A stretch of 64,000 nt of DNA from Bacteroidota bacterium. Its GTDB lineage: Bacteria > Bacteroidota > Bacteroidia > Cytophagales > Cyclobacteriaceae. Below are positions 1 through 64,000 of the stretch, piece by piece. Made by a program: the position numbers and the translations under genes. The notes beneath the pieces were generated by a model. It saw only the letters and a program-made list of their open reading frames with translations. It searched no databases and was not told the origin of the DNA. Each line of letters begins with the position of its first letter. Within the stretch, counting starts at the first letter, position 1. The DNA lies in the NCBI GenBank assembly GCA_016178785.1, contig JACOSO010000023.1, positions 1 to 64,000 of the forward strand, given 5' to 3'.

Positions 1-111
1 CTAATTCCTAATTCCTAATTCCTAATTCCTAATTCCTAATTCCTAATTCCTAATTCCTAATTCCTAATTCCTAATTCCTAATTCCTAATTCCTAATTCCT
101 AATTCCTAATT
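1..111. repeat. Heptamer tandem repeat (CTAATTC)n
   Basis: The first 111 bases are an uninterrupted head-to-tail array of the 7-mer CTAATTC: 15 full copies plus six bases. Every copy is identical. The array starts at the window edge, so it may extend further upstream. It ends about 8 bases before the stop codon of the YncE-like gene that reads towards it. There are no spacers and no palindromes, so it is a simple satellite and not CRISPR. Confidence 0.97.
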
Positions 112-118
112 AATTGTA

Positions 119-1135
119 TCATTTAAGCCCATATTCCATCACCATAAAAGTGCCAGGAACGATTTTCGGTCTGGGATTTGGATTCTCGGCAGTTGCTGCA
201 GGTGTTTCTCCATATTGAGCTGTCGATACAAACACGTGATGAGTCTTTTGATCTAACGTAATTGTTCTCGCCCCGGGAGCTGTTGCAACAGTTTCTACTA
301 CTTTGAATTCATTCGGAGAAATTTCTTTTACGACCGTCATTGATCCTTCGCCATTTGAACTGATCGCCAGTTGTAATTCGGGATCAAACACCACTCCATC
401 AACCCGTTTACCGATTGGGACTTGAGCAACAATATTTCCTTTTTCCGAATCAATCAGCATCATCAAACCATTATGACAAACGGAAAACAACCGATGATTT
501 TTTCTGTCGATAGCAAGGCCCGTGGGTTCTTCTCCAGGTGAGATTTTCCATTTGTTTTTGATGGCAAGAGTTTTGGCATCGAATGATACAATCTCGTGTG
601 TGTCTTCTAAGTTGACAAAGATGGTACCGTTTTCATCAGAAGCACCGGCTTCCAATGCCGTTCCCCCAACATCTACAGTGCCGACTACTTTGCCTTCAGT
701 AATATCGATTACTGTCACAGTTACATCACTGTGATTAAAGATAAAAACACGGTTCGAAAATTTGTCGAAAAGCAAAGCGTCCGGGTTTTTTCCGGTGGGC
801 AATTCAATAATGGGCTTCAGAGTTTTCAGATCGAAAATAGTAACCGAATTACTGCGGCCGTTTGTTGTGATCCCCCTTCCTGATTTAGAAACAGCGATCA
901 CCCCATGAACCCCTTTCAAATCAGGAATCTCACCTATTTTTTCATGAGTATCTGAGTTTAGCACCTCAGCTTTTGTGCTGTGAGAAACATACAGACGTTT
1001 ATTTTGTTCATCTGCACTTAGATAGTCCCAGCCACCTTCACCACCAATTACTGTTTTCTTAATTAATTGAAAATGCTGTGAGAAGGAAATAGTCACCAAC
1101 AGATTGAGAACTAGAATCAAGCTTAACTTTTTCAT
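119..1135 (-). CDS. Secreted YncE/YVTN-type beta-propeller protein
   Basis: This 338-residue protein starts with a lysine-containing hydrophobic signal peptide (about residues 1-20, ending SFSQ). The rest consists of repeated blades with the pattern of YncE/YVTN-family propellers, for example SGRGITTNGRSNSVTIFDLKT and later blades that alternate 'V.DI..GKVVGTVDVGG'-like strands. Family members are periplasmic or exported seven-bladed propellers, and most have no proven substrate. The gene stands alone and reads towards the heptamer array. The family assignment is fairly firm. The function is unknown. Confidence 0.8.
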   Translation of the reverse strand: MKKLSLILVLNLLVTISFSQHFQLIKKTVIGGEGGWDYLSADEQNKRLYVSHSTKAEVLNSDTHEKIGEIPDLKGVHGVIAVSKSGRGITTNGRSNSVTIFDLKTLKPIIELPTGKNPDALLFDKFSNRVFIFNHSDVTVTVIDITEGKVVGTVDVGGTALEAGASDENGTIFVNLEDTHEIVSFDAKTLAIKNKWKISPGEEPTGLAIDRKNHRLFSVCHNGLMMLIDSEKGNIVAQVPIGKRVDGVVFDPELQLAISSNGEGSMTVVKEISPNEFKVVETVATAPGARTITLDQKTHHVFVSTAQYGETPAATAENPNPRPKIVPGTFMVMEYGLK

Positions 1136-1197
1136 AACACTGGGTTTTTACTCCAAGCAATGAAAACATTTTGAAGAGATTTTGAATTTTTAAGTTG

Positions 1198-2448
1198 CTA
1201 TTTAAAATCCTTTACTAATACTTGGAGTGCCGCACGTGAAGATTGCTCAAGAATGACTCCCTTCAAGTTTCTGTATTCATCGAATATTTGTGAATCGTAA
1301 TTTTTTACAGTGATCAGCGTAAGGCCGGAATTATAATAGACTTCAAAATTTTCGCTAAGCGTTTCGATCAATTTTAATACCCGGTTCTCGCGATAGTCTA
1401 CACAAAACGAAAAGGAGATAGCTGAGTTCTGCATCATGTTGATGCGAATGCCGCTTTCGCTAATGGTCTGAAATATGATACCGAGCTGCTCTTCGTTGAT
1501 GAACGAATAATCAGTGACCTTGCAAGAAATTAAACATTGATTTTCTTTGTGCACAATCAGTGGGGGGAGTTTATCAACATGGCATTCATGAATCTTAGTT
1601 CCGTCCAGCGATGAATCGACAAAACTTTTTACCAGCAATGGAATACCTTTGTTTGCTAATGGCTTGACCGTTTTAGGGTGAATTACTGAAGCTCCGTAGT
1701 AGGCCATCTCAGCGGTCTCTTTATAGGGCAGTTCTTCAAACACAATGGCATTGGGCAAACGTTTGGGGTCTGCACTCATCACACCGGGTACATCCTTCCA
1801 TATGGTAACCGACTCGGCCAGTAACGAAGAGCCATAGATAGCAGCAGTAAAATCTGAGCCCTCACGGCCAAGGGAAACAGTTTCTCCTCTTGAGTTGGAG
1901 CCGATGAAACCTTGAGTGATAATAACTTTGTCATTCAACAGTACTTCAAGTGCTTTGATTTTTTTCCCTGTCGCATTCCATTCCACTTGCCCTTCACGAT
2001 AAGTACTGTCGGTGTGGATATACTTCCTGGAGTCAATCCATTCAGAAGGCAAACCTTCTTGCAAAAAGAAATGATGGACAATCGTTGAAGAGATTATTTC
2101 ACCAAACCCGATTACCTGGTCGTAAACAAAATCGTATTCGCTTTTTTGAGAAGCTCTATTCTGAAGCTCATCAAAAAGAGAATTGAGCTGGTCTGTTATT
2201 TTTTTTGGATCCTTAAATAGATCATTGACGATTTGAAAATGAAACTCCTTAATGTTATGGAATTCCTCCGCAAAGCTTTTTCCTGCCTGACTTAATGAAA
2301 TGATTTTTTCTAAAGCGTCAGTAGTTTTGCCCATAGCAGAAACAACAACGAGCAATTGATTTCTCGAATGACTTTTAATGATCGATGTGACATTTTGTAT
2401 AGCGGGCGCACTTTTCAAAGAAGCCCCTCCAAATTTAAATACCTTCAT
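1198..2448 (-). CDS. Aspartate kinase (monofunctional)
   Basis: Aspartokinase phosphorylates L-aspartate, the first step towards lysine, threonine and methionine. The N-terminus carries the kinase hallmark KFGGASLKSA (K4). A second amino acid kinase motif, SLGREGSDFTAA, lies near residue 196. The region from about residue 300 to the end looks like paired ACT regulatory domains. At 416 residues it is the length of a single-function enzyme, with no homoserine dehydrogenase fused. It diverges from fbp with an 80-bp spacer. Allosteric control through the ACT domains is expected from the family. Which end product inhibits it cannot be read from sequence. Confidence 0.93.
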   Translation of the reverse strand: MKVFKFGGASLKSAPAIQNVTSIIKSHSRNQLLVVVSAMGKTTDALEKIISLSQAGKSFAEEFHNIKEFHFQIVNDLFKDPKKITDQLNSLFDELQNRASQKSEYDFVYDQVIGFGEIISSTIVHHFFLQEGLPSEWIDSRKYIHTDSTYREGQVEWNATGKKIKALEVLLNDKVIITQGFIGSNSRGETVSLGREGSDFTAAIYGSSLLAESVTIWKDVPGVMSADPKRLPNAIVFEELPYKETAEMAYYGASVIHPKTVKPLANKGIPLLVKSFVDSSLDGTKIHECHVDKLPPLIVHKENQCLISCKVTDYSFINEEQLGIIFQTISESGIRINMMQNSAISFSFCVDYRENRVLKLIETLSENFEVYYNSGLTLITVKNYDSQIFDEYRNLKGVILEQSSRAALQVLVKDFK

Positions 2449-2458
2449 TCGGTTTCTA

Positions 2459-2488
2459 TTGATTTCAAACGATTGCGATGTATCTTTG
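2459..2488 (+). promoter_or_regulatory. Predicted fbp promoter (TTG / TATCTTTG)
   Basis: TATCTTTG at 2481-2488 matches the Bacteroidota minus-7 consensus TAnnTTTG exactly. A TTG at 2459-2461 lies 19 bases upstream, a suitable spacing for the minus-33 element. The start codon of fbp follows about 40 bases downstream. On the other strand, CAAATTTA at 2493-2500 reads TAAATTTG towards the aspartate kinase gene and could be the diverging minus-7 box. Confidence 0.55.
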
Positions 2489-2528
2489 CGTGCAAATTTA
2501 ACACCCTTAACCTAACATTTATAAAATT

Positions 2529-3512
2529 GTGGAATCATCGCGAATAGCTCTACCCATCGGAACGGCCTTGGACCGGTTTATCAAGAACAATCAGGAACAA
2601 TTTCAGTATGCCAGTGGTGAGCTGTCGCAATTACTGCGAGACATAGCGTTGGCCTCGAAAGTGGTGAACCGCGAGGTGAACAAGGCGGGCTTGATCGACA
2701 TCATGGGCGCGATGGGAACACAAAACACAGCGGGTGATCAACAGCAGAAGCTAGATGTGCTTGCCAATATTCGCTTTACACGGGCTTTGACCAAGGGTGG
2801 TGAGGCGTGCGCGGTAATCTCTGAAGAATCAGAAACTTATGTTGATTTAAATAATGATGGAAAATATGTGATCGCCATCGATCCATTGGATGGGTCATCC
2901 AACATCGATGTGAATGTTTCGATCGGAACAATCTTTTCCATTTACAGAAGAAAATCTCCGATTGGAAAGTCGATCAGCGAAGCCGACATCTTGCAAAAAG
3001 GCGAGGAGCAGGTAGCTGCAGGATATATCTTGTACGGATCATCAACGATGCTGGTGTTTACAACAGGTTTTGGAGTCAACGGATTTACTTACGAGCCATC
3101 GCTGGGTGAGTATGTGCTTTCGCACCCACACATGGAAATGCCGAAGGACGGAAAAATTTATTCAATCAATGAGGGCTCGGCAAATTCGTTTTCAGACCCG
3201 GTGAAGAAATACATTCAATATTGCAAAGACAATAATTATACTGCACGGTACATTGGTTCGCTCGTGGCAGATTTCCACAGGAATTTATTGAAAGGTGGAA
3301 TTTACATTTATCCTGCAACGGCAAAAGACCCCAAAGGTAAATTGAGACTGATGTACGAGTGTAACGCACTTGCTTTCATTGCAGAGCAAGCAGGAGGTAG
3401 AGGCACTGATGGCAAGGGAAGAATTTTGGAAATTCAGCCCACAGCTTTGCATCAACGCACACCTTTTTATGTTGGCTCGGAAAGTATGGTAACGAAAGCA
3501 GAGAGTTTTTAA
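2529..3512 (+). CDS. fbp: Fructose-1,6-bisphosphatase, class I
   Basis: Converts fructose-1,6-bisphosphate to fructose-6-phosphate in gluconeogenesis. The metal-binding signature DPLDGSSN is at residues 118-125, and the N-terminal helix region (ATG-like [16 protein letters not shown], then [10 protein letters not shown]) is typical of class I enzymes. The C-terminal substrate region includes [10 protein letters not shown]. At 327 residues the length is normal. The start is GTG. No ATG exists in frame between the upstream stop and the conserved N-terminal helix, so GTG is the best choice. The 3' end overlaps the converging DUF5606 gene by four bases. Confidence 0.96.
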
Positions 3513-3922
3513 GATTGCAACTCAGTGGGCTTCAAAATTTCCGGGGCTTCTTTCGAGATAATCCCATACCACCTGATCAGCTTCTTGATATCTGAAACGT
3601 AAACGCGCTCCACGTCAAATTCGGGAAGAACAGATTTCATGAAGGCCTGCAATTCATTTGCATCGGATTCGCTGTCGAGACCTAAGTCATTGCCAAACTG
3701 CGCATTTATCTTTTGAAGTACTTCAACCAGCGGAACCGTTCCTTCTTTAGTGGTAGTGTAAATAGAAATTTCATTTAGCACTGAAATCCGATGAGTAGCA
3801 CCAGCTACAATTTTTGTCTTGGCAGCATCGATTGACTCAAGGACGACTCCTGCTTTCCCCGGTTTTAGTATTTTGTACAAACCGCTTTTTCCGCTTACCG
3901 ATGCAATTTCCGAAATCTCCAT
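3509..3922 (-). CDS. DUF5606 family protein
   Basis: A cytosolic protein of 137 residues from the chosen start. It begins [19 protein letters not shown], the recognisable N-terminus of the DUF5606 family found in Bacteroidota. An upstream ATG at 4003 would add 27 residues that do not look family-like, so the internal ATG at 3922 is preferred. No catalytic motif is visible, and the family has no established function. It converges with fbp (4-bp overlap). Confidence 0.75.
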
Positions 3923-4150
3923 TCTTAAAAAATTTAGTGGCGCAATATTAGCGAATTCTATCATTCGATAGGGCTTTTTTGAAATCAGGTTTTTGATTTC
4001 CATTTTTAAATAAATTTTTGTTCGCTGAAATATGAACCTTGGTCATTTCAAGCCGAAATGCTACAATATCATTCCTCTATATTTTTAGACCCATAATAGG
4101 ACTTTAATTTATATAAAATATATTGCGCAAGCTCTTATAAAATCGAAAAA

Positions 4151-6901
4151 ATGAGACTTTTTCCTTATACCTTAATTAGATTAGGCGGTGACTCTTTCAA
4201 TAAAATAGAAATCTTAGAATCACAAAAAACATTGGGAGTTGTTAAGAAATTTATAAATGAAAGGGCTAATCTCCATATAGAAAAATTAAAGTTGTGCGAA
4301 TTGTTATTCGAGTATATTAAAATTTCAGATAATCGTAAGACTCAAAATATTTTACAGAATTTTAGAAGAGACCTATTTAATGAAAGAACGATAACGCTTG
4401 ATAGGTTAGAAGAAATTACACCACTCTTGCATAGCGAACTTAGATCGGTTTTAACCTCATATTTGGATTCTTATGCCCAAAAGAATCAGAGATTTGAGGA
4501 AATCTCTAGAATTTTTAAAAATGAAATTTCCGAGGAAAGATGTTCTTTGCAAAAGATTTCAAATAGTTCTGTGTTGAAGAAAGGGCTTTTGCTGTCAAGC
4601 AAGACATTCCTTGATGCGCTCACTATCTATCAAAAGAATTTGCCAAATTCTTTTGGTAAAAAAGAAGAACAAATTGAGCTTACACTTCTGAAGTACGTGG
4701 CGAGGATTCATGCCAAGACTTCACCCTTTAGTACCTTTACTAACCTTTCAATAGGTAGGCTTGCTGATTTAGATAAGGTTTTTTTTAAGCTTTCAGATAA
4801 AAATTATTTTGGCGAAAAAGTAAAGAGTCATATCCGATTAAATAATGTTCTATTGAAACTTTTATTAAAGGTCTTCAGAAGAGAAAAAAGCATTTACCTT
4901 AATACTTACTTAAAATTAAATCCCACGGTTAGCTCAAACTCGCTTTCTTATAGATTCTTAATTAACAAGGATAATATTGAGTCTTTCCAAGAGATTAAAA
5001 CAAATTCAGTTGTTCAGTTGGTTTATTCAAAATTAATTTCTTTGAAAGGCGGCATTCGGTTTAAGGACCTTATAACAGATTGTCTAAACCATATTGAGGG
5101 TGATTTTAATAAAATAGAAGAGTATATATATAAACTAATCAAATTGGGTTTTATAGAATTCCAATTTAATACATCTGCCATGGACTCTGATTGGGATAAA
5201 GCCCTAATTAGAAATTTATTAGAAATAAAAGATGATGCGCCAATAGTGTCAGAAATTATTGACGTATTGACTGAGTTAGAAAAGTCGGCAATTGATTATG
5301 GAAATGCAAGCGTTATTGATAGGGAAGAAATTTTAAAAAAAGCATATTTAGAATTTAGCGACTTGTATTTAAAGTTGCATAAATCAGCGGGGCTTCCTGA
5401 AAGTGAAAGGTTACTTCACGAAAGTATAGATTCTGTAGTTAAGCAAAAGCAAGAAATTATTAAAAAGAAACAAGGTCTTCCTGAAAACAAAATATTTGAG
5501 GATGCTGAATCAACGGAAATGAACATAACTCTCGAACAACTGTTTTATGAAGATACAACAAGATTCGTAGATGCTGAATGCGACACAAAAAGTGTAACTG
5601 AATTAGTCAAATTAGTTAATTCTCTTCAGGAGGAGCTAGGAATTTTCGCGTTGCATGAAGATGAAAAAGATAGGATGAGGGATTTTTTCATTCGGACATA
5701 CGGTCAGGATGGAAGTATTAGCCTTCTAAATTTCTACGAAGATTTTTCACGAGAAGATTTGGCAAACAAGGATTTAGTGAACAAGAATGGGGATGTACCA
5801 AGGATAAATGAAAGATCGATCAGGAAGAAAAATTGGCGAAAAAAAGTAGCAGAATACATTAGCCATGAGTTAAATATTAATGAAATAAATATCAACCTTG
5901 ATGTGCTTAGGAAAATTAACTCCGAAGTAGGGACCAAAAAGGATAATAACTCTTCAAATTCCTATGGCTGTTTTTTGCAAATGTTCACAACAGATGAAGG
6001 TAAATTATCTGCAGTAATAAATGCAACTTTTGCTGGTTACGGGAAATTGGCAAGTAGGTTTTTGCATCTATTTGATAAAACTGTATTAGAAGAGACTAGA
6101 AAGTATAACAATGACCTGAAGGCTGACAACGAAATTTTTGTTGAAAATTGCGATGCTTCAATTAATAATGCAAATATGCATCCTGCATTAATGCCATACG
6201 AAATATGGATGCCTGGAAGTCAAAATAATGGAAGTTTTCAGGATCGTTTATCAATTACAGAGTTTAGTTTGAGTTTGGTCGATGATGAGCTAGTCCTTAA
6301 ACATGTACCATCTGATAAACTAGCTTATTTTTTTGATTTGGGATTTCAAGGGACTGGAAGGTCAAAGCTTTTTCAAATGTTGGATTTTTTCTCAAAAGCG
6401 AAAATTGTGTCTTATTCACCGCTTGTAGAGATAATTAATTCAGAAGTAGAGAATACTTTTTTTCGTGAGAGAGAAAAAAAAATAGTAGTATATCCTCGAA
6501 TAACATTCGAGGTAAATTTAGTTTTGCAAAGGAAAACTTGGGCTATTCCTAAAGAATTAATCCCAATAAAATTGCAAAATGAAAACCCGTTAGAATACTT
6601 TATTAAAATCACTGATTGGAGAATCAAGAATTTAATTCCGGAGGAAATCTATGTATATCTATATGTGCCTTCGCAAATGAAATCAGTAGACCCTTCTTTG
6701 CTAAGAAGGATAACTCGAGACGACTATAAGCCACAATATATAAATTTTAAAAGCCTGTTGTACGTTAGTCTGTTTGAGAAAATTATGAAGAAGGCAGCTC
6801 CTACTATTAAAATTCAAGAGATGTACCCTACTTCATCCCATCTCATAAATATTGATATGGATAAGTATTTCATGGAGTTTTTGGTACAATGGTATACTTA
6901 A
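4151..6901 (+). CDS. Lantibiotic dehydratase, N-terminal (glutamylation) part: LanB1
   Basis: A 916-residue protein with the layout of the class I lanthipeptide dehydratase N-terminal domain, which uses glutamyl-tRNA to glutamylate Ser/Thr of a precursor peptide. The family motif is visible as ARIHAKTSPFSTFTNLSIG around residues 184-202, with a typical C-terminal half ending EFLVQWYT. The elimination domain is missing here and is encoded by the next gene, which overlaps by 13 bases, so the dehydratase is split. Base composition is very AT-rich (17 G+C in the 60 bases 4261-4320, against 27 of 60 in fbp at 2581-2640). This suggests acquired DNA. First gene of a four-gene operon. Confidence 0.88.
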   Translation: MRLFPYTLIRLGGDSFNKIEILESQKTLGVVKKFINERANLHIEKLKLCELLFEYIKISDNRKTQNILQNFRRDLFNERTITLDRLEEITPLLHSELRSVLTSYLDSYAQKNQRFEEISRIFKNEISEERCSLQKISNSSVLKKGLLLSSKTFLDALTIYQKNLPNSFGKKEEQIELTLLKYVARIHAKTSPFSTFTNLSIGRLADLDKVFFKLSDKNYFGEKVKSHIRLNNVLLKLLLKVFRREKSIYLNTYLKLNPTVSSNSLSYRFLINKDNIESFQEIKTNSVVQLVYSKLISLKGGIRFKDLITDCLNHIEGDFNKIEEYIYKLIKLGFIEFQFNTSAMDSDWDKALIRNLLEIKDDAPIVSEIIDVLTELEKSAIDYGNASVIDREEILKKAYLEFSDLYLKLHKSAGLPESERLLHESIDSVVKQKQEIIKKKQGLPENKIFEDAESTEMNITLEQLFYEDTTRFVDAECDTKSVTELVKLVNSLQEELGIFALHEDEKDRMRDFFIRTYGQDGSISLLNFYEDFSREDLANKDLVNKNGDVPRINERSIRKKNWRKKVAEYISHELNINEININLDVLRKINSEVGTKKDNNSSNSYGCFLQMFTTDEGKLSAVINATFAGYGKLASRFLHLFDKTVLEETRKYNNDLKADNEIFVENCDASINNANMHPALMPYEIWMPGSQNNGSFQDRLSITEFSLSLVDDELVLKHVPSDKLAYFFDLGFQGTGRSKLFQMLDFFSKAKIVSYSPLVEIINSEVENTFFREREKKIVVYPRITFEVNLVLQRKTWAIPKELIPIKLQNENPLEYFIKITDWRIKNLIPEEIYVYLYVPSQMKSVDPSLLRRITRDDYKPQYINFKSLLYVSLFEKIMKKAAPTIKIQEMYPTSSHLINIDMDKYFMEFLVQWYT

Positions 6902-7914
6902 AAAAAAATAGAATGAAGTCCGTTAGATCAATTAAAGATGGGGGCGATTGGATGTCCGCTTACCTCTATTATAACGAACCATGGGATATGTTTTTGCTAA
7001 GTGCTGTGCTCCCTATTGTAGAACAATACAACTCGTTGAATCTTATTAATAGGTTTTTCTTTATTCGATACTGGGAAAGAGGTCCCCACATCCGCCTTAG
7101 GCTGAAACTAACCGGTAGGTTAAATAGAGAAAAAATTAAGTCTAATTTGATTGAGCACTTTACTGGATACTATAATTCGAATCCGTCAATTAGAAATGAG
7201 CGGCCAGTTCAATCCGATTGGAGGTTGAATAATTCAATTTATTTTATTGATTATGAACCTGAGTATGAGCGTTATGGGGGGTCATTTGGATTAGAGAAGT
7301 CTGAGGAACAATTTGAATTGTCATCCAAAACGATTCTTAAAATATTCGAAGACAACCACGAAATTGAATATAAAAGAAAGATTGGGTTAGCGCTTAAGAT
7401 TCATATCGCATTTGCATTTGCAATTGGGCTTACACTGAATGAAGTAACCTATTTATTTGAAAAATTATTTGAGGATGGGCTTCCGAATATATTATATCCA
7501 GGCGTGGTTAATATTAATGATCCTGAATTTAAAAAAGCAAAATCAAATTTAGTGGAGGAAATTCACAAGTTATATGAAATTCAAGAAAATCAACTCCAGG
7601 TTCTTTTTGAAACAATGTGGGGGCATCTTTCTGTCTCAGGAAAATTTGAACAAGAATGGATTGATTTGTGGGTGGATGGGACTATAAAAATTGACTCGGA
7701 AATTGAAAAAGGAATAGGTAGAATTCAAATTCCTGCTTGGTATTTAAAATTATACGAATCCCATGTTTCTCATCTCAGCCATAAAAAATGGTACCTATAT
7801 AGGGCTTATATACATATGACGAATAATCGGTTGGGGATAGCCAATAGGGATGAACCATATTTGGCATATATCATATTTCAAAGTGCCCAAAAATTGCTTA
7901 AAAAATATATATAA
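6889..7914 (+). CDS. Lantibiotic dehydratase C-terminal (glutamate elimination) domain protein: LanB2
   Basis: A 341-residue stand-alone version of the SpaB_C/thiopeptide-type bacteriocin biosynthesis domain. It should remove glutamate from glutamylated Ser/Thr to give dehydroalanine and dehydrobutyrine. The N-terminus has the typical WMSAYLYYNEPWDMFLLSAV opening, followed by FFIRYWERGPHIRLRLK, the conserved RxGPHIRLR-like strand. It overlaps lanB1 by 13 bases, so the pair is probably co-translated and acts as one split LanB. A second ATG at 6913 is an alternative start. Nine bases separate it from lanC. Confidence 0.87.
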   Translation: MVYLKKNRMKSVRSIKDGGDWMSAYLYYNEPWDMFLLSAVLPIVEQYNSLNLINRFFFIRYWERGPHIRLRLKLTGRLNREKIKSNLIEHFTGYYNSNPSIRNERPVQSDWRLNNSIYFIDYEPEYERYGGSFGLEKSEEQFELSSKTILKIFEDNHEIEYKRKIGLALKIHIAFAFAIGLTLNEVTYLFEKLFEDGLPNILYPGVVNINDPEFKKAKSNLVEEIHKLYEIQENQLQVLFETMWGHLSVSGKFEQEWIDLWVDGTIKIDSEIEKGIGRIQIPAWYLKLYESHVSHLSHKKWYLYRAYIHMTNNRLGIANRDEPYLAYIIFQSAQKLLKKYI

Positions 7915-7923
7915 TACCCTTAT

Positions 7924-9915
7924 ATGGTGCCAAATATTTTAAAAGAGGCAATAAGAATTGGAGATGATCTTTTATGTGATTTAAAAGAGGATGAACATGG
8001 GCTATATTCTGAGACTGTTCAAGAGGGTGGACAATCTTATGGCAAATCTGAAAATATTTACTTGGGTGTTTCAGGCATCGTTTTATTTCTAATTGAATTA
8101 TATAAGCATACAAAACAAGAACGTTATCTTAGTGCTATTACCAATCTAAGTCGTTGGGTAACCAACTATTCTAAATCAAACACCACATACAATTATTCAT
8201 TCCTGACTGGACGACTTGGGGTTTCTTATACTTTATTGCAAGTTTTTGACTTAACCAAAAAAAATGAATATTTAAGAGACGCTTTGGAGTTGTCTCGCAA
8301 TTGTGAACAATTCATAAACGCTTACAATGATAAGAAAGTAAACGATTTTCTAGTTGGTATTTCTGGGTCGATTATCCCCCTAATGCACTTGTACATTGCT
8401 TCGAAAGAGATTTGGCTAATAGAAAAGATTAATCTTTATGTAGCTGCTCTTCTCGATCGCATCCATTTTGGTGCTATTGGTTTTTATTGGGATAAAGACA
8501 GGAAGAACACAAAACCCTTATGCGGATTTTCTCATGGAGTATCAGGAATCGGTTACGTATTTTTAGAACTAGGATATTTTTTTCAAAATCCAACATTTTA
8601 TTGGATATCTGATCAAGCCTTTAAGTATGAATCATATTATTATGATAGCTCAAAGAAAAATTGGCCAGATTTTAGGAAAGGTTACTCTGATTCTCGTTTT
8701 GAGAATAACAAACAATTGATGCAGGAAGTAGGTAAGCAGAAATTTAATGAGGCAAACTACATGACCGCATGGTGTCATGGTGCCCCTGGAATAGGGTTAA
8801 CTAGATTAAGGGCATATGAATTAACTAATGACAATTCGTACCTCACTGATTTGCACTTAGCTCTGGAATGCACAAAAGAGGATTTGAGAAATGGCGAAAA
8901 TAATACATACACACTATGTCATGGCTTAGGGGGCAACGCCAATCTATTTATTGAAGCAAATAGAGTTTTAGTAGATAGTGACCTTTTGGTGATTAGTAGA
9001 CAAATTGCCCTTGATGCAATAAAATGTAAACAAACTGTTAATAAATATTATTCTGGTTATTCTAAAATTGACATTGAGGATACAAGCTTATTCATGGGAG
9101 ATGCTGGCATAGGTTATTACTATATTCAAGTTACCGACCCCGAGGGTACTCCGTCCATATTGATGCCAAGGCTTAAAGAAAGATCCGGAGTAAATTTATC
9201 ATTCCAAAACTATTCATCTGAATTCGCGATCAGCATAAGTGAGCTAAAGAAAAGACTATTTATGAAACTTTTCCCAAGAACTTTAGCTCTTATCAAATGT
9301 TATTCTGAAGATCTTTATGAAAATAGTTTTTTTAAAGAGAATAAAATTTGTATCACTAATGATCCATTTATTAAATGTTGCAAATTGCATCTTGAGCAAA
9401 TTATTTTACTTGTTCCTCAAGAATCTATGCGACTGCAATTATATGACATTTGGGAATTGGAGAGTAAGATAGTAGAAGCAGACTCCTCAATTGTAAGTTA
9501 TTATGCGTTAGAATTACAGAATTCGATTAATGCCGATAAGGAAAAATTAATTGTTGGATCTCTTCTTGAGTCTTATTCCGAATCAATTTTGAAATTAAGG
9601 GATGACATTTTAATAGTAAAAAATTTTTGGAAATGGCCATTGAGCTCCTCTGATATTGCAATTCAAACTGAAGATAGAGGGGGATTTTATACAGCAATAG
9701 TTCCTGAAGTCAAATCCACAAAAGAATACAGACTTACGCACTTTAGTTATTTAATATTATCCTCTTTTCTAGAGGAACGAAGCATTTCAAAAATGCTCTC
9801 ATTGTTAAGAGGAAATTTTGAATTAAGCGATTTGAAAGATGAGTTTGCGTTCAGGGAAAAAGTGGAAATGCAGTTGAGGTTAGCAATCCAAAATCATTTT
9901 CTTGTCATCATTTGA
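7924..9915 (+). CDS. LanC-type lanthionine cyclase with a long C-terminal extension
   Basis: The first ~420 residues form a LanC cyclase, which adds Cys thiols to dehydrated residues to make (methyl)lanthionine rings. Zinc ligands are C284 (WCHG motif) and C332-H333 (LCHG motif). The expected general acid/base is H204 in GFSHGVSGIG, and the last repeat is FMGDAGIGYYYI. LanC proteins usually end near residue 420, but this one continues for about 240 residues. The extension is mostly helical in appearance and ends in a short segment (about 605-663) that could be a winged helix. No family was recognised for it. Fourth-gene overlap: its TGA overlaps the possible TTG start of the DinB-like gene. 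Confidence 0.87.
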   Translation: MVPNILKEAIRIGDDLLCDLKEDEHGLYSETVQEGGQSYGKSENIYLGVSGIVLFLIELYKHTKQERYLSAITNLSRWVTNYSKSNTTYNYSFLTGRLGVSYTLLQVFDLTKKNEYLRDALELSRNCEQFINAYNDKKVNDFLVGISGSIIPLMHLYIASKEIWLIEKINLYVAALLDRIHFGAIGFYWDKDRKNTKPLCGFSHGVSGIGYVFLELGYFFQNPTFYWISDQAFKYESYYYDSSKKNWPDFRKGYSDSRFENNKQLMQEVGKQKFNEANYMTAWCHGAPGIGLTRLRAYELTNDNSYLTDLHLALECTKEDLRNGENNTYTLCHGLGGNANLFIEANRVLVDSDLLVISRQIALDAIKCKQTVNKYYSGYSKIDIEDTSLFMGDAGIGYYYIQVTDPEGTPSILMPRLKERSGVNLSFQNYSSEFAISISELKKRLFMKLFPRTLALIKCYSEDLYENSFFKENKICITNDPFIKCCKLHLEQIILLVPQESMRLQLYDIWELESKIVEADSSIVSYYALELQNSINADKEKLIVGSLLESYSESILKLRDDILIVKNFWKWPLSSSDIAIQTEDRGGFYTAIVPEVKSTKEYRLTHFSYLILSSFLEERSISKMLSLLRGNFELSDLKDEFAFREKVEMQLRLAIQNHFLVII

Positions 9916-9926
9916 AAAATCTTTTA

Positions 9927-10439
9927 ATGACTCAGGATTTAATTATCAAGCCTCTTGCAAACTATACTCCGCAAATTGGCAATTTGGTCTCCATGATGCA
10001 ATTGGTACGTACCCATTCCCTTAATATAATTGGAAACCTTGGTGTCAATCAACTTGATCGTTTGTATGATAATAAGAGTAATTCTATTGGTGCCTTGCTA
10101 ATGCATAATGCGGCATTGGAGGCTGCCCATCAGGCTTGGCTTTTTGAAGATAGGGACTTAACAAGACAAGAGCTAGAATATTGGTATGGATTCTTACCCG
10201 GTCAACTTGGAAAGCTAAGAATAACCGATCATAAATCAGGCTATTATATTCAAATTTTAAATGAGGTTAGAAGTAAAACATTGGATTATCTAATGAAGAA
10301 GACTGACGAATGGCTATATTTTGAGAAAATCCATAGTGGCAAAATAAAGTGCAATAACTTTTACTTATTATTTCATTTGATTGAAGACGAGATAAATCAT
10401 AGGGGGCAAATATTATGGATGTTAAAAAGATTCGTTTAA
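9927..10439 (+). CDS. DinB-like four-helix protein in the lanthipeptide operon
   Basis: A DinB/YfiT-superfamily protein. The three histidines of the metal site are in place (counting from the upstream TTG at 9912): H65 in LLMHNAALE, then H155 and H163 in FHLIEDEINHRGQI. The superfamily includes metal-dependent thiol transferases and many proteins of unknown role. The ATG at 9927 is chosen. A TTG at 9912 overlapping the lanC stop is possible and would add five residues. Its position as last gene of the lanB1-lanB2-lanC operon suggests a role in modification, redox or self-protection, but this is inference. Confidence 0.75.
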   Translation: MTQDLIIKPLANYTPQIGNLVSMMQLVRTHSLNIIGNLGVNQLDRLYDNKSNSIGALLMHNAALEAAHQAWLFEDRDLTRQELEYWYGFLPGQLGKLRITDHKSGYYIQILNEVRSKTLDYLMKKTDEWLYFEKIHSGKIKCNNFYLLFHLIEDEINHRGQILWMLKRFV

Positions 10440-10532
10440 GAATAAAATAAATAATACTACGGGACAAGGTGAAAACCTGGTCGATGAAAGTACAGATATC
10501 CTTCAATATTTTCGAATGGACTGATAGTTGGC

Positions 10533-10733
10533 TTATGGAACTGGTTGGCACCAAACGCTACTACAATAATGATCTGAAGTACTGCAGGCTGTACATGTAG
10601 CGCTTCCTGTACAGGTGCAGGGCGCACATGTTCCAGCTGTTGCGCCACCCTTTACATTAGCATCCTGATTATTCACAGTAGTTACGAAACTTTGAACTTC
10701 AAGCTCCTCCAAAGTTAATTTTTTGTTTTCCAT
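10533..10733 (-). CDS. Class I lanthipeptide precursor, pinensin-like (LanA)
   Basis: A 66-residue peptide. The leader (1-30) carries the Bacteroidota lanthipeptide leader pattern LTLEELEVQSFVT and ends in VKGG, a double-glycine site for a C39 peptidase. The 36-residue core has seven Cys (36, 39, 41, 47, 50, 57, 62), about a dozen Ser/Thr and one Trp. This is ideal for multiple lanthionine rings. The leader resembles that of the pinensin family from Chitinophaga. The ATG at 10733 is chosen because a longer reading (to 10787) adds residues unlike any leader. It is the last gene of the exporter operon, 55 bp after hlyD, and converges with the modification operon. Confidence 0.88.
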   Translation of the reverse strand: MENKKLTLEELEVQSFVTTVNNQDANVKGGATAGTCAPCTCTGSATCTACSTSDHYCSSVWCQPVP

Positions 10734-10788
10734 AATTTTCGGGGATTTAGTTATGATAAATATAAAGCTTCCAACAATACTTTGCAAA

Positions 10789-12081
10789 TCAATAGATATT
10801 ATCTGTGTTACTTCTAAATTTATTGATGACCCTCTCGATAAGTCTATAGTCCTTTGTTATTATTTCTGCCTCACCTTTCATTTCTTGCTTAAATTCAAGC
10901 GTCCGATTGTTACTAGTTGCTAACTTATTGGGTAAATCTAAAATGATAGTGTATAAGCCATCTGAAGGCACTAATGAAATAGATTTTATTTTTCCTATTA
11001 CCATTCCAAATTCAGTGAAGGGATAGTTATCAAATCGTAAATTAACTCTCTGACCAATTCTGACTTTTCCAGATCCTAGGATAGGCATTTTTATTATACC
11101 AAAGATGTTATTGGTTTCAGGAATAATACTTAGAACATTATCACCTTTTTTTATATATTGGTTGTTACTCCAGAATTCTCCGAGTGAAACTTTACCTTTG
11201 ATTGGTGCCTCGAGAAGAAAAAGTTGTTTCCACTCAGCTAATTTGCTTTTCAGATTTTTGTGTGCCTCCTGAAAAACTAGCTCAAGATTCGAGGACACAG
11301 TGATTTGTTCAATTTTTAGACTTTCAATTTGGTCCAATAATTCTAGTTTTAAAACTGAATTCTGTGAGGAGTTAATTATTGCCTGTTGATAGGCTAATTT
11401 TATTTCAAGATAGTTTGCATAGGATAGATCAAAATCAATTTCCGAAATAACTTTCTCATGAAACAACTTTGAGTCAATTTGAAATTTCCTCTCATAAACG
11501 TGCAGCTTCTCTGCTAACGTTTTTATTCGACTTTTAAACTGACTTTGCAATGTGTCAGATAGTTTAATTCGGTATTCCAGCTGGTCAATCTTTTTCTTAT
11601 GTTTATTTAAATGCTTGAAATGAAGAAGTTCCTTTACGGACTTGTAGAAGTTACTGTATGCTTCTTGAATAGTTCCTAAGTTTAGATTATGATAAAGTGG
11701 ACTTAACTTACTGTTCTCGGATTCGGTGATAAGAGAATCGGAAGAGAACTTTAGTTTAGCTATTAAGAACAAAGCATCCTCAACAGAAGCTGAGTTTTCA
11801 ATATACCCTAATATGTCGCCCTCGTTTATTGATTGATTATTTTTCGTTAGAAAAAAAACCTTCCCTTCTGAGCGTGCAACTATTCGAGTTGGTGGCACTT
11901 CTGTGGTTATCACTACCTGTGCGGGAATCTTATCGGGATATTTTATAAAGAAGGAAAGACCAATCAAAAGGAAAACAGTTGTGAATAGCGCAGTACTACC
12001 CCATCGGATAAACCATGAAGGATCGCTATTTATTAAATCAACTAATTCCTCTCGTTCATCAAATCGCCTGAAATATTTCAT
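10789..12081 (-). CDS. HlyD-family membrane fusion protein
   Basis: A 430-residue periplasmic adaptor for the peptide exporter. One N-terminal transmembrane helix (about residues 29-50) is followed by a first lipoyl-like half (ARSEGKVFFLTKNNQSINEGD), a long helical coiled-coil hairpin (about 90-290) and the second half (APIKGKVSLGEFWSNNQYIKKGD). It lies two bases after the ABC exporter stop and 55 bp before the precursor gene, so the three are one operon. It should connect the inner-membrane exporter to an outer-membrane TolC-like channel. No such channel is encoded in the island. Confidence 0.88.
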   Translation of the reverse strand: MKYFRRFDEREELVDLINSDPSWFIRWGSTALFTTVFLLIGLSFFIKYPDKIPAQVVITTEVPPTRIVARSEGKVFFLTKNNQSINEGDILGYIENSASVEDALFLIAKLKFSSDSLITESENSKLSPLYHNLNLGTIQEAYSNFYKSVKELLHFKHLNKHKKKIDQLEYRIKLSDTLQSQFKSRIKTLAEKLHVYERKFQIDSKLFHEKVISEIDFDLSYANYLEIKLAYQQAIINSSQNSVLKLELLDQIESLKIEQITVSSNLELVFQEAHKNLKSKLAEWKQLFLLEAPIKGKVSLGEFWSNNQYIKKGDNVLSIIPETNNIFGIIKMPILGSGKVRIGQRVNLRFDNYPFTEFGMVIGKIKSISLVPSDGLYTIILDLPNKLATSNNRTLEFKQEMKGEAEIITKDYRLIERVINKFRSNTDNIY

Positions 12082-12083
12082 AA

Positions 12084-14261
12084 TTAAATGCCAAGCTCAA
12101 GCTGATTTTGAACTAGGTTAAAATAATTGCCTCTATTTTTGATTAAATTTTGGTGAGTTCCAATCTCGACTATCTTACCATTCTCTAAAACTATAATTTG
12201 GTCAGCCGATGCGACAGTACTTAAACGATGTGCCACAATAACAACAGTTTTTCCTTCGTAAAAAGGTTTTAACTTATGAATAATAACACTTTCATTCTTA
12301 GCATCCAGTGCATTTGTAGCCTCATCAAAAAACAAGTAATCAGGATCTTTATAGATTGCTCTTGCGATAAGAATTCGTTGTCTTTGACCTTGGCTCAATT
12401 CAGTGCCGTCTGCACCCAGTTTTGTATCAAACCCGAGATGTGAGCTATTAACAAAGTCCTTTACATTTGATATTTCAATGGCACTACTTAGTTTTAGAAT
12501 ATCAATTATTTCCTCACCAAGTGCAATATTTTTTGCTATACTGTCTGAGAAAATATATCCATCCTGAAGAACAGCACCACATTTATCTCTCCATGTTCTC
12601 CCGTTTATTAAATTTAAGTTGATCTGACCAATACTTAGATCTCCATTTGTCGGTTTATATAACTTGAGTAGGATTTTCAATAAGGTTGTTTTGCCGCTTC
12701 CGCTAGCTCCAACAATAGCGGTGATTTTATTTTCTGGGATAATCAAATTTATATTCTTAAGGACAAAATTTTCGCATGATGGATATTTAAAACTTATATT
12801 TTCAAGTGTAATAGTTTTGTTTTGTGGTGGAACATCGGTTTTATTTCTTATTAGTTCCTCTTCTTCCTTGCTAAAAATTTCTTCAAACCTTTCAAAACTT
12901 ATTTTTGCATCCTGTGCACTATGTATAAATCCTACTGCTTGGCTAATTGGAGAGTTCATTTGACCAATTATGTATTGAATCGATAACATCATTCCAAGAG
13001 TAATTTCTCCATTAATTACGGATTGAGCAGAAACAAATGTTGCAAGGATATTTTTTAATTCGTTGATAAGGAACGCTCCTCCTTGTTGGTATTGATTCAA
13101 GGTCAGATTCTTAATGTTAGTTCTGAAAATTTTTCTCTGTACTTTTTCCCAATTATCTCTTTTTTCCGCTTCAGCGTTATATATTTTTATATCTTTCATT
13201 CCGTTGATTATCTCAAAAAAACTCCCTTGAGTTGAACTCGTTTCTGAAAAAAGTTTGTTGTTAAGCTCTCTTCTTTTTTTCATGAATAAGAGTACCCAAA
13301 TAAGATAAAGGGCGCTTCCTATAAAAAAGATGCAAAATATCTTTAGGTTATAGTACAGTAGTACAATTCCAAATACTATTAAGTTAATAAGTGAGAATAG
13401 AATGTTAATAGACGATGTGGTTAAAAAGGCTTCAATTTTTCTATAGTCACCAAGTCGAACCATTAAATCCCCAATTAATTTATTATCAAAGAAGCTTTGA
13501 GGAAGTTTCATTAATTTAGAGAGAAAGTCGGACATAAGAGAAATGCCAATTTTGTTGCCAATGTGGAGCAAAATCCAATTCCTTATAAAATCCACGGTTA
13601 CCCTGCTAAAGAAGAGAATTAATTGGGCAATTAATATAATATTGATGAATGTTAGATTTTCTTGATTGATCCCAATATCCACTAATGATTGAGTCAAAAA
13701 TGGAAAGATCAACTGCAGCAAGCTTCCCACAATCATCCCGATAAGCAGTTGAAGAAAATACCTTTTATGAGGATTGAGGTATTGAAAGAGAATCCTAGTG
13801 TCTCGAATTTTCTCGGAGTCATCATTGCTATCATAAAAATTCGAAGTAGGTTCTAAAAAAAGAACTAAACCTGAATCTTCCTCACTTTCCATTGTCCAAC
13901 CTGAACGAAACTCGTCTGAATTGTATTTAATTAAACCATGGGCTGGATCTGAGACATACACATTATTATTGCTGATCTTATAGACAACAATGAAGTGATT
14001 TTTGCGCCAAAACGCAATCATGGGTAATGGGACATTCTTTAATTTATCAAAAGGAATTTTTGCAGATAATGTCTTAAGACCAATGGATTCTGCTGCATCT
14101 TTTAATCCCAATAGACTCACACCTCCTCTGTTTTGTGAGCTTCTGATTCTTAAAAATTCTAGTGAATATACTTTGCCATAGTACTTTGCAATTGCCTTTA
14201 GACAAGCTGGTCCGCAATCCATTGAGTCAAGCTGCCTATAAAATGGGAAACCTCTCATCAA
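12084..14261 (-). CDS. Peptidase-containing ABC exporter (C39 peptidase, LanT-type)
   Basis: A 725-residue fusion of three parts. An N-terminal C39 bacteriocin-processing peptidase has catalytic C16 (MDCGPAC), H89 (KNHFIVV) and D105 (SDPAHG). A six-helix ABC membrane domain spans about 165-440. The ATPase has Walker A GASGSGKTTLL, signature LSQGQRQR, Walker B YLFFDEAT and the switch His in VAHRLST. It should cut the precursor after VKGG while exporting it. All catalytic residues are present. It is the first gene of the reverse operon (exporter, hlyD, lanA). Either of two adjacent ATGs (14261 or 14258) could be the start. Confidence 0.93.
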   Translation of the reverse strand: MMRGFPFYRQLDSMDCGPACLKAIAKYYGKVYSLEFLRIRSSQNRGGVSLLGLKDAAESIGLKTLSAKIPFDKLKNVPLPMIAFWRKNHFIVVYKISNNNVYVSDPAHGLIKYNSDEFRSGWTMESEEDSGLVLFLEPTSNFYDSNDDSEKIRDTRILFQYLNPHKRYFLQLLIGMIVGSLLQLIFPFLTQSLVDIGINQENLTFINIILIAQLILFFSRVTVDFIRNWILLHIGNKIGISLMSDFLSKLMKLPQSFFDNKLIGDLMVRLGDYRKIEAFLTTSSINILFSLINLIVFGIVLLYYNLKIFCIFFIGSALYLIWVLLFMKKRRELNNKLFSETSSTQGSFFEIINGMKDIKIYNAEAEKRDNWEKVQRKIFRTNIKNLTLNQYQQGGAFLINELKNILATFVSAQSVINGEITLGMMLSIQYIIGQMNSPISQAVGFIHSAQDAKISFERFEEIFSKEEEELIRNKTDVPPQNKTITLENISFKYPSCENFVLKNINLIIPENKITAIVGASGSGKTTLLKILLKLYKPTNGDLSIGQINLNLINGRTWRDKCGAVLQDGYIFSDSIAKNIALGEEIIDILKLSSAIEISNVKDFVNSSHLGFDTKLGADGTELSQGQRQRILIARAIYKDPDYLFFDEATNALDAKNESVIIHKLKPFYEGKTVVIVAHRLSTVASADQIIVLENGKIVEIGTHQNLIKNRGNYFNLVQNQLELGI

Positions 14262-14404
14262 GATGAGATATTTAGGTTACAAATTATTATAGTTTTACAG
14301 CTTAACACTGTGTATCTAAATATTTAAAGAGCAGTATTAATTTTCAAAGATCAATTTTTTCTTGAGTATCTTCAAATTGCATTGCCTTATGACTTCATGA
14401 AGAT

Positions 14405-15721
14405 TTATTCCTTCTCCCGTTCAGTAACTTTAGAAAAATTCATCACAAAATAGATCATACTTAAAATCGCGACAAAAATAGCCAAGCCTATCACTTCCTT
14501 AGCCGACAGATTAGAGAGAAACCAAAGGATGGTGATAATGGCAATTATTGGAACTGTGTAACCTCCCGCAATTTTGAATGCGGCCTCGTCTTTTTCTTTT
14601 TTCATTCTGAATTTAATTACCGCAAGCGCAACGCCCATGTAAATCAGCAATGCAGATGAGGATGCAAAGATGGCAAGCTGCCTGAATTCGCCCGTGATCG
14701 AAAAGAAACAAGTCAGAATAGCATATACAATAATTGAAATGTAGGGTGTCGAATATTTTGAATGAACACTCGAGAGTTGCTTTATCGGAATCACCTGATC
14801 TTTTGCTGATCGAAACAGTACCCGGGGCATGTTCATACTATCGCTACTAAGGTATCCAGCCATTGAAATGGCGGCACCTGCAATCATCATGGTAACACCA
14901 ATAGGCCCGAATAATTGCCTGGCAACTTCTGCCAATGGTGAGGCTTTGAAATTTGAAAACGAGTCCCCTAAAATTCCTTGTGCCACTAATTGAATGGAGA
15001 TATAAAAAATAAGAATGATTGAAAAACTCAGGAAGATAGCTTGCGGCACAGTTCGCTTCGGGTTCTTCACTTCGCCACTGATGCTTAGACTTCCTTCGGC
15101 ACCTTGAAATGCAAAGAAAAGAATAAGCGAAATCTTGCCGAGGTCTGATAATTCGGGTACACCCTTCCATGCAAGATTGGATGTCGCAACTTTTGTAATA
15201 CCAAATAGAATCAAAAGCAGGAGAGGGGTGAGCTTCGCTATAGTGGTAATCTTCACCAGAGTAATTCCTTTTTTCACTCCGATGACGTTTATAATAACAA
15301 GCAATGAGAAAATCGAAATAAGGAAAAAGGCCTTAGCAAATGAGCCTTCAAATAAGGGGATAAATGTGGCCAATGTGTTAACCAATGCATTAGCTACAGC
15401 CGATGCTGCCATCAGCGAAGAGCCAAATACAAATATGTTAGTGGTAAGAAACCCGAAATAATTTCCAAAAGCTTGTTCAATATAAGCGTAAGCGCCACCG
15501 GTCACGGTAACTCTGCTTCCCACCTCGGCAAAACAAAGCATGATCATGGTGATGAGAAATCCGCAGAATAGATAGGCGAGAATTCCAGCTGCTCCTAGTT
15601 TCTCACTTACGATAGCGGGCAAGACGAAAATTCCCGAGCCGATTACTATATTGACAATATTTGAGGTCAGTCCCCACAAGCCAATCTCGCGCTTGAGGCC
15701 TTCTTCGCTACTCTTCTCCAT
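14405..15721 (-). CDS. APC-superfamily amino acid permease
   Basis: A 438-residue membrane protein with about 12 hydrophobic helices. TM1 has the APC signature NIVIGSGIFVLPA, and GGAYAYIEQAFG follows in the TM3 region. The family exchanges or imports amino acids with protons or other amino acids. The substrate cannot be told from sequence. Its start overlaps the end of engB by 14 bases, so the two are co-transcribed. It marks the right flank of the AT-rich lanthipeptide island and has ordinary base composition. Confidence 0.88.
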   Translation of the reverse strand: MEKSSEEGLKREIGLWGLTSNIVNIVIGSGIFVLPAIVSEKLGAAGILAYLFCGFLITMIMLCFAEVGSRVTVTGGAYAYIEQAFGNYFGFLTTNIFVFGSSLMAASAVANALVNTLATFIPLFEGSFAKAFFLISIFSLLVIINVIGVKKGITLVKITTIAKLTPLLLLILFGITKVATSNLAWKGVPELSDLGKISLILFFAFQGAEGSLSISGEVKNPKRTVPQAIFLSFSIILIFYISIQLVAQGILGDSFSNFKASPLAEVARQLFGPIGVTMMIAGAAISMAGYLSSDSMNMPRVLFRSAKDQVIPIKQLSSVHSKYSTPYISIIVYAILTCFFSITGEFRQLAIFASSSALLIYMGVALAVIKFRMKKEKDEAAFKIAGGYTVPIIAIITILWFLSNLSAKEVIGLAIFVAILSMIYFVMNFSKVTEREKE

Positions 15722-16310
15722 TTTTTAATGAAGTTGAAATGAATTCGAGCACTTCTTTGCGCCCCGTTTTTTTCTCGGCAGAGGTTACAAACAGAGGGGG
15801 GAGTTCTTCCCATTGCTCAAACAGTTTTGTTTCAATCGCCTTTCGAGAGCGCGGAAGTTCTTGTTGTTTTAGTTTATCGCTTTTGGTGAGGATAATCGCC
15901 ATCGGTAATTGCTGTACGCCCATCCACGTGATAAATTCAAAATCGATTTTTTGAGGAGTCAGCCGCGCATCGAGCAAAACAAAAGTGCAATACAAATTCT
16001 CGCGGTTTTTCAAATAGTGTTCGATCATTTTTCCCCAATTGTAACGGGCAGTGCGACTTGCTGATGCATATCCATATCCGGGCAGGTCCACCAGGTTCCA
16101 TTTCCCGTTAATTAAAAAATGATTTATCGTTTGGGTTTTGCCGGGAGTTGATGAGGTTTTCGCAAGATTTTTTCGCCCCACTAATAAATTGATCAGTGAA
16201 GATTTGCCCACATTTGATCGACCAATAAAGGCAAACTCAGGGTGCTGGGAGAGCGGGCATTTACGCCAATCGGTTGAACTCATTACAAACTCGGCAGACT
16301 CAATTTTCAT
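15708..16310 (-). CDS. engB: Ribosome biogenesis GTPase YsxC/EngB
   Basis: A TRAFAC GTPase needed for assembly of the 50S ribosomal subunit. Visible motifs are G1 GRSNVGKS (30-37), the G2-region TPGKTQTINHF, G3 DLPGYGYA, G4 TKSDK and G5 TSAEKKTG. The 200-residue length is normal for the family. Upstream of a permease gene with which it overlaps by 14 bases. Confidence 0.95.
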   Translation of the reverse strand: MKIESAEFVMSSTDWRKCPLSQHPEFAFIGRSNVGKSSLINLLVGRKNLAKTSSTPGKTQTINHFLINGKWNLVDLPGYGYASASRTARYNWGKMIEHYLKNRENLYCTFVLLDARLTPQKIDFEFITWMGVQQLPMAIILTKSDKLKQQELPRSRKAIETKLFEQWEELPPLFVTSAEKKTGRKEVLEFISTSLKNGEE

Positions 16311-16455
16311 TGTAGGCTTAAAGTGTTAATTGAACGGCAAAATACTAAAGATGTAATAAATACGCATTTTATGAAGAATCCCATCTTTCCTTTTAATTGG
16401 ATTTTTACTTAACTTGCTTCATTGACATATTCTGTCTGACAAACTATTTTTTAAT

Positions 16456-18546
16456 ATGACTATTTCAAGAAGGCTACTTATTTTTTTAGCCCTGATTTTG
16501 TCTGCAACCCTGACCCTGAATGCACAGGATTTGCCGCAGGATAAAAAAACTTCTCAAGACTACATGGCTATTGCTGTAGAGGTAATGGCAAGCACTCGCG
16601 CTATTGATGATGCGCGAGATCAGATGGTTTTGGCCGCCAATTACGACACTACTAATATCAAAGCGAATTTTGAAGCAGGCCACATGCACATCGAATCTAT
16701 TGGGAAAGAACTTGCAATAAAATATTTTTTACGCATTTACAGACAGAACCCCAACTATCGCTTTGATCTTGAATACTGGATCGGCAAAAGCTATCAGTAT
16801 GGATTGAAGTTCGATCAAGCGATTGATTATTATACCCGCTACAAAAATAAATTGAAAAGTAAAGCCGGGTACGCAGGAAAAGATAAAGTTGAAATGGACG
16901 AAGTGGATCGCAGGTTAATGGAATGCAATAATGGAAAAGAATTTTTAGCAAACCCGAAGCCATATGCGATAACTAATATGGGCAGTGCAATAAATTCCCC
17001 TCAAGAAGATTATGCTCCTGTATTGACTGCAGATGAAAGGGAAATTGTATTCACTACACGGAGACAAGACGAGAACACTTCGCCTGACGTGGCCGATGAC
17101 AACAAATATTATGAAGATATTTTTGTTGCTACCCGCGATGGCGCCAATTGGAAAAGCGCGAAGAATATTGGAAATCCGGTTAACACCAAGTACAATGACT
17201 CAAATCTGACCCTTTCGCCTGACGGAAGTTTGCTGTTTGTCTATAAGGACGAAGGAGGCGGTGACATCTATGTATGTGAGAAGAATAGAGATGGAAGTTG
17301 GGGGGAGCCAACACCACTGCCGGGAATCATAAATTCATCGGCTCGCGAGTCCTCCGTATCAATCACTGCTGATGAAAAAACACTTTATTTTGCCAGTGAG
17401 CGCCCAGGTGGTTTCGGGGGATCTGATATTTATGTCTGCACCAAAGATTCGAAAGGTGAGTGGAGTCGGGTGAAAAACCTAGGCCCCAAAATCAATACCG
17501 AGCTGGATGAAGACGGACCATTCATTTCTTTCGATGCCAAGACGCTTTACTTCAGCTCTGAAGCGCACAAAGGGATGGGTGGGTTTGATATTTTCAAAAT
17601 TGAACTATTGAACTCTGAAAAAAACGAATGGGGCGATCCGGAAAATATTGGTTATCCCGTTAATACACCAGATGACGACATCTATTTTACAACATCCAAA
17701 GACGGCAAGAGGTCTTATTACGCTTCAGTGCGTGACGAGGGGTTAGGCTATACGGATATTTACGTGATCACTGCAGTAGAAGAAACAAAAAAACAACCTG
17801 ACGTAGTTGCGAAAGAACCTGTTAAGGAACCTGTCAAAGAAGAGCCTATAAAGGAGCCGGTGAAGGAAGAGCCAAAGAAAGAGGAGCCAAAAAAGGAAGT
17901 TCCAAAGAAAGCTGTTCAACCTATAAAATATTTGTTGAATGTGGTCGATGCGGAAACCAAGCAACCGCTTGACGCAAAGGTGCGAATGCAAGGCCTAAAA
18001 GACAAAGTGGTGGTAGGCTCCGTGGAAAAGGGGAATGGTGCAATAGAGTATGCAATAAAGTCAACCGCTGCCAAAGACTATCGAATTACAGTTGAAAAAG
18101 AGGGCTACATTTTTCAGACGTTAAATGAAAAAATTCCGGCAGCAACTACCGAGGAAAAGACAATTATAAAAACGATTGAAATGCGCAAACTTGTAGTAAA
18201 TGCGGTTTCGATTTTGAGAAATGTCTACTTTGATTTCGAAAAAGCTTCTTTCAAAACCGATAGTTACGGGGAGTTGAACAGGCTCGAGACAATGATGAAA
18301 CAGAACCCGAATCTTCAAGTGGAGATTTCCGGTCATACTGATAAAGTAGGATCAAAAGTCTATAATAAGCGCCTTTCGCTTCGAAGGGCTAATGCTGTTA
18401 GAAGCTTTCTTACTTCGAAAGGAGTTGACCCACGTAGAATCAAAACCGTTGGTTATGGAGAAGAACGACCCATTGCCAGCAATGATGATGATAAAGAAGG
18501 CCGGGAATTAAACCGCAGAGTTGAATTTAAGGTACTCGGAAATTGA
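16456..18546 (+). CDS. PorE-like outer membrane protein: TPR, WD40-like propeller and OmpA C-terminal domain
   Basis: 696 residues. Signal peptide 1-24 (ending LNAQD) and a TPR-like helical region to about 150 come first. A PD40/WD40-like propeller follows (repeats such as LTADEREIVFTTRR, LSPDGSLLFVYKDEGGGDIYV, ASERPGGFGGSDIYV). Next are a Lys/Glu/Pro-rich linker (about 445-490), a carboxypeptidase-regulatory-like domain, and a C-terminal OmpA peptidoglycan-binding domain (NVYFDFEKASF ... SGHTDKVGSKVYNKRLSLRRANAV). This domain order is that of PorE, a periplasmic peptidoglycan-linked component of the type IX secretion system. Related paralogues exist, so the PorE role is inference, strengthened by porT lying 0.8 kb downstream. 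Confidence 0.85.
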   Translation: MTISRRLLIFLALILSATLTLNAQDLPQDKKTSQDYMAIAVEVMASTRAIDDARDQMVLAANYDTTNIKANFEAGHMHIESIGKELAIKYFLRIYRQNPNYRFDLEYWIGKSYQYGLKFDQAIDYYTRYKNKLKSKAGYAGKDKVEMDEVDRRLMECNNGKEFLANPKPYAITNMGSAINSPQEDYAPVLTADEREIVFTTRRQDENTSPDVADDNKYYEDIFVATRDGANWKSAKNIGNPVNTKYNDSNLTLSPDGSLLFVYKDEGGGDIYVCEKNRDGSWGEPTPLPGIINSSARESSVSITADEKTLYFASERPGGFGGSDIYVCTKDSKGEWSRVKNLGPKINTELDEDGPFISFDAKTLYFSSEAHKGMGGFDIFKIELLNSEKNEWGDPENIGYPVNTPDDDIYFTTSKDGKRSYYASVRDEGLGYTDIYVITAVEETKKQPDVVAKEPVKEPVKEEPIKEPVKEEPKKEEPKKEVPKKAVQPIKYLLNVVDAETKQPLDAKVRMQGLKDKVVVGSVEKGNGAIEYAIKSTAAKDYRITVEKEGYIFQTLNEKIPAATTEEKTIIKTIEMRKLVVNAVSILRNVYFDFEKASFKTDSYGELNRLETMMKQNPNLQVEISGHTDKVGSKVYNKRLSLRRANAVRSFLTSKGVDPRRIKTVGYGEERPIASNDDDKEGRELNRRVEFKVLGN

Positions 18547-18551
18547 TTAGC

Positions 18552-18668
18552 ATGTGTTGAAGTGTTGATGTTTGGATGTGTTGAAGTTTAATGGAAATCT
18601 GCAAATTTTACTACGGAACACAACACTTGTAAATATTATTACATGAGCACGTGAGTACTTCAACACAT
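18552..18668. repeat. Small intergenic repeat: ATGTGTTGAAGT twice, then inverted
   Basis: ATGTGTTGAAGT occurs at 18552-18563 and again at 18576-18587. Its exact reverse complement ACTTCAACACAT is at 18657-18668. The segment can form a large stem-loop or be a short dispersed palindromic element. It reaches into the region that a longer reading of ubiE would treat as coding. Confidence 0.8.
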
Positions 18669-18701
18669 CGGCACGTTTTTCTATCTTTGAAAAAAAATCT
18701 T

Positions 18702-19424
18702 TTGACAGTAGTACCTTATAAAAATGACGCCACCCCCAAGAAAGCGCAGGTGGCCCGCATGTTTGATTCCATCAGTGGTAATTACGATTTCCTCAACCAT
18801 TTTTTAAGTTTAGGAATTGACATCCGCTGGAGAAAAAAAGCAATCAGTTTGCTGCAAGATGAAAAACCAAAAATGATTTTGGATGTTGCCACCGGCACCG
18901 GTGATTTTGCGATTGAAGCTTTGAAACTGAACCCCGAGAAGATTATTGGAGTCGATATTTCTGAAGGGATGCTTGAGATCGGCAGAAAGAAGATGAAAGC
19001 GAATGGACACGAAAGTATTATCGAGTTGAGATCAGGCGATTCAGAAAGTCTTCCCTTTGAAGAAAATAAATTCGATGCCGTGATCGTTGCTTTTGGAGTG
19101 AGAAACTTTGAAAACTTAGAAAAAGGATTAGCTGAAATTCTGCGGGTGCTTAAGCCGAATGGCCGGGCCGTTGTACTGGAATTTTCAAAGCCGGCTTCCT
19201 TCCCGATGAAGCAGCTTTATTCGTTCTACTTCAATTCAATCTTACCTAAAATCGGAAAGGTGGTTTCGCATGATTCTTCAGCTTACACTTATTTACCCGA
19301 ATCTGTTCAGGCCTTTCCTGATGGACGCGATTTTTTATCAGTGCTTTCAAAATTAGGTTATAAAAACGCAACATGCCAGCCACTTACTTTTGGAATAAGC
19401 TCGCTGTACACCGCTACAAAATAG
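18702..19424 (+). CDS. ubiE: Demethylmenaquinone methyltransferase (MenG/UbiE)
   Basis: SAM-dependent methylation of demethylmenaquinone, the last step of menaquinone synthesis. Class I methyltransferase motif I is LDVATGTGDFAIEAL. The family signatures GNYDFLNHFLSLGIDIRWRK and RVLKPNGRAVVLEFSKP are present. The start chosen is TTG at 18702, reading MTVVPYKND, the usual N-terminus in Bacteroidota (240 residues). An upstream GTG at 18651 would add 17 residues encoded by a repeat element and is unlikely. The 3' end overlaps porT by 52 bases. Confidence 0.92.
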   Translation: MTVVPYKNDATPKKAQVARMFDSISGNYDFLNHFLSLGIDIRWRKKAISLLQDEKPKMILDVATGTGDFAIEALKLNPEKIIGVDISEGMLEIGRKKMKANGHESIIELRSGDSESLPFEENKFDAVIVAFGVRNFENLEKGLAEILRVLKPNGRAVVLEFSKPASFPMKQLYSFYFNSILPKIGKVVSHDSSAYTYLPESVQAFPDGRDFLSVLSKLGYKNATCQPLTFGISSLYTATK

Positions 19425-20113
19425 CGGTCATCCTTCTGGTTTTTGCGTTGATTCCGCTGAGGGGCAATGCGCAACTGTTCCGTTGGGCTAAGCAACACAA
19501 TCCAGATTATGACAGACGAAAAATTTCCTACGGATTCAGTATTGGACTGCATACATCCTCGTATCAGGTAAAGTACTCAGACAAATTTGTTACCTCGAAG
19601 TTCGACACGGTTCATTCTGTGCAGCCCGTTTTTCTGGCTGGTTTTTCACTGGGCTTCTTGGTCAACTATCGATTCAATGAATTTTTGGATTTGCGACTGA
19701 TGCCCAAGGCCGGATTTTATGCCCATAAGTTGTTCTACTACTTCACAAATGCACCTACTCAATCGCAATTGGTCGAAACTACTTTGGTTGAAATGCCTTT
19801 GCTTCTGAAATATAAATCCATGCGAAGAGGAAATGTGCGGATGTACATGATCGGTGGAATAACTCCCGCATTTGAGGCTTCCGGAAAAAATGATATAGGG
19901 AACTCCACTGCAGGCCTGTCAATTCAAAAACATAACATCAGCCTTGACATGGGTATGGGCTTTGATTTTTATTTTCCTTTTTTCAAATTTTCGCAAGAGA
20001 TTCGGTTTTCGCGAGGCATCTCAAATATGCTTGGCTCTCAGCACACTATTTATCAAGACCCAATCAGCCGCTTGAACACAAATACAGTTTCTGTTTATTT
20101 TATCTTTCAATAA
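19373..20113 (+). CDS. porT: PorT-family outer membrane beta-barrel (type IX secretion)
   Basis: A 246-residue protein with an N-terminal hydrophobic signal (about residues 16-37, ending GNAQ) and alternating amphipathic strands ending in YFIFQ, a C-terminal Phe-containing barrel end. PorT/SprT is an outer-membrane component required for type IX secretion and gliding. Its gene commonly follows ubiE in Bacteroidota, as here, where the two overlap by 52 bases. The assignment rests on context plus barrel character and strand pattern. PorT-like barrels are diverse, so some caution is needed. Confidence 0.78.
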   Translation: MPATYFWNKLAVHRYKIAVILLVFALIPLRGNAQLFRWAKQHNPDYDRRKISYGFSIGLHTSSYQVKYSDKFVTSKFDTVHSVQPVFLAGFSLGFLVNYRFNEFLDLRLMPKAGFYAHKLFYYFTNAPTQSQLVETTLVEMPLLLKYKSMRRGNVRMYMIGGITPAFEASGKNDIGNSTAGLSIQKHNISLDMGMGFDFYFPFFKFSQEIRFSRGISNMLGSQHTIYQDPISRLNTNTVSVYFIFQ

Positions 20114-20116
20114 TTT

Positions 20117-20875
20117 ATGGACAAAAGAATTGCGCTTGTCACAGGCGCCACATCCGGCATAGGCGAAGCTACTGCGCGACTACTCTCTAGAAATAATTTC
20201 AAATTAGTTCTTTGCGGCAGGAGGGAGGAAAGACTTGTGAAACTTTCAAAAGAGCTTTCCTCATTCACCGAATTAACAACACTTAGTTTTGATGTGAGAG
20301 ATCAAAATGGGGTGATAAAGGCGATTCAATCGTTGCCAGAATCATGGAAAAAGATTGATGTGCTTGTCAACAATGCAGGCAATGCGCACGGACTTTCACC
20401 CATTCAAAACGGAGATGTTGAAGACTGGAACCAAATGATTGACATCAATGTGAAGGGACTATTGTATGTGTCGAAGGAAATTATGAATGGAATGATCGAG
20501 CGAAAGTCGGGGCACATCATCAACATTGGTTCGATTGCTGGCAAAGAGGTTTACCCAAATGGAAATGTGTATTGTGCAAGCAAGTTTGCCGTTGATGCCA
20601 TTACCAAAGGAATGCGATTTGATCTCAATCCGTATGGAATTAAAGTTACCAGCATCAACCCTGGCCTGGTGGATACGGAGTTTTCACTGGTACGATTTAA
20701 AGGAGATGAAGAGCGTGCTAAGAATACGTATAAGGGATTGCAACCTTTAGTAGCAAATGATATTGCCGATTTGATTCTATTCGCATTGACCAGACCCGCA
20801 CATGTTGTCGTTGCCGACATGCTTGTGCTGCCCGTTGCACAAGCGAGTGCTGCCGTTGTGAGGCGCGATAGTTGA
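20117..20875 (+). CDS. SDR-family oxidoreductase (YdfG-like)
   Basis: A classical short-chain dehydrogenase of 252 residues. The cofactor motif is TGATSGIGEAT, the NNAG strand is present, the catalytic Ser is in INIGSIAG, and Tyr/Lys are in YCASK. The CGRREERL segment after beta-2 suggests NADP(H). It resembles YdfG-type 3-hydroxy acid dehydrogenases. Lies three bases after porT. The substrate is not determined. Confidence 0.88.
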   Translation: MDKRIALVTGATSGIGEATARLLSRNNFKLVLCGRREERLVKLSKELSSFTELTTLSFDVRDQNGVIKAIQSLPESWKKIDVLVNNAGNAHGLSPIQNGDVEDWNQMIDINVKGLLYVSKEIMNGMIERKSGHIINIGSIAGKEVYPNGNVYCASKFAVDAITKGMRFDLNPYGIKVTSINPGLVDTEFSLVRFKGDEERAKNTYKGLQPLVANDIADLILFALTRPAHVVVADMLVLPVAQASAAVVRRDS

Positions 20876-20982
20876 TTTCTTAAAAATCCGTTAAGAAAAA
20901 CTTTTAGCGAATGTGCGTTAGCCACCTTCGAGGGCTAAACCCTGCGTTAATTTGAACTTAATAAAATAAGTTTAAACATTCT

Positions 20983-21015
20983 GTTGCGGAACTGCGTATG
21001 TTCTTTATACATTTG
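20983..21015 (+). promoter_or_regulatory. Predicted promoter of the sulfate assimilation operon
   Basis: TACATTTG at 21008-21015 matches the Bacteroidota minus-7 consensus TAnnTTTG exactly. GTTG at 20983-20986 lies 21 bases upstream as a minus-33 candidate. Transcription would start near 21020, inside the conserved 18-bp motif just before cysD. Confidence 0.55.
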
Positions 21016-21019
21016 TCCC

Positions 21020-21037
21020 ACTAACTCTATAGACTAA
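21020..21037 (+). promoter_or_regulatory. Shared 18-bp motif, copy 1 (before cysD)
   Basis: ACTAACTCTATAGACTAA, 11 bases before the cysD start and overlapping the predicted transcription start. It is 15/18 identical to the copy before the TonB receptor and 14/18 to that before cobA. The core TCTATAGA is palindromic, as expected for a dimeric regulator site. Probable operator. The regulator is not in the window. Confidence 0.5.
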
Positions 21038-21048
21038 AGGTATTAAAT

Positions 21049-21951
21049 ATGTACTCCTTTGATTATCTCGACCAGCTGGAATCGGAAGCCATACACATTC
21101 TTCGCGAGGTAGCTGGCCAGTTTGAGCGGCCTGCTTTACTTTTTTCAGGAGGGAAGGATTCAATCACATTAGTTCGTTTGGCTGAAAAAGCGTTTCGTCC
21201 CGGGAAATTCCCTTTTCCTTTGGTGCATATTGATACAGGTCACAATTTTCCTGAAGCCATAGATTTTCGCGATCAGTTGGTGCAGCGGCTTGGCGAAAAA
21301 TTGATTGTGGGAAGTGTGGAGGAAACCATCAATGAAAAGAAACTCACTGAGCCTAAAGGAAAATTTGCAAGTCGTAATGCCCTGCAGACCTATACGTTGC
21401 TTGAGGTTATAGAGAAGTATGGCTTCGATGCCTGCATAGGCGGGGCAAGAAGAGACGAAGAAAAAGCTCGTGCAAAAGAAAGAATATTCTCAGTTCGCAA
21501 TGAATTTGGTCAGTGGGAACCGAAACTTCAACGTCCTGAACTTTGGAACATTTATAACGGAAGGATAAGTAAAGGAGAGAACGTACGCGTTTTTCCCATC
21601 AGCAACTGGACTGAACTTGATGTGTGGAACTACATCCGCAGAGAGAAGATTGAATTGCCATCGATTTATTTTTCTCATGAACGGAATTGCATCTCGTTTC
21701 AAGATCAGTGGGTGGCAGTATCGCCTTTTGTCACTATCGATGAAGACGACCACATCGAAAAAAGAAGAGTTCGTTACCGCACCGTTGGCGACATGACTTG
21801 TACAGCAGCGGTTGAATCAAACGCGAGTACGATTGATGAGATCATCAACGAAATCATTGCGACCAAAACAAGTGAGCGCGGAGAAACCCGCATTGATGAC
21901 AAAGTTTCGGAAGCAGCAATGGAGGACAGAAAAAAGAATGGATATTTTTAA
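21049..21951 (+). CDS. cysD: Sulfate adenylyltransferase subunit 2
   Basis: The ATP-pyrophosphatase-type subunit that makes adenosine 5'-phosphosulfate (APS) from sulfate and ATP, working with the CysN GTPase. The PP-loop SGGKDS is at residues 33-38. The family features HIDTGHNFPEAIDFRD, ACIGGARRDEEKARAKER and NWTELDVWNYI are all present. The 300-residue length is normal. First gene of the operon, nine bases before cysN. Confidence 0.96.
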   Translation: MYSFDYLDQLESEAIHILREVAGQFERPALLFSGGKDSITLVRLAEKAFRPGKFPFPLVHIDTGHNFPEAIDFRDQLVQRLGEKLIVGSVEETINEKKLTEPKGKFASRNALQTYTLLEVIEKYGFDACIGGARRDEEKARAKERIFSVRNEFGQWEPKLQRPELWNIYNGRISKGENVRVFPISNWTELDVWNYIRREKIELPSIYFSHERNCISFQDQWVAVSPFVTIDEDDHIEKRRVRYRTVGDMTCTAAVESNASTIDEIINEIIATKTSERGETRIDDKVSEAAMEDRKKNGYF

Positions 21952-21960
21952 TTTTTAGAA

Positions 21961-23202
21961 ATGGATTTACTACGACTGATAACTGCAGGAAGTGTTGACG
22001 ATGGCAAGAGTACGCTGATCGGCCGGTTGCTTTATGATAGCAAGTCAATCATGATCGATCAGCTTGAAGCCATTGGAAAACAAAGCAGGAACAAAGAGAA
22101 TGGTGAAATCGATCTCGCATTGCTGACGGACGGTCTCCGTGCAGAGCGCGAGCAGGGAATCACCATTGATGTAGCTTATAAATATTTCTCTACTCCCAAG
22201 CGGAAATTCATTCTGGCCGATGCTCCAGGTCACATTCAGTACACTCGCAATATGGTGACGGGAGCATCGAATGCTGACCTTGCTATTATCCTGATTGATG
22301 CGCGCAAAGGAGTAATTGAGCAAACAAAACGCCATTCGATCATCGCCTCATTGCTGGGAATCAAACACGTAGTAGTAGCCATCAATAAAATGGATCTCGT
22401 GAATTTTTCTGAGGATGTTTTCTCCAACATTGTTGTGGAGTATTCGCGTGTAGCTTTAGAATTGAAATTGAAGGATATAAAGTATATTCCGATAAGTGCG
22501 CTCCTTGGTGATAACATTGTCGAAAAATCGGATCAAATGAATTGGTACGAAGGCGAAACGCTTTTACATTGGCTTGAAACGATACAGGTCAACCGCGATG
22601 TGAACTTGAAAGATGCCCGCTTGCCGGTGCAGTACGTTATTCGCCCACAGACGGATGACCTACACGATTACCGTGGGTATGCAGGAAAAATTACAAGTGG
22701 GATTTATAAAGTAGGAGATAAGGTGTCTGTACTTCCGGCTGGCCTGGAAAGCACAATTAAATCAATTGAAGTAGGTGGCGTTGGGGTAAAGGAAGCTTAC
22801 GCTCCTCAGGGTGCAGTGATTCAACTTCAAGATGACATTGATATTAGCAGAGGCGACTTGATTGTGAAATCTGAAAACCTGACTGAAGTGACTCAAGAAT
22901 TTGAGGTGTTGCTAACGTGGATGGATGCAAAACCCCTGAAGCCCGGAAACAAATATCTATTACAACTCAATAGTAAGCAGGTGATGAGTGTGGTAAAAGA
23001 GATTGAATTCAAATTAGATGTGAACACGCTTGAGAAATTGCAATTACCTGAGAGTGTTGGACTGAATGATGTGGTCAAGGCAAAAATCAAAACGGCATCG
23101 CCAGTCGCAATCGACAAGTATTCGGTTAACAAAGCGACAGGAAGTGCAATCCTGATTGATGAAACAAGTCATTCAACGGTTGGGGCCCTACTGATACAAT
23201 AA
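21961..23202 (+). CDS. cysN: Sulfate adenylyltransferase subunit 1 (GTPase)
   Basis: An EF-Tu-like GTPase whose GTP hydrolysis drives APS synthesis. P-loop GSVDDGKS (10-17), the switch region REQGITIDVAYKYF, DAPGH and NKMD are all visible, followed by two beta-barrel domains. It is 413 residues long and has no APS kinase (CysC) fused at the C-terminus. No separate cysC is in the window, which fits direct APS reduction by the downstream CysH. Confidence 0.95.
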   Translation: MDLLRLITAGSVDDGKSTLIGRLLYDSKSIMIDQLEAIGKQSRNKENGEIDLALLTDGLRAEREQGITIDVAYKYFSTPKRKFILADAPGHIQYTRNMVTGASNADLAIILIDARKGVIEQTKRHSIIASLLGIKHVVVAINKMDLVNFSEDVFSNIVVEYSRVALELKLKDIKYIPISALLGDNIVEKSDQMNWYEGETLLHWLETIQVNRDVNLKDARLPVQYVIRPQTDDLHDYRGYAGKITSGIYKVGDKVSVLPAGLESTIKSIEVGGVGVKEAYAPQGAVIQLQDDIDISRGDLIVKSENLTEVTQEFEVLLTWMDAKPLKPGNKYLLQLNSKQVMSVVKEIEFKLDVNTLEKLQLPESVGLNDVVKAKIKTASPVAIDKYSVNKATGSAILIDETSHSTVGALLIQ

Positions 23203-23222
23203 AAAAATTTGAATTATAATCT

Positions 23223-23240
23223 ATTAAATCTATAGGATAA
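23223..23240 (+). promoter_or_regulatory. Shared 18-bp motif, copy 2 (before cobA)
   Basis: ATTAAATCTATAGGATAA in the 39-bp spacer between cysN and cobA, ending one base before the start codon. It is 14/18 identical to the cysD copy. No exact TAnnTTTG box accompanies it, so it could act as an operator for an internal promoter or on the mRNA. Confidence 0.45.
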
Positions 23241-23241
23241 T

Positions 23242-24066
23242 ATGGTTAAGAAGCTAAGTACGCCAAAAGTAATATTGGCAGGAGCGGGGCCCGGTGACCC
23301 TGATTTGATAACAGTGAAAACACTTCGCTATCTCAAGGCAGCTGATGTTTTGATCGTTGACCGATTGGTTGATCAATCCTTATTGAGCCATGCTAAACTT
23401 GGTGCAAAAATTTACTTTGTAGGTAAAGAGGGAGGTAATCCATGCTCCTTTACTCAAGAAAGCATCAACCTGCTTTTGGTGGAAGAGTCGAAACTTGGCC
23501 GATTGGTGTTGCGCTTGAAAGGTGGCGATGTTTCTTTTTTTTCAAATGTATTATCTGAACTTGAAACGCTCGTTGCAAATAATATTCCTTATGAGATTGT
23601 TCCTGGAGTGACAGCAGCATCAGGGGCAGCTGCATATGCCGGTATTCCACTCACGGCACGTGGCTTTGCCAGTTCGGTGCGGTTTCTTACCTACACACAT
23701 CCCGAATTGATAGATGAAAATCAGATCAAGGAACTGGCTTCGACTGAGGATACATTGGTTTTGTATATGGCTTCAAAAAACCTTCAACTATTACTTACTC
23801 AACTTTTGAAAAATGAAATTTCCGAAGAGAAATGGGTAGCTGTGGTCGAGCAAGCAACAACGCCAAATCAAAAGGTATTTTCTTATCCGGTGAAAGAATT
23901 TTTATCTGCTACTCGCAAAATAAGATTCAGATCTCCTTCCATAATCGTTGTTGGAAAGGTTGCAAAACTGCATCAACAGTTTGATTGGTTCAAAGCATCC
24001 AACAGTGCGGAAAGTTTTTTTCTTACTGTTCAACCAAATTTTTTGAATACTGCTAAAGTTGCTTGA
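23242..24066 (+). CDS. cobA: Uroporphyrinogen-III C-methyltransferase
   Basis: Makes precorrin-2 from uroporphyrinogen III using SAM. This is the entry step to siroheme, the cofactor of sulfite reductase. The motif GAGPGDPDLIT (14-24) and LRLKGGDVSFFSNVLSELE mark the SUMT family, followed by VPGVTAASGAAAYAGIPLTA. It is 274 residues, a stand-alone methyltransferase without the CysG dehydrogenase half, which is fused to a transporter four genes on. Three bases separate it from cysJ. Confidence 0.94.
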   Translation: MVKKLSTPKVILAGAGPGDPDLITVKTLRYLKAADVLIVDRLVDQSLLSHAKLGAKIYFVGKEGGNPCSFTQESINLLLVEESKLGRLVLRLKGGDVSFFSNVLSELETLVANNIPYEIVPGVTAASGAAAYAGIPLTARGFASSVRFLTYTHPELIDENQIKELASTEDTLVLYMASKNLQLLLTQLLKNEISEEKWVAVVEQATTPNQKVFSYPVKEFLSATRKIRFRSPSIIVVGKVAKLHQQFDWFKASNSAESFFLTVQPNFLNTAKVA

Positions 24067-24069
24067 CAT

Positions 24070-25749
24070 ATGCTTGAAGAAGTAAAACTGAACGAACTCA
24101 ACTACCTTGTCGAACGGCTTTCAAGAGAGGAATTGGTTTGGCTGAACGGCTACGTGTCAGGCCTGATTAAAAATTCGCTGAAATCAGAACCCAAAAGCGC
24201 AAAACTGTCGGGCAAGCTTACAATTACTTTTGGAACTGAGACCGGAAATTCGAAAAAAATAGCGACTGAGTTTGCAACCAAGGCAAGGAAGCAAGGGCTA
24301 ACAGTTAAACTTGCTTCTCTTGATCAGTACCGGCTTTCTGATTTGTCTAAAGAGGAAAACTTCATCACGGTGATCAGTACTCATGGAGAAGGTGAACCTC
24401 CTTCAGCTGCAAAAAAATTCTTTAGCCACATTCACGAAAGTAAACCTGATCTTTCAAAACTTCGATACAGTGTTCTGGCGCTTGGCGACAGTGCTTATCC
24501 TTTGTTTTGCAAGGCTGGAGAAGATGTGGATACGCAGCTTGCAACGCTTGGGGGAAATAGAATATCACCCCTCCAAAAGTGTGATGTCGATTTTGAAACG
24601 GATGCGCTTGAGTGGTTTAATCGGTCAGTTAATGTAATCGGAAACGGTGAGCATGTTACTCCGATTCAAGCAACGCCTGTCAAACATGTAGGCAGAAAAA
24701 TTTATACGGGAAAAATTCTTGCGAAAGTAAATTTGAATGGAAGCGGATCTGCAAAAGAAACTTATCACATCGAAATCTCTGCCGATGATCTCGCTTATCA
24801 GCCGGGTGACTCTATTGGGATTGTTCCTCAAAACCCTAAGGGAGAAGTTGAATCGATCATTCAACTTCTCGCTGTTGATCAAAAAAAGACGGTTCAATAT
24901 AAGGATCACGAATATTCGATTGACGAACTCCTTACTAATAAGCTTGCAATTTCCTATTTGCCCGAGCGTGTAGTAAGTAAGTATGCCGTCATTGTCAAGC
25001 AAAATATTCCAGCTGTGAGAATTGACTTGATTGATTTGCTTAAAATCTACCCGCCCCAAGGCGAAAATCAAGTAGATGAAATTTTGCAAGGACTTGAATT
25101 GATCACTCCTCGCTTGTATTCCATATCATCCTCGCTTCAAGCTCATGATGGGGAAGTTCACATTACGGTGGCACGCAATTGCTTTCAGTTCGATGGTATT
25201 ACACGTCATGGGTTGTGCTCAGATTACTTATCAAGGCTTTCTGATGAATCGCGAATTGAATTTTACGTTCATAAAAATTTTCAATTCAGACTCCCTGCTC
25301 CAAACAAAGATATTATCATGATCGGTCCTGGCACCGGTATTGCTCCATTTCGATCGTTCGTTGAAGAGCGAGTGAACACTGGTGCTGAAGGAAAAAATTG
25401 GTTGTTTTTCGGTGATCAGCATTTTGCTTCTGACTTTTTATATCAGACGGAGTGGCAAGACTATGTAAAGACTGGCGGCTTGACAAAAATGAATGTCGCC
25501 TTCTCTCGCGATCAGCAGGAAAAAATTTATGTGCAGCATAAAATGCTTCGGCATGCCGCAGAGTTTTTTAAATGGATTGAGTCGGGTGCATATCTCTACG
25601 TGTGTGGCGCGAAAGAACCAATGAGCAGTGATGTTGAAAAGACGTTGCTCGAGATAATTAAAACAGAAGGACAAAAGACTACAGAGCAAGCACAGGATTA
25701 TTTGAATCAATTGATTGAAGAGGGAAGGTATTTAAAAGATGTTTATTAA
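24070..25749 (+). CDS. cysJ: Sulfite reductase flavoprotein subunit
   Basis: Passes electrons from NADPH through FAD and FMN to the sulfite reductase hemoprotein. The flavodoxin domain starts at TITFGTETGNSKK (about residue 53) with STHGEGEPP and LALGDSAYPLFC. The FAD-binding part has RLYSISSS and the NADPH part has MIGPGTGIAPFRSFVEER, ending YLKDVY. 559 residues, slightly shorter than the enterobacterial protein. Directly before cysI. Confidence 0.95.
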   Translation: MLEEVKLNELNYLVERLSREELVWLNGYVSGLIKNSLKSEPKSAKLSGKLTITFGTETGNSKKIATEFATKARKQGLTVKLASLDQYRLSDLSKEENFITVISTHGEGEPPSAAKKFFSHIHESKPDLSKLRYSVLALGDSAYPLFCKAGEDVDTQLATLGGNRISPLQKCDVDFETDALEWFNRSVNVIGNGEHVTPIQATPVKHVGRKIYTGKILAKVNLNGSGSAKETYHIEISADDLAYQPGDSIGIVPQNPKGEVESIIQLLAVDQKKTVQYKDHEYSIDELLTNKLAISYLPERVVSKYAVIVKQNIPAVRIDLIDLLKIYPPQGENQVDEILQGLELITPRLYSISSSLQAHDGEVHITVARNCFQFDGITRHGLCSDYLSRLSDESRIEFYVHKNFQFRLPAPNKDIIMIGPGTGIAPFRSFVEERVNTGAEGKNWLFFGDQHFASDFLYQTEWQDYVKTGGLTKMNVAFSRDQQEKIYVQHKMLRHAAEFFKWIESGAYLYVCGAKEPMSSDVEKTLLEIIKTEGQKTTEQAQDYLNQLIEEGRYLKDVY

Positions 25750-25760
25750 CGAGTTGAAAG

Positions 25761-27419
25761 ATGAGCACAGCATTGTCACCGATAGAAAAAGTTAAAAGGG
25801 AGAGCAAAGGCCTTCGAGGAACGATCGTTGAAAGTTTGCGCGATGAAATCACCGGAGCTATTGCCGAAGACGATCAGGCGGTGATCAAATTTCATGGCAT
25901 GTATCAACAAGACGATCGCGATGTGCGGGAGGAGCGTGCTTCGAAAAAATTGGATCGATTGCATTCTTTCATGATCCGGCTCCGGTTGCCTGGAGGATTT
26001 CTTACTTCGGATCAGTGGATTGCTACACATGATATAGCCGGAGAAAATTCAACAGGCGTTATCAAAATCACTACGAGGCAAACATTGCAACTGCATGGTT
26101 TGATCAAGTCTAAGATCAAGCCTACGATCAAAGCTTTCAATGAAGCAAAACTTGATTCAATTGCAACCTGCGGAGACATCAACAGAAATGTAGTGTGCAG
26201 CGCTCACCCGAAGCAATCCTCAATTCACGAAGAGGTTTTTGGCTATTCTGAAAAAATAAGCGAATTGCTGATGCCGAAGACGAGAGCCTACTACGAGATC
26301 TGGCTTGACGAAGAAAAGATAAAAGAAAGAACTGAGGAAGATCCACTTTATGAGGATCGGTATCTTCCACGCAAGTTCAAGATCGCTATCGCTATTCCAC
26401 CTAACAACGATGTAGATGTATTCGCTAACGACATAGGCTTGATCGCGATTATTGAAAACGAGAAGCTGATTGGGTTTAATCTTGCAGTCGGAGGTGGACT
26501 CTCTGCTACCCATGGGAATACTGAAACTTACCCTCGATTGGCATCGGTCATTGGATTTGTGGCCGGTGAAAAGAATATTTTGAAAACCATCTATGAGGTG
26601 CTCACTATTCAGCGCGATTTTGGAAACCGCAGCGATCGTAAGTTGGCGCGGCTCAAATACACGCTTGACAAATATGGAGTTGAGTGGTTCAAAGAAGAGC
26701 TGGAAAAGCGAATCGGATTTAAACTTGTTGAAGCGAAATCATATCAGTTTTCTGATCGAAAAGATTTTTATGGATGGCATAAAAATCATCAAGGGCTCTG
26801 GTATTACACAGTCTTTACTGAGAATGGACGTGTGCTAGATTCAGAGAAAGTAAAATTAAAATCTGGCTTGCTTGAAGTGGCGAAAACCAATAAAGCAAAT
26901 TTCAGATTCACGTGTAATCAGAATGTCATTGTTGCCGATATTCAAGAAAAAGACAAAGCCTCAATTCAACGTATTCTTGAAGCACATAGTATAGTAAATC
27001 ATACCGAATCGGCAACTTCGATTAGAAAAAATTCGATGGCATGCGTGGCATTTAACACTTGTCCGCTCGCACTTGCTGAAGGTCAGCGTTATTTGCCTTC
27101 GCTCATTTCTAAAATAGAGCCTCTTATGCAACGACATCAGCTTGAGTCGGAAGAAATTGTTATTCGCATGACAGGTTGCCCTAATGGTTGTGCGCGTCCT
27201 TATGTGGCAGAGATTGGTTTTGTCGGCACTGCCTACGGAAAATATAATCTTCATGTGGGGGGTGATCGACAAGGTCAACGTTTGAATAAATTATTTAAGG
27301 AGAGTTTAGATGAAGTTTCAATTCTCAATGAATTAGATCAACTCTTTTCGGATTACAAAACAAAACGAAATACAAAAGAGACATTGGGCGATTTCGCTTA
27401 TCGAAATTATTTCAACTAA
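25761..27419 (+). CDS. cysI: Sulfite reductase hemoprotein (beta subunit)
   Basis: Six-electron reduction of sulfite to sulfide using siroheme and a 4Fe-4S cluster. The cluster cysteines are in CVAFNTCPLALAEGQRYLP and TGCPNGCARPYVAEIG. The siroheme-contacting region includes ATCGDINRNV, and the C-terminal NLHVGGDRQGQRLN matches CysI-type enzymes. 552 residues, complete. The pairing with a CysJ flavoprotein supports an NADPH-dependent assimilatory enzyme and not a nitrite reductase. Confidence 0.94.
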   Translation: MSTALSPIEKVKRESKGLRGTIVESLRDEITGAIAEDDQAVIKFHGMYQQDDRDVREERASKKLDRLHSFMIRLRLPGGFLTSDQWIATHDIAGENSTGVIKITTRQTLQLHGLIKSKIKPTIKAFNEAKLDSIATCGDINRNVVCSAHPKQSSIHEEVFGYSEKISELLMPKTRAYYEIWLDEEKIKERTEEDPLYEDRYLPRKFKIAIAIPPNNDVDVFANDIGLIAIIENEKLIGFNLAVGGGLSATHGNTETYPRLASVIGFVAGEKNILKTIYEVLTIQRDFGNRSDRKLARLKYTLDKYGVEWFKEELEKRIGFKLVEAKSYQFSDRKDFYGWHKNHQGLWYYTVFTENGRVLDSEKVKLKSGLLEVAKTNKANFRFTCNQNVIVADIQEKDKASIQRILEAHSIVNHTESATSIRKNSMACVAFNTCPLALAEGQRYLPSLISKIEPLMQRHQLESEEIVIRMTGCPNGCARPYVAEIGFVGTAYGKYNLHVGGDRQGQRLNKLFKESLDEVSILNELDQLFSDYKTKRNTKETLGDFAYRNYFN

Positions 27420-27424
27420 TAACG

Positions 27425-28933
27425 ATGGTACAAGAGCAAGGCATACAAATTAAAAGCGAAGTCAACCGACTGTTTCCGGTTTTTTTGAAATTGGAACAGT
27501 TACGCTTGCTCATCGTGGGTGGTGGAGAAGTGGCACTTGAAAAATTAATTGCTGTGTTGAACAATTCTCCCCACACAAAAATTAAAGTCGTGGGTATTAC
27601 AGTCAAGGATGAAATTAAAAAGCTATCATCCCTTCATTCCAATGTAAAAGTGTATGAGCGACCGTTCTATTATGAAGATATGGAGGAATGCGATGTGGTT
27701 ATCACTGCTGTGAACAATCATACGGTAAGTGAAACAATTTTTCGCTTTGCTAAAGAAAAGGGAAAATTAGTCAACTCAGCCGATATGCCTGAGTGGTGCG
27801 ATTTTTATCTCGGCTCTATTGTGCAGAAAGGAAACTTGAAAATTGCAATATCAACTAATGGAAAATCACCAACGGTTGCCAAGCGATTGAAAGAAATTTT
27901 TGCTGCAGCGTTGCCTGCTCAAATTGACGATGTGCTCAATAACTTGACCATTATTCGCAGCAAGCTGAATGGAAATTTTCATGATAAAGTAAAAAAACTG
28001 AACGAGATCACCCAAGTTCTTGCCTTAGATGAGCCAACCACAAGAACGAGTAATGAGAAGTGGTGGAGACGCGTTGCGACTTACTCACTCTTCGCGTTTT
28101 TCTTCATGTTCCTTGGGCACATGGTTTTATCGTATATACCGTTCAATAACATTCTTTCCGCTTTAGTAAATAGCCTGGCGAGTTTAAAAACTGAATTTTA
28201 TTGGATGATTTTGGCCGGCTTCCTTGCTCAATTGGTGGACGGTGCGGTGGGCATGGGCTACGGTGTAACAAGCACCACAATTCTTCTTTCGGTTGGAGTG
28301 AATTTGCCTGCGATCAGCGGGAGTGTGCATACAGCCGAAATTTTTTCGAGTGGCATTTCCGGTTATAGTCATTACAAGTTTGGCAACGTAAATAAAAAAT
28401 TATTCAAGACCCTTTTGATTCCTGGTGTACTTGGAGCAATCGCGGGTGCATACCTTCTTTCAAAATTAGGAACTGAGTATGCAGACTATGTCAGGCCTGT
28501 GTTGGCGGTTTATACTTTATTGTTAGGTGTGAAAATCATTCGCAATGTTTTCAGGAAGAACACGGAATCAACGAAAGTGAAGCGTGTGGGGTGGCTTGCC
28601 GGTGCCGGAGGATTTCTTGATTCATTCGGTGGCGGAGGTTGGGGCCCATTGGTTACCAGTACTTTAATTTCAAAGGGGAGAAGCCCTCGCTATGTGATTG
28701 GTTCAGTGAGCATCACTGAATTTTTTGTAACGCTTGCTAGTGCAGTCACTTTCTTTGCGCTGCTCGGTGTCAGTCATTGGCCCGTAATTCTCGGATTGAT
28801 TTTAGGAGGAACATTGGCTGCGCCTATTGCTGCTAAGTTGGTGGGCAAACTTCCGTTGAAGACAATGTTCCTAAGTGTGGGTGCATTAGTGATTGTCTGG
28901 AGCATTCGGATTTTAATCAAGTCAATTTTTTAG
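27425..28933 (+). CDS. Siroheme synthase (precorrin-2 dehydrogenase) fused to a TauE/SafE-type transporter
   Basis: A two-part protein of 502 residues. The first ~215 residues are a CysG-N/Met8-like domain with NAD motif LIVGGGEVALEKL (29-41) and STNGKSPTVAKRLKE. It oxidises precorrin-2 and may insert iron. From about 240 on are seven to eight hydrophobic helices of the TauE/SafE (TSUP) family, with AGFLAQLVDGAVGMGYGVTS and GGFLDSFGGGGWGPLVTS as the two internal repeats. TSUP members carry sulfite, sulfate or other sulfur anions. No other sulfate transporter lies in the operon, so the membrane half may be the importer or a sulfite safety valve. Confidence 0.9.
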   Translation: MVQEQGIQIKSEVNRLFPVFLKLEQLRLLIVGGGEVALEKLIAVLNNSPHTKIKVVGITVKDEIKKLSSLHSNVKVYERPFYYEDMEECDVVITAVNNHTVSETIFRFAKEKGKLVNSADMPEWCDFYLGSIVQKGNLKIAISTNGKSPTVAKRLKEIFAAALPAQIDDVLNNLTIIRSKLNGNFHDKVKKLNEITQVLALDEPTTRTSNEKWWRRVATYSLFAFFFMFLGHMVLSYIPFNNILSALVNSLASLKTEFYWMILAGFLAQLVDGAVGMGYGVTSTTILLSVGVNLPAISGSVHTAEIFSSGISGYSHYKFGNVNKKLFKTLLIPGVLGAIAGAYLLSKLGTEYADYVRPVLAVYTLLLGVKIIRNVFRKNTESTKVKRVGWLAGAGGFLDSFGGGGWGPLVTSTLISKGRSPRYVIGSVSITEFFVTLASAVTFFALLGVSHWPVILGLILGGTLAAPIAAKLVGKLPLKTMFLSVGALVIVWSIRILIKSIF

Positions 28934-28936
28934 AAA

Positions 28937-29677
28937 ATGGAAAAGGTTCTTTTTGACAAGTTGAAGAAAGAGTTGAGCCATATCTCTCCTGAAGAGGGAT
29001 TGAAGTTGGTGAGTAATCAATTTAACGGTTACACTAGATTCTCGACTTCATTTGGAATGGAGGATCAAGTGCTCACTCACATGATCGCAATCCAATCGCT
29101 GAGCATAGAAATTTTTACGCTCGATACCGGCAGGCTTTTTCAGGAAACGTATGATGTATATGACTTGACGAAGCAGAAGTATAAAGTTTCAATCTTTCCT
29201 TATTTCCCAGATAGGGCAAGAGTTGAAGAGTTGCTCAAACAAAAAGGGCCCAACAGTTTTTATGAATCGGTCGAGAACAGAAAGGAATGCTGCTTTATCC
29301 GAAAGATAGAGCCCCTTCAGCGTGCATTGGCCGATGCAAAGATTTGGATTACGGGTTTGCGTGCTGATCAGTCAGCCAACCGTCATTCTATGGAAGTGAT
29401 TGAATGGGATGATCAATATCGATTGATAAAGTATAACCCGTTGATCCGTTGGATTCAGGAAGATGTTGACGTGTTTATTCAGCGAAACAATGTTCCAATC
29501 AACACACTTCACAAGAAGGGTTTCCCAAGCATTGGTTGCGCTCCTTGTACGAGAGCCGTTCTTCCGGGTGAAGATCCACGCGCGGGTCGATGGTGGTGGG
29601 AGAGTTCCAGCAAAGAATGCGGACTTCATGAAGGAAAAGGAAAACAGCCATCTGTGGCAGCTACTAACCTGACTTAA
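28937..29677 (+). CDS. cysH: APS reductase (CysH, iron-sulfur type)
   Basis: Reduces adenylyl sulfate to sulfite. The four cysteines of the 4Fe-4S form are present: C118-C119 (KECCFIRKIEPL) and C201/C204 (SIGCAPCTRAV). Cluster-containing members use APS. With no CysC APS kinase in the operon, the pathway sulfate, APS, sulfite is the consistent reading. The catalytic C-terminal Cys is in KECGLHEG. 246 residues. Three bases after the fusion gene and 38 bases before the TonB receptor. Confidence 0.93.
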   Translation: MEKVLFDKLKKELSHISPEEGLKLVSNQFNGYTRFSTSFGMEDQVLTHMIAIQSLSIEIFTLDTGRLFQETYDVYDLTKQKYKVSIFPYFPDRARVEELLKQKGPNSFYESVENRKECCFIRKIEPLQRALADAKIWITGLRADQSANRHSMEVIEWDDQYRLIKYNPLIRWIQEDVDVFIQRNNVPINTLHKKGFPSIGCAPCTRAVLPGEDPRAGRWWWESSSKECGLHEGKGKQPSVAATNLT

Positions 29678-29698
29678 AAAAATTTGACTTATTACTAT

Positions 29699-29716
29699 AC
29701 TAAATTGATAGACTAA
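29699..29716 (+). promoter_or_regulatory. Shared 18-bp motif, copy 3 (before the TonB receptor)
   Basis: ACTAAATTGATAGACTAA in the 38-bp spacer after cysH. Its last base is the first base of the receptor start codon. It is 15/18 identical to the cysD copy. All three spacers longer than 12 bp in the operon carry this motif, and the short ones do not. Confidence 0.45.
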
Positions 29717-32502
29717 TGAAATACATTTTACTCATAGCGTTTCAGCTTGCGGCTTATTTATTAATTGCAAATTCTAATGTAGAAGTCAAAGGGACTATAA
29801 AGGATGGAGAAACTAATGAGCCGCTCCCAGGCGTGAACATTGTTGTCAAGGGAACTGTGGCAGGAACGATCACGAATCTCAAGGGCGAATTTAATCTACA
29901 GTTGAATGGAGATTATCCTTTCACAATCAGTGCCTCGTTTATCGGGTATAAAAGTGAAGAGGTAGTCGTTGGTCATACGAATCAGGTTATCGAGATTACT
30001 TTAATGCCGACTTCAATTCTTGCTGCCGAAGTGGTTGTGACGGCATCCCGTGTTGAAGAATCAGTAATGACTTCTCCTGTGGCTGTCGAGAAGCTGGATC
30101 TTCGTGCGATTAAAGAAACTGCATCATCAAGTTTTTTTGATGCTCTTGAAAGCGTGAAGGGTGTTCAGTTCACAACTTTGAGTTTAGGATTCAAAGTCCC
30201 GAATACACGAGGATTCACCAATACAACAAACCCACGCTTTCTACAAATGGTAGATGGCTCAGACACCCAAGCACCTGGACTTGGTGTTTCTATCGCCAAC
30301 ACAGTTGGACCCAATGAGTTGGATGTTGAGAGCATTGAGGTTACTCCAGGAGCTTCGTCTGCGCTTTATGGATTGAATGCCCTTAACGGAATTTCAAATG
30401 TGCTTACGAAAAGCCCTTTCACTTATCAAGGTTTGAGCTTCTATCAGAAGGCGGGAGTCAATCATGTTAATGACAGTGATTTTGCTCCGCAAGTTTTTAC
30501 GGAGACAGGATTTAGATATGCGAAAGCTTTTAAAAATCGTTTAGCCTTTAAAATCAATGTTGGTTTTCTGAAAGGAACGGATTGGGTGGCAAATGATCAG
30601 CGCGATTTGAATCCTTCAGGAAATTCATCTACCGGCTTGCTTGGTGTTGACAATCCCGCAAAGGATCCAGCGAACGCTTATGGAAATGAAAGTTCTTATC
30701 GCAAAAATCTAACATTGGCTGACGGAAAATTGTATCAAGTTGCGAGAACAGGTTATGCTGAAAAGGAATTAGTCAACCACAATTATGGCATAAGGAATCC
30801 AAAATTGGATGTTGCCCTTCATTATAGAATTTCTCAGAAGGCCGAGCTTTCTTATGCTTATCGAATAGGGGAGTCGCAATCTATTTTTCAGCGAGGCAAT
30901 CGCATTCGTTTGGATGGCTATCAGATTCAACAGCATCGCTTGGAATTGCGCGGAGCAAATTATTTTGTTCGCAGTTATCTAACGATTGAGAATACTACAA
31001 ACTCTTATAATCTTGGACCGGCAGGTGCCGCCATGGATAAAGCATTCAAGAGCGACAACAATTGGTATGCCGATTACAAAACCGGATTTCAAAATGTATA
31101 TGGACAAGGATTAACGGCCGCGCAGAGTCATCAGTCAGCAAGGAGCTTTGCTGATGATGGCCGTTTTCAACCCAACACCCTTGAATTTAATTCCAAGCTT
31201 GATGAGCTGATCCACGTCAACAATTGGGACAAAGGGGCTCAGCTGATTTTGAAAAATAAATTGCTGCACCTTGAAGGTCAATATGATTTTAAGACTCCCT
31301 TCGCTGATATTTTAGTTGGTGCTGATGCAAGGAATTATTTCATCCTGCCCGATGGAAACAGTTTTCTGAATCCTGACAAAGACCATCCTTACGACCAAAT
31401 GAATTATTATAAGTTTGGCGGGTTCGCTCAGGCAACAAAAAAAGTGCTCAGAGAAAAATTGAAAATTGTTGCTTCAGTTCGCTTAGATGAGACGGAATAC
31501 TTCAATCCAAAAGTAAACCCACGACTTGCTTTTGTTTACACGGTTGCAGACAAACATAACTTCCGTTTTTCAGTTCAAAACGGGTATCGATTCCCCACGC
31601 TCTTCGAAGGGTTTTCTGCAGTGAACAATGGCGGAGTTTATCGCTATGGCGGAATCGATATTCTTACAAAGCATCTGCAGTTGTTTGAAAATTCTTACGT
31701 TCGATCAACAGTTGACGCATTTCAAAAAGCAATCGCCAATGACGTAAACAAAAACGGAAAACCCCAGACACAAGCTATTCTCGATAATCGAGGTTTGTTG
31801 TCGCAAAACACATATACTTACCTGAAACCAGAGGAGATTACGTCATTTGATATTGGATACAAAAGTTCATTGCTCAACAATAAATTGTTTGTTGATGTAG
31901 ATGCATACTACAACATCTATAATAATTTTGTCGACCAGATAGAGATTTCTGTTCCAAATAAGGGTCAGGTCGGTCAGCTCTCCAATGGATTAGATTCTAC
32001 AATTTTTCAGGTGGCCGATAAGTCCAAGTACAACACTTATCGCATGTGGACAAACGCAAAGAGCACCTATTTCAATTATGGAGCTTCGGCAGGTGCTCAC
32101 TACAATTTGTACAAGAAATTTTCTCTGGGGGGAAATGTAAGCTATGCAGCACTTCAAAAGATTGATGTCAAAGACACCGGGCTCGAAACACCATTTAACA
32201 CGCCAAAGTATATTGTCAACCTCAATTTTGGTAATCGCGAAGTAGTGAAGAATTTTGGTTTCATGATTTCATGGAGATGGCAAGATTCATTTGATTGGAA
32301 ATCGCAATTGGCAAATGGGACAGTTACTGCTTATCAGACTTTGGATGCGCAAGTCACTTACAAAGTGCCACAATTTTATTCTTCAATTAAAATTGGAGGA
32401 TCAAATTTGCTCAATCAGAAATATTATCAATACACTGCGGGGCCATCAATCGGAGCGTTTTATTACATGATGGTCACAGTTGATGGGTTGTTTAAAAAGT
32501 AG
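29716..32502 (+). CDS. TonB-dependent receptor linked to sulfate assimilation
   Basis: A 928-residue outer-membrane receptor. A short signal region is followed by a carboxypeptidase-regulatory-like domain (VEVKGTIKDGETNEPLPGVN, about 22-105). Next come the plug (VVVTASRVEESVMTSPVAVEKL onwards, with NTRGFTNTTNPRFLQMVDG) and a 22-strand-type barrel ending MMVTVDGLFKK. The barrel termini, NLLNQKYYQYTAGPSIG, are typical. Its place right after cysH under the same 18-bp motif suggests uptake of a sulfur compound or siderophore-like ligand needed with sulfate assimilation. The ligand cannot be read from sequence. Confidence 0.88.
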   Translation: MKYILLIAFQLAAYLLIANSNVEVKGTIKDGETNEPLPGVNIVVKGTVAGTITNLKGEFNLQLNGDYPFTISASFIGYKSEEVVVGHTNQVIEITLMPTSILAAEVVVTASRVEESVMTSPVAVEKLDLRAIKETASSSFFDALESVKGVQFTTLSLGFKVPNTRGFTNTTNPRFLQMVDGSDTQAPGLGVSIANTVGPNELDVESIEVTPGASSALYGLNALNGISNVLTKSPFTYQGLSFYQKAGVNHVNDSDFAPQVFTETGFRYAKAFKNRLAFKINVGFLKGTDWVANDQRDLNPSGNSSTGLLGVDNPAKDPANAYGNESSYRKNLTLADGKLYQVARTGYAEKELVNHNYGIRNPKLDVALHYRISQKAELSYAYRIGESQSIFQRGNRIRLDGYQIQQHRLELRGANYFVRSYLTIENTTNSYNLGPAGAAMDKAFKSDNNWYADYKTGFQNVYGQGLTAAQSHQSARSFADDGRFQPNTLEFNSKLDELIHVNNWDKGAQLILKNKLLHLEGQYDFKTPFADILVGADARNYFILPDGNSFLNPDKDHPYDQMNYYKFGGFAQATKKVLREKLKIVASVRLDETEYFNPKVNPRLAFVYTVADKHNFRFSVQNGYRFPTLFEGFSAVNNGGVYRYGGIDILTKHLQLFENSYVRSTVDAFQKAIANDVNKNGKPQTQAILDNRGLLSQNTYTYLKPEEITSFDIGYKSSLLNNKLFVDVDAYYNIYNNFVDQIEISVPNKGQVGQLSNGLDSTIFQVADKSKYNTYRMWTNAKSTYFNYGASAGAHYNLYKKFSLGGNVSYAALQKIDVKDTGLETPFNTPKYIVNLNFGNREVVKNFGFMISWRWQDSFDWKSQLANGTVTAYQTLDAQVTYKVPQFYSSIKIGGSNLLNQKYYQYTAGPSIGAFYYMMVTVDGLFKK

Positions 32503-32551
32503 GTTTCTAAACTTTTTGAAGAGCTCTTTCATCATAGAGATAAAAAAAGCC

Positions 32552-33004
32552 ATGAAAAAAGTATTTCTTCTCTGTTCAATTTTGATTGGTACAAATGGTT
32601 TCGCTCAGACAATGGAGCAAACCATGGAAAAGCGTGCTCGCGAATTTCATCGTGTAATTGGTCTTGATGACAAAGGGCTATGGAAAAAATTCATCGAAGA
32701 AAATTATACCAAAGCGCTTATCGAGAAACCGATGAGAGCAAAAACGGTTAAGCAAGGTGAAGAAGGACAATCCTCTGAAAGCAAAGAAATCAAGGGAACT
32801 ATTGAAGACAAATTGAAAATATTCCAGCAATTGCACGATGACTTTAATGGGGCTAAAATTGTGTCTATCAAACCCAATGGTGAAAATTTAGAAATGGAAT
32901 TAAGCAAAGGAGATTTTGCGGGTACTTTCAAATTCAAGTTTGATAAAAACAAGCCTTATTTTATTGATGGAATAAGCATACAGGCTGAAGGTGGGGAAAG
33001 ATGA
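32552..33004 (+). CDS. Small exported protein of unknown function
   Basis: 150 residues from the ATG at 32552, which opens a clean signal peptide (MKKVFLLCSILIGTNGFAQ). A start at 32480 overlapping the receptor would place 24 residues before the signal and is rejected. The mature part is charged, Lys/Glu-rich, with an NTF2/DUF3887-like look (helix, then LHDDFNGAKIVSIKPNG, then strands). The family was not established. It follows the TonB receptor closely and may be co-transcribed. Confidence 0.7.
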   Translation: MKKVFLLCSILIGTNGFAQTMEQTMEKRAREFHRVIGLDDKGLWKKFIEENYTKALIEKPMRAKTVKQGEEGQSSESKEIKGTIEDKLKIFQQLHDDFNGAKIVSIKPNGENLEMELSKGDFAGTFKFKFDKNKPYFIDGISIQAEGGER

Positions 33005-33066
33005 TTACAAATTTAAAATTGCATATTTAAAATTCAACCTGTACTTCTGAAATTTGCAATCTGTAA

Positions 33067-34413
33067 TTAAAAAGCATGTGCGAGGTTAAAGAAAAACTGA
33101 TTGTCTTCTTTTGATACTGCATAATCAAAACGAAGGATAGTACTTTCGTTCCAGGCAATGCGTAGGCCACCGCCTCTCGAGTAACGGAGATTATTTGTGT
33201 TAAGGCTGGAAAAATCATTCCAAACGCCACCGATGTCGTAAAAGGGAACAGCGCTGAATTCAAGATGTTGATTGAAAAATTTTGTCTGTGCAAAACGCCA
33301 ACGCAACTCAAAGTTTGAAAAATGCATTGCTTTTCCAAGGAAACGACTCTGTTTGTAGCCACGCAAGGTTCGCGGCCCGCCTAATCCTTCAATATCCCCT
33401 TCTGGGCTCCACTGATCCTGGTATTCAAAGAAAGGGGCATCGAGTGCCGTATATCCCATCGCTACGCGCCCTGCAAAAATCAGCCTCTTAAAAACTGACG
33501 GAAATAATTTTTGGTACAGATTAACGTGAGCATAAATCTTATCGAAATCGAATGATGACCCCAATGCTTTCAAGGATAACTCGTTAGTAACTTCAGCAAC
33601 AACTCCTCGACTTGGGTCGGGCTCAAGATCGCGTGTATCATAAATCAGACCCACTTGATAAATGTGAACCCACGAATCCCCTAGTCCCCTTATTTTTCCA
33701 GCGCTATAATCTTGCTGAATGAGAGAGTTATTTTTAAAAGGAGTCATATTCAAATGGGCAATTTCATAACCCAACAAGGCGCGCAATTTGCCTTCCATGA
33801 AATTGTGTTCCATACTGATGTTGAATATTTCCTCTTTCTTGAAGTAGTTATTATAAAATTGATTATACCCCCTCAAAAAATTCTCTTCATAGTTGTTATA
33901 CTTTGCATTGTTTACTTGCACGCCTTTGGCACTGTCATAGTAGGAGAGACCTTGCAGCGATTGCTCAGGAGTAATCCCAAAATATAAGAGGTTAGGATTC
34001 TGCTCGATAGCTCCGCTGGCACGCAATCGCCACTTTGTATTAAAAATGAAGGGCATATCTAAAGCAAAGGCGAATTCTCTTTGATCGCGTGTCGTGTTAA
34101 ATAAAACAAAATTCAGTTTAGCGCGATAAGCGGTGTAAGCAAAAAAAGGATCACTGCGATGGCCGTTAAAAAAAATTTCGCCCTCGCCTCCGTAACCAAA
34201 TCCGTTGACTGGATCAGAACTAATATCGGGTGCTCCCGTAATATAAACGCCTTCTTTCTTGTCTTTCAAGTCTTCGTCTGAAAGTTTCTTCTCATCAGCT
34301 ATGGCGAATGGAAGTTTGGTGGAGTCTTTCTTTTGTTCTTGAGCTAATGTAGTAAGCGAGGATAAAATCAGTAAGGCAGCAAAGCTGTACTTTAGTTTTG
34401 GTGCAATAATCAT
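33067..34413 (-). CDS. BamA/TamA-family outer membrane barrel protein
   Basis: About 448 residues from the ATG at 34413, which starts a signal peptide (KLKYSFAALLILSSLTTLAQ). An ATG at 34440 is possible. The protein is a 16-strand-type barrel (Omp85/surface-antigen D15-like) with GLGGPRTLRGYKQSRFLGK as the conserved lid-lock-like turn and a C-terminus ending FNLAHAF. It has no POTRA domains: only about 60 residues separate the signal from the barrel. This sets it apart from BamA itself. The function is unknown. It may be a lone barrel or patatin-linked type. Confidence 0.82.
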   Translation of the reverse strand: MIIAPKLKYSFAALLILSSLTTLAQEQKKDSTKLPFAIADEKKLSDEDLKDKKEGVYITGAPDISSDPVNGFGYGGEGEIFFNGHRSDPFFAYTAYRAKLNFVLFNTTRDQREFAFALDMPFIFNTKWRLRASGAIEQNPNLLYFGITPEQSLQGLSYYDSAKGVQVNNAKYNNYEENFLRGYNQFYNNYFKKEEIFNISMEHNFMEGKLRALLGYEIAHLNMTPFKNNSLIQQDYSAGKIRGLGDSWVHIYQVGLIYDTRDLEPDPSRGVVAEVTNELSLKALGSSFDFDKIYAHVNLYQKLFPSVFKRLIFAGRVAMGYTALDAPFFEYQDQWSPEGDIEGLGGPRTLRGYKQSRFLGKAMHFSNFELRWRFAQTKFFNQHLEFSAVPFYDIGGVWNDFSSLNTNNLRYSRGGGLRIAWNESTILRFDYAVSKEDNQFFFNLAHAF

Positions 34414-34485
34414 AGGGAATAAATTGAAACTTACAGGCAAATTAAATTATTTGAAAACGAAGGGATAAATATTTTATGAGTGGAC

Positions 34486-34911
34486 TTAGTCTTTTGTTTC
34501 TTTGATGAACTCTCCTTTGCTGTCGAAAATCAGATCTTTTCCTTTGATCTCGGCCTCGTAGGTTACTGAACCTTTGGCATCCGTGATCTTCGCAGCTTCT
34601 TTTATGGATTGCCCGCTATAGTTAGCTTTTATATACGCTGAAATTTTCTTGGGCAATTGACTGATCTCAATTTCAACTTCGGTCTCAAGAATAGTTCCGG
34701 AAGCGTCTATAAGTAACGATGTTTCTTCTTTGCCCAAGTCAAATCCGGCTTCGTACTTGTCTCCTTCCTTTGCCCATTTGACTTTGGTGGCTTTGGGATA
34801 TTGCTTTTGAATAGCGCCTTTTACGGGAGCGGGAACATCCTTCTCTTGCATTTTTTGAGCTGTGGCGAATGAGGTAATCACTACGGCCATTACAACAACT
34901 ATTTTTCTCAT
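34486..34911 (-). CDS. Exported PepSY-like domain protein
   Basis: 141 residues with signal peptide (RKIVVVMAVVITSFATAQ). The mature part has two copies of a PepSY-like unit, recognisable by VPAPVKGAIQKQYPKATKVKWAKEG-type and ISAYIKANYSGQSIKEAAKIT-type helices followed by YEAEI strands. This is the Bacteroidota periplasmic PepSY-like (DUF2874) family. It lies just downstream of an OmpR-type two-component pair in the same direction and could be its target or partner. Confidence 0.8.
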   Translation of the reverse strand: MRKIVVVMAVVITSFATAQKMQEKDVPAPVKGAIQKQYPKATKVKWAKEGDKYEAGFDLGKEETSLLIDASGTILETEVEIEISQLPKKISAYIKANYSGQSIKEAAKITDAKGSVTYEAEIKGKDLIFDSKGEFIKETKD

Positions 34912-34964
34912 GACTTTGATTGTTTATAGTGCAAGGTGCTCTCTTATTTAGAAGAAATTCTGAA

Positions 34965-36242
34965 TTATCTGAAATTAACAGAGAATGTGTGCCAATTATT
35001 CTTAAAGGCATAGCGGATTTCCCATCGATTGAGATCAGCTATCTTTTTTACAATCGCCAACCCAAGACCGCTGCCCTGGGTAGATGGATTTATTTTTGAA
35101 AACCGGCTGAATATTTTTTGTTCAGGAAGAGCCGAGTGGTGACCCGTGTTGGAAATAGCGAAACCAGTTTCTTTCAATTGAATGGAAATGTACCCTCCTT
35201 CAATGTTATGGCGGATTGCGTTGAGAAATAAATTATTGATCATAACTTCTGTCAAAACAGGGTTCGCAGTAACATTTACTGATGGGCTCGATTCAACCGT
35301 TATTCGAATTTTCTTGGCAGCCGCCTGCTCGCTAAAAAATTCGTAGTGTTTCTTTAAAAGATCATTCACTGAAATATTTTCTGATTCAGAAAATTGATCG
35401 TGCTCAATCCGCGAAAGCAGCAAAAGGTTTTTATTTAACCTTGAGAGACGAGCCACAGCATCGTTTAATTTTTCTAAAACTTCCGATTGGCTTTGCGTGA
35501 GACTGGATTGTTGAAAGAGCGTTTCTAACTTTCCCTGGATTACCGCTAAGGGAGTCTGTAATTCATGGGCTGCATTTTCAATAAATTCTTTTTGCGTATT
35601 GTAAATGGAGGTATTTTTTCTAATCAAATTTTCTATGACCTGATTTAACCTGACAAATTCATTAATGGTAGTTTGCGAAAGGCGGGTGGAGGCTGACTTA
35701 TCAACTTCAAATTTTTCGAGATGTTCTAGTCCAATATAAAATGGTTTCCAAAGCTTAATGGATAGAACTTTCGTAATAAAATATAATCCAATAAGCATGG
35801 TAGTGATAAGAACAAAAAACAGAAGGCCGGTACCCTGTAACAAATCTTCTTTTTCAATCAAATTGATTTTGGCAGAAAAAACATATGGCCTGCCTTCAAT
35901 GGTGATCGGGGTATTGAGCTCCCGGTAAGGCTCATAATCGTGTGCGAGGGAATCAAAGTAAAATACAGTTCTAAGTTTTTCTTTCCTTGAGCCTCCTTTC
36001 CGATCCAGTATTTTTTCATCGCGGTTGTATCGATTCCAAAGTGCGATGTCAGTCTGGTGAAGCGATGGCAAATGATAGCGGATAAATTCTTTTTTTCGAA
36101 GTTTTAGATGTTCATTCGCTTCATGGATGTACATCTGCCTGGTGACAAAGTAAAAAACGGGCGAGGCTATTAATAAAATAAGGGTGGCAAGAAAAATATA
36201 CCACCGCAGGGTTTTGTCTAAGAGATTCTGTGTTACTGCCAT
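34965..36242 (-). CDS. Sensor histidine kinase
   Basis: 425 residues, two membrane helices (about 15-33 and 137-160) enclosing a ~100-residue periplasmic sensor. H226 is the phosphorylated residue in NAAHELQTPLA. The N box is NNLFLNAIRHN and the G2 box is GSGLGLAIVKK, so the kinase is complete. It overlaps the response regulator by 10 bases, so the pair is translationally coupled. The signal is unknown. The neighbouring PepSY-like gene hints at an envelope or metal cue. Confidence 0.92.
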   Translation of the reverse strand: MAVTQNLLDKTLRWYIFLATLILLIASPVFYFVTRQMYIHEANEHLKLRKKEFIRYHLPSLHQTDIALWNRYNRDEKILDRKGGSRKEKLRTVFYFDSLAHDYEPYRELNTPITIEGRPYVFSAKINLIEKEDLLQGTGLLFFVLITTMLIGLYFITKVLSIKLWKPFYIGLEHLEKFEVDKSASTRLSQTTINEFVRLNQVIENLIRKNTSIYNTQKEFIENAAHELQTPLAVIQGKLETLFQQSSLTQSQSEVLEKLNDAVARLSRLNKNLLLLSRIEHDQFSESENISVNDLLKKHYEFFSEQAAAKKIRITVESSPSVNVTANPVLTEVMINNLFLNAIRHNIEGGYISIQLKETGFAISNTGHHSALPEQKIFSRFSKINPSTQGSGLGLAIVKKIADLNRWEIRYAFKNNWHTFSVNFR

Positions 36243-36904
36243 TTGTATCCTAATCCGTAAACAGTCTTTATGTAATCATTACAGCCGGCCTCGTGCAGTT
36301 TCTTTTTAAGATTTTTTATGTGCGCATAGACAAAATCATGATTGTCCAGCATATCGGCCATATCGCCCGAGAGATGTTCGGCAATGGTGCTTTTGGAAAG
36401 TACTCCGTTCTGATTTCCTATCATGAACAACAGCAGGTCCATTTCTTTTTTGGTGAGGTCAATTTGAGTGTGTCCTACCTTAACAGACTTGGAGAGCGTA
36501 TCAATTTCAATTTCCTGAAACCGGACAACGTTATTTCCGTTGAAATTTTTCCGTCTTATAAGAGCTTGAACCCGCGCTAATAATTCAGAAATATGAAACG
36601 GTTTTGTGAGGTAATCATCAGCACCAAGATTCAGCCCTTCGATTTTTGTTTGCAAAGTCTCTTTGGCCGAAATGATGATGACACCTTCGGTCGCGTTTTT
36701 ATTTTTGAGTTCCTTCAGAATTTCGAAGCCGTGACCATCGGGCAGAGAAAGGTCGAGCAGAATGCAGTCGTAGGTATGAGAAGAGATTTTATCTAGCGAT
36801 GATTCGAGCGTATCTGCCCATTCGCAAATTACATCGTTTCCTTTTAAATAATTCACAATGCTGTTGGCCAGCTCGCGTTCGTCTTCGATAAGTAGAACCT
36901 TCAC
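36233..36904 (-). CDS. OmpR-family response regulator
   Basis: 223 residues. The receiver domain has phospho-acceptor D51 in ILLDLSLPDGHGF and the conserved Lys in DDYLTKPFH. The C-terminal winged helix ends VYAHIKNLKKKL...IKTVYGLGYKW, typical of OmpR/PhoB regulators. First gene of the kinase/regulator operon. The target promoters are not identifiable here. Confidence 0.94.
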   Translation of the reverse strand: MKVLLIEDERELANSIVNYLKGNDVICEWADTLESSLDKISSHTYDCILLDLSLPDGHGFEILKELKNKNATEGVIIISAKETLQTKIEGLNLGADDYLTKPFHISELLARVQALIRRKNFNGNNVVRFQEIEIDTLSKSVKVGHTQIDLTKKEMDLLLFMIGNQNGVLSKSTIAEHLSGDMADMLDNHDFVYAHIKNLKKKLHEAGCNDYIKTVYGLGYKWQ

Positions 36905-36971
36905 ACTTCAAAGGTGCGAACAAAATTTGAAGAGATTTTGAAGTACAGCACCTAAATCCTCAGTTAAGGGC

Positions 36972-38042
36972 CTATTTTACTTTATCGACCTCTGAAAGTA
37001 ATCCATCTGTTGAATCATCGAGTGTCAGTTCCCAGAACATGATGCCCTGAAGGTTCTGATCTTTTACATATTTGGTTTTTAACCGAATGGATTTCTTGTC
37101 ATCGCCTGTGGCAAAAAGTTTCTTTTCCTTGCTATAGAAATAAGGTGCTTGGGCTTTTTCATCCCAAAAATATTGAAACCCGTTTTTCTTCGAAAATTCT
37201 TTGCTATAGTTTTTGTAGTCGACACCTGCTTTGAATTTCCCCGACTGGTAAAGACCATGATTTGCATCAGGAACATTTTCCCACATCCTCGCATAAAAGG
37301 CTCCTCCGATTACAATTTTATTTTTGGGTACACCGTGATTGATGAGATATTGAACTGCATAGTCGGTTGACTCCGGTTGTTGTTTGTCAGAATACAATGA
37401 GGTGTGATGACCAGTGATTGTAGAGTAACCGTTGACCAAATCATAGCTCATTAAATTTACTCTATCTACCAGCGGCATGATTGTGCTCCAGTCAACAGAC
37501 TCATCCATGTATTTTTTGAAACCACCGGCCGCAAAACTGATTTCATAATTGCTTCCCAACTTTTCGCGCAACACCTTGATCAACCCTGAGAAATTCTCTT
37601 TGTCCTCTTTTTTAAACGCGTGGTTAGGAAACCCTTCTATGGTAGGATATTCCCAGTCGAGGTCGATGCCGTCTGTGTGAAAATATTTATTCAAAGCCAA
37701 TGTAGAAGTTGCAAATTCTTCTCTGCCTTGAACTGATGAAAAAACATCAGAGCAGGGCGCGCAACCTCCCCAACCTCCAAGTGAGAGCATCACTTTTAGT
37801 TGAGGATTTCTTTTCTTCAGGTCAACTAATTTATTGATGGTAATAGAATCGTCCTTCGAATCAACGTGCAGTTGGTTTCCCTTCATATGACAAAAGCTAA
37901 AAATGATGTGGGTCAATTTTTCAGCTTGAATGTTTTCTACCTGTTGCGGATTGCCAGAGAAGTAGCCGATCACTTTTAAAGATGATTGAGCGTACGTTGA
38001 GATAGCAAGTAATGAGAGGAATATACTATTGATGAATTTCAT
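36972..38042 (-). CDS. Secreted GH18 glycoside hydrolase (chitinase-like)
   Basis: 356 residues from the ATG at 38042, which starts a signal peptide (MKFINSIFLSLLAISTYAQ). A longer reading to 38093 places 17 polar residues before it. The GH18 catalytic motif DGIDLDWEYP is intact with E131 as acid. SLGG at 87-90 and the MSYDLVNGY barrel strand are also typical. GH18 enzymes cut chitin or related GlcNAc polymers. No carbohydrate-binding module or type IX C-terminal signal is seen. Confidence 0.9.
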   Translation of the reverse strand: MKFINSIFLSLLAISTYAQSSLKVIGYFSGNPQQVENIQAEKLTHIIFSFCHMKGNQLHVDSKDDSITINKLVDLKKRNPQLKVMLSLGGWGGCAPCSDVFSSVQGREEFATSTLALNKYFHTDGIDLDWEYPTIEGFPNHAFKKEDKENFSGLIKVLREKLGSNYEISFAAGGFKKYMDESVDWSTIMPLVDRVNLMSYDLVNGYSTITGHHTSLYSDKQQPESTDYAVQYLINHGVPKNKIVIGGAFYARMWENVPDANHGLYQSGKFKAGVDYKNYSKEFSKKNGFQYFWDEKAQAPYFYSKEKKLFATGDDKKSIRLKTKYVKDQNLQGIMFWELTLDDSTDGLLSEVDKVK

Positions 38043-38178
38043 AAGAATTGAACTTGAACGCCCAATATCGATATTCGGATTGGAATCTGACAAGAAATAT
38101 TTGATGGAAATCTTTTAAGAGATGACGAATTAATTGGCGTTTTAGCCAATCATCATCAAGTGAAGCGAGGGGAGAAGC

Positions 38179-41100
38179 CTAAATCTTCTCTGGAATATCA
38201 ACAAAAAATTCGGTGACCGATTGATTGTCAGTAAGGCGTACAGTGCCACCTATTTTTTTTACGGCCATTTGAACAGCATGCAGCCCAAGCCCCAACCCTT
38301 TGCGCTCGGCTGTTCCGATGAAGAACATATCAAATATTTTGTTTCAATATTCTTTATCAATTCCAATTCCGTTGTCGCTAACTAAGATATTGACTCGATC
38401 ACCATTCTTTTTGATTTCAATGTCAATTTTCGAGTCGAGATCAGGCCTGGCAAACTTAAACGCATTGTCGATCAGATTTTCTAGAATAATCGATATCAAT
38501 GTCTTATCCGAGTGCATTGCTATTTGCGGGTCAATCTTCGTAAAAATTTTTATATCGGGGCGCTCTTTGTAGTTCATCTTCACAGAAATTGAAATTCTTT
38601 TGACGAGTGAATCAATATCGATGCGCTCGGTAACTACTTCAGTGGTTTTAATCCGGTTAAGTTTTAGAAGCATGAATAATAAAAAATTCAATCGTTCGGC
38701 TGTGAACTGAATTTTAGAAAGGTATCTAACGGCAGATTCGTCACGTGTTTCCATCAGGCTGAGATTGCAGAGCCCCAATAAAGTTGCCACCGGCCCGCGC
38801 AAATCGTGTGCTGCCCGATACACAAAGCGATCCAATTCTTTATTCACTTCTATCAATTCCTGGTTACTTTTTGTCAGAGCAGATGTTCTCTCCTCAACAA
38901 TTTTTTCCAACTCATGATTCATTCGAAGCAATTCATTGTTTTGAGTTTCGATAGTTTGATGAGCCTGAACAAGGTTGTCGCGTTGCGATTCTATTTCTTC
39001 TTTTTGACTGTTTATTCTTGATGTCCTCATCTGCACGAGCATCTCTAATCTTTTGTTGGCTCTTTTTAAATTATTGTAATAGGCTCTTACGCCTAAGTAA
39101 AACAGACCTGAGAAGCAGATGATGTAAAATGCGAAGGCCGGCTTGGTGCGAAACCATGGTGGGAGAATGACAAAAGAATATTGTGCCTCTTCTCCCAGTG
39201 TGTGATAGATATTTCTAGATCGTACATGGAACGTGTATGAACCTTCCCAAAGGTTTGTATAGTCCTTTTTAGAACTCGTGCTCCAGGTAGACCAGCCAGT
39301 ATCGCTTCCCTCTAAGAAGGTTTGGTATTCAGTTTCGTCAGATTGATCAAAGAAAGAAGCAGCAAAATGAAACCGAAGTTTATTGAATTGATAACTTAAC
39401 TGAGCGGTTCGTTCACCAGGCATTCCGAAATAGAGGACAGAGTCAGAATCAATTTGAGAAACACTTCGAACTTGCGTTTCGAAGCCCTCAAAGAATTTAT
39501 TTTCTTTAGTAAGATCAATTCGATATAATCCATTAGCGCTTCCAATCCATACGAGGCTATCGCCATCCGGATAAACAAAGTTTATCGCTTTACCCCTGAT
39601 TCTAAAGAATCGGCTCTCATCCCACAGGTACTCGGTATTGTCTTTCTTTTTAAGGTAACCCACAGTTGAATGGGACCATGCGAGAAGATTGCCATTTTCT
39701 CCTTTTGTCAGATTATTCAATTCCGTGCCTTCAGCCGACTCTCCCAAGATATAAATAGGGGATTCTGTAAATTTCTTTTTTAGAGAGTCATATTTATAAA
39801 ATTGATGATTAGAAAAAATAGATACCTCGTAATTTAGATAGATAAGTTTATACCGGTCGCTCTTCAGAATCCCTTCCATGTCAGAAAAAAAATGAAAGAC
39901 GGGTTTTGAATAGCTTCGCGAAAAATCGAGGCGAACAATACCTTGCTGATTGCTCTGAACCCATAGACGCCCGGTATTATCCTCGACCATGCTTTTTATT
40001 TGGCCCTTGATGTCTTTGTACTGATTTTCAACTTTCCACCCTTTGTTGGTTTTATAAAGTGATTGTAACCCGTCACGCATCCCAACAAACACACGATTAT
40101 TACTTTTCTTGGATTGAAGGAATGTAGCTGATCCACCCGAATTATTAATGAGCGAAAGTTTCAAGTCATGCAGCACGTAGGAGCTATTGTTGGTGCCCAA
40201 TAATTGTTCGTCTTGTAAGGAATACAAATTCCAAACCTGATCTCCAAAGTTTTCAATGGCTCTTATTTCTTTCCTTTTTGGCTCAATGTAATTCAAGCCA
40301 ACAGCAGTGCCGATATACAAAGTTTTCCCATGTCGGTTGATTTGATAGACGCTCCCCTTGATGTTCATCTGTTTATTCAAAACAGTCAATGGCGAATTCA
40401 CCTCCACCCGACTAATTCCATTATTAAGCCCAACCCATAGGCCTCCTTCGCGATCGAGAAACGTTACACGAATACTGTTCTCTCTTAGGCCGGAATCCTC
40501 ATCAACGACCTTTAAAACTTTTCCTTTATTGCTCATGAGAATTAACCCTCCACGGAAAGTGCCAAACACGATGCTCTGCTTATTGATTCTGCAGCCCGCA
40601 AAGAGTAAATTCTTATTAATGAAATCGTCAGCGCCTGTTTTAAACGGCATTACTTTTCCATCTCGAGAATAAATGTACATGCCATGTTGAAGGGTACTAA
40701 CCAGAAGGGATAGGGAATCGAATTCAACGATCGAGCGGATTTCTTTTTCTTTAAAGAAGTCGGATGAAGGAAGCTTTACCAGTTGCTTGTTGCGAAAGCA
40801 GATTAGCCCAAGGCTGTCTTCTTTTACATAGAAATCATTTCCAATTACAAAAGAGAAAGCAAAATATTCTGGAGCACGCCAAGTGGTAATTTTTTCACCG
40901 TCCCATAAGAAAACATACTTATTGGTTTTAAAATAAACACCATCTGAAGTTGCTGCAGTTTTCCAGACTTCAACGAAGTCACGAAATTCATTGGGAATCT
41001 TGTGCAGCAAAGAGATAAACACCTGCTTCCCTTTGATGTTGTAATCAATGTAGCCGATATCACCGGATGTACCTACATAGATTTTTCCATCTTTTGAGAG

Positions 41101-41355
41101 GGCGACAGATCTTGTAGTTTTTTTGGGGACTTCAATCAGCTTCCAATTCACTCCGTCAAACTCAAGTAGCCCCGAATTGTTGGCTGAGTAAATCAACCCG
41201 TCTTTGCCCTGACAGATTTGCCAATTCTGCGGCTCGCCATTGTACTCTTCAGGGCTATAGTTTTTAATAAAAGGCACGCCCAGATCCTGACCATAGCCTG
41301 TTGTCGACAAAAATGCCACAAAAAAAAAGAGGTAAAAAAAATATTTTGCCATCAA
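38179..41355 (-). pseudogene. Propeller-type sensor histidine kinase interrupted by an in-frame TGA
   Basis: The reading frame from 41355 encodes 1003 residues: signal peptide, Reg_prop-type beta-propellers, a Y_Y_Y domain, one membrane helix, a coiled coil, the phosphorylated H850 (AAHDLRGPV), N box NLIDNAFKFA and G1 box DNGIGID. It then stops at TGA (38344-38346) right after KEY. The same frame continues for 54 codons, NKIFDMFFIGTAERKGLGLGLHA and on to a TAG at 38179-38181. This supplies exactly the missing F box, G2 box and final strands. One base change (for example CGA to TGA) explains the break. The truncated product would lack part of the ATP lid and probably not phosphorylate. The restored length is 1058 residues. 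Confidence 0.85.
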
Positions 41356-41470
41356 GGCTTAAAGGTTTTTCCTTCTTTGATATTACGCAAAATGGATTTA
41401 ATACTTACGAAAATAGCCTCTGAAAATTTTTGAGGTTTGCTCATGTGGACTCCCTTTGCCCAAGTTTAAC

Positions 41471-43882
41471 CTACTTTTTTTCTTTTAGCATTTTGATAAA
41501 ATATCCCCCCACTACCGACCGCGCTTGAAACCCGACTTGTTTTCCATTGATGGTTTCATGCCAGTCGCTTAGCGGAACACGTGTAGGAGTTTCGGTGGCG
41601 TATTTATAAACCGGATTAATGATTGCCTCGAAATCTTTTTGGCTAGCGGCTAAAGTCGCGGTCCATAATATCCAGTCCGATTTAGTGTAGGTTTTGCGGC
41701 TGTCGAGCGGCAGCCCAAATTTTTCCTGATGCTTTAAGTAGAATGCAATTTCTTTTTCAGCCACTTCGGTCGGAAAGATTTTCAAATCCAGAATTTTATC
41801 CCACACCAAATTGTATTTCTGGCTCCAGGTGTTATTCGCTCCAAAAGCCAATGTATAATGATCGCCATCATTGGCCATTTCCATCCACTTTCCTGCCATC
41901 GATTTAGCAAGAGCAGTGTACTCATTTGCTGCTGTTTGATTGCCCAACATGCGCGCCAGCTTTCCATAGCCAGCCATTGCCACTATTGATTTGATCGAGA
42001 GATTTGTGTTGCGCGCAAGATGGCCCGCAAAATCATCCGTGCAAAGTTGATTGGCAGGATCAAAGCCTTCTCTCTTCAAGTACTCCACCCAAGTTGTAAG
42101 AGTTGCCCAATGTTTTCGCGCATAGTCAGCATTTCCTTCCCGGTCGGCAATGGCCGTGGTGAGTATGATCATGTTGCCACATTCTTCCACAGGCATGTCT
42201 TCCGGATAGGTTTGGCCATTGGCGATGGGGTAGGTTCCCAGATCATGAGCAGCAAATGGTTTTGTCCATCGTTTGCTTTCGCTATACTCAAAAATAAATT
42301 CCAACATCCCTTTCATCAATTCAATGTTGTACAATAGAAATAATGGGGCAGAAGGATAAGTAACATCCACCGTGCCAATGGATCCATTTGAAAAGTTTTC
42401 TTTGGAGAAAAAAAGCAGGCTTCCATCGGGCTTGGCTACCACTTTGTGCGCAGCTATCGCTTGACGATAAGCCATCGCGCACAATTCAGCATAGGTTTCA
42501 CCGCCAGCTTTTGTTGCATCTACGAAAAGGTTTTTGTCGAATACCTCACATTTTTTCATTAACCGTTCATAATCTTTTTCGGCATCATGCAATAATTGGT
42601 TTGGAGTCATTCCCTCATCTCTTCGCCACCAGGCTTTCAGGTTCTTTCCAAAATATTGAACTGAGTAGATGTCATCATATGCGAGTATGCTATGCGATTC
42701 AACCGCCTGATCATTTACTTTTCCAAAATCAAAAGACGAAGTTAAGCGGTTGTTAGCCAATCTTTTCGCTTGAAATTTTTCCGGGGTAGCCAAATACAAA
42801 TAACCCCAGTCGATTCGCACATTGTCTCCCTTGCGGATAAGGATCGGCTGATCTTTTGTTCCGGCTGAGGCAATACTCAGCTTACCATCATCAAAATTAT
42901 CATACACAGCTTGAATACTATTGTTGGTCGCAATCTGACCGGCCGCTTGAAGATCAAGTTTTACATCATGCGATTTTCCGTCATTGCTCTTCACCGCATA
43001 AGTAATGTACGATGCCGGTCGACTGAGCACCTCAAGTTCATCAAGGAGGAGAGGTGAAGTGAATAGGAGAGACAAATCGATTTCGCCAGCGGAGAATTCA
43101 TATTTTGTCTGCGTAGCCGTTACGGTAAGAGATTTCTGAATTGCAATTTCACCTTTTGGCGCTACAGTACGGCTGATTAGTCCTACATCAATAAAGCCAG
43201 GTCCTTGCGGATTAGTACAATGAATGCTCATTCGGTTTTTGCCGACCTTCAATGCTTTGGTAGCCTCGTCAGAAACATCGCGCATAACATAATCGCTTAC
43301 ATAGCATGGACCACATTGGTAAGCAAGTACTCCATTCAAATAAACCTCAACATCGTCATCGTAGAAAATAATGAGTTGCAATTTTCCTTCGGGAATTTTA
43401 TCAAGATTAAAATCACGAACCATCCAAACTTCTTTTGAATCCCACTTCGTTTTAGCCGTAGCACTTCCAACTTCGCCTCCAAGAGGAGCTGGGCCTGTTT
43501 GCCATGAGTTGCTTGAGAAAGTTTCTGTATTCCAGTTGGCTTGAGGTTTTTCAAAAGTGTAATGCACATTAACCTGTGCTTCGCTACCCGTAGGAATTAC
43601 AATGGAGGCATCGGTAATTGGCTGACCTAAAAAAGTATAAGGCTTGCCATCAACGGTGATTGTTCCATGCAACGAATTTTCTGCCCCAGTCCAATGGCGG
43701 GTGGGCTCTGCTGTGAGTTGATCATTGAACGACCAGATGCTGAAATAAGGATCATGGGCGATGAGCGGATAAGCCGGGGCCTTCTTCACCTGACTGAAAG
43801 AGATCAGTGAGATGAAGCAAATAAAAAGAGTGTGTAGAATTTTTATGATCGCAATCATCCGAATGGGCAATGAAATTTTCAT
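41471..43882 (-). CDS. Secreted glutaminase A-like protein (DUF4964/DUF5127/DUF4965/DUF1793)
   Basis: 803 residues with an N-terminal signal (about 9-30, ending SFSQ). The mature part starts with KAPAYPLIAHDPYFSIWS, the DUF4964 opening, continues through a jelly-roll-like DUF5127 region and ends in the alpha-barrel DUF4965/DUF1793 part (VEECGNMIILTTAIADREGN, DWILWTATLA, SDWHETINGKQVGFQARSVVGGYF). The family is named after fungal glutaminase A. In Bacteroidota such proteins are also thought to act on polysaccharides, so the reaction is uncertain. An inserted beta-domain between about 90 and 235 resembles a sugar-binding galactose-binding-like fold. Confidence 0.87.
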   Translation of the reverse strand: MKISLPIRMIAIIKILHTLFICFISLISFSQVKKAPAYPLIAHDPYFSIWSFNDQLTAEPTRHWTGAENSLHGTITVDGKPYTFLGQPITDASIVIPTGSEAQVNVHYTFEKPQANWNTETFSSNSWQTGPAPLGGEVGSATAKTKWDSKEVWMVRDFNLDKIPEGKLQLIIFYDDDVEVYLNGVLAYQCGPCYVSDYVMRDVSDEATKALKVGKNRMSIHCTNPQGPGFIDVGLISRTVAPKGEIAIQKSLTVTATQTKYEFSAGEIDLSLLFTSPLLLDELEVLSRPASYITYAVKSNDGKSHDVKLDLQAAGQIATNNSIQAVYDNFDDGKLSIASAGTKDQPILIRKGDNVRIDWGYLYLATPEKFQAKRLANNRLTSSFDFGKVNDQAVESHSILAYDDIYSVQYFGKNLKAWWRRDEGMTPNQLLHDAEKDYERLMKKCEVFDKNLFVDATKAGGETYAELCAMAYRQAIAAHKVVAKPDGSLLFFSKENFSNGSIGTVDVTYPSAPLFLLYNIELMKGMLEFIFEYSESKRWTKPFAAHDLGTYPIANGQTYPEDMPVEECGNMIILTTAIADREGNADYARKHWATLTTWVEYLKREGFDPANQLCTDDFAGHLARNTNLSIKSIVAMAGYGKLARMLGNQTAANEYTALAKSMAGKWMEMANDGDHYTLAFGANNTWSQKYNLVWDKILDLKIFPTEVAEKEIAFYLKHQEKFGLPLDSRKTYTKSDWILWTATLAASQKDFEAIINPVYKYATETPTRVPLSDWHETINGKQVGFQARSVVGGYFIKMLKEKK

Positions 43883-44000
43883 AGCATTAAAAGTTGAGGT
43901 GATCCTAAGCTAATGAAAATTTTTTACCATTTAGTACTGTCACTCGTTCATCGCTACCACAAATTCTTTTTTGGAACGTTAGACACGTTAACTTTATAAA

Positions 44001-44291
44001 ATGATCTATCACGTCACCACGCTGCAAGAATGGCAATCACAAGGAGGTAAATCAGAATTTATTCCTGCTGATTATTTTAAGGAGGGGTTCATTCATTGCT
44101 GCACATCTGCGCAACTTTCTGGTGTGTTGGAAAGATATTTTAAAGGGAGGCCTGATCTCGTATTGCTATACCTTGATGAATCGAAACTGAAAGCCGAATT
44201 GAAATATGAAGTGTCAACCAATGACGAAAAATTTCCTCATTTGTATGGAGCGATTGATCGAGAGGCGATTATAAAAGTTGATAAGCTGTAA
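44001..44291 (+). CDS. DUF952 family protein
   Basis: 96 residues. The DUF952 pattern is clear: MIYHVTTLQEWQ at the start, EGFIHCCTSAQLSGVLERYF in the middle, and FPHLYGAIDREAI near the end. The family is small, cytosolic, with an ADP-ribosyltransferase-like fold reported, and has no settled role. Stand-alone gene. Confidence 0.88.
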   Translation: MIYHVTTLQEWQSQGGKSEFIPADYFKEGFIHCCTSAQLSGVLERYFKGRPDLVLLYLDESKLKAELKYEVSTNDEKFPHLYGAIDREAIIKVDKL

Positions 44292-44648
44292 GTCAAAACG
44301 AACGGACACTATTTCTTTATTCCCTTAATCTGACCATTAAAAACAATTGGCAATCTGCGCTTAAAATTTTCATAGCTCTCGTTTTTTAATGCCATCTTAT
44401 TGCGTCAATGCAAAATCACAACTTAGTTATCCAACGGGCAAGCAACTGTTTGAAAGCTTTCTTGGTTACGTGCATAACTCCATAAGTTCCAATTTTATAG
44501 ATTTCTTATTCCTGGCGCATATTTAAGGCAAACGAATTGCCAGTATATCAACCGGAAAGTTGAAAACTTATTTTGAGCATTTAAATGGAAGAAAAACTTC
44601 AGTTCGCTGACCGATCTAACATCCCTCCAAAGCTCATTCTATCAACAT
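44292..44648. other. 357-bp intergenic region without recognised features
   Basis: Between the DUF952 gene and the reverse-strand lipocalin-like gene. I see no ORF with recognisable content, no strong hairpin and no exact promoter box. Both flanking genes end here, so it holds at most terminators. Confidence 0.6.
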
Positions 44649-45182
44649 CTAATTTGAAACTCTTTTCAAAATGGCTTTAGAATAAAGTTCAAATTCTTTG
44701 TCGGGTTCAGCCAATTCAAAAACTTCCGCGAATTCATTTTCACTTGTGATCAGATATGTTTCTTTTGCGCGAAATCCCGCAGGGATATTTTCAATGCCCT
44801 CAGAAATAAATACGATGGTCTTTCCATCCGGTGAGATCGATTCAATTTTATACTGATTGACAAAACCTTCCGTGTGGAATTGCCTTAGAACGAAAGTCTT
44901 CCTGACGCGGTCGTAACTAATGAATCCATGATCTTCATGCACTTCACCTTTCGGTTTGTCTTTTGATGGAGGGTAGATCGATTTATTTCTGACTTCAATG
45001 AATTTCTTGTTTAGCGCAAAAGCATAACTGCGTTCATATTTTCCTTTTCCGGGTTGGCCATCGGAAGTGCCATTCCAGGTGCCGATCATGAATTTAAGTG
45101 GAAGCCAGACACTGTCTTGTTTTGATATTTGACCAAATGACAGGACTGGAGTAAGTATCAAAATGAAAGCTATTTTTTTCAT
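44649..45182 (-). CDS. Exported lipocalin-like beta-barrel protein
   Basis: 177 residues from the ATG at 45182, which opens a signal peptide (MKKIAFILILTPVLSFGQ). A longer start at 45215 adds 11 residues. The mature part begins PLKFMIGTWNGTSDGQPGKGKYERSY, the glycine-tryptophan opening of lipocalin/nitrobindin-like barrels, followed by strands of alternating hydrophobic residues (FVLRQFHTEGFVNQYKIES). Ligand unknown. It sits 46 bases downstream of the desaturase fusion gene and may be in the same transcript. Confidence 0.65.
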   Translation of the reverse strand: MKKIAFILILTPVLSFGQISKQDSVWLPLKFMIGTWNGTSDGQPGKGKYERSYAFALNKKFIEVRNKSIYPPSKDKPKGEVHEDHGFISYDRVRKTFVLRQFHTEGFVNQYKIESISPDGKTIVFISEGIENIPAGFRAKETYLITSENEFAEVFELAEPDKEFELYSKAILKRVSN

Positions 45183-45227
45183 ACTTGTAAAGTAGATGCT
45201 AGCTCGAAAGTACAATTTTTCTTTCTT

Positions 45228-46832
45228 TCATGATTTTACTCTCCTCCAGACTTGCGATCGAAAGAAGGGGCCGAGATAGCCTCTTACCTTGAGTGTATCG
45301 GAATCCACTAACCATATTGAAGATGAATAAGTATTTCCATTCCCAGGATCGAGGATTTTCCCTTCTTCCCATTTATCGCTCGATTTTTTGAAACCCCAGA
45401 TAATTTTCATCCCCACAACTTTTGAGTTTTTAAATTCTCCCTTGCACTCGATGCAAACAGGATCAGTCCCCTCATGTGGCAGTAAATAAATTTTGCGCAC
45501 ATAGCCTCGAAGCTCTCCACCTATATTTTTGATTTCAACAATTGATTTTACCTTGTTCCAACGGTCATCAATCGTTTGCCAAGTGCCCTCGGGTGTTTTT
45601 TCATTCGTTACTCCTTCTCGCCTCCATGTTTGAGTTCTGTAAAACAGATCAAGTGGACCGGCATAGCCTCTGACTTGTAGAGTATTTCCATCTTCCAACC
45701 AGAGTTTGCTGGAGTAAACGTCACCAGTTTCAGGATCAAGAATTTTTCCGGATGACCATGAATCACCGTCTTGCTTGAAGCCCCACAGAAAATTCATATC
45801 AATTACCTTCTTATCCCTTCTTTCCCCGGAGCATTTTATGCACACGGGGTCTTCGCCTTGATAAGGTTCAAGGAATATCTTCACAATCTTACCTTCGATA
45901 CTTGTTGTATTTTCCTTTATTTCGATCAATGACAAGGGTGAGCCAGTCCGCTCATTGTAGGTCATCCATTGGCCTGATACAGACTGTGCCATTGTCGAGG
46001 GAAACGACAACAATAGGATAATTGATACTGTAATCGCTTTTTTGGCAGGTTGTTTTAACTCGCACGATTTTGGTCGGGATTTAACTTCTTCAAATGCTTC
46101 GTGATACTTTTTATGTTCGGTCTTCATTAGTCTATCCCACCAACTGAAATACAATCCATAGTTATAATGAAAATGCTCATGGTGCATATTGTGGTGTATA
46201 ATTGCGGTGTTCCAGTTTAGCCATTTATTTTTAGTGAAACCCTTCGGCAATATTTCAAACCCTAAATGACCGGCCACATTCCGTATTATCATGTAAGCGA
46301 GGAATAGAAATATCGTAAGCGGGTGTAAAGGCAGAATAAAAACCATGATTGGTAAAACCATAGCCTGGATAAATGCTTCCCATGGATGAAAAGAATATGC
46401 AGCCCAGGGTGACGGATTGGTGGATTCATGATGCACCCGGTGAATGTATTTAAAAAATCGTTTATGGTGCATGAGCCGGTGTGTCCAATAAAAATAGAAA
46501 TCATGGAATACCAATGTCAGTATAAAGCTGATGATCATATATGCAACACTATAGTCACTTACCTTGTAATAGATTAAGGTTATTCCAGCACGTTCAGCAG
46601 TAAATATTCCGAAGCCAACAATTGAAAAGATCAATACGGTGCTCATTGAGTAAGCAAATTCCTTCCACAATTGTTTTCGTTTAGGAAATACTTTTTGAAT
46701 AAAAAGGTGCTGCCACCATTTTCTTCCGATCACCCAGAAGAGAGTAAAAAACAGACTTGCAGGAATCAGATAGCGGAATAAATCAAACAAAAAGATTCCG
46801 GGCCAGGCTTCCATAAATTGTTTTGCTTCCAT
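45228..46832 (-). CDS. Fatty acid hydroxylase/sterol desaturase fused to two DUF2147 domains
   Basis: 534 residues in one frame. Residues 1-250 are a membrane di-iron hydroxylase with His clusters HDFYFYWTHRLMHH (110-123), HRVHHES (131-137) and HHNMHHEHFHYNYG (213-226). A second hydrophobic stretch at 264-284 looks like a signal peptide ending SFPSTMAQS. Two DUF2147 units follow (about 286-410 and 418-534), each with the features EGKIVKIFLEP, DPVCIKCSGE and GKILDP..G..YSS.LWL. DUF2147 proteins are normally separate exported proteins. The internal signal suggests that two genes were joined and that the DUF2147 part faces the periplasm. Confidence 0.85.
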   Translation of the reverse strand: MEAKQFMEAWPGIFLFDLFRYLIPASLFFTLFWVIGRKWWQHLFIQKVFPKRKQLWKEFAYSMSTVLIFSIVGFGIFTAERAGITLIYYKVSDYSVAYMIISFILTLVFHDFYFYWTHRLMHHKRFFKYIHRVHHESTNPSPWAAYSFHPWEAFIQAMVLPIMVFILPLHPLTIFLFLAYMIIRNVAGHLGFEILPKGFTKNKWLNWNTAIIHHNMHHEHFHYNYGLYFSWWDRLMKTEHKKYHEAFEEVKSRPKSCELKQPAKKAITVSIILLLSFPSTMAQSVSGQWMTYNERTGSPLSLIEIKENTTSIEGKIVKIFLEPYQGEDPVCIKCSGERRDKKVIDMNFLWGFKQDGDSWSSGKILDPETGDVYSSKLWLEDGNTLQVRGYAGPLDLFYRTQTWRREGVTNEKTPEGTWQTIDDRWNKVKSIVEIKNIGGELRGYVRKIYLLPHEGTDPVCIECKGEFKNSKVVGMKIIWGFKKSSDKWEEGKILDPGNGNTYSSSIWLVDSDTLKVRGYLGPFFRSQVWRRVKS

Positions 46833-46928
46833 AGTTATTTAGAGTTTATGGGGCAAACTTATATCTCACCGAATCGGCAGTCTCTCTATAAATGAAAAAT
46901 GCTTGCTGATTTCGAAATCAGCATGAAA

Positions 46929-47957
46929 TTACGGGTTTTGCATTTTTCTGAAGGCAGTTGGGGTCGTGTTTTTCTGCTCCTTAAAAGCTTTGTTGAACGG
47001 GCCGATTGATTGATACCCAAGAGAATATGCTATTTCAAGAATAGTCTTTTGATTCTGTGAGCTATCTGAAAGGATTTCACTGGCTTCAGTGACTCTATAT
47101 TTATTGAGAAAATCATTGAAATTTTTAAAGCCAAGTTGGCCGTTGATTAACCGTCTGAGCTTGTACTCTTGTGCCTCCATTATGTCGGCCAGTTCCTTTA
47201 TCGTGAGTCCTTCCCTTCGATATACTTTTTGCTCATCAAGTAACGTCATCAATTTATTTTCCAGGATTGGATCTTGTGAATTTACTGGCTTTGGCTTGGG
47301 AATCTCGCGAAAGAAAAAACCCGGCTGTATATTAAAATTGCCAAGGAGGAAATAGATGGATAACCCGAGGATGGAAGCTCTTTGCAAAGTCTGAAGAATA
47401 ATTCCTGCTTGGTGAGTAACCGAAGTGGCTTCCACAATCAAAGTGACACCGATTAACGCTGCCGTTATTACAATAAAGATGTTTCTGAAACGAACTCTGG
47501 ATTCAATTAAATCACCTTGTCTTGTCTTCAACGCTGCATAAAGTCCTGCCAACACAAATACGATTGAAATGATTTGTGCAAGAATGCAGAATACTTCAAC
47601 CACCGGATTGGTGGAACTCAGTTTGCCATTGAGGTAGAGATTAAAGTGAAGACCGATTTGCAACACGAACCATAATACGATGGAAGGAGAAGGTTTAAAA
47701 TGGTCATCGAAGATGGCTTTTGCCAAAAGCCAGAACAAAACGGGAGTGGTTATCGCTCCCGTTATTACAATATAATGTAGAACACAGGATTCCCTCACCA
47801 GCTTTGTTTCAACAATGAGATAAAAGACAATCGATAATGTGAATCCTATCCCCACCCATACATGCATTCCTTGACGGAAATAACGGAGCATCACCAGACA
47901 GGTGAATAACAGCAAGGTAATTGATGCAATACGAAAAATTTCATTGATCAGCGTCAT
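46929..47957 (-). CDS. Membrane-anchored AraC-family regulator
   Basis: 342 residues. The first ~215 residues hold six or seven hydrophobic helices. The C-terminal ~100 residues are an AraC DNA-binding domain (LTIKELADIMEAQEYKLRRLINGQLGFKNFNDFLNKYRV and ILEIAYSLGYQSIGPFNKAFKE, with both helix-turn-helix units). Such proteins sense a signal in or at the membrane and activate neighbouring genes. It is divergent from the sulfur operon and upstream of the desaturase fusion gene, which it may control. Confidence 0.88.
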   Translation of the reverse strand: MTLINEIFRIASITLLLFTCLVMLRYFRQGMHVWVGIGFTLSIVFYLIVETKLVRESCVLHYIVITGAITTPVLFWLLAKAIFDDHFKPSPSIVLWFVLQIGLHFNLYLNGKLSSTNPVVEVFCILAQIISIVFVLAGLYAALKTRQGDLIESRVRFRNIFIVITAALIGVTLIVEATSVTHQAGIILQTLQRASILGLSIYFLLGNFNIQPGFFFREIPKPKPVNSQDPILENKLMTLLDEQKVYRREGLTIKELADIMEAQEYKLRRLINGQLGFKNFNDFLNKYRVTEASEILSDSSQNQKTILEIAYSLGYQSIGPFNKAFKEQKNTTPTAFRKMQNP

Positions 47958-48004
47958 GAGAATAAGCGAATACTGCCTAAAAATAGCCTTTTTATAGATG
48001 ACTG

Positions 48005-48034
48005 AAACTATTCAATAAATTTATTGAATAGTTT
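48005..48034. promoter_or_regulatory. Perfect 30-bp palindrome, putative ArsR-type operator
   Basis: The half-site AAACTATTCAATAAA is followed directly by its exact reverse complement. It lies 46 bases before the ArsR-rhodanese start. A TTG inside it (48024-48026) is 20 bases upstream of TTCCTTTG (48047-48054), a one-mismatch minus-7 box, so a bound protein would cover the minus-33 region. ArsR-family repressors bind such AT-rich dyads. It also lies 47 bases upstream of the divergent AraC gene. Confidence 0.7.
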
Positions 48035-48080
48035 GAACTATCCTGCTTCCTTTGTTGTCTTAAGCGCATAACGCAAAACC

Positions 48081-48749
48081 ATGGACAAAAGAGAATTCAA
48101 GGATAAAGTATATGAAGAACTGGCTAAGATTACCAAGTCAATGGCCAACCCGCACCGGTTGGAGATTATTGAACTTCTTGCACAAGGCGATTTTTCAGTA
48201 GAGCAGATAGCTGAGCATACCAATCTTCCTGTTGCAAATGCATCCCAACATTTACAAGTATTAAAGGTGGCTCAGCTCGTTGACATCAATCGACAGGGTA
48301 ATTTCATCTACTACAGACTTGCGAACAGTAATGTTTTCAAAGCATGGAAAGCCTTACGCGAATTGGGAGTTGAGCGTATCGCCACGATAGAAAAACTGGT
48401 CAAAGACTTCAGGCAGTCCAAATTCAAATTTGAATCTGTTACCATCGAAGAGCTTTTGCAAAAACTAGAATCAGGCAAAGTCACTATTCTGGATGTTCGG
48501 CCTCAAACCGAATTTAATAAAGGTCATATCGCCAACGCTATTTCTATTCCTATCGATGAATTGAAAGAGCGCATGAAGGAATTACCTAAGCGAACTGAAA
48601 TTATAGCTTACTGTCGCGGACCGTTTTGTGTTTATGCAGACGAGGCGGTAGCTATTTTAAACAAAGCAGGCTACAAAGCAACTCGTCTAGAGGAAGGGTT
48701 CCCTGACTGGCAAATACAAGAACTACCTGTTGAAGTTTCACTGAATTAA
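48081..48749 (+). CDS. ArsR-family regulator fused to a rhodanese domain
   Basis: 222 residues. Residues 10-100 are a winged helix (SMANPHRLEIIELLAQGDFSV, LPVANASQHLQVLKVAQLV). Residues 115-215 are a rhodanese domain with the active loop AYCRGPFCVYADEAV (C178, C183). The winged helix has no cysteine, so these two cysteines are the only thiols and the natural place to sense persulfide. First gene of the sulfane-sulfur operon, with a perfect palindrome upstream. Probably an autoregulated repressor released by reactive sulfur (inference). Confidence 0.87.
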   Translation: MDKREFKDKVYEELAKITKSMANPHRLEIIELLAQGDFSVEQIAEHTNLPVANASQHLQVLKVAQLVDINRQGNFIYYRLANSNVFKAWKALRELGVERIATIEKLVKDFRQSKFKFESVTIEELLQKLESGKVTILDVRPQTEFNKGHIANAISIPIDELKERMKELPKRTEIIAYCRGPFCVYADEAVAILNKAGYKATRLEEGFPDWQIQELPVEVSLN

Positions 48750-48762
48750 AAAAACCACAACC

Positions 48763-49872
48763 ATGATAACCGAAGATATAAAGATTGACGTGAGCACGTT
48801 GGCAAACTGGCTCAGTGAAAAAAGGCCTGTAACTATTATTGATGTAAGGCCAAAATCAGAACGCGAAGAATGGTCAATTCCGGGAAGCATTCATGCAGAT
48901 GTTTATGATCGACTGAAAGTAAATGATCCAAACGCGCTTGATGATTTGAAGTTGGATGCACAGTTGCCTGTTGTGACAGTTTGCGCAGCCGGAAAGACGA
49001 GTTTGAAAGCAGCAGAGATACTGAAACAAAAAGGATTTGATGTTTACTCACTCGATGGAGGAATGAAAGCCTGGAACTTTGCATGGAATAGTGCAGCGAC
49101 TACAATTCATAATGTGAAGATCATTCAGGTAAGACGCTCCGCTAAGGGTTGTCTTTCTTACATGGTAGGATCAGATGACGAAGCAATTGTTATTGATGCT
49201 TCCCTCGATCCACAAGTATATCTTGATTTAGCAAAAGCAAATGGTTGGTCTATCAAGTATGTAACGGATACACACGTCCATGCAGATTACTTGTCCCGAA
49301 CAAGAGAACTAGCAAAAGCAAGTTTAGCAAAACACATTTTGATTGATCAAGCGAAAGTCGAATACTCGTTTACGCCAATTAAGAATGGTGAACAGATAAA
49401 ATTCGGAAGAGCAACGCTTGAAGTAATTCACACTCCCGGTCACACAATGGAAAGCACAACTTTCCGATTAGGTGACGATGCTTTGTTTACAGGCGATACT
49501 TTATTTACTGACGGTGTTGGACGACCTGATCTGAAAGCCGACCTGGATGAGGCAACCAAAAGATCAAAGTTGCTTTATCATTCACTCAACCAACTGTTGA
49601 ACATGAATCCTAACATGTGGGTGTTCCCCGCACATCTTTCCAAGGCTGTTCCATTTGATAACAATCTTGTTGCTGAAACTATCAAAGCCCTGAAGGGCAA
49701 ACTTGAGTTGCTGAAACTCAATGAGGATGAGTTCGTGAATTACACATTATCACGCATTCCACCTACGCCTCCTAATTATTTGACAATTGCAACGCTGAAC
49801 AAACAAGGTTCTTATGAAGGATATACTCCGGCAGAATTAGAAGCAGGAGCCAATCGTTGTGCCATTGGATAA
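48763..49872 (+). CDS. Rhodanese-metallo-beta-lactamase fusion (persulfide dioxygenase-like)
   Basis: 369 residues. The N-terminal rhodanese has active Cys C74 in TVCAAGKTS. The MBL domain (about 115-345) has metal motif TDTHVHADY (H171, H173, D175) and later HTPGHTMEST and FTGDTLFTDGVGRPDL. ETHE1/CstB-type persulfide dioxygenases share these motifs and oxidise persulfide to sulfite with a single iron. The rhodanese half could then move sulfur to or from thiosulfate. The DY in place of DH fits a mononuclear site. Confidence 0.87.
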   Translation: MITEDIKIDVSTLANWLSEKRPVTIIDVRPKSEREEWSIPGSIHADVYDRLKVNDPNALDDLKLDAQLPVVTVCAAGKTSLKAAEILKQKGFDVYSLDGGMKAWNFAWNSAATTIHNVKIIQVRRSAKGCLSYMVGSDDEAIVIDASLDPQVYLDLAKANGWSIKYVTDTHVHADYLSRTRELAKASLAKHILIDQAKVEYSFTPIKNGEQIKFGRATLEVIHTPGHTMESTTFRLGDDALFTGDTLFTDGVGRPDLKADLDEATKRSKLLYHSLNQLLNMNPNMWVFPAHLSKAVPFDNNLVAETIKALKGKLELLKLNEDEFVNYTLSRIPPTPPNYLTIATLNKQGSYEGYTPAELEAGANRCAIG

Positions 49873-49891
49873 AAAATTAAAAAGCATCAAA

Positions 49892-50710
49892 ATGAACGTT
49901 GCAACTTCACCACTAAGATTTTCGGGATCTGTTCCTGCCAACTATGACAAATATCAAGGGCCACTATTCTTTGAGCCTTATGCAATTGATGTCGCGGGTC
50001 GCATCGATTCAGCCTCAGTAAAAGTTGCATTGGAGATAGCGAGCGGAACTGGCCGAGTAACGCGTCAGTTGAGAAAGGTTTTGCCGGCCACTTCAAAACT
50101 AATCGCAACGGACTTAAGTCCAGACATGCTTGCGGTAGCGAAAGAAAACTTGTCCTCAGAAAATATCGAATGGCAAATTGCTGATGCACAACAATTGTCC
50201 TTTGCCGACAACAGTATTGACCTGGTGGTTTGCTGTTTCGGGTACATGTTCGTTCCAGATAAAGTGAAAGCTTTTTCAGAGGCCCTTCGCGTGCTTCGAC
50301 CTGGAGGAACATTTTTGTTTGCCACATGGGACAAGCTCGAACTCAATGGAGCTTCACACGTCCAGCGAACCATCATCAAGGAATACTTGGGTGACGGCCT
50401 AAAGGAATTGTACAACCTTCCTTTTTCTATGAACGATCCTGAAGTGATAAAGGATCAACTTCAGCAGGCAGGGTTTAGCAGAATCAAGATTGAAGTTGTC
50501 GAAAAGCAGTCGGTTTCTGAGTCGGCTAAGGAAACTGCCTATGGATTAGTGATTGGAGGAACACTCTACAGTGAAATCATCAACCGCGACCCGAAATGGA
50601 TAGACGAAATCGTTCTGCGTGTTCAGAAAGAGCTTACTCAAAAGTATGGTGCATCACCAATGTCTGCACCGATGAGAGCCTTGATTTGCGAAGCCTCAAA
50701 ACACAGATGA
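49892..50710 (+). CDS. Class I SAM-dependent methyltransferase
   Basis: 272 residues from the ATG at 49892. A GTG/ATG-like start at 49859 would overlap the previous gene. SAM motif I is ALEIASGTGRVTRQL, then ATDLSPDMLAVAKENL and the Methyltransf_11 pattern FADNSIDLVVCCFGYMFVPD. The substrate is unknown. In this operon a thiol or sulfide methylation role is possible but not shown. Confidence 0.83.
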   Translation: MNVATSPLRFSGSVPANYDKYQGPLFFEPYAIDVAGRIDSASVKVALEIASGTGRVTRQLRKVLPATSKLIATDLSPDMLAVAKENLSSENIEWQIADAQQLSFADNSIDLVVCCFGYMFVPDKVKAFSEALRVLRPGGTFLFATWDKLELNGASHVQRTIIKEYLGDGLKELYNLPFSMNDPEVIKDQLQQAGFSRIKIEVVEKQSVSESAKETAYGLVIGGTLYSEIINRDPKWIDEIVLRVQKELTQKYGASPMSAPMRALICEASKHR

Positions 50711-50753
50711 AATAAAATACACTCAACAATTATCAACTAAGAAACAACGAAGT

Positions 50754-52208
50754 ATGAAACGGAGAAATTTTATCGGCAACTTGGCAGGGCTAGGCATTGC
50801 AACGCTGGCTGGAAATTTCAGGGTTATAGGACAAGCTCTTCCTGAATCGTCAAACTATACGATAGAGCAATTTGAGAACAAGGGTTTAGCGCATTTTTCC
50901 TACGCTGTAATGGTGGAGGATAAGGTAATCATCATCGACCCTCAACGAAATCCGCAAGCTTATTATGACTTCGCGGAAAAACATAATGCTAAAATTGTGG
51001 GCGTCATAGAAACTCACCCTCATGCCGATTTCGTCAGCTCTCACCTTGAAATACACAATGCGCTGAACGTTCCTATTTATAGTAGCGGCTTAACAAAATC
51101 AGATTATCCCTTAACAGCTTTTGATGAAGGAAATATCATCAAGTTATCAGACAAGGTAGGGCTTAGATCAGTATACACACCTGGGCATGCTCCCGATCAT
51201 ATTGCAGCTGTTTTGTATGAAGATGGAAAAGACAAGGTGGTTTTCAGCGGAGACTCACTTTTTCTTGGCGATGTGGGGCGACCCGATTTGCTGGACTATT
51301 CAAAAGAAAGCGACAAGCAACGAAAATATTTGGCGGCATTGATGTACGACACTATTCACTTCAAATTTGCCGCGCTTAATGATGATGTTATTGTTTATCC
51401 CTCGCACGGAGCCGGTTCTCTTTGCGGCAAGTCAATTCGAAAAGCAGCGAGTTCAACCATAGGGTACGAGAGGCAATTCAACTATGCATTTGAAAAACGA
51501 ACAAAGGATGAGTTCGTTAGTTTGCTGCTGAGTGATCAGCCTTATATACCTAAATACTTTGCGTATGATGTTCACCTCAATCATTTGGGAGCTCCAGAGT
51601 TAAAAGCAAACATCGCCAAGATTAAGTACCTACCTAAAAATTACCAGCCTGAATCTGGCGCCCTGATTGTTGACACCAGACCAGAAAAATTATTCAAAGC
51701 ATCGTACTTGCCGAATGCGATTAACATTCAGGTTGCTGGTCCTTTTGAAACTTGGTTAGGTAGCCTGATCGCGCCTGAGTCAAAATTTTATTTGATAGCA
51801 AGTGATGAAGAAGGATTGAAAACAACAATTAAAAAGGCGGCATCAATTGGTTATGAATCAAATATACGAGGAGCGTTTTTGTATGACGGCTCCAATGGAA
51901 AACAAATGAAGGTTTTTGAAAATAGCTCATTCGTGCCCGAAGAAAACAAATACACTTTCATTGATGTGCGAAGTGCGCGCGAGGTGAGTCATCAGCCCGT
52001 ATTTAAGAACAGCTTAAATATTCCTTTGGACGAGTTAACGGAACGCTTGAAAGAAATACCAAAAGATAAACCATTGCTTATCTATTGTGGTTCCGGTTAT
52101 CGTTCGGCAACAGCCAGCTCTATTTTACAGAAGGATTTTCCAGCACTACAAGTGTATGACTTGGGTTCTTCCGTTACCAAATACATTACCGCAGCACCTT
52201 CCAAATAA
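50754..52208 (+). CDS. Exported MBL-fold protein with two rhodanese domains
   Basis: 484 residues. The N-terminus KRRNFIGNLAGLGIATLAG is a twin-arginine-type signal. The MBL domain (about 35-265) carries ETHPHADFVSSH (H88, H90, D92) and FSGDSLFLGDVGRPD. Two rhodanese domains follow. The first (about 280-385) lacks an active cysteine (FYLIASDEEG). The second (about 390-480) has it in LLIYCGSGYRSAT. It looks like a periplasmic persulfide dioxygenase/sulfurtransferase, complementary to the cytosolic fusion encoded two genes upstream. Confidence 0.86.
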   Translation: MKRRNFIGNLAGLGIATLAGNFRVIGQALPESSNYTIEQFENKGLAHFSYAVMVEDKVIIIDPQRNPQAYYDFAEKHNAKIVGVIETHPHADFVSSHLEIHNALNVPIYSSGLTKSDYPLTAFDEGNIIKLSDKVGLRSVYTPGHAPDHIAAVLYEDGKDKVVFSGDSLFLGDVGRPDLLDYSKESDKQRKYLAALMYDTIHFKFAALNDDVIVYPSHGAGSLCGKSIRKAASSTIGYERQFNYAFEKRTKDEFVSLLLSDQPYIPKYFAYDVHLNHLGAPELKANIAKIKYLPKNYQPESGALIVDTRPEKLFKASYLPNAINIQVAGPFETWLGSLIAPESKFYLIASDEEGLKTTIKKAASIGYESNIRGAFLYDGSNGKQMKVFENSSFVPEENKYTFIDVRSAREVSHQPVFKNSLNIPLDELTERLKEIPKDKPLLIYCGSGYRSATASSILQKDFPALQVYDLGSSVTKYITAAPSK

Positions 52209-52216
52209 TAGCAGAC

Positions 52217-53467
52217 ATGGAACAAGGATCAATACGGCTCGGCTTAAAACAAAACTGGAAGCAATTCACTTTGCTTGTAATAGTCAATGCGTTTGTTGGC
52301 GGTATGATTGGTCTGGAACGAACCATCATTCCACAGATAGCAGAAGCTGATTTTGGTATGGCTGCCAAAACAGCGATTCTTTCCTTCATTGTAGTCTTTG
52401 GCATAATAAAAGCAATTACCAATTATTACACTGGCACATTAGCTAGTCGTTTTGGAAGAAAGAACTTGTTAGTTACTGGTTGGCTGTTCGCGCTTCCTGT
52501 GCCAATACTTCTTATTTATGCTCCAAATTGGAATTGGATTATTGCAGCTAACATTTTACTTGGTATCAATCAAGGCCTTACGTGGTCGAGCACAGTAGTG
52601 ATGAAGATGGATTTAGTTGGAGAAAAAGATCGTGGCTTTGCAATGGGACTCAATGAATTTGCCGGATACATCGCGTTGGCGGCTATTGCTTTTTTAACCG
52701 GTTGGATTGCCAGTAACTATGGATTGCGCCCTTATCCATTTTATATAGGAATTGGCTTAAGTGTAATTGGCTTGCTGTCGAGTTGGTTGTTCGTTAAGGA
52801 CACACATCATCATGTAAAACTCGAAGCAACGTCAAGCAATATTCCGAAACTTAAGAACTTATTTTGGGAGACCACGTGGCATCACAAAAATCTTGGATCA
52901 ATCACACAAGCCGGACTTGTTAATAATCTTAATGACGGAATGGTGTGGGGCTTGTTTCCATTGTTACTTTTGTCGAAAGGTTTTAATCTTCATGAAACAG
53001 GAATTATCGTGGCTACTTACCCAGCAGTGTGGGGACTAGGACAACTTTACACAGGAAAATTGGCTGACAAATACTGCAAGAAGACATTACTCTTTATTGG
53101 AATGTTCATGCAAGGAATTGCATTACTCGGAATGGTCAGCGCAAATTCTTTTGGGTGGTTCATCATTTTGTCTTCCTTGCTCGGTATTGGAACAGCCATT
53201 GTCTATCCAACTTTCCTTGCAGCGATCTCAGATTACACGCATCCCGATCAACGTCCTAAAAGTATTGGCATATTCAGGTTGTGGAGAGACCTCGGTTATG
53301 CAATTGGCGCGATTCTCACTGGTTTGATTGCAGATCGTTTAGGCTTAACAGCACCGATCGCGGCCATAGGAGTGTTGACAATTATTTCGTCCTTAATAGT
53401 TCGGTACCGAATGAGTTGCTCTCATAAAATTGTTTCAAGCCGGATTAAGCTCGAGTTATCTGTTTAA
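52217..53467 (+). CDS. MFS transporter of the sulfur operon
   Basis: 416 residues, twelve hydrophobic helices with the MFS loop TGTLASRFGRKNLLVTG between TM2 and TM3 and the pseudo-repeat GQLYTGKLADKYCKKTLLF between TM8 and TM9. Position after the persulfide genes suggests export of a sulfur oxidation product such as sulfite or thiosulfate, but the family alone does not show this. Ten bases separate it from the upstream gene. Confidence 0.85.
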   Translation: MEQGSIRLGLKQNWKQFTLLVIVNAFVGGMIGLERTIIPQIAEADFGMAAKTAILSFIVVFGIIKAITNYYTGTLASRFGRKNLLVTGWLFALPVPILLIYAPNWNWIIAANILLGINQGLTWSSTVVMKMDLVGEKDRGFAMGLNEFAGYIALAAIAFLTGWIASNYGLRPYPFYIGIGLSVIGLLSSWLFVKDTHHHVKLEATSSNIPKLKNLFWETTWHHKNLGSITQAGLVNNLNDGMVWGLFPLLLLSKGFNLHETGIIVATYPAVWGLGQLYTGKLADKYCKKTLLFIGMFMQGIALLGMVSANSFGWFIILSSLLGIGTAIVYPTFLAAISDYTHPDQRPKSIGIFRLWRDLGYAIGAILTGLIADRLGLTAPIAAIGVLTIISSLIVRYRMSCSHKIVSSRIKLELSV

Positions 53468-53513
53468 AAATATTGATTGAAAAAATTCGTGATCATATTA
53501 AACTAAAAACAAA

Positions 53514-54077
53514 ATGAAAGAGATCCTCACGAACCCATGGCCCTGGTATGTTACCGGCCCACTTATCGGGTTAATGGTTCCTTTGCTGCTCATCTTAGGA
53601 AACAAAAGCTTCGGAATTTCTGCCTCATTGCGGCACATTTGTGCAGCATGTATTCCAACAAACGCAACATATTTTCACTACGACTGGAAAAAGGAGATGT
53701 GGAACATAGCGCTTGTCGTTGGAATTATTTTTGGCGGAATTTTAGGCGGAGTGGTTTTTCAAAATTCAAGGCCTGTTGAACTCTCGGCAAAAACTGTTGC
53801 CGATTTGAACGCACTTGGAATACAAAACTTTAACGGACTTAGCCCGGTAGAAATTTTTAATTTTCAATCTCTCCTCACGGTTAAGGGTTTTGTCATAATG
53901 ATAGTGGGTGGATTTTTTGTTGGATTTGGTACACGTTATTGTGGAGGATGTACTTCTGGTCATGCGATTTCGGGAGTATCCAATTTGCAATGGCCTTCAC
54001 TGGTTGCCACGTGCTGTTTCTTTGCAAGCGGAACATTGATGTCGCTATTCATCCTTCCTTACTTAATGAAACTTTAA
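53514..54077 (+). CDS. YeeE/YedE-family half-transporter, first copy
   Basis: 187 residues with about five hydrophobic helices. Conserved cysteines are in GTRYCGGCTSGHAISG and, near the end, TCCFF. The YeeE/YedE (TsuA-like) family moves thiosulfate or other sulfur species via membrane cysteines. Full-length members are two such halves in tandem, and here the halves are separate adjacent genes four bases apart. Substrate inferred. Confidence 0.86.
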   Translation: MKEILTNPWPWYVTGPLIGLMVPLLLILGNKSFGISASLRHICAACIPTNATYFHYDWKKEMWNIALVVGIIFGGILGGVVFQNSRPVELSAKTVADLNALGIQNFNGLSPVEIFNFQSLLTVKGFVIMIVGGFFVGFGTRYCGGCTSGHAISGVSNLQWPSLVATCCFFASGTLMSLFILPYLMKL

Positions 54078-54081
54078 TGCT

Positions 54082-54492
54082 ATGAAAATTCTTAACTACT
54101 TCTTTTCCGGCTCAGCCTTTGGTTTCGTGCTCGTAAAAGCAGAAGTCATTTCATGGTTTAGAATCCAGGAGATGTTCCGCTTCCAGTCGTTTCAGATGTA
54201 TGGAGTAATCGGTTCTGCATTGTTGGTGGCAATGCTTTCAGTATTTCTAATAAATAAATTCAAAGTGAAAACCATTAGCGGAGAGGAGATCAAAATTGAA
54301 CCTAAGAAGTTCAATTGGGGATACGTCTACGGTGGAATTATTTTCGGTTTTGGTTGGGCGATGACGGGGGCTTGCCCCGGGCCCTTGTATGCATTGATGG
54401 GAAGCGGAGTGTTAGTAATCGCAGTCGTATTGTTAAGTGCAGTTCTTGGAACATATTGTTATGGCGTGTTCAAAGAACGTCTTCCACATTAA
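54082..54492 (+). CDS. YeeE/YedE-family half-transporter, second copy (DUF6691)
   Basis: 136 residues, four hydrophobic helices, with the family signature GFGWAMTGACPGPLYALMGSG holding a membrane cysteine. Partner of the preceding 187-residue half. The pair probably works as one sulfur channel. Confidence 0.86.
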   Translation: MKILNYFFSGSAFGFVLVKAEVISWFRIQEMFRFQSFQMYGVIGSALLVAMLSVFLINKFKVKTISGEEIKIEPKKFNWGYVYGGIIFGFGWAMTGACPGPLYALMGSGVLVIAVVLLSAVLGTYCYGVFKERLPH

Positions 54493-54519
54493 CTTGATAA
54501 TTAACAAAAAGCAAATACC

Positions 54520-55080
54520 ATGAAAACAATCGTCAGGTTCATCTTTTTCGGTGTGGTCTTCTTCCGATTAACATTTCTGAATGCCCAATCGGACCAGCCC
54601 ATGATAGGCCAAGTTGCTCCTTCTTTTACGCTTAAAGGGCTTGATGGAAAAACATATTCCCTTGAACAATTCAGAGGCAAGTATGTGGTGATCCATTTAG
54701 CGGCAACATGGTGTCCATTTTGTAATGCCGAAGCGCCTCACCTTGAGCAGCTTTACAAGGATTATCAGCAAAAAGGCGTTCAAGTATTTATTATCGATGT
54801 TAAAGAAGGCAAAGAGTTGGTCGCAAAATCATCACAGAAATTCAATTTTTCTTTTCCAGTCCTGCTAGATGAGGATGGTGCCATCTCAACTAAGTATGCT
54901 CCTGCAAATGTGCAACCCGATCTGGCAAGGGATGAAGTCCCTTTGGCTTCTAATCTTATTATCGATAAAGAGGGAAATATTCGTTTTTATTCCTTACTCA
55001 ATACAACCACTTTTGATGCTAAGCTTCTGAAAGTGAAACAAAAACTAGATGAATTATTAAGCATTTCTGAAACGAAATAA
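54520..55080 (+). CDS. TlpA/ResA-like periplasmic thioredoxin
   Basis: 186 residues: signal peptide (to about residue 23, LNAQS), then a thioredoxin-fold redoxin domain with the active site TWCPFCNAE (C65, C68) and the LKGLDGKTYSLEQFRGKYVVIHL strand of the AhpC/TSA-redoxin group. Probably reduces periplasmic disulfides or persulfides. Two bases from the DsbD alpha-like gene. Confidence 0.86.
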   Translation: MKTIVRFIFFGVVFFRLTFLNAQSDQPMIGQVAPSFTLKGLDGKTYSLEQFRGKYVVIHLAATWCPFCNAEAPHLEQLYKDYQQKGVQVFIIDVKEGKELVAKSSQKFNFSFPVLLDEDGAISTKYAPANVQPDLARDEVPLASNLIIDKEGNIRFYSLLNTTTFDAKLLKVKQKLDELLSISETK

Positions 55081-55082
55081 CG

Positions 55083-55550
55083 ATGATTAGTCGGTTGTTC
55101 GTCATCTCGTTTACTTACTTGTATGGAGCCAATATGTTTCAGACCCCGGCTATTGTAACTGTAAACGTTAACGAATCCATTGTTTACGTTAATGTAAGTT
55201 CTGTGATTGAGGTAGCGGTGAACGTAAGAGAAGGTTATCATATCCAGGCTAATAAAGTGAGTGACGAATCGTTGATGCCAACTACACTTGAAGTCAATAA
55301 CACGGAATTTATAACTATTAATAAAATAGAATTTCCACCAAGCAAAAAATTCAAATTAGAAGGCACAGATAATTTTCTAGAAGTGTATGACGAGAAATTC
55401 CTGATCAAACTTTTTCATACTCCTGGCGCAAAAACAGGAAATTACATTTTAAGAGCAAAGCTTAAGTATCAGGCTTGCGATTCTAAGAGTTGCCTTTTCC
55501 CAAGAGTCATTAATTTTTCGATACCTGTAGAAATAGAGCCCAAAAAATAA
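55083..55550 (+). CDS. DsbD alpha-domain-like protein
   Basis: 155 residues. The only recognisable unit is the N-terminal DsbD immunoglobulin-like domain, with two cysteines in YQACDSKSCLFP (C132, C137). The membrane part and C-terminal thioredoxin of full DsbD are absent. The N-terminal hydrophobic part is a weak signal or anchor. It would exchange electrons with the TlpA-like protein just before it. Confidence 0.75.
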   Translation: MISRLFVISFTYLYGANMFQTPAIVTVNVNESIVYVNVSSVIEVAVNVREGYHIQANKVSDESLMPTTLEVNNTEFITINKIEFPPSKKFKLEGTDNFLEVYDEKFLIKLFHTPGAKTGNYILRAKLKYQACDSKSCLFPRVINFSIPVEIEPKK

Positions 55551-55775
55551 TAGATACCCAAGCGGAACAAATAAGAGAATAAAATAAAGGGAAACATGGA
55601 ACAAATTTTCTTCCGGAGGAGAAAGCGATACAAGAGAGCCCCGGGTTAACGATCGCAACCATTGAAAAGTAATTATTACCCGATCTTTCTGAAGGTATGC
55701 TTGAGGTAGCAAGTGAACAATAGTTAAGACCTACATTTAAATAGACCTGCCTCATTTAAGACTGTTCCTAAAGCG

Positions 55776-57041
55776 TTATGCTCGAAATGCCTTTGCCATC
55801 ATATCCCTTTCACTTTTTGAGATGCCATACTTTTCGGACAATGCATTCCATCGCTCGATAGATTTTTTAATGGTATCAATTATTTCTTTTGCTCTTTTCT
55901 CCTCAATCCTGAAATACGGTGCCACTTCCATAGCCAAATCAAGATCAAGTGCATTGTCATTTTCAGAAATGTTAAGGCTCAAGCCGGTTCCGGTTTCTAC
56001 TGGGTTTATATCATAGGCTGGAGAAAGTATCCACCCCTGATCGGTTAAAAGGAAACCATGGTTACGTAAATGATCATCGGTATTACTTACACAGATGTAA
56101 AACACAATCCTTCGCCATAGCTCTTCAAGATCACCTGTAACATTCGCACCGTTCTTGGAAATAAATTCAACAAGGTCGAGATAACTTACTCCAGCTTGGT
56201 GGTTAGTTCCATCAGTAAGTCCTAGCAAGGTCATGGCAGAAGCAAAATGAGTTCGCTCACCTTTTAAAGTTCGGTCAAATCGTTTGGTCAGAAAAGTATG
56301 CTGCCTACTGTAGTAGCTTCCCGTCATGCTTTCGGGAACATTCAACTTTGCTTGAACGGCCAGTTCATGAACAACCATTTCCCATGCGCCAATGTCTCTG
56401 TTATCATTTTTACTAGGGAATTTAGCGATCCATAATTGCCCTTTGACATCCAGCACACTTGCCTTCGGCCTTGCTCCCCCCAATGATGATCCGGGGGCCA
56501 TCAACATGTTGAGCCATTTTATTTTTTCATCGTCACTGATGTCATCGTCTTCATATCGTAAGCAGGCCTCTTCCAGTTCTCGTATAGAGGTCCAGGGCGG
56601 TGTTGCCATCTCTTTGTTGTCATTGAGAAAAGGTCCTTCTTCATTTTCTTTGAAACGCAGAGCGCCCATTCGGTGACTGTCATAAACACCAAGTAGATAA
56701 TCCGTTTCAAAAAGTGTCCTTGCTTTTCGGTCCTCTTTTCTGGCAAATACAGCTTCGCGCCTGTCTATAAGCACTCTGCCCCATCGGTCAGGTGATGAGT
56801 CTAAGAAAACCCCAAAATTGCTTTTTCCGTCTTTGAGATATTGTGGCCCTGAATACAATTGAAGATCAGGATCAAGGTTCTGAACATTTTTAGATTCGAG
56901 CCAGGTTTTATCATATTCGAAAGAGAAAACTTCTTTGCCCCGCACTTGAGTCGCGTGCAAAGTACCCATCAGTTTGGTTTGTTCTAAACCTGCCCAATCG
57001 GCATATACCAATATTGATCGCTGTTGTATACTCTTAGCCAT
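55776..57041 (-). CDS. hipA: HipA-family serine kinase toxin
   Basis: 421 residues. HipA hallmarks are GSSLGGARPKA (184-194, P-loop-like), the catalytic SNTDDHLRNH (319-328) and the metal-binding AYDINP (342-347). HipA phosphorylates glutamyl-tRNA synthetase in E. coli and causes dormancy. Targets in this lineage are not known. Two bases downstream of hipB, so one operon. Confidence 0.88.
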   Translation of the reverse strand: MAKSIQQRSILVYADWAGLEQTKLMGTLHATQVRGKEVFSFEYDKTWLESKNVQNLDPDLQLYSGPQYLKDGKSNFGVFLDSSPDRWGRVLIDRREAVFARKEDRKARTLFETDYLLGVYDSHRMGALRFKENEEGPFLNDNKEMATPPWTSIRELEEACLRYEDDDISDDEKIKWLNMLMAPGSSLGGARPKASVLDVKGQLWIAKFPSKNDNRDIGAWEMVVHELAVQAKLNVPESMTGSYYSRQHTFLTKRFDRTLKGERTHFASAMTLLGLTDGTNHQAGVSYLDLVEFISKNGANVTGDLEELWRRIVFYICVSNTDDHLRNHGFLLTDQGWILSPAYDINPVETGTGLSLNISENDNALDLDLAMEVAPYFRIEEKRAKEIIDTIKKSIERWNALSEKYGISKSERDMMAKAFRA

Positions 57042-57043
57042 AA

Positions 57044-57361
57044 CTACTTATTCTTTTTTGGGGCTCTTTCTTTCACAAGTAGTTTGATATCCTGAAGTTT
57101 TCGGCCGAGTGAGTCATCACCTGCAACCTTCAATAGATCTTTTTCCAGACCCAGTACGAAAAGCACTTGCGCATAGGAACCTATCGCCACATTGGGTGAA
57201 CCTTTCTCAATTGCCCAAAGAGTTGTACGGCCAATGTTAGCTCTTTCAGATACTTGTGCAACACTGAGTTTTCTTCTGAGCCTTGCCAGCTTGATGTTCT
57301 CTCCAAGTTCAACAAGAATCTTGGCAATTTTGGGCAGCAAAATGGTTTTTCTATAGCTCAT
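57044..57361 (-). CDS. hipB: HipB-like Xre antitoxin
   Basis: 105 residues from the ATG at 57361. A TTG at 57382 would add seven residues and lies inside the operator, so it is rejected. The helix-turn-helix spans LARLRRKLSVAQVSERANIGRTTLWAIEKG. It binds HipA and its own promoter in known systems. Confidence 0.86.
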   Translation of the reverse strand: MSYRKTILLPKIAKILVELGENIKLARLRRKLSVAQVSERANIGRTTLWAIEKGSPNVAIGSYAQVLFVLGLEKDLLKVAGDDSLGRKLQDIKLLVKERAPKKNK

Positions 57362-57364
57362 AAT

Positions 57365-57409
57365 GTTCACTATAATGAACAAATATATTACAATTGTTCA
57401 TAATAACAA
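57365..57409. promoter_or_regulatory. Two inverted repeats upstream of hipB (putative operators)
   Basis: GTTCA-N6-TGAAC at 57365-57380 and TTGTT-N6-AACAA at 57394-57409, both 16 bp long, with centres 29 bp apart. They lie directly upstream of the chosen hipB start. Such paired dyads are expected for autoregulation of a hipBA operon. Confidence 0.55.
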
Positions 57410-57573
57410 ACATTATATTGATGTCGTAGGTAAAACAAGGGATGGTAATGTAGATTTAAAAGCTAACTATCAATTCTTTTTTAATGAATATCGACTCTTT
57501 GTGCCATTTACTTCCCGATACAGAATGTAATTATCGTTGTTTTAAGCGTTAAAAATGAGTATTCATTACATTG

Positions 57574-57593
57574 AGGTACAAATAGGGTACAAA
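57574..57593. repeat. Element-end repeat, left copy
   Basis: AGGTACAAATAGGGTACAAA. The copy at 61001-61020 differs in one base. The two flank the integrase-bearing segment and may be attL/attR or integrase arm sites. Confidence 0.55.
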
Positions 57594-57608
57594 ATAAAAT
57601 AGGAATTT

Positions 57609-58643
57609 CTAAGTTGTTTCGAGATATCTTATGTCCTCAATTTTTGGGTTCTTTAGAACTTTGTTTGTTGTTAGGGTAATGGACCAAAATACCTCAAACC
57701 TCGTTTTGCCCTCTTTAACTTTTTCTTTAGGCATTTCGGCTGTCACAAGAAAATTACTGTTTTGATTCCCTGCTATTGGCAAGCCCAATGCTGATGGATT
57801 GTTTGATCCAATCGGATAAACTAAAGTTTGATTGAAAATCGATTGAGGGGTCTGGGCGTTTCCAAAAATAGATTGAAGGGCACTAAATCCTGACGAGCCT
57901 GAAAGTTGAATCGGATTTTTAAAAGCTTCGTATTCGATTAATTCAGATTGGCCTTTTTCAATCTGCGAATAGCATAGTTTTTTTAGTGTCCGCATTTTTG
58001 GATTAATGACTACTTGCCAAAAAGGGCTTTTGGTTAAATCGTAACCCAGGGTGCTTAATTGATTTTTGGCATTATCATTTATGAATTTCCAAATATCAAA
58101 GTATCTCTTTTTCAGTTCTGGATTATAAAGGTCAAGTCGAGCAATAACATCGTTAAAGTAAAATTTGGCTTGGGTTCTATAATTGAAATTGAAATGACTA
58201 ATGATCCTCGCTTTTTGGAATCGACTAAAAACGTAATGTATGTTTTCGGGATCTTCTACTTCGCTTAATACAGAAATTAGTATTATGTCTATTTCTGCGA
58301 TCAATCCCAAAAGTTCATTTATAAAGTTGCTGAGTTCCGGAATGTCTATAGCCTTGTCAGCTTTTTCAGTTTTGTCAGTTAGTATGTCGATAATAGTATC
58401 CGTCCAATTTACTGAGTATTCCAGTCCTACAGGGTTCACGGTATAAAATTTTAGATTTGTAATCCAATCCCTAAGATTAGTTAAAACATTAGGTTCGTCA
58501 CCAACAATAAATCTTGAACTTTTATCCTTAGTTGTAAAATACTTGGAGTCTTGATCTTGGTAGATGGGAGCCTTTATAGTCCCAACTTTTTTTAAGAATG
58601 GACTTGTTACTACAAAGTGTGATACTATTTTTTCCTTACTCAT
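57609..58643 (-). CDS. Unknown cargo protein of the integrative element
   Basis: About 344 residues from the ATG at 58643 (MSKEKIVSHFVV; an ATG at 58667 is possible). No family was recognised. The protein is soluble-looking, acidic and Asn/Ile-rich, with long helical stretches (IIDILTDKTEKADKAIDI, LLGLIAEIDIILISVL), a Gly/Ser/Gln-rich segment about 250-290 (SGSSGFSALQSIFGNAQ) and a strand-rich end (TRFEVFWSITLTTN). There are no transmembrane segments and no clear enzyme motif. It lies between the ORF6N gene and the element end. Confidence 0.7.
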   Translation of the reverse strand: MSKEKIVSHFVVTSPFLKKVGTIKAPIYQDQDSKYFTTKDKSSRFIVGDEPNVLTNLRDWITNLKFYTVNPVGLEYSVNWTDTIIDILTDKTEKADKAIDIPELSNFINELLGLIAEIDIILISVLSEVEDPENIHYVFSRFQKARIISHFNFNYRTQAKFYFNDVIARLDLYNPELKKRYFDIWKFINDNAKNQLSTLGYDLTKSPFWQVVINPKMRTLKKLCYSQIEKGQSELIEYEAFKNPIQLSGSSGFSALQSIFGNAQTPQSIFNQTLVYPIGSNNPSALGLPIAGNQNSNFLVTAEMPKEKVKEGKTRFEVFWSITLTTNKVLKNPKIEDIRYLETT

Positions 58644-58680
58644 TTTGGTCTTATTTTTTTGGAACATTATAAATCCGGCT

Positions 58681-59241
58681 TTACTTTTTTGAAAACCCGA
58701 TCTTCTTTCTGTCTTCCCATTTTCTTTTGAAGGCCTTTTCGTCTAGCAGATTTTCCATTGCTTCGTAAATCTGGTTTAGCTGTGCATCGTGTTCTCCAAG
58801 CCGTTCGCGTAGTTCCTTCAGCTTCTCTTTCAGGCTACTTTGGTTCAGCAAAACTTTTCTCACCTCAACAAAGGCTCTCATAATAGCTATGTTCATGTTA
58901 ATAGCTCTGTCACTGTTCAGCACCCCGCTTAGCATGGCAATACCTTGTTCGGTAAAAGCATAAGGCAAGTACCTTGTTCCGCCTCTGCCTTTTGAGGTTT
59001 CATTTTGCAACCTCAAAGAATTGCCGTCTTGAAAGGTTTCAATTTGCAACCTCAAAAAGTCCCATTCAGCTTTAGTGAGTTGAAACATGAAGTCTTTGGG
59101 GAAACGTTTGATGTTTCTTTTAACTGCAAGGTTCAGGGCTTTGGTTTCTGTTTCGTACAAGTCTGCTAAATCCTTGTCTAGCATAACCCTTTCGCCTCGT
59201 ATCTCATAAATTTTAGTTTGAATGGATTGTATTATTTGCAC
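58681..59241 (-). CDS. ORF6N-domain protein
   Basis: 186 residues. The ORF6N domain covers the first ~130 residues (YEIRGERVMLDKDLADLYE, LNLAVKRNIKRFPKDFMFQL, YAFTEQGIAMLSGVLNSDRAI). It is followed by a charged helical tail. Proteins with ORF6N are common in phage and mobile elements of Bacteroidota and may bind DNA. Residues near 65-80 contain a 13-residue in-frame duplication (LRLQIET / LRLQNET). Confidence 0.86.
   Translation of the reverse strand: MQIIQSIQTKIYEIRGERVMLDKDLADLYETETKALNLAVKRNIKRFPKDFMFQLTKAEWDFLRLQIETFQDGNSLRLQNETSKGRGGTRYLPYAFTEQGIAMLSGVLNSDRAINMNIAIMRAFVEVRKVLLNQSSLKEKLKELRERLGEHDAQLNQIYEAMENLLDEKAFKRKWEDRKKIGFSKK
58995..59056. repeat. 39-bp-period duplication inside the ORF6N gene
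   Basis: A 23-bp unit at 58995-59017 recurs at 59034-59056 with one mismatch. The shared core is TTTGCAACCTCAAA. The 39-bp period keeps the reading frame (13 codons). Confidence 0.85.
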
Positions 59242-59251
59242 AGGAATTATT

Positions 59252-60394
59252 TTAGAAGTTGAGTTTTATTTTATTTGCTGCTTTGCGTTTTGATTGGTCA
59301 ATGATTTTTGCATAAACCTGGGTTGTTTTCAGTTCACGGTGTCCCAGCATTTTTGAAACAGTGTAAATGTCAGTTCCCTTGCTTAGTTGCAACGTGGCAA
59401 ACGTATGCCTGAAACAATGAAAAGTAATATCCTTTGTTATTCCGGCTGCACCTATCCATTGGTAAAGGTGTTTATTTTGATAGGCTGAATACTCCAACCC
59501 TTCAAAAACTTTGTCGGTCGGCTCTTTAGGTTTACCCAGTAGCTTATAAGCCTGTTCAGAAATAGGCATCATTTCAATCCCTTTAGTTTTTTGCTGTTTG
59601 AACTTTATAAAATGTCCATTGCCTTTAATGTATTCCAATTCGCCCCAAACCAAATTTTTAATATCTGAAAATCTTAACCCAGTGAGTGCAGAAAAAATGG
59701 CTGCACGTTTCATTAAAGGATTCTGGCATTCTGTTTTTACAAGCTTGTTCAATTCCTCCATTGTTAAAAAATTCCTTCGTGTTTCGGCTGGTTTTACTGT
59801 TTCAATTTTTCCATTAAGATCGCTTTGCAAATACCCGTCTTTGTACGCCTGTTTTAATGCCGCCTTTAATTTATTGAAATACGAAACAACCGAATTTTGG
59901 GAAAGGGTTGTCTTGTCGCTTCTATTGCTTTTCACTTTTAGTAAATACTCTTTGAAGTCGTTACAAAACTTTTCAGTGAGGTCGGAAAATTTCAAATGTC
60001 CTTTGGTGAACTTTTCCAAATAGTTGAAAGCAGAAACCCAGTTATCATGATTGCTCGCTTTTCGCTTGTCTGCCAACATTTTGAAATAAGCCACAAAGTT
60101 TTGTTCGCCCTTCTCTTTTATTTTCAATTGTTCTTGTTCGTAGCCGGTATAAATTTCAGGCTTGTTAATGTAGTTTTCTCTTTTCTGCCTGATCTGCTCA
60201 CCAAGCTGCAACGTTTCTTTGTTATGCTGTTTGTCAATGGCCGTTTTCGGTTTGTTTAAAATGTAATACCCTAAAAATTCTCTTCGGGTTGGTTCGCCCG
60301 TCTCAGGGTGGGGGATGGCGGGGTAAAAATCCAAATACAAACTTTGCCTGTTTCCCGATATTCCTTTTTGTCTTAGCTTAACTTTTGTTGCCAT
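59252..60394 (-). CDS. Tyrosine recombinase/integrase
   Basis: 380 residues. N-terminal arm-binding domain of the SAM5 type (KLRQKGISGNRQSLYLDFYPA), core-binding helical domain (about 100-200), and catalytic domain with Arg in ALTGLRFSD, His-x-x-Arg in HCFRHTFA, and LGHRELKTTQVY carrying the final His/Tyr. Complete and probably active. It sits inside the repeat-bounded element. Confidence 0.93.
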   Translation of the reverse strand: MATKVKLRQKGISGNRQSLYLDFYPAIPHPETGEPTRREFLGYYILNKPKTAIDKQHNKETLQLGEQIRQKRENYINKPEIYTGYEQEQLKIKEKGEQNFVAYFKMLADKRKASNHDNWVSAFNYLEKFTKGHLKFSDLTEKFCNDFKEYLLKVKSNRSDKTTLSQNSVVSYFNKLKAALKQAYKDGYLQSDLNGKIETVKPAETRRNFLTMEELNKLVKTECQNPLMKRAAIFSALTGLRFSDIKNLVWGELEYIKGNGHFIKFKQQKTKGIEMMPISEQAYKLLGKPKEPTDKVFEGLEYSAYQNKHLYQWIGAAGITKDITFHCFRHTFATLQLSKGTDIYTVSKMLGHRELKTTQVYAKIIDQSKRKAANKIKLNF

Positions 60395-60544
60395 TATTGT
60401 TGTTACTTTTTAAGTAATTGAAAATTCATATTTTACGACCCCCCCTCATAGAATCTATCGAGAAAAAAAATCTTCGAAACCGCGGTTTCGATTCGTTTTA
60501 GCTGGAAAACTAACCTACCCCTCCCCCGTATCTGAGTTTAAAAG

Positions 60545-60907
60545 TCATTTTGAAGACTCAAATAGTTTGTTGAGGTCTGAGCGTTTCACCCTTGTAATTC
60601 TTTCGCCAAGATTCACTGCTTTAAGGTTTCCGCTTTCGATGTTGTAATAAACCGAACGAACTGAACAGCTTAATAGGGCTGCAACATCTTTAACGGTTAA
60701 GAACTCTTTCGCTTTCAGTTCTTCAATAGGCCGGGTTTTGACAAGAAAGGTTTCGGTGTTGCTCGCCTCCACTTTTGAAGCCCGTTGTTTGGCTTTGTAT
60801 GCTGCGCTATTGCATTTGTGCGAACAGTATAAGTTTGTAGTGGTTCGGGCAGTAAAATCCTTTCCGCAATGCTGGCAAACTCTTTGAACTTTGATATTAG
60901 AACTCAT
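60545..60907 (-). CDS. Zinc-finger and excisionase-type HTH protein
   Basis: 120 residues. The N-terminal part holds two Cys pairs (CQHCGKDF and CSHKCNSAAY), typical of a small zinc ribbon. The C-terminal half is a MerR/excisionase helix-turn-helix (FLTVKDVAALLSCSVRSVYY, then VNLGERITRVKRSDL). It probably directs excision or regulates the integrase, which begins about 150 bases away. Confidence 0.82.
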   Translation of the reverse strand: MSSNIKVQRVCQHCGKDFTARTTTNLYCSHKCNSAAYKAKQRASKVEASNTETFLVKTRPIEELKAKEFLTVKDVAALLSCSVRSVYYNIESGNLKAVNLGERITRVKRSDLNKLFESSK

Positions 60908-60982
60908 TAGACGGCTTTAAGTATCAACAAGTGTCGTTTAAGTGCAATTAGGTGCAATTAAAAGAGGAAACTATCCCCGAAA

Positions 60983-61020
60983 TTTGTACCTCGAATGCGA
61001 AGGTACAAATAAGGTACAAA
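60983..61020. repeat. Element-end repeat, right copy, with inverted arm
   Basis: AGGTACAAATAAGGTACAAA at 61001-61020 is the right copy of the 20-bp repeat. TTTGTACCT at 60983-60991 is the exact inverse of AGGTACAAA at 61001-61009, separated by nine bases. This is the geometry of a recombinase core site. Confidence 0.55.
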
Positions 61021-61076
61021 TGTTTGATAAACAAACAGGTATTAAATCAAAGCAAATAACAAGTATAATACATAGA

Positions 61077-61099
61077 AAAAGCCCTATTTAAGGGCTTTT
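61077..61099 (-). terminator. Rho-independent terminator after mnmE
   Basis: A 9-bp perfect stem AAAAGCCCT / AGGGCTTTT with a 5-base ATTTA loop. It has A-runs on one side and T-runs on the other, so it can act in both directions. It lies 44 bases beyond the mnmE stop codon. Confidence 0.75.
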
Positions 61100-61142
61100 G
61101 TGCTGTTTTATTAGAATGTTGTTATTTCGTTGTTTTGGCTGG

Positions 61143-62504
61143 TTACTTTCCGATGCAAAACTTCGAAAAGATATTTGCCAGCAAATCGTCAGTAGTCACC
61201 TGACCTGTGATCTCACCAAGATAATGCAGTGCCTGGCGGATGTCCATCGCTAAGAAATCTCCGGTGATACCTGAATCCATTCCAGCGAGTACCCGATCGA
61301 GCGCATCGTTGGTTTGCTTTAAGTTTTGATAGTGCCGGAGGTTGGTGACTAACACATCGCCTTGTTTTACTTCGCCAACGTGAAAATGAGAGAGGATCTT
61401 ATCTTTCAGTTTTTGGATGTTTTGCTTGTGCGAAGCTGAAATCAATGTGAAGTCTTGATTCTGCAATTTTCCAATCGCGTCAGCGTTTGCCTTATCCATT
61501 TTGTTACCCACTTTTATGATGGGCACATTTAGTTTTTTTAATGTACCATCTTCCTTGAGAATTTCATCCAGCGGAAGAGACAGATCAAAAACATATAGTA
61601 GGAGGGAAGCTTTTTTGATTCGTTCATGCGTTCTCTCAACTCCGATTGACTCAACTATGTCTGTAGTTTCGCGCAATCCGGCCGTATCCATAAAACGAAA
61701 ACTGATGCCGCCCAAAATCATCTCGTCTTCAATCACATCGCGTGTTGTTCCTGGGATTTCAGAGACAATTGCTTTTTCTTCATTGAGCAACGCATTCAGC
61801 AAAGTTGATTTCCCTGCATTAGGTTTGCCGGCAATCACAGTAGGTACTCCGTTCTTGATCACGTTTCCCTGATCGAATGAGCTGATCAGTGAATGCAAAT
61901 AAGATTGAATTTGATAAATCAGTTTTTTCAAATCATCGCGTTTAGCGAACTCAACATCCTCTTCTCCAAAGTCAAGTTCTAATTCAATAAGAGAGGCAAA
62001 ATGAATCAGCTCTTCGCGCAAGTGTTGAATCTCTTTCGAGAAACCCCCACGCATTTGATTAAGTGCTGCTTGACGTGCATTGTCTGTTTCAGCAAAAATA
62101 ATGTCAGCCACGGCTTCAGCTTGCGCGAGATCAAATCTTCCGTTGATAAAGGCTCGTTTAGTAAACTCTCCAGGAGTGGCAAGCCTTGCTCCATTTTTAA
62201 CCAAGACTTTGATAATCTCTTTGACGATGACAGGCGAACCATGACACGAAATCTCAACACTGTTTTCTTTCGTGAATGAATTGGGTGCTTTAAAAACAGA
62301 AACCAAAACTTCGTCAATGTTTTTTTCTCCGTCATGGATTGTTCCGAAATGAATCGTATGCGATGGCTGAGCGACAAGATCCTTTCCCTTAAAAATCTTT
62401 TGAGCTAAGTCGATCGAATCTTTTCCCGATAGACGGATTACAGCAATGGCGCTTATTCCTTGGGCTGTGGCGAGTGCCACAATAGGTTCATCAGGAGAAT
62501 TCAA
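61143..62504 (-). CDS. mnmE: tRNA modification GTPase MnmE
   Basis: With MnmG, installs the 5-carboxymethylaminomethyl group on wobble uridine of certain tRNAs. 453 residues: N-terminal folate-binding domain (PIVALATAQGISAIAVIRLSG), G domain inserted in a helical domain with G1 GKPNAGKST, the G2-like IPGTTRDVIED and G3 DTAGLRETT, and C-terminal CIGK with the conserved Cys. All features normal. Terminator at 61077-61099. Confidence 0.96.
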   Translation of the reverse strand: MNSPDEPIVALATAQGISAIAVIRLSGKDSIDLAQKIFKGKDLVAQPSHTIHFGTIHDGEKNIDEVLVSVFKAPNSFTKENSVEISCHGSPVIVKEIIKVLVKNGARLATPGEFTKRAFINGRFDLAQAEAVADIIFAETDNARQAALNQMRGGFSKEIQHLREELIHFASLIELELDFGEEDVEFAKRDDLKKLIYQIQSYLHSLISSFDQGNVIKNGVPTVIAGKPNAGKSTLLNALLNEEKAIVSEIPGTTRDVIEDEMILGGISFRFMDTAGLRETTDIVESIGVERTHERIKKASLLLYVFDLSLPLDEILKEDGTLKKLNVPIIKVGNKMDKANADAIGKLQNQDFTLISASHKQNIQKLKDKILSHFHVGEVKQGDVLVTNLRHYQNLKQTNDALDRVLAGMDSGITGDFLAMDIRQALHYLGEITGQVTTDDLLANIFSKFCIGK

Positions 62505-62603
62505 GATTCAAAGTTTTAGATTCAAAATTAAAGGATATTGTTAGATCGTTATTCTTTATAAGTTAATCGTGCGAGAAAACTTTTAACGAATAACTAATAA
62601 CGT

Positions 62604-64000
62604 TTAACGAACAATTAGCACTGGAATGTTTACTCTGTGGCGTACAGTGTCAACGGTTGTTCCAAAAACTAAATCCTTCGCCCAATTATGTCCGTGGGCG
62701 CCCATCACCAGCAAGTCTGCTTCATAATCATTTACTATCTCAGGTATTGTTCTTCGTGGGTTACCGTAGCCAATTTTTATTTCTGATTGATAGCCTTGCT
62801 GTTTCAATTGTGTTGCATAATTCTCCAAAGATTGTTGGTCTTCTTTTGCTTCGCGATCCTGAATGTCGCTGCCGTACCACATCGCACCGGCAGTCTCCAC
62901 AACGTGAAGTAAAAGATATGAAGCATTTGCCCCTCCTTGTGCCACCGCGCTTTGAATGGTCTTTGCATCTACTGAGCTAAAATCGATAGTCACAGCTATT
63001 TTTTTGTAAACGGGGGAGGTAATTGCACTTAGATCAACGGCCGTTCCATGTGGTATTGAACTTTCCTCACGTCTCCGCTTGTCTAACATTGGTTTGAAAG
63101 CGATATAAAGCAACAACGCTCCTGTGGCCAAAGAAATAGGAATCACCACTAGCCAGATCATCCATGGATGTTCACTGCTTCGCAGCCACGTTCCAATTTC
63201 CTGGATCACTAACTTCACATTGAGTGACACAATGATGGTCGCAATAACCCACGCGCATATCTTCATCCAATTTTTGATCACGAACACACCCATTTTTTCT
63301 TTATCGCTGGTGAAGTGAATGAGCGGAATGACAGCAAAGCCCAATTGCAAACTGAGCACCACCTGGCTTAGTACAAGCAGTGCTCCTGTTTTTTCTTCCC
63401 CATAAAAAATAATGACTAGGTAAGCCGGAGTGATAGCAATTAGTCGCGTGACCAATCTTCTCAGCCAAGGTGCGATGCGCAAATTCAAATAACCTTCCAT
63501 CACCACTTGCCCCGCGAGCGTGCCCGTAATGGTTGAGCTTTGACCTGCAGCTACTAATGCCACCCCAAATAAAATCGAGGCCCAATCGGTGCCGAGCATT
63601 GGTGCGAGAAATTTGTAGGAGTCCTGAATATCGGAAACAGCATACATCCCCGCCCTGAAAAAAGTAGACGCTGCTAAAATCAAAATAGCAGAGTTCACAA
63701 AGAAGGCTAAGTTAAGTGCGATCGCTGAATCGATGACGTTGTATTTTATAGCAGACCAAATTCCTTTTTCTGAGGAATCAAACCTTCGAGTCTGCACCAG
63801 AGAAGAATGCAAATAAAGATTGTGAGGCATCACGGTAGCCCCGATAATTCCGATAGCAATATAGAGCGCTTCATTGGATGGGAGCGAAGGAACAAATCCC
63901 TTTACCAATTCGCCAACGTCTGGCTTTGCCCAAATCATCTCTAATAGAAAAGAAGCCCCGATGATGAATACTAACGCGATGATAAAGGCTTCGATCTTGC
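62604..64000 (-). CDS. NRAMP metal transporter fused to a UspA domain (5' end outside window)
   Basis: The frame is open to the window edge, so the N-terminal part is missing. The first visible residues are membrane helices that continue into EMIWAKPDVGELV. NRAMP signature MPHNLYLHSSLVQTR (TM6) and AAGQSSTITGTLAGQVVMEG (TM8) indicate a manganese/iron proton symporter. The last ~145 residues form a universal stress protein domain (KKIAVTIDFSSVDAKTIQSAV ... LLVMGAHGHNWAKDLVFGTTVDTV) with an ATP-binding-like GxxG-type end. The fusion suggests nucleotide-dependent control of metal uptake (inference). Confidence 0.88.
   Translation of the reverse strand, partial: KIEAFIIALVFIIGASFLLEMIWAKPDVGELVKGFVPSLPSNEALYIAIGIIGATVMPHNLYLHSSLVQTRRFDSSEKGIWSAIKYNVIDSAIALNLAFFVNSAILILAASTFFRAGMYAVSDIQDSYKFLAPMLGTDWASILFGVALVAAGQSSTITGTLAGQVVMEGYLNLRIAPWLRRLVTRLIAITPAYLVIIFYGEEKTGALLVLSQVVLSLQLGFAVIPLIHFTSDKEKMGVFVIKNWMKICAWVIATIIVSLNVKLVIQEIGTWLRSSEHPWMIWLVVIPISLATGALLLYIAFKPMLDKRRREESSIPHGTAVDLSAITSPVYKKIAVTIDFSSVDAKTIQSAVAQGGANASYLLLHVVETAGAMWYGSDIQDREAKEDQQSLENYATQLKQQGYQSEIKIGYGNPRRTIPEIVNDYEADLLVMGAHGHNWAKDLVFGTTVDTVRHRVNIPVLIVR

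Follow-up and report, generated by a model that had tools for sequence, protein, structure and literature searches.

The window analysed here, 64,000 nucleotides from a Bacteroidota bacterium (positions 1 to 64,000 of contig JACOSO010000023.1, assembly GCA_016178785.1), contains all the parts of a class I lanthipeptide cluster between positions 4151 and 14261, as judged from its open reading frames and their profile matches. Seven genes are present, with all seven reading frames intact: lanB1, lanB2, lanC and a DinB-type gene lie on the plus strand and converge with a minus-strand group encoding an exporter, a HlyD-type protein and the LanA precursor. An initial annotation made from the letters alone had described a complete cluster with a split dehydratase, a LanC with three zinc ligands, a C39 ABC exporter with a Cys-His-Asp triad, a HlyD adaptor and two convergent operons, and all of these are borne out by the frames, strands and profiles given below.

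Gene content, relatives and acquisition of the island

The lanB1 gene (4151..6901, plus strand) encodes a 916 amino acid protein corresponding to the glutamylation half of a split class I dehydratase (PF04738, E 5.8e-17), with the lantibiotic dehydratase domain protein 6ec7 as a match in the PDB (E 1.6e-10). It overlaps by 13 bp with lanB2 (6889..7914, plus strand), whose 341 amino acid product is the elimination half (PF14028, E 9.9e-37, profile positions 1-252 of 255). Next on the same strand comes lanC (7924..9915), encoding a zinc cyclase of 663 amino acids with a C-terminal extension. The cyclase domain spans residues 43-413 (PF05147, E 6.8e-53) and resembles that of LanM enzymes: the best NCBIfam match is the LanM model TIGR03897, below the cut-off of that model, and the best PDB match is LicM2. 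The zinc ligands C284, C332 and H333 are retained in 51 of 55 aligned LanC rows, the window's included, and are invariant in a smaller alignment (A2) of the window's protein with eight relatives, four of twelve relatives having been left out.

On the minus strand, a 725 amino acid C39-peptidase ABC exporter (12084..14261; PF03412, E 3.2e-35, with PF00664 and PF00005) has in its C39 domain the residues Cys16, His89 and Asp105, read off the sequence, which we take to be the catalytic triad. The exporter frame opens TTG-ATG, so the ATG at 14258 may be the start. Its neighbour encodes a HlyD-type membrane fusion protein of 430 amino acids (10789..12081, minus strand; PF13437, 29.8 bits against a cut-off of 22.2), which matches TIGR01843 with an E-value of 1.2e-18, below the TIGR01843 cut-off.

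The precursor gene lanA (10533..10733, minus strand) encodes 66 amino acids, divided into a 30-residue leader, LTLEELEVQSFVT..VKGG (10644-10733), and a 36-residue core (10536-10643) with seven Cys and 12 Ser/Thr, much as first described. The likeness of the leader to those of pinensins, also remarked on at that stage, was confirmed by the NCBI curated model NF038180 (leader_pinensin; 41 bits against a cut-off of 24, E 1.3e-10), and no other match to this family occurs in the 4.47-Mb genome. Together with the presence of the same enzyme set in relatives, this match supports assignment of the cluster to the pinensin family. Outside its own genome, the precursor had no match at E 0.001 in the 391 other genomes of the phylum searched (1/392), nor did 72,556 plasmid records yield one at E 0.01. 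The nearest cores, among 50 precursor rows, are those of two precursors from Pedobacter sp. KBW06, with Smith-Waterman scores of 74 and 62 that were each reached by 0/300 shuffles, uncorrected for the 50 comparisons. That the product may be new, as had been proposed, is thus consistent with a core that appears new among these genomes and plasmid records, and the LanA peptide is probably a new member of the pinensin family.

A search of the order for LanC relatives at E 0.001 gave matches in 30 of 391 genomes, the genome itself and weak matches included. The 30 best LanC relatives, taken from a scan of named genomes in which the best 80 of 449 were kept, come from Bacteroidota and from MAGs labelled Acidobacteria, Aminicenantes, KSB1, Ignavibacteria, Kapaibacterium and Phycisphaerae. 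Forty-one loci (L034-L074), some present twice via two collections, were annotated. The 50 precursor rows come from an iterated leader profile, which found them in 27 of these loci, often several to a locus, alike in leader and varied in core. An exporter (at least 250 bits) and LanB1 occur together in 18 distinct loci among the 41, and they are on opposite strands in one of these 18, that of Dyadobacter koreensis (L073); the opposed-strand layout is uncommon, not unique.

Two observations on these relatives deserve mention in their own right. Zinc ligands are lost in four of the 55 LanC rows, representing three distinct sequences (L042, L044, which is identical to L081, and L078); these are tailed LanC homologues that have AYA or ATN at the positions of C, C and H, and they may be non-catalytic. 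In an Ignavibacteria MAG (L061, JAQTLX010000003.1), three minus-strand precursors with pinensin-type leaders (12149-12913, 12963-13733 and 13783-14508) each carry, between a Cys-rich core and a second Cys-containing tail, a Hint/intein-like domain (PF07591; two were scanned, with E 9.8e-21 and 7.7e-17). Such an arrangement would join a lanthipeptide precursor to a domain that may splice or cleave itself, and no title describing such a natural fusion was found among the literature matches listed.

The cluster sits in a low-GC inserted island (33% against 41%; 3951..14428, ends approximate, no strand assigned). GC content is about 32-35% across 4001-14000 against 40-42% in the 4 kb adjoining each side. 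In one congener (G031) the flanking genes are adjacent, the matched flanks, which in the window end at 3922 and resume at 14429, being 65 bp apart, an empty site; in another (G005) about 2.3 kb separates the matched flanks. Because of this empty site, and since the leader_pinensin model has no match in the 35 congeners searched, the simplest reading is that the cluster was gained by this lineage, through horizontal acquisition. Comparison of 250-bp stretches at the two ends of the island revealed no direct or inverted repeats of at least 10 bp, and tRNA and Rfam scans of the window gave no matches. A strict sigma-70 consensus, which is not informative for this phylum, is absent from the window.

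The C-terminal extension of LanC

The initial annotation had overlooked the 250 residues (414-663) by which LanC extends past the end of the cyclase profile at residue 413. To judge from an AlphaFold model of the tail and its Foldseek matches, the extension comprises a mainly helical part (residues 414-549; 9163..9570, plus strand) and a C-terminal RRE-like domain (residues 550-663; 9571..9912, plus strand). We surveyed the window's protein together with the 54 LanC open reading frames from loci L034-L124 whose score against it exceeds 150 bits, setting aside 39 weaker LanC hits. Of these 55 rows, 47 (42 distinct sequences; 46 of the 54 relatives) continue for at least 200 residues beyond residue 413; six shorter LanCs lack such a tail, and two rows are cut by contig ends. 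The tail therefore marks this LanC group and not all LanCs.

AlphaFold, run on 32 aligned LanC tails, returned a model with pLDDT 86.9 and pTM 0.82. The best PDB matches of the whole tail in Foldseek are TglI of TglHI (8hi7, E 7.5e-4; 8hci, 4.7e-3) and NGO1945 (3dee, 7.5e-3), two proteins that we take to consist of a helical domain and an RRE-like domain. Superpositions over the full length are poor (rmsd 8-12 A). The match ranked fourth is an unrelated chain (probability 0.06), and PqqD and the lasso protein TbiB1 come next. Folded alone, the last 114 residues of LanC gave a model of pLDDT 88 with predicted strands followed by helices at 57-64, 72-80 and 88-107, an order that agrees, at the level of prediction, with the winged fold of an RRE. 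The nine best Foldseek matches of this terminal half are TglI (two entries), a lasso B1 protein, the LanB MadB, TbiB1 (two chains), TigE, PqqD and the LanB MibB, with probabilities of 0.80-0.99 and E-values of 0.038-0.44, none below 0.001. All nine are RiPP proteins that we take to be RRE-bearing. From rank 10 onwards, among the best 50 of 328 matches, the proteins are unrelated save for a third TbiB1 chain at rank 24.

Sequence comparisons gave fainter signals. For the tail of the window's LanC there is no Pfam match. Among the 32 tails, two match PqqD (best E 0.0048) and one NGO1945_C (0.004), and 24 other Pfam families are also matched, some at like E-values (for example PAH, 0.0045). When the tail profile was searched against PDB sequences, unrelated chains took the first two ranks and a PqqD-family chaperone (E 0.96) came next. 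When a profile of the terminal half was run on 130 stop-to-stop open reading frames from seven loci holding a PqqD gene, six PqqD frames ranked 1, 2, 3, 5, 8 and 12, and the frame containing the seventh PqqD gene ranked sixth. The best of these scored 18.2 bits, against at most 8.7 for the same six in 50 column-shuffled controls and 4.1 with a profile of the helical half; the ranking is a limited control, because most of the 130 frames are probably not genes and the contrast is therefore not one with unrelated winged-helix proteins. Leaving the window's LanC aside, the terminal-half profile matches 44 of the 46 tailed LanCs; many of these belong to its training set, and outside that set it matches eight of ten distinct LanCs, missing L042 and L043. 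Apart from LanC, the loci searched contain one protein that this profile matches, a DUF6734 protein of 497 residues encoded beside and downstream of lanB2 (L040:18487-19980, E 1.8e-7), itself a possible further leader-guided enzyme. Nothing in LanB1 or LanB2 passed inclusion with the LanC-tail profile, a result with which an RRE of another sequence in those proteins is still compatible.

Taking the models as a guide, the terminal half of the tail is most likely an RRE. Since we take its top PDB matches to be RRE-bearing, the cyclase itself probably binds the leader. LanC thus seems to carry a built-in peptide-recognition module, one that we have not found described for such enzymes: the available text of PMC12710340, PMC7470986, PMC11002830 and PMC10352776, and the other open literature that we searched, yielded no statement of an RRE on LanC. 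According to the parts of these sources that were accessible, RREs occur with 1,158 Pfam domains, among which LanC could be included (PMC12710340), class I LanBs carry RREs (PMC7470986) and TglI is termed a substrate-binding protein (PMC11002830).

A DinB-type gene beside lanC

The seventh gene of the island, also overlooked at first, encodes a DinB-superfamily protein of 175 amino acids counted from a TTG, with an ATG a few codons in as a possible start (9912..10439, plus strand; PF05163, 30.2 bits against a cut-off of 23). The gene shares 4 bp with the end of lanC, and its product resembles the solved protein 2ou6 (E 3e-16). The score of the protein with the mycothiol S-transferase (MST) family PF04978 is 20.3 bits, below the cut-off of 27, which is passed by its relatives in G074, G130 and the KSB1 MAG and failed by that in G726. 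The initial statement that the island holds neither a regulator nor an immunity gene stands in its first part, profile searches with Pfam and NCBIfam revealing no regulator among the seven genes; the second part is not settled, because this reading frame had been missed.

DinB metalloenzymes presumably use a triad of three His residues to bind metal. In the window's protein and in nine of 32 relatives, Asp replaces the His four residues before HxGQ, and 2ou6 likewise has Asp. The idea that this replacement marks RiPP-linked DinB proteins was rejected, as unlinked relatives have Asp and the G130 protein does not.

A search of the order gave 19 other DinB matches (20 of 192 genomes, the genome itself included) and a search of the phylum at E 1e-20 gave 25 (23 of 392 genomes, likewise), two of them shared with the order search. 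Of the resulting 42 distinct places, 31 neighbourhoods of up to 20 kb, some cut by contig ends, were examined: 19 were queried with the window's proteins, and 12 with those of G074 and G130 added. RiPP genes lie near DinB in three of the 31, and none was detected in the other 28. In G074 the neighbours are a C39 exporter, a HlyD protein, a carbamoyltransferase, a C39/2OG-oxygenase protein and a GG peptide (TIGR04149, 22.6 against a cut-off of 25); in G130, LanB and LanC; and in G726, LanC, LanB, a LanB C-terminal protein and a precursor-like frame (class I model, 19 against a cut-off of 22). Approached from the other side, DinB is found in one of 91 LanC-bearing loci (L034-L124) and is therefore not a core gene. 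In that locus, which belongs to the KSB1 MAG (L049), a pinensin-type precursor precedes DinB on its own strand and a carbamoyltransferase is near. In G074, G726 and L049 the gene beside DinB encodes a precursor or resembles one that does, and in the window DinB lies about 100 bp from lanA, in convergent orientation.

With roughly one LanC per 37 Mb (about nine genes in 98 other genomes of the phylum, with rounded genome sizes), about 0.02 LanC neighbours would be expected in the 31 DinB places against two seen, a rough estimate that ignores families richer in LanC. On a tree of the DinB proteins, the RiPP-linked label is more clustered than in most shuffles (11/500 as low); a single origin of the linked genes is unsupported, the tree needing three changes and its branches being long. 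Because its relatives stand beside RiPP precursors in three other clusters, we regard the DinB-type protein as a candidate tailoring or self-protection protein. No description of DinB in RiPP clusters was found in the open literature that we searched.

The neighbourhoods themselves hold further points of interest. The carbamoyltransferases (PF02543, PF16861) at L049 14955-16625 and L138 6265-8073 hint at possible carbamoylated RiPPs. L138 (G074:C8:16000-35000) contains at 2641-10179 a RiPP-like cluster with the GG peptide, DinB, the C39/2OG-oxygenase protein, the carbamoyltransferase, the C39 exporter and HlyD, in which LanB or LanC was not detected. In L137 (G130:C84) the DinB domain belongs to a 315-residue frame (10926-11873) with an unassigned N-terminal part, on the LanB/LanC strand.

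Proposed mechanism and comparison with known systems

We consider it highly probable that this is an acquired island for one pinensin-family class I lanthipeptide, made and exported as follows. The 30-residue LanA leader would be bound by the RRE that structure prediction places at the C-terminus of LanC, joining cyclase and substrate. Judging from their families, LanB1 would glutamylate core Ser/Thr from Glu-tRNA and LanB2 would eliminate the glutamate to leave Dha/Dhb, to which the LanC zinc site would add up to seven Cys thiols. The C39 exporter would then cut after GG and send the peptide out via HlyD and an outer-membrane channel whose gene lies elsewhere. Produced along with LanC, the DinB-type protein would be a rare accessory, serving either to tailor the dehydrated peptide or to protect the producer. 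A bolder version is put forward tentatively, at less than even confidence. In it, LanC would serve as a leader-recognition hub, with a fused TglI-like helical-plus-RRE tail, and the DinB-type protein would be an accessory enzyme that recurs alongside precursors in lanthipeptide clusters and others related to them, where it would use a small thiol to act on dehydrated residues or confer self-protection.

An island that is decayed or silent, with its genes present and no lanthipeptide made, would fit its acquired state and differing base composition, the lack of a regulator among its genes and the failure of the leader model to match in any of the 35 congeners searched. We think this improbable, as all seven frames, the zinc ligands and the GG leader are intact; decay of LanC would moreover be visible, because three distinct relative sequences do show lost zinc ligands (4/55 rows). 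It is also unlikely, if less remotely so, that the tail of LanC is a winged-helix domain with a structural or protein-docking role and no part in leader binding, which would reside in LanB1 as in nisin. The weak RRE matches in Pfam and PDB profile searches would agree with this, as would the RREs of class I LanBs (PMC7470986, in its accessible part) and the presence of MadB and MibB among the fold matches. Against it, all nine leading fold matches are RiPP proteins that we take to be RRE-bearing, the domain recurs in the DUF6734 protein beside lanB2 in L040, as expected of a portable recognition module, and the LanC-tail profile passed inclusion in no LanB, where an RRE of another sequence would be compatible.

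That the DinB-type gene is an unrelated passenger strikes us as rather doubtful. Its occurrence in one of 91 LanC-bearing loci speaks for a passenger, as do the 28 of 31 other DinB places where no RiPP gene was detected, but the frame overlaps lanC, three of 31 relatives lie by RiPP genes (two by LanC, against the roughly estimated 0.02), and DinB adjoins a precursor-like gene in G726, G074 and the KSB1 MAG. On our preferred reading, that of a working acquired cluster, the island is a compact seven-gene system with an apparently new core. An RRE on the cyclase, if real, would account for the use of a single leader by both a split LanB and a LanM-like cyclase, and it would open the exchange of leaders between family members to testing. 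The DinB-type genes next to precursors suggest an accessory function of which we found no description in the open literature.

Much of this has precedent. In the available text of Walker et al. (PMC7268733), split LanBs of the pinensin kind are described, Bacteroidetes class I leaders end in GG and go with C39 proteases that are often in the cluster, and Bacteroidetes LanCs lie close to LanM cyclases and have precursors in a family that includes pinensin; pinensins, which are antifungal, were in 2020 the sole lanthipeptides isolated from Bacteroidetes. Pinensin-like clusters with varied cores have also been reported (PMC10112250, PMC9248904, as far as accessible). The cluster type and the variety of cores are therefore already known. 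The pinensin cluster of Chitinophaga pinensis (BGC0001392), known to us by description, shares with the island a pinensin-type leader, a split LanB (pinB1/pinB2) and a LanM-like LanC (PMC7268733, PMC10112250). The core of pinensin A has 22 residues (PMC10112250) against 36 in the island, which sets the island's core apart from that of pinensin itself. The island differs further in having the exporter and precursor on the opposite strand and a DinB-type gene, and none of its seven genes is of the perception or import kind described, in the accessible text, for Cpin5321-5324 of the pinensin cluster.

Among the relatives, Pedobacter sp. KBW06 (L069), which has the closest core, shares LanB1, LanB2, a tailed LanC and a C39 exporter with the island. 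It differs in having two precursors of 105-108 residues with longer cores, and its locus has no HlyD or DinB match. Dyadobacter koreensis resembles the island in having LanB and LanC on one strand and the precursor, HlyD and exporter on the other, but there other genes interrupt both sides. For the LanC tail as a whole, the closest folds are TglI and NGO1945-type MNIO partner proteins; these are separate proteins, whereas in the island the tail is fused to LanC.
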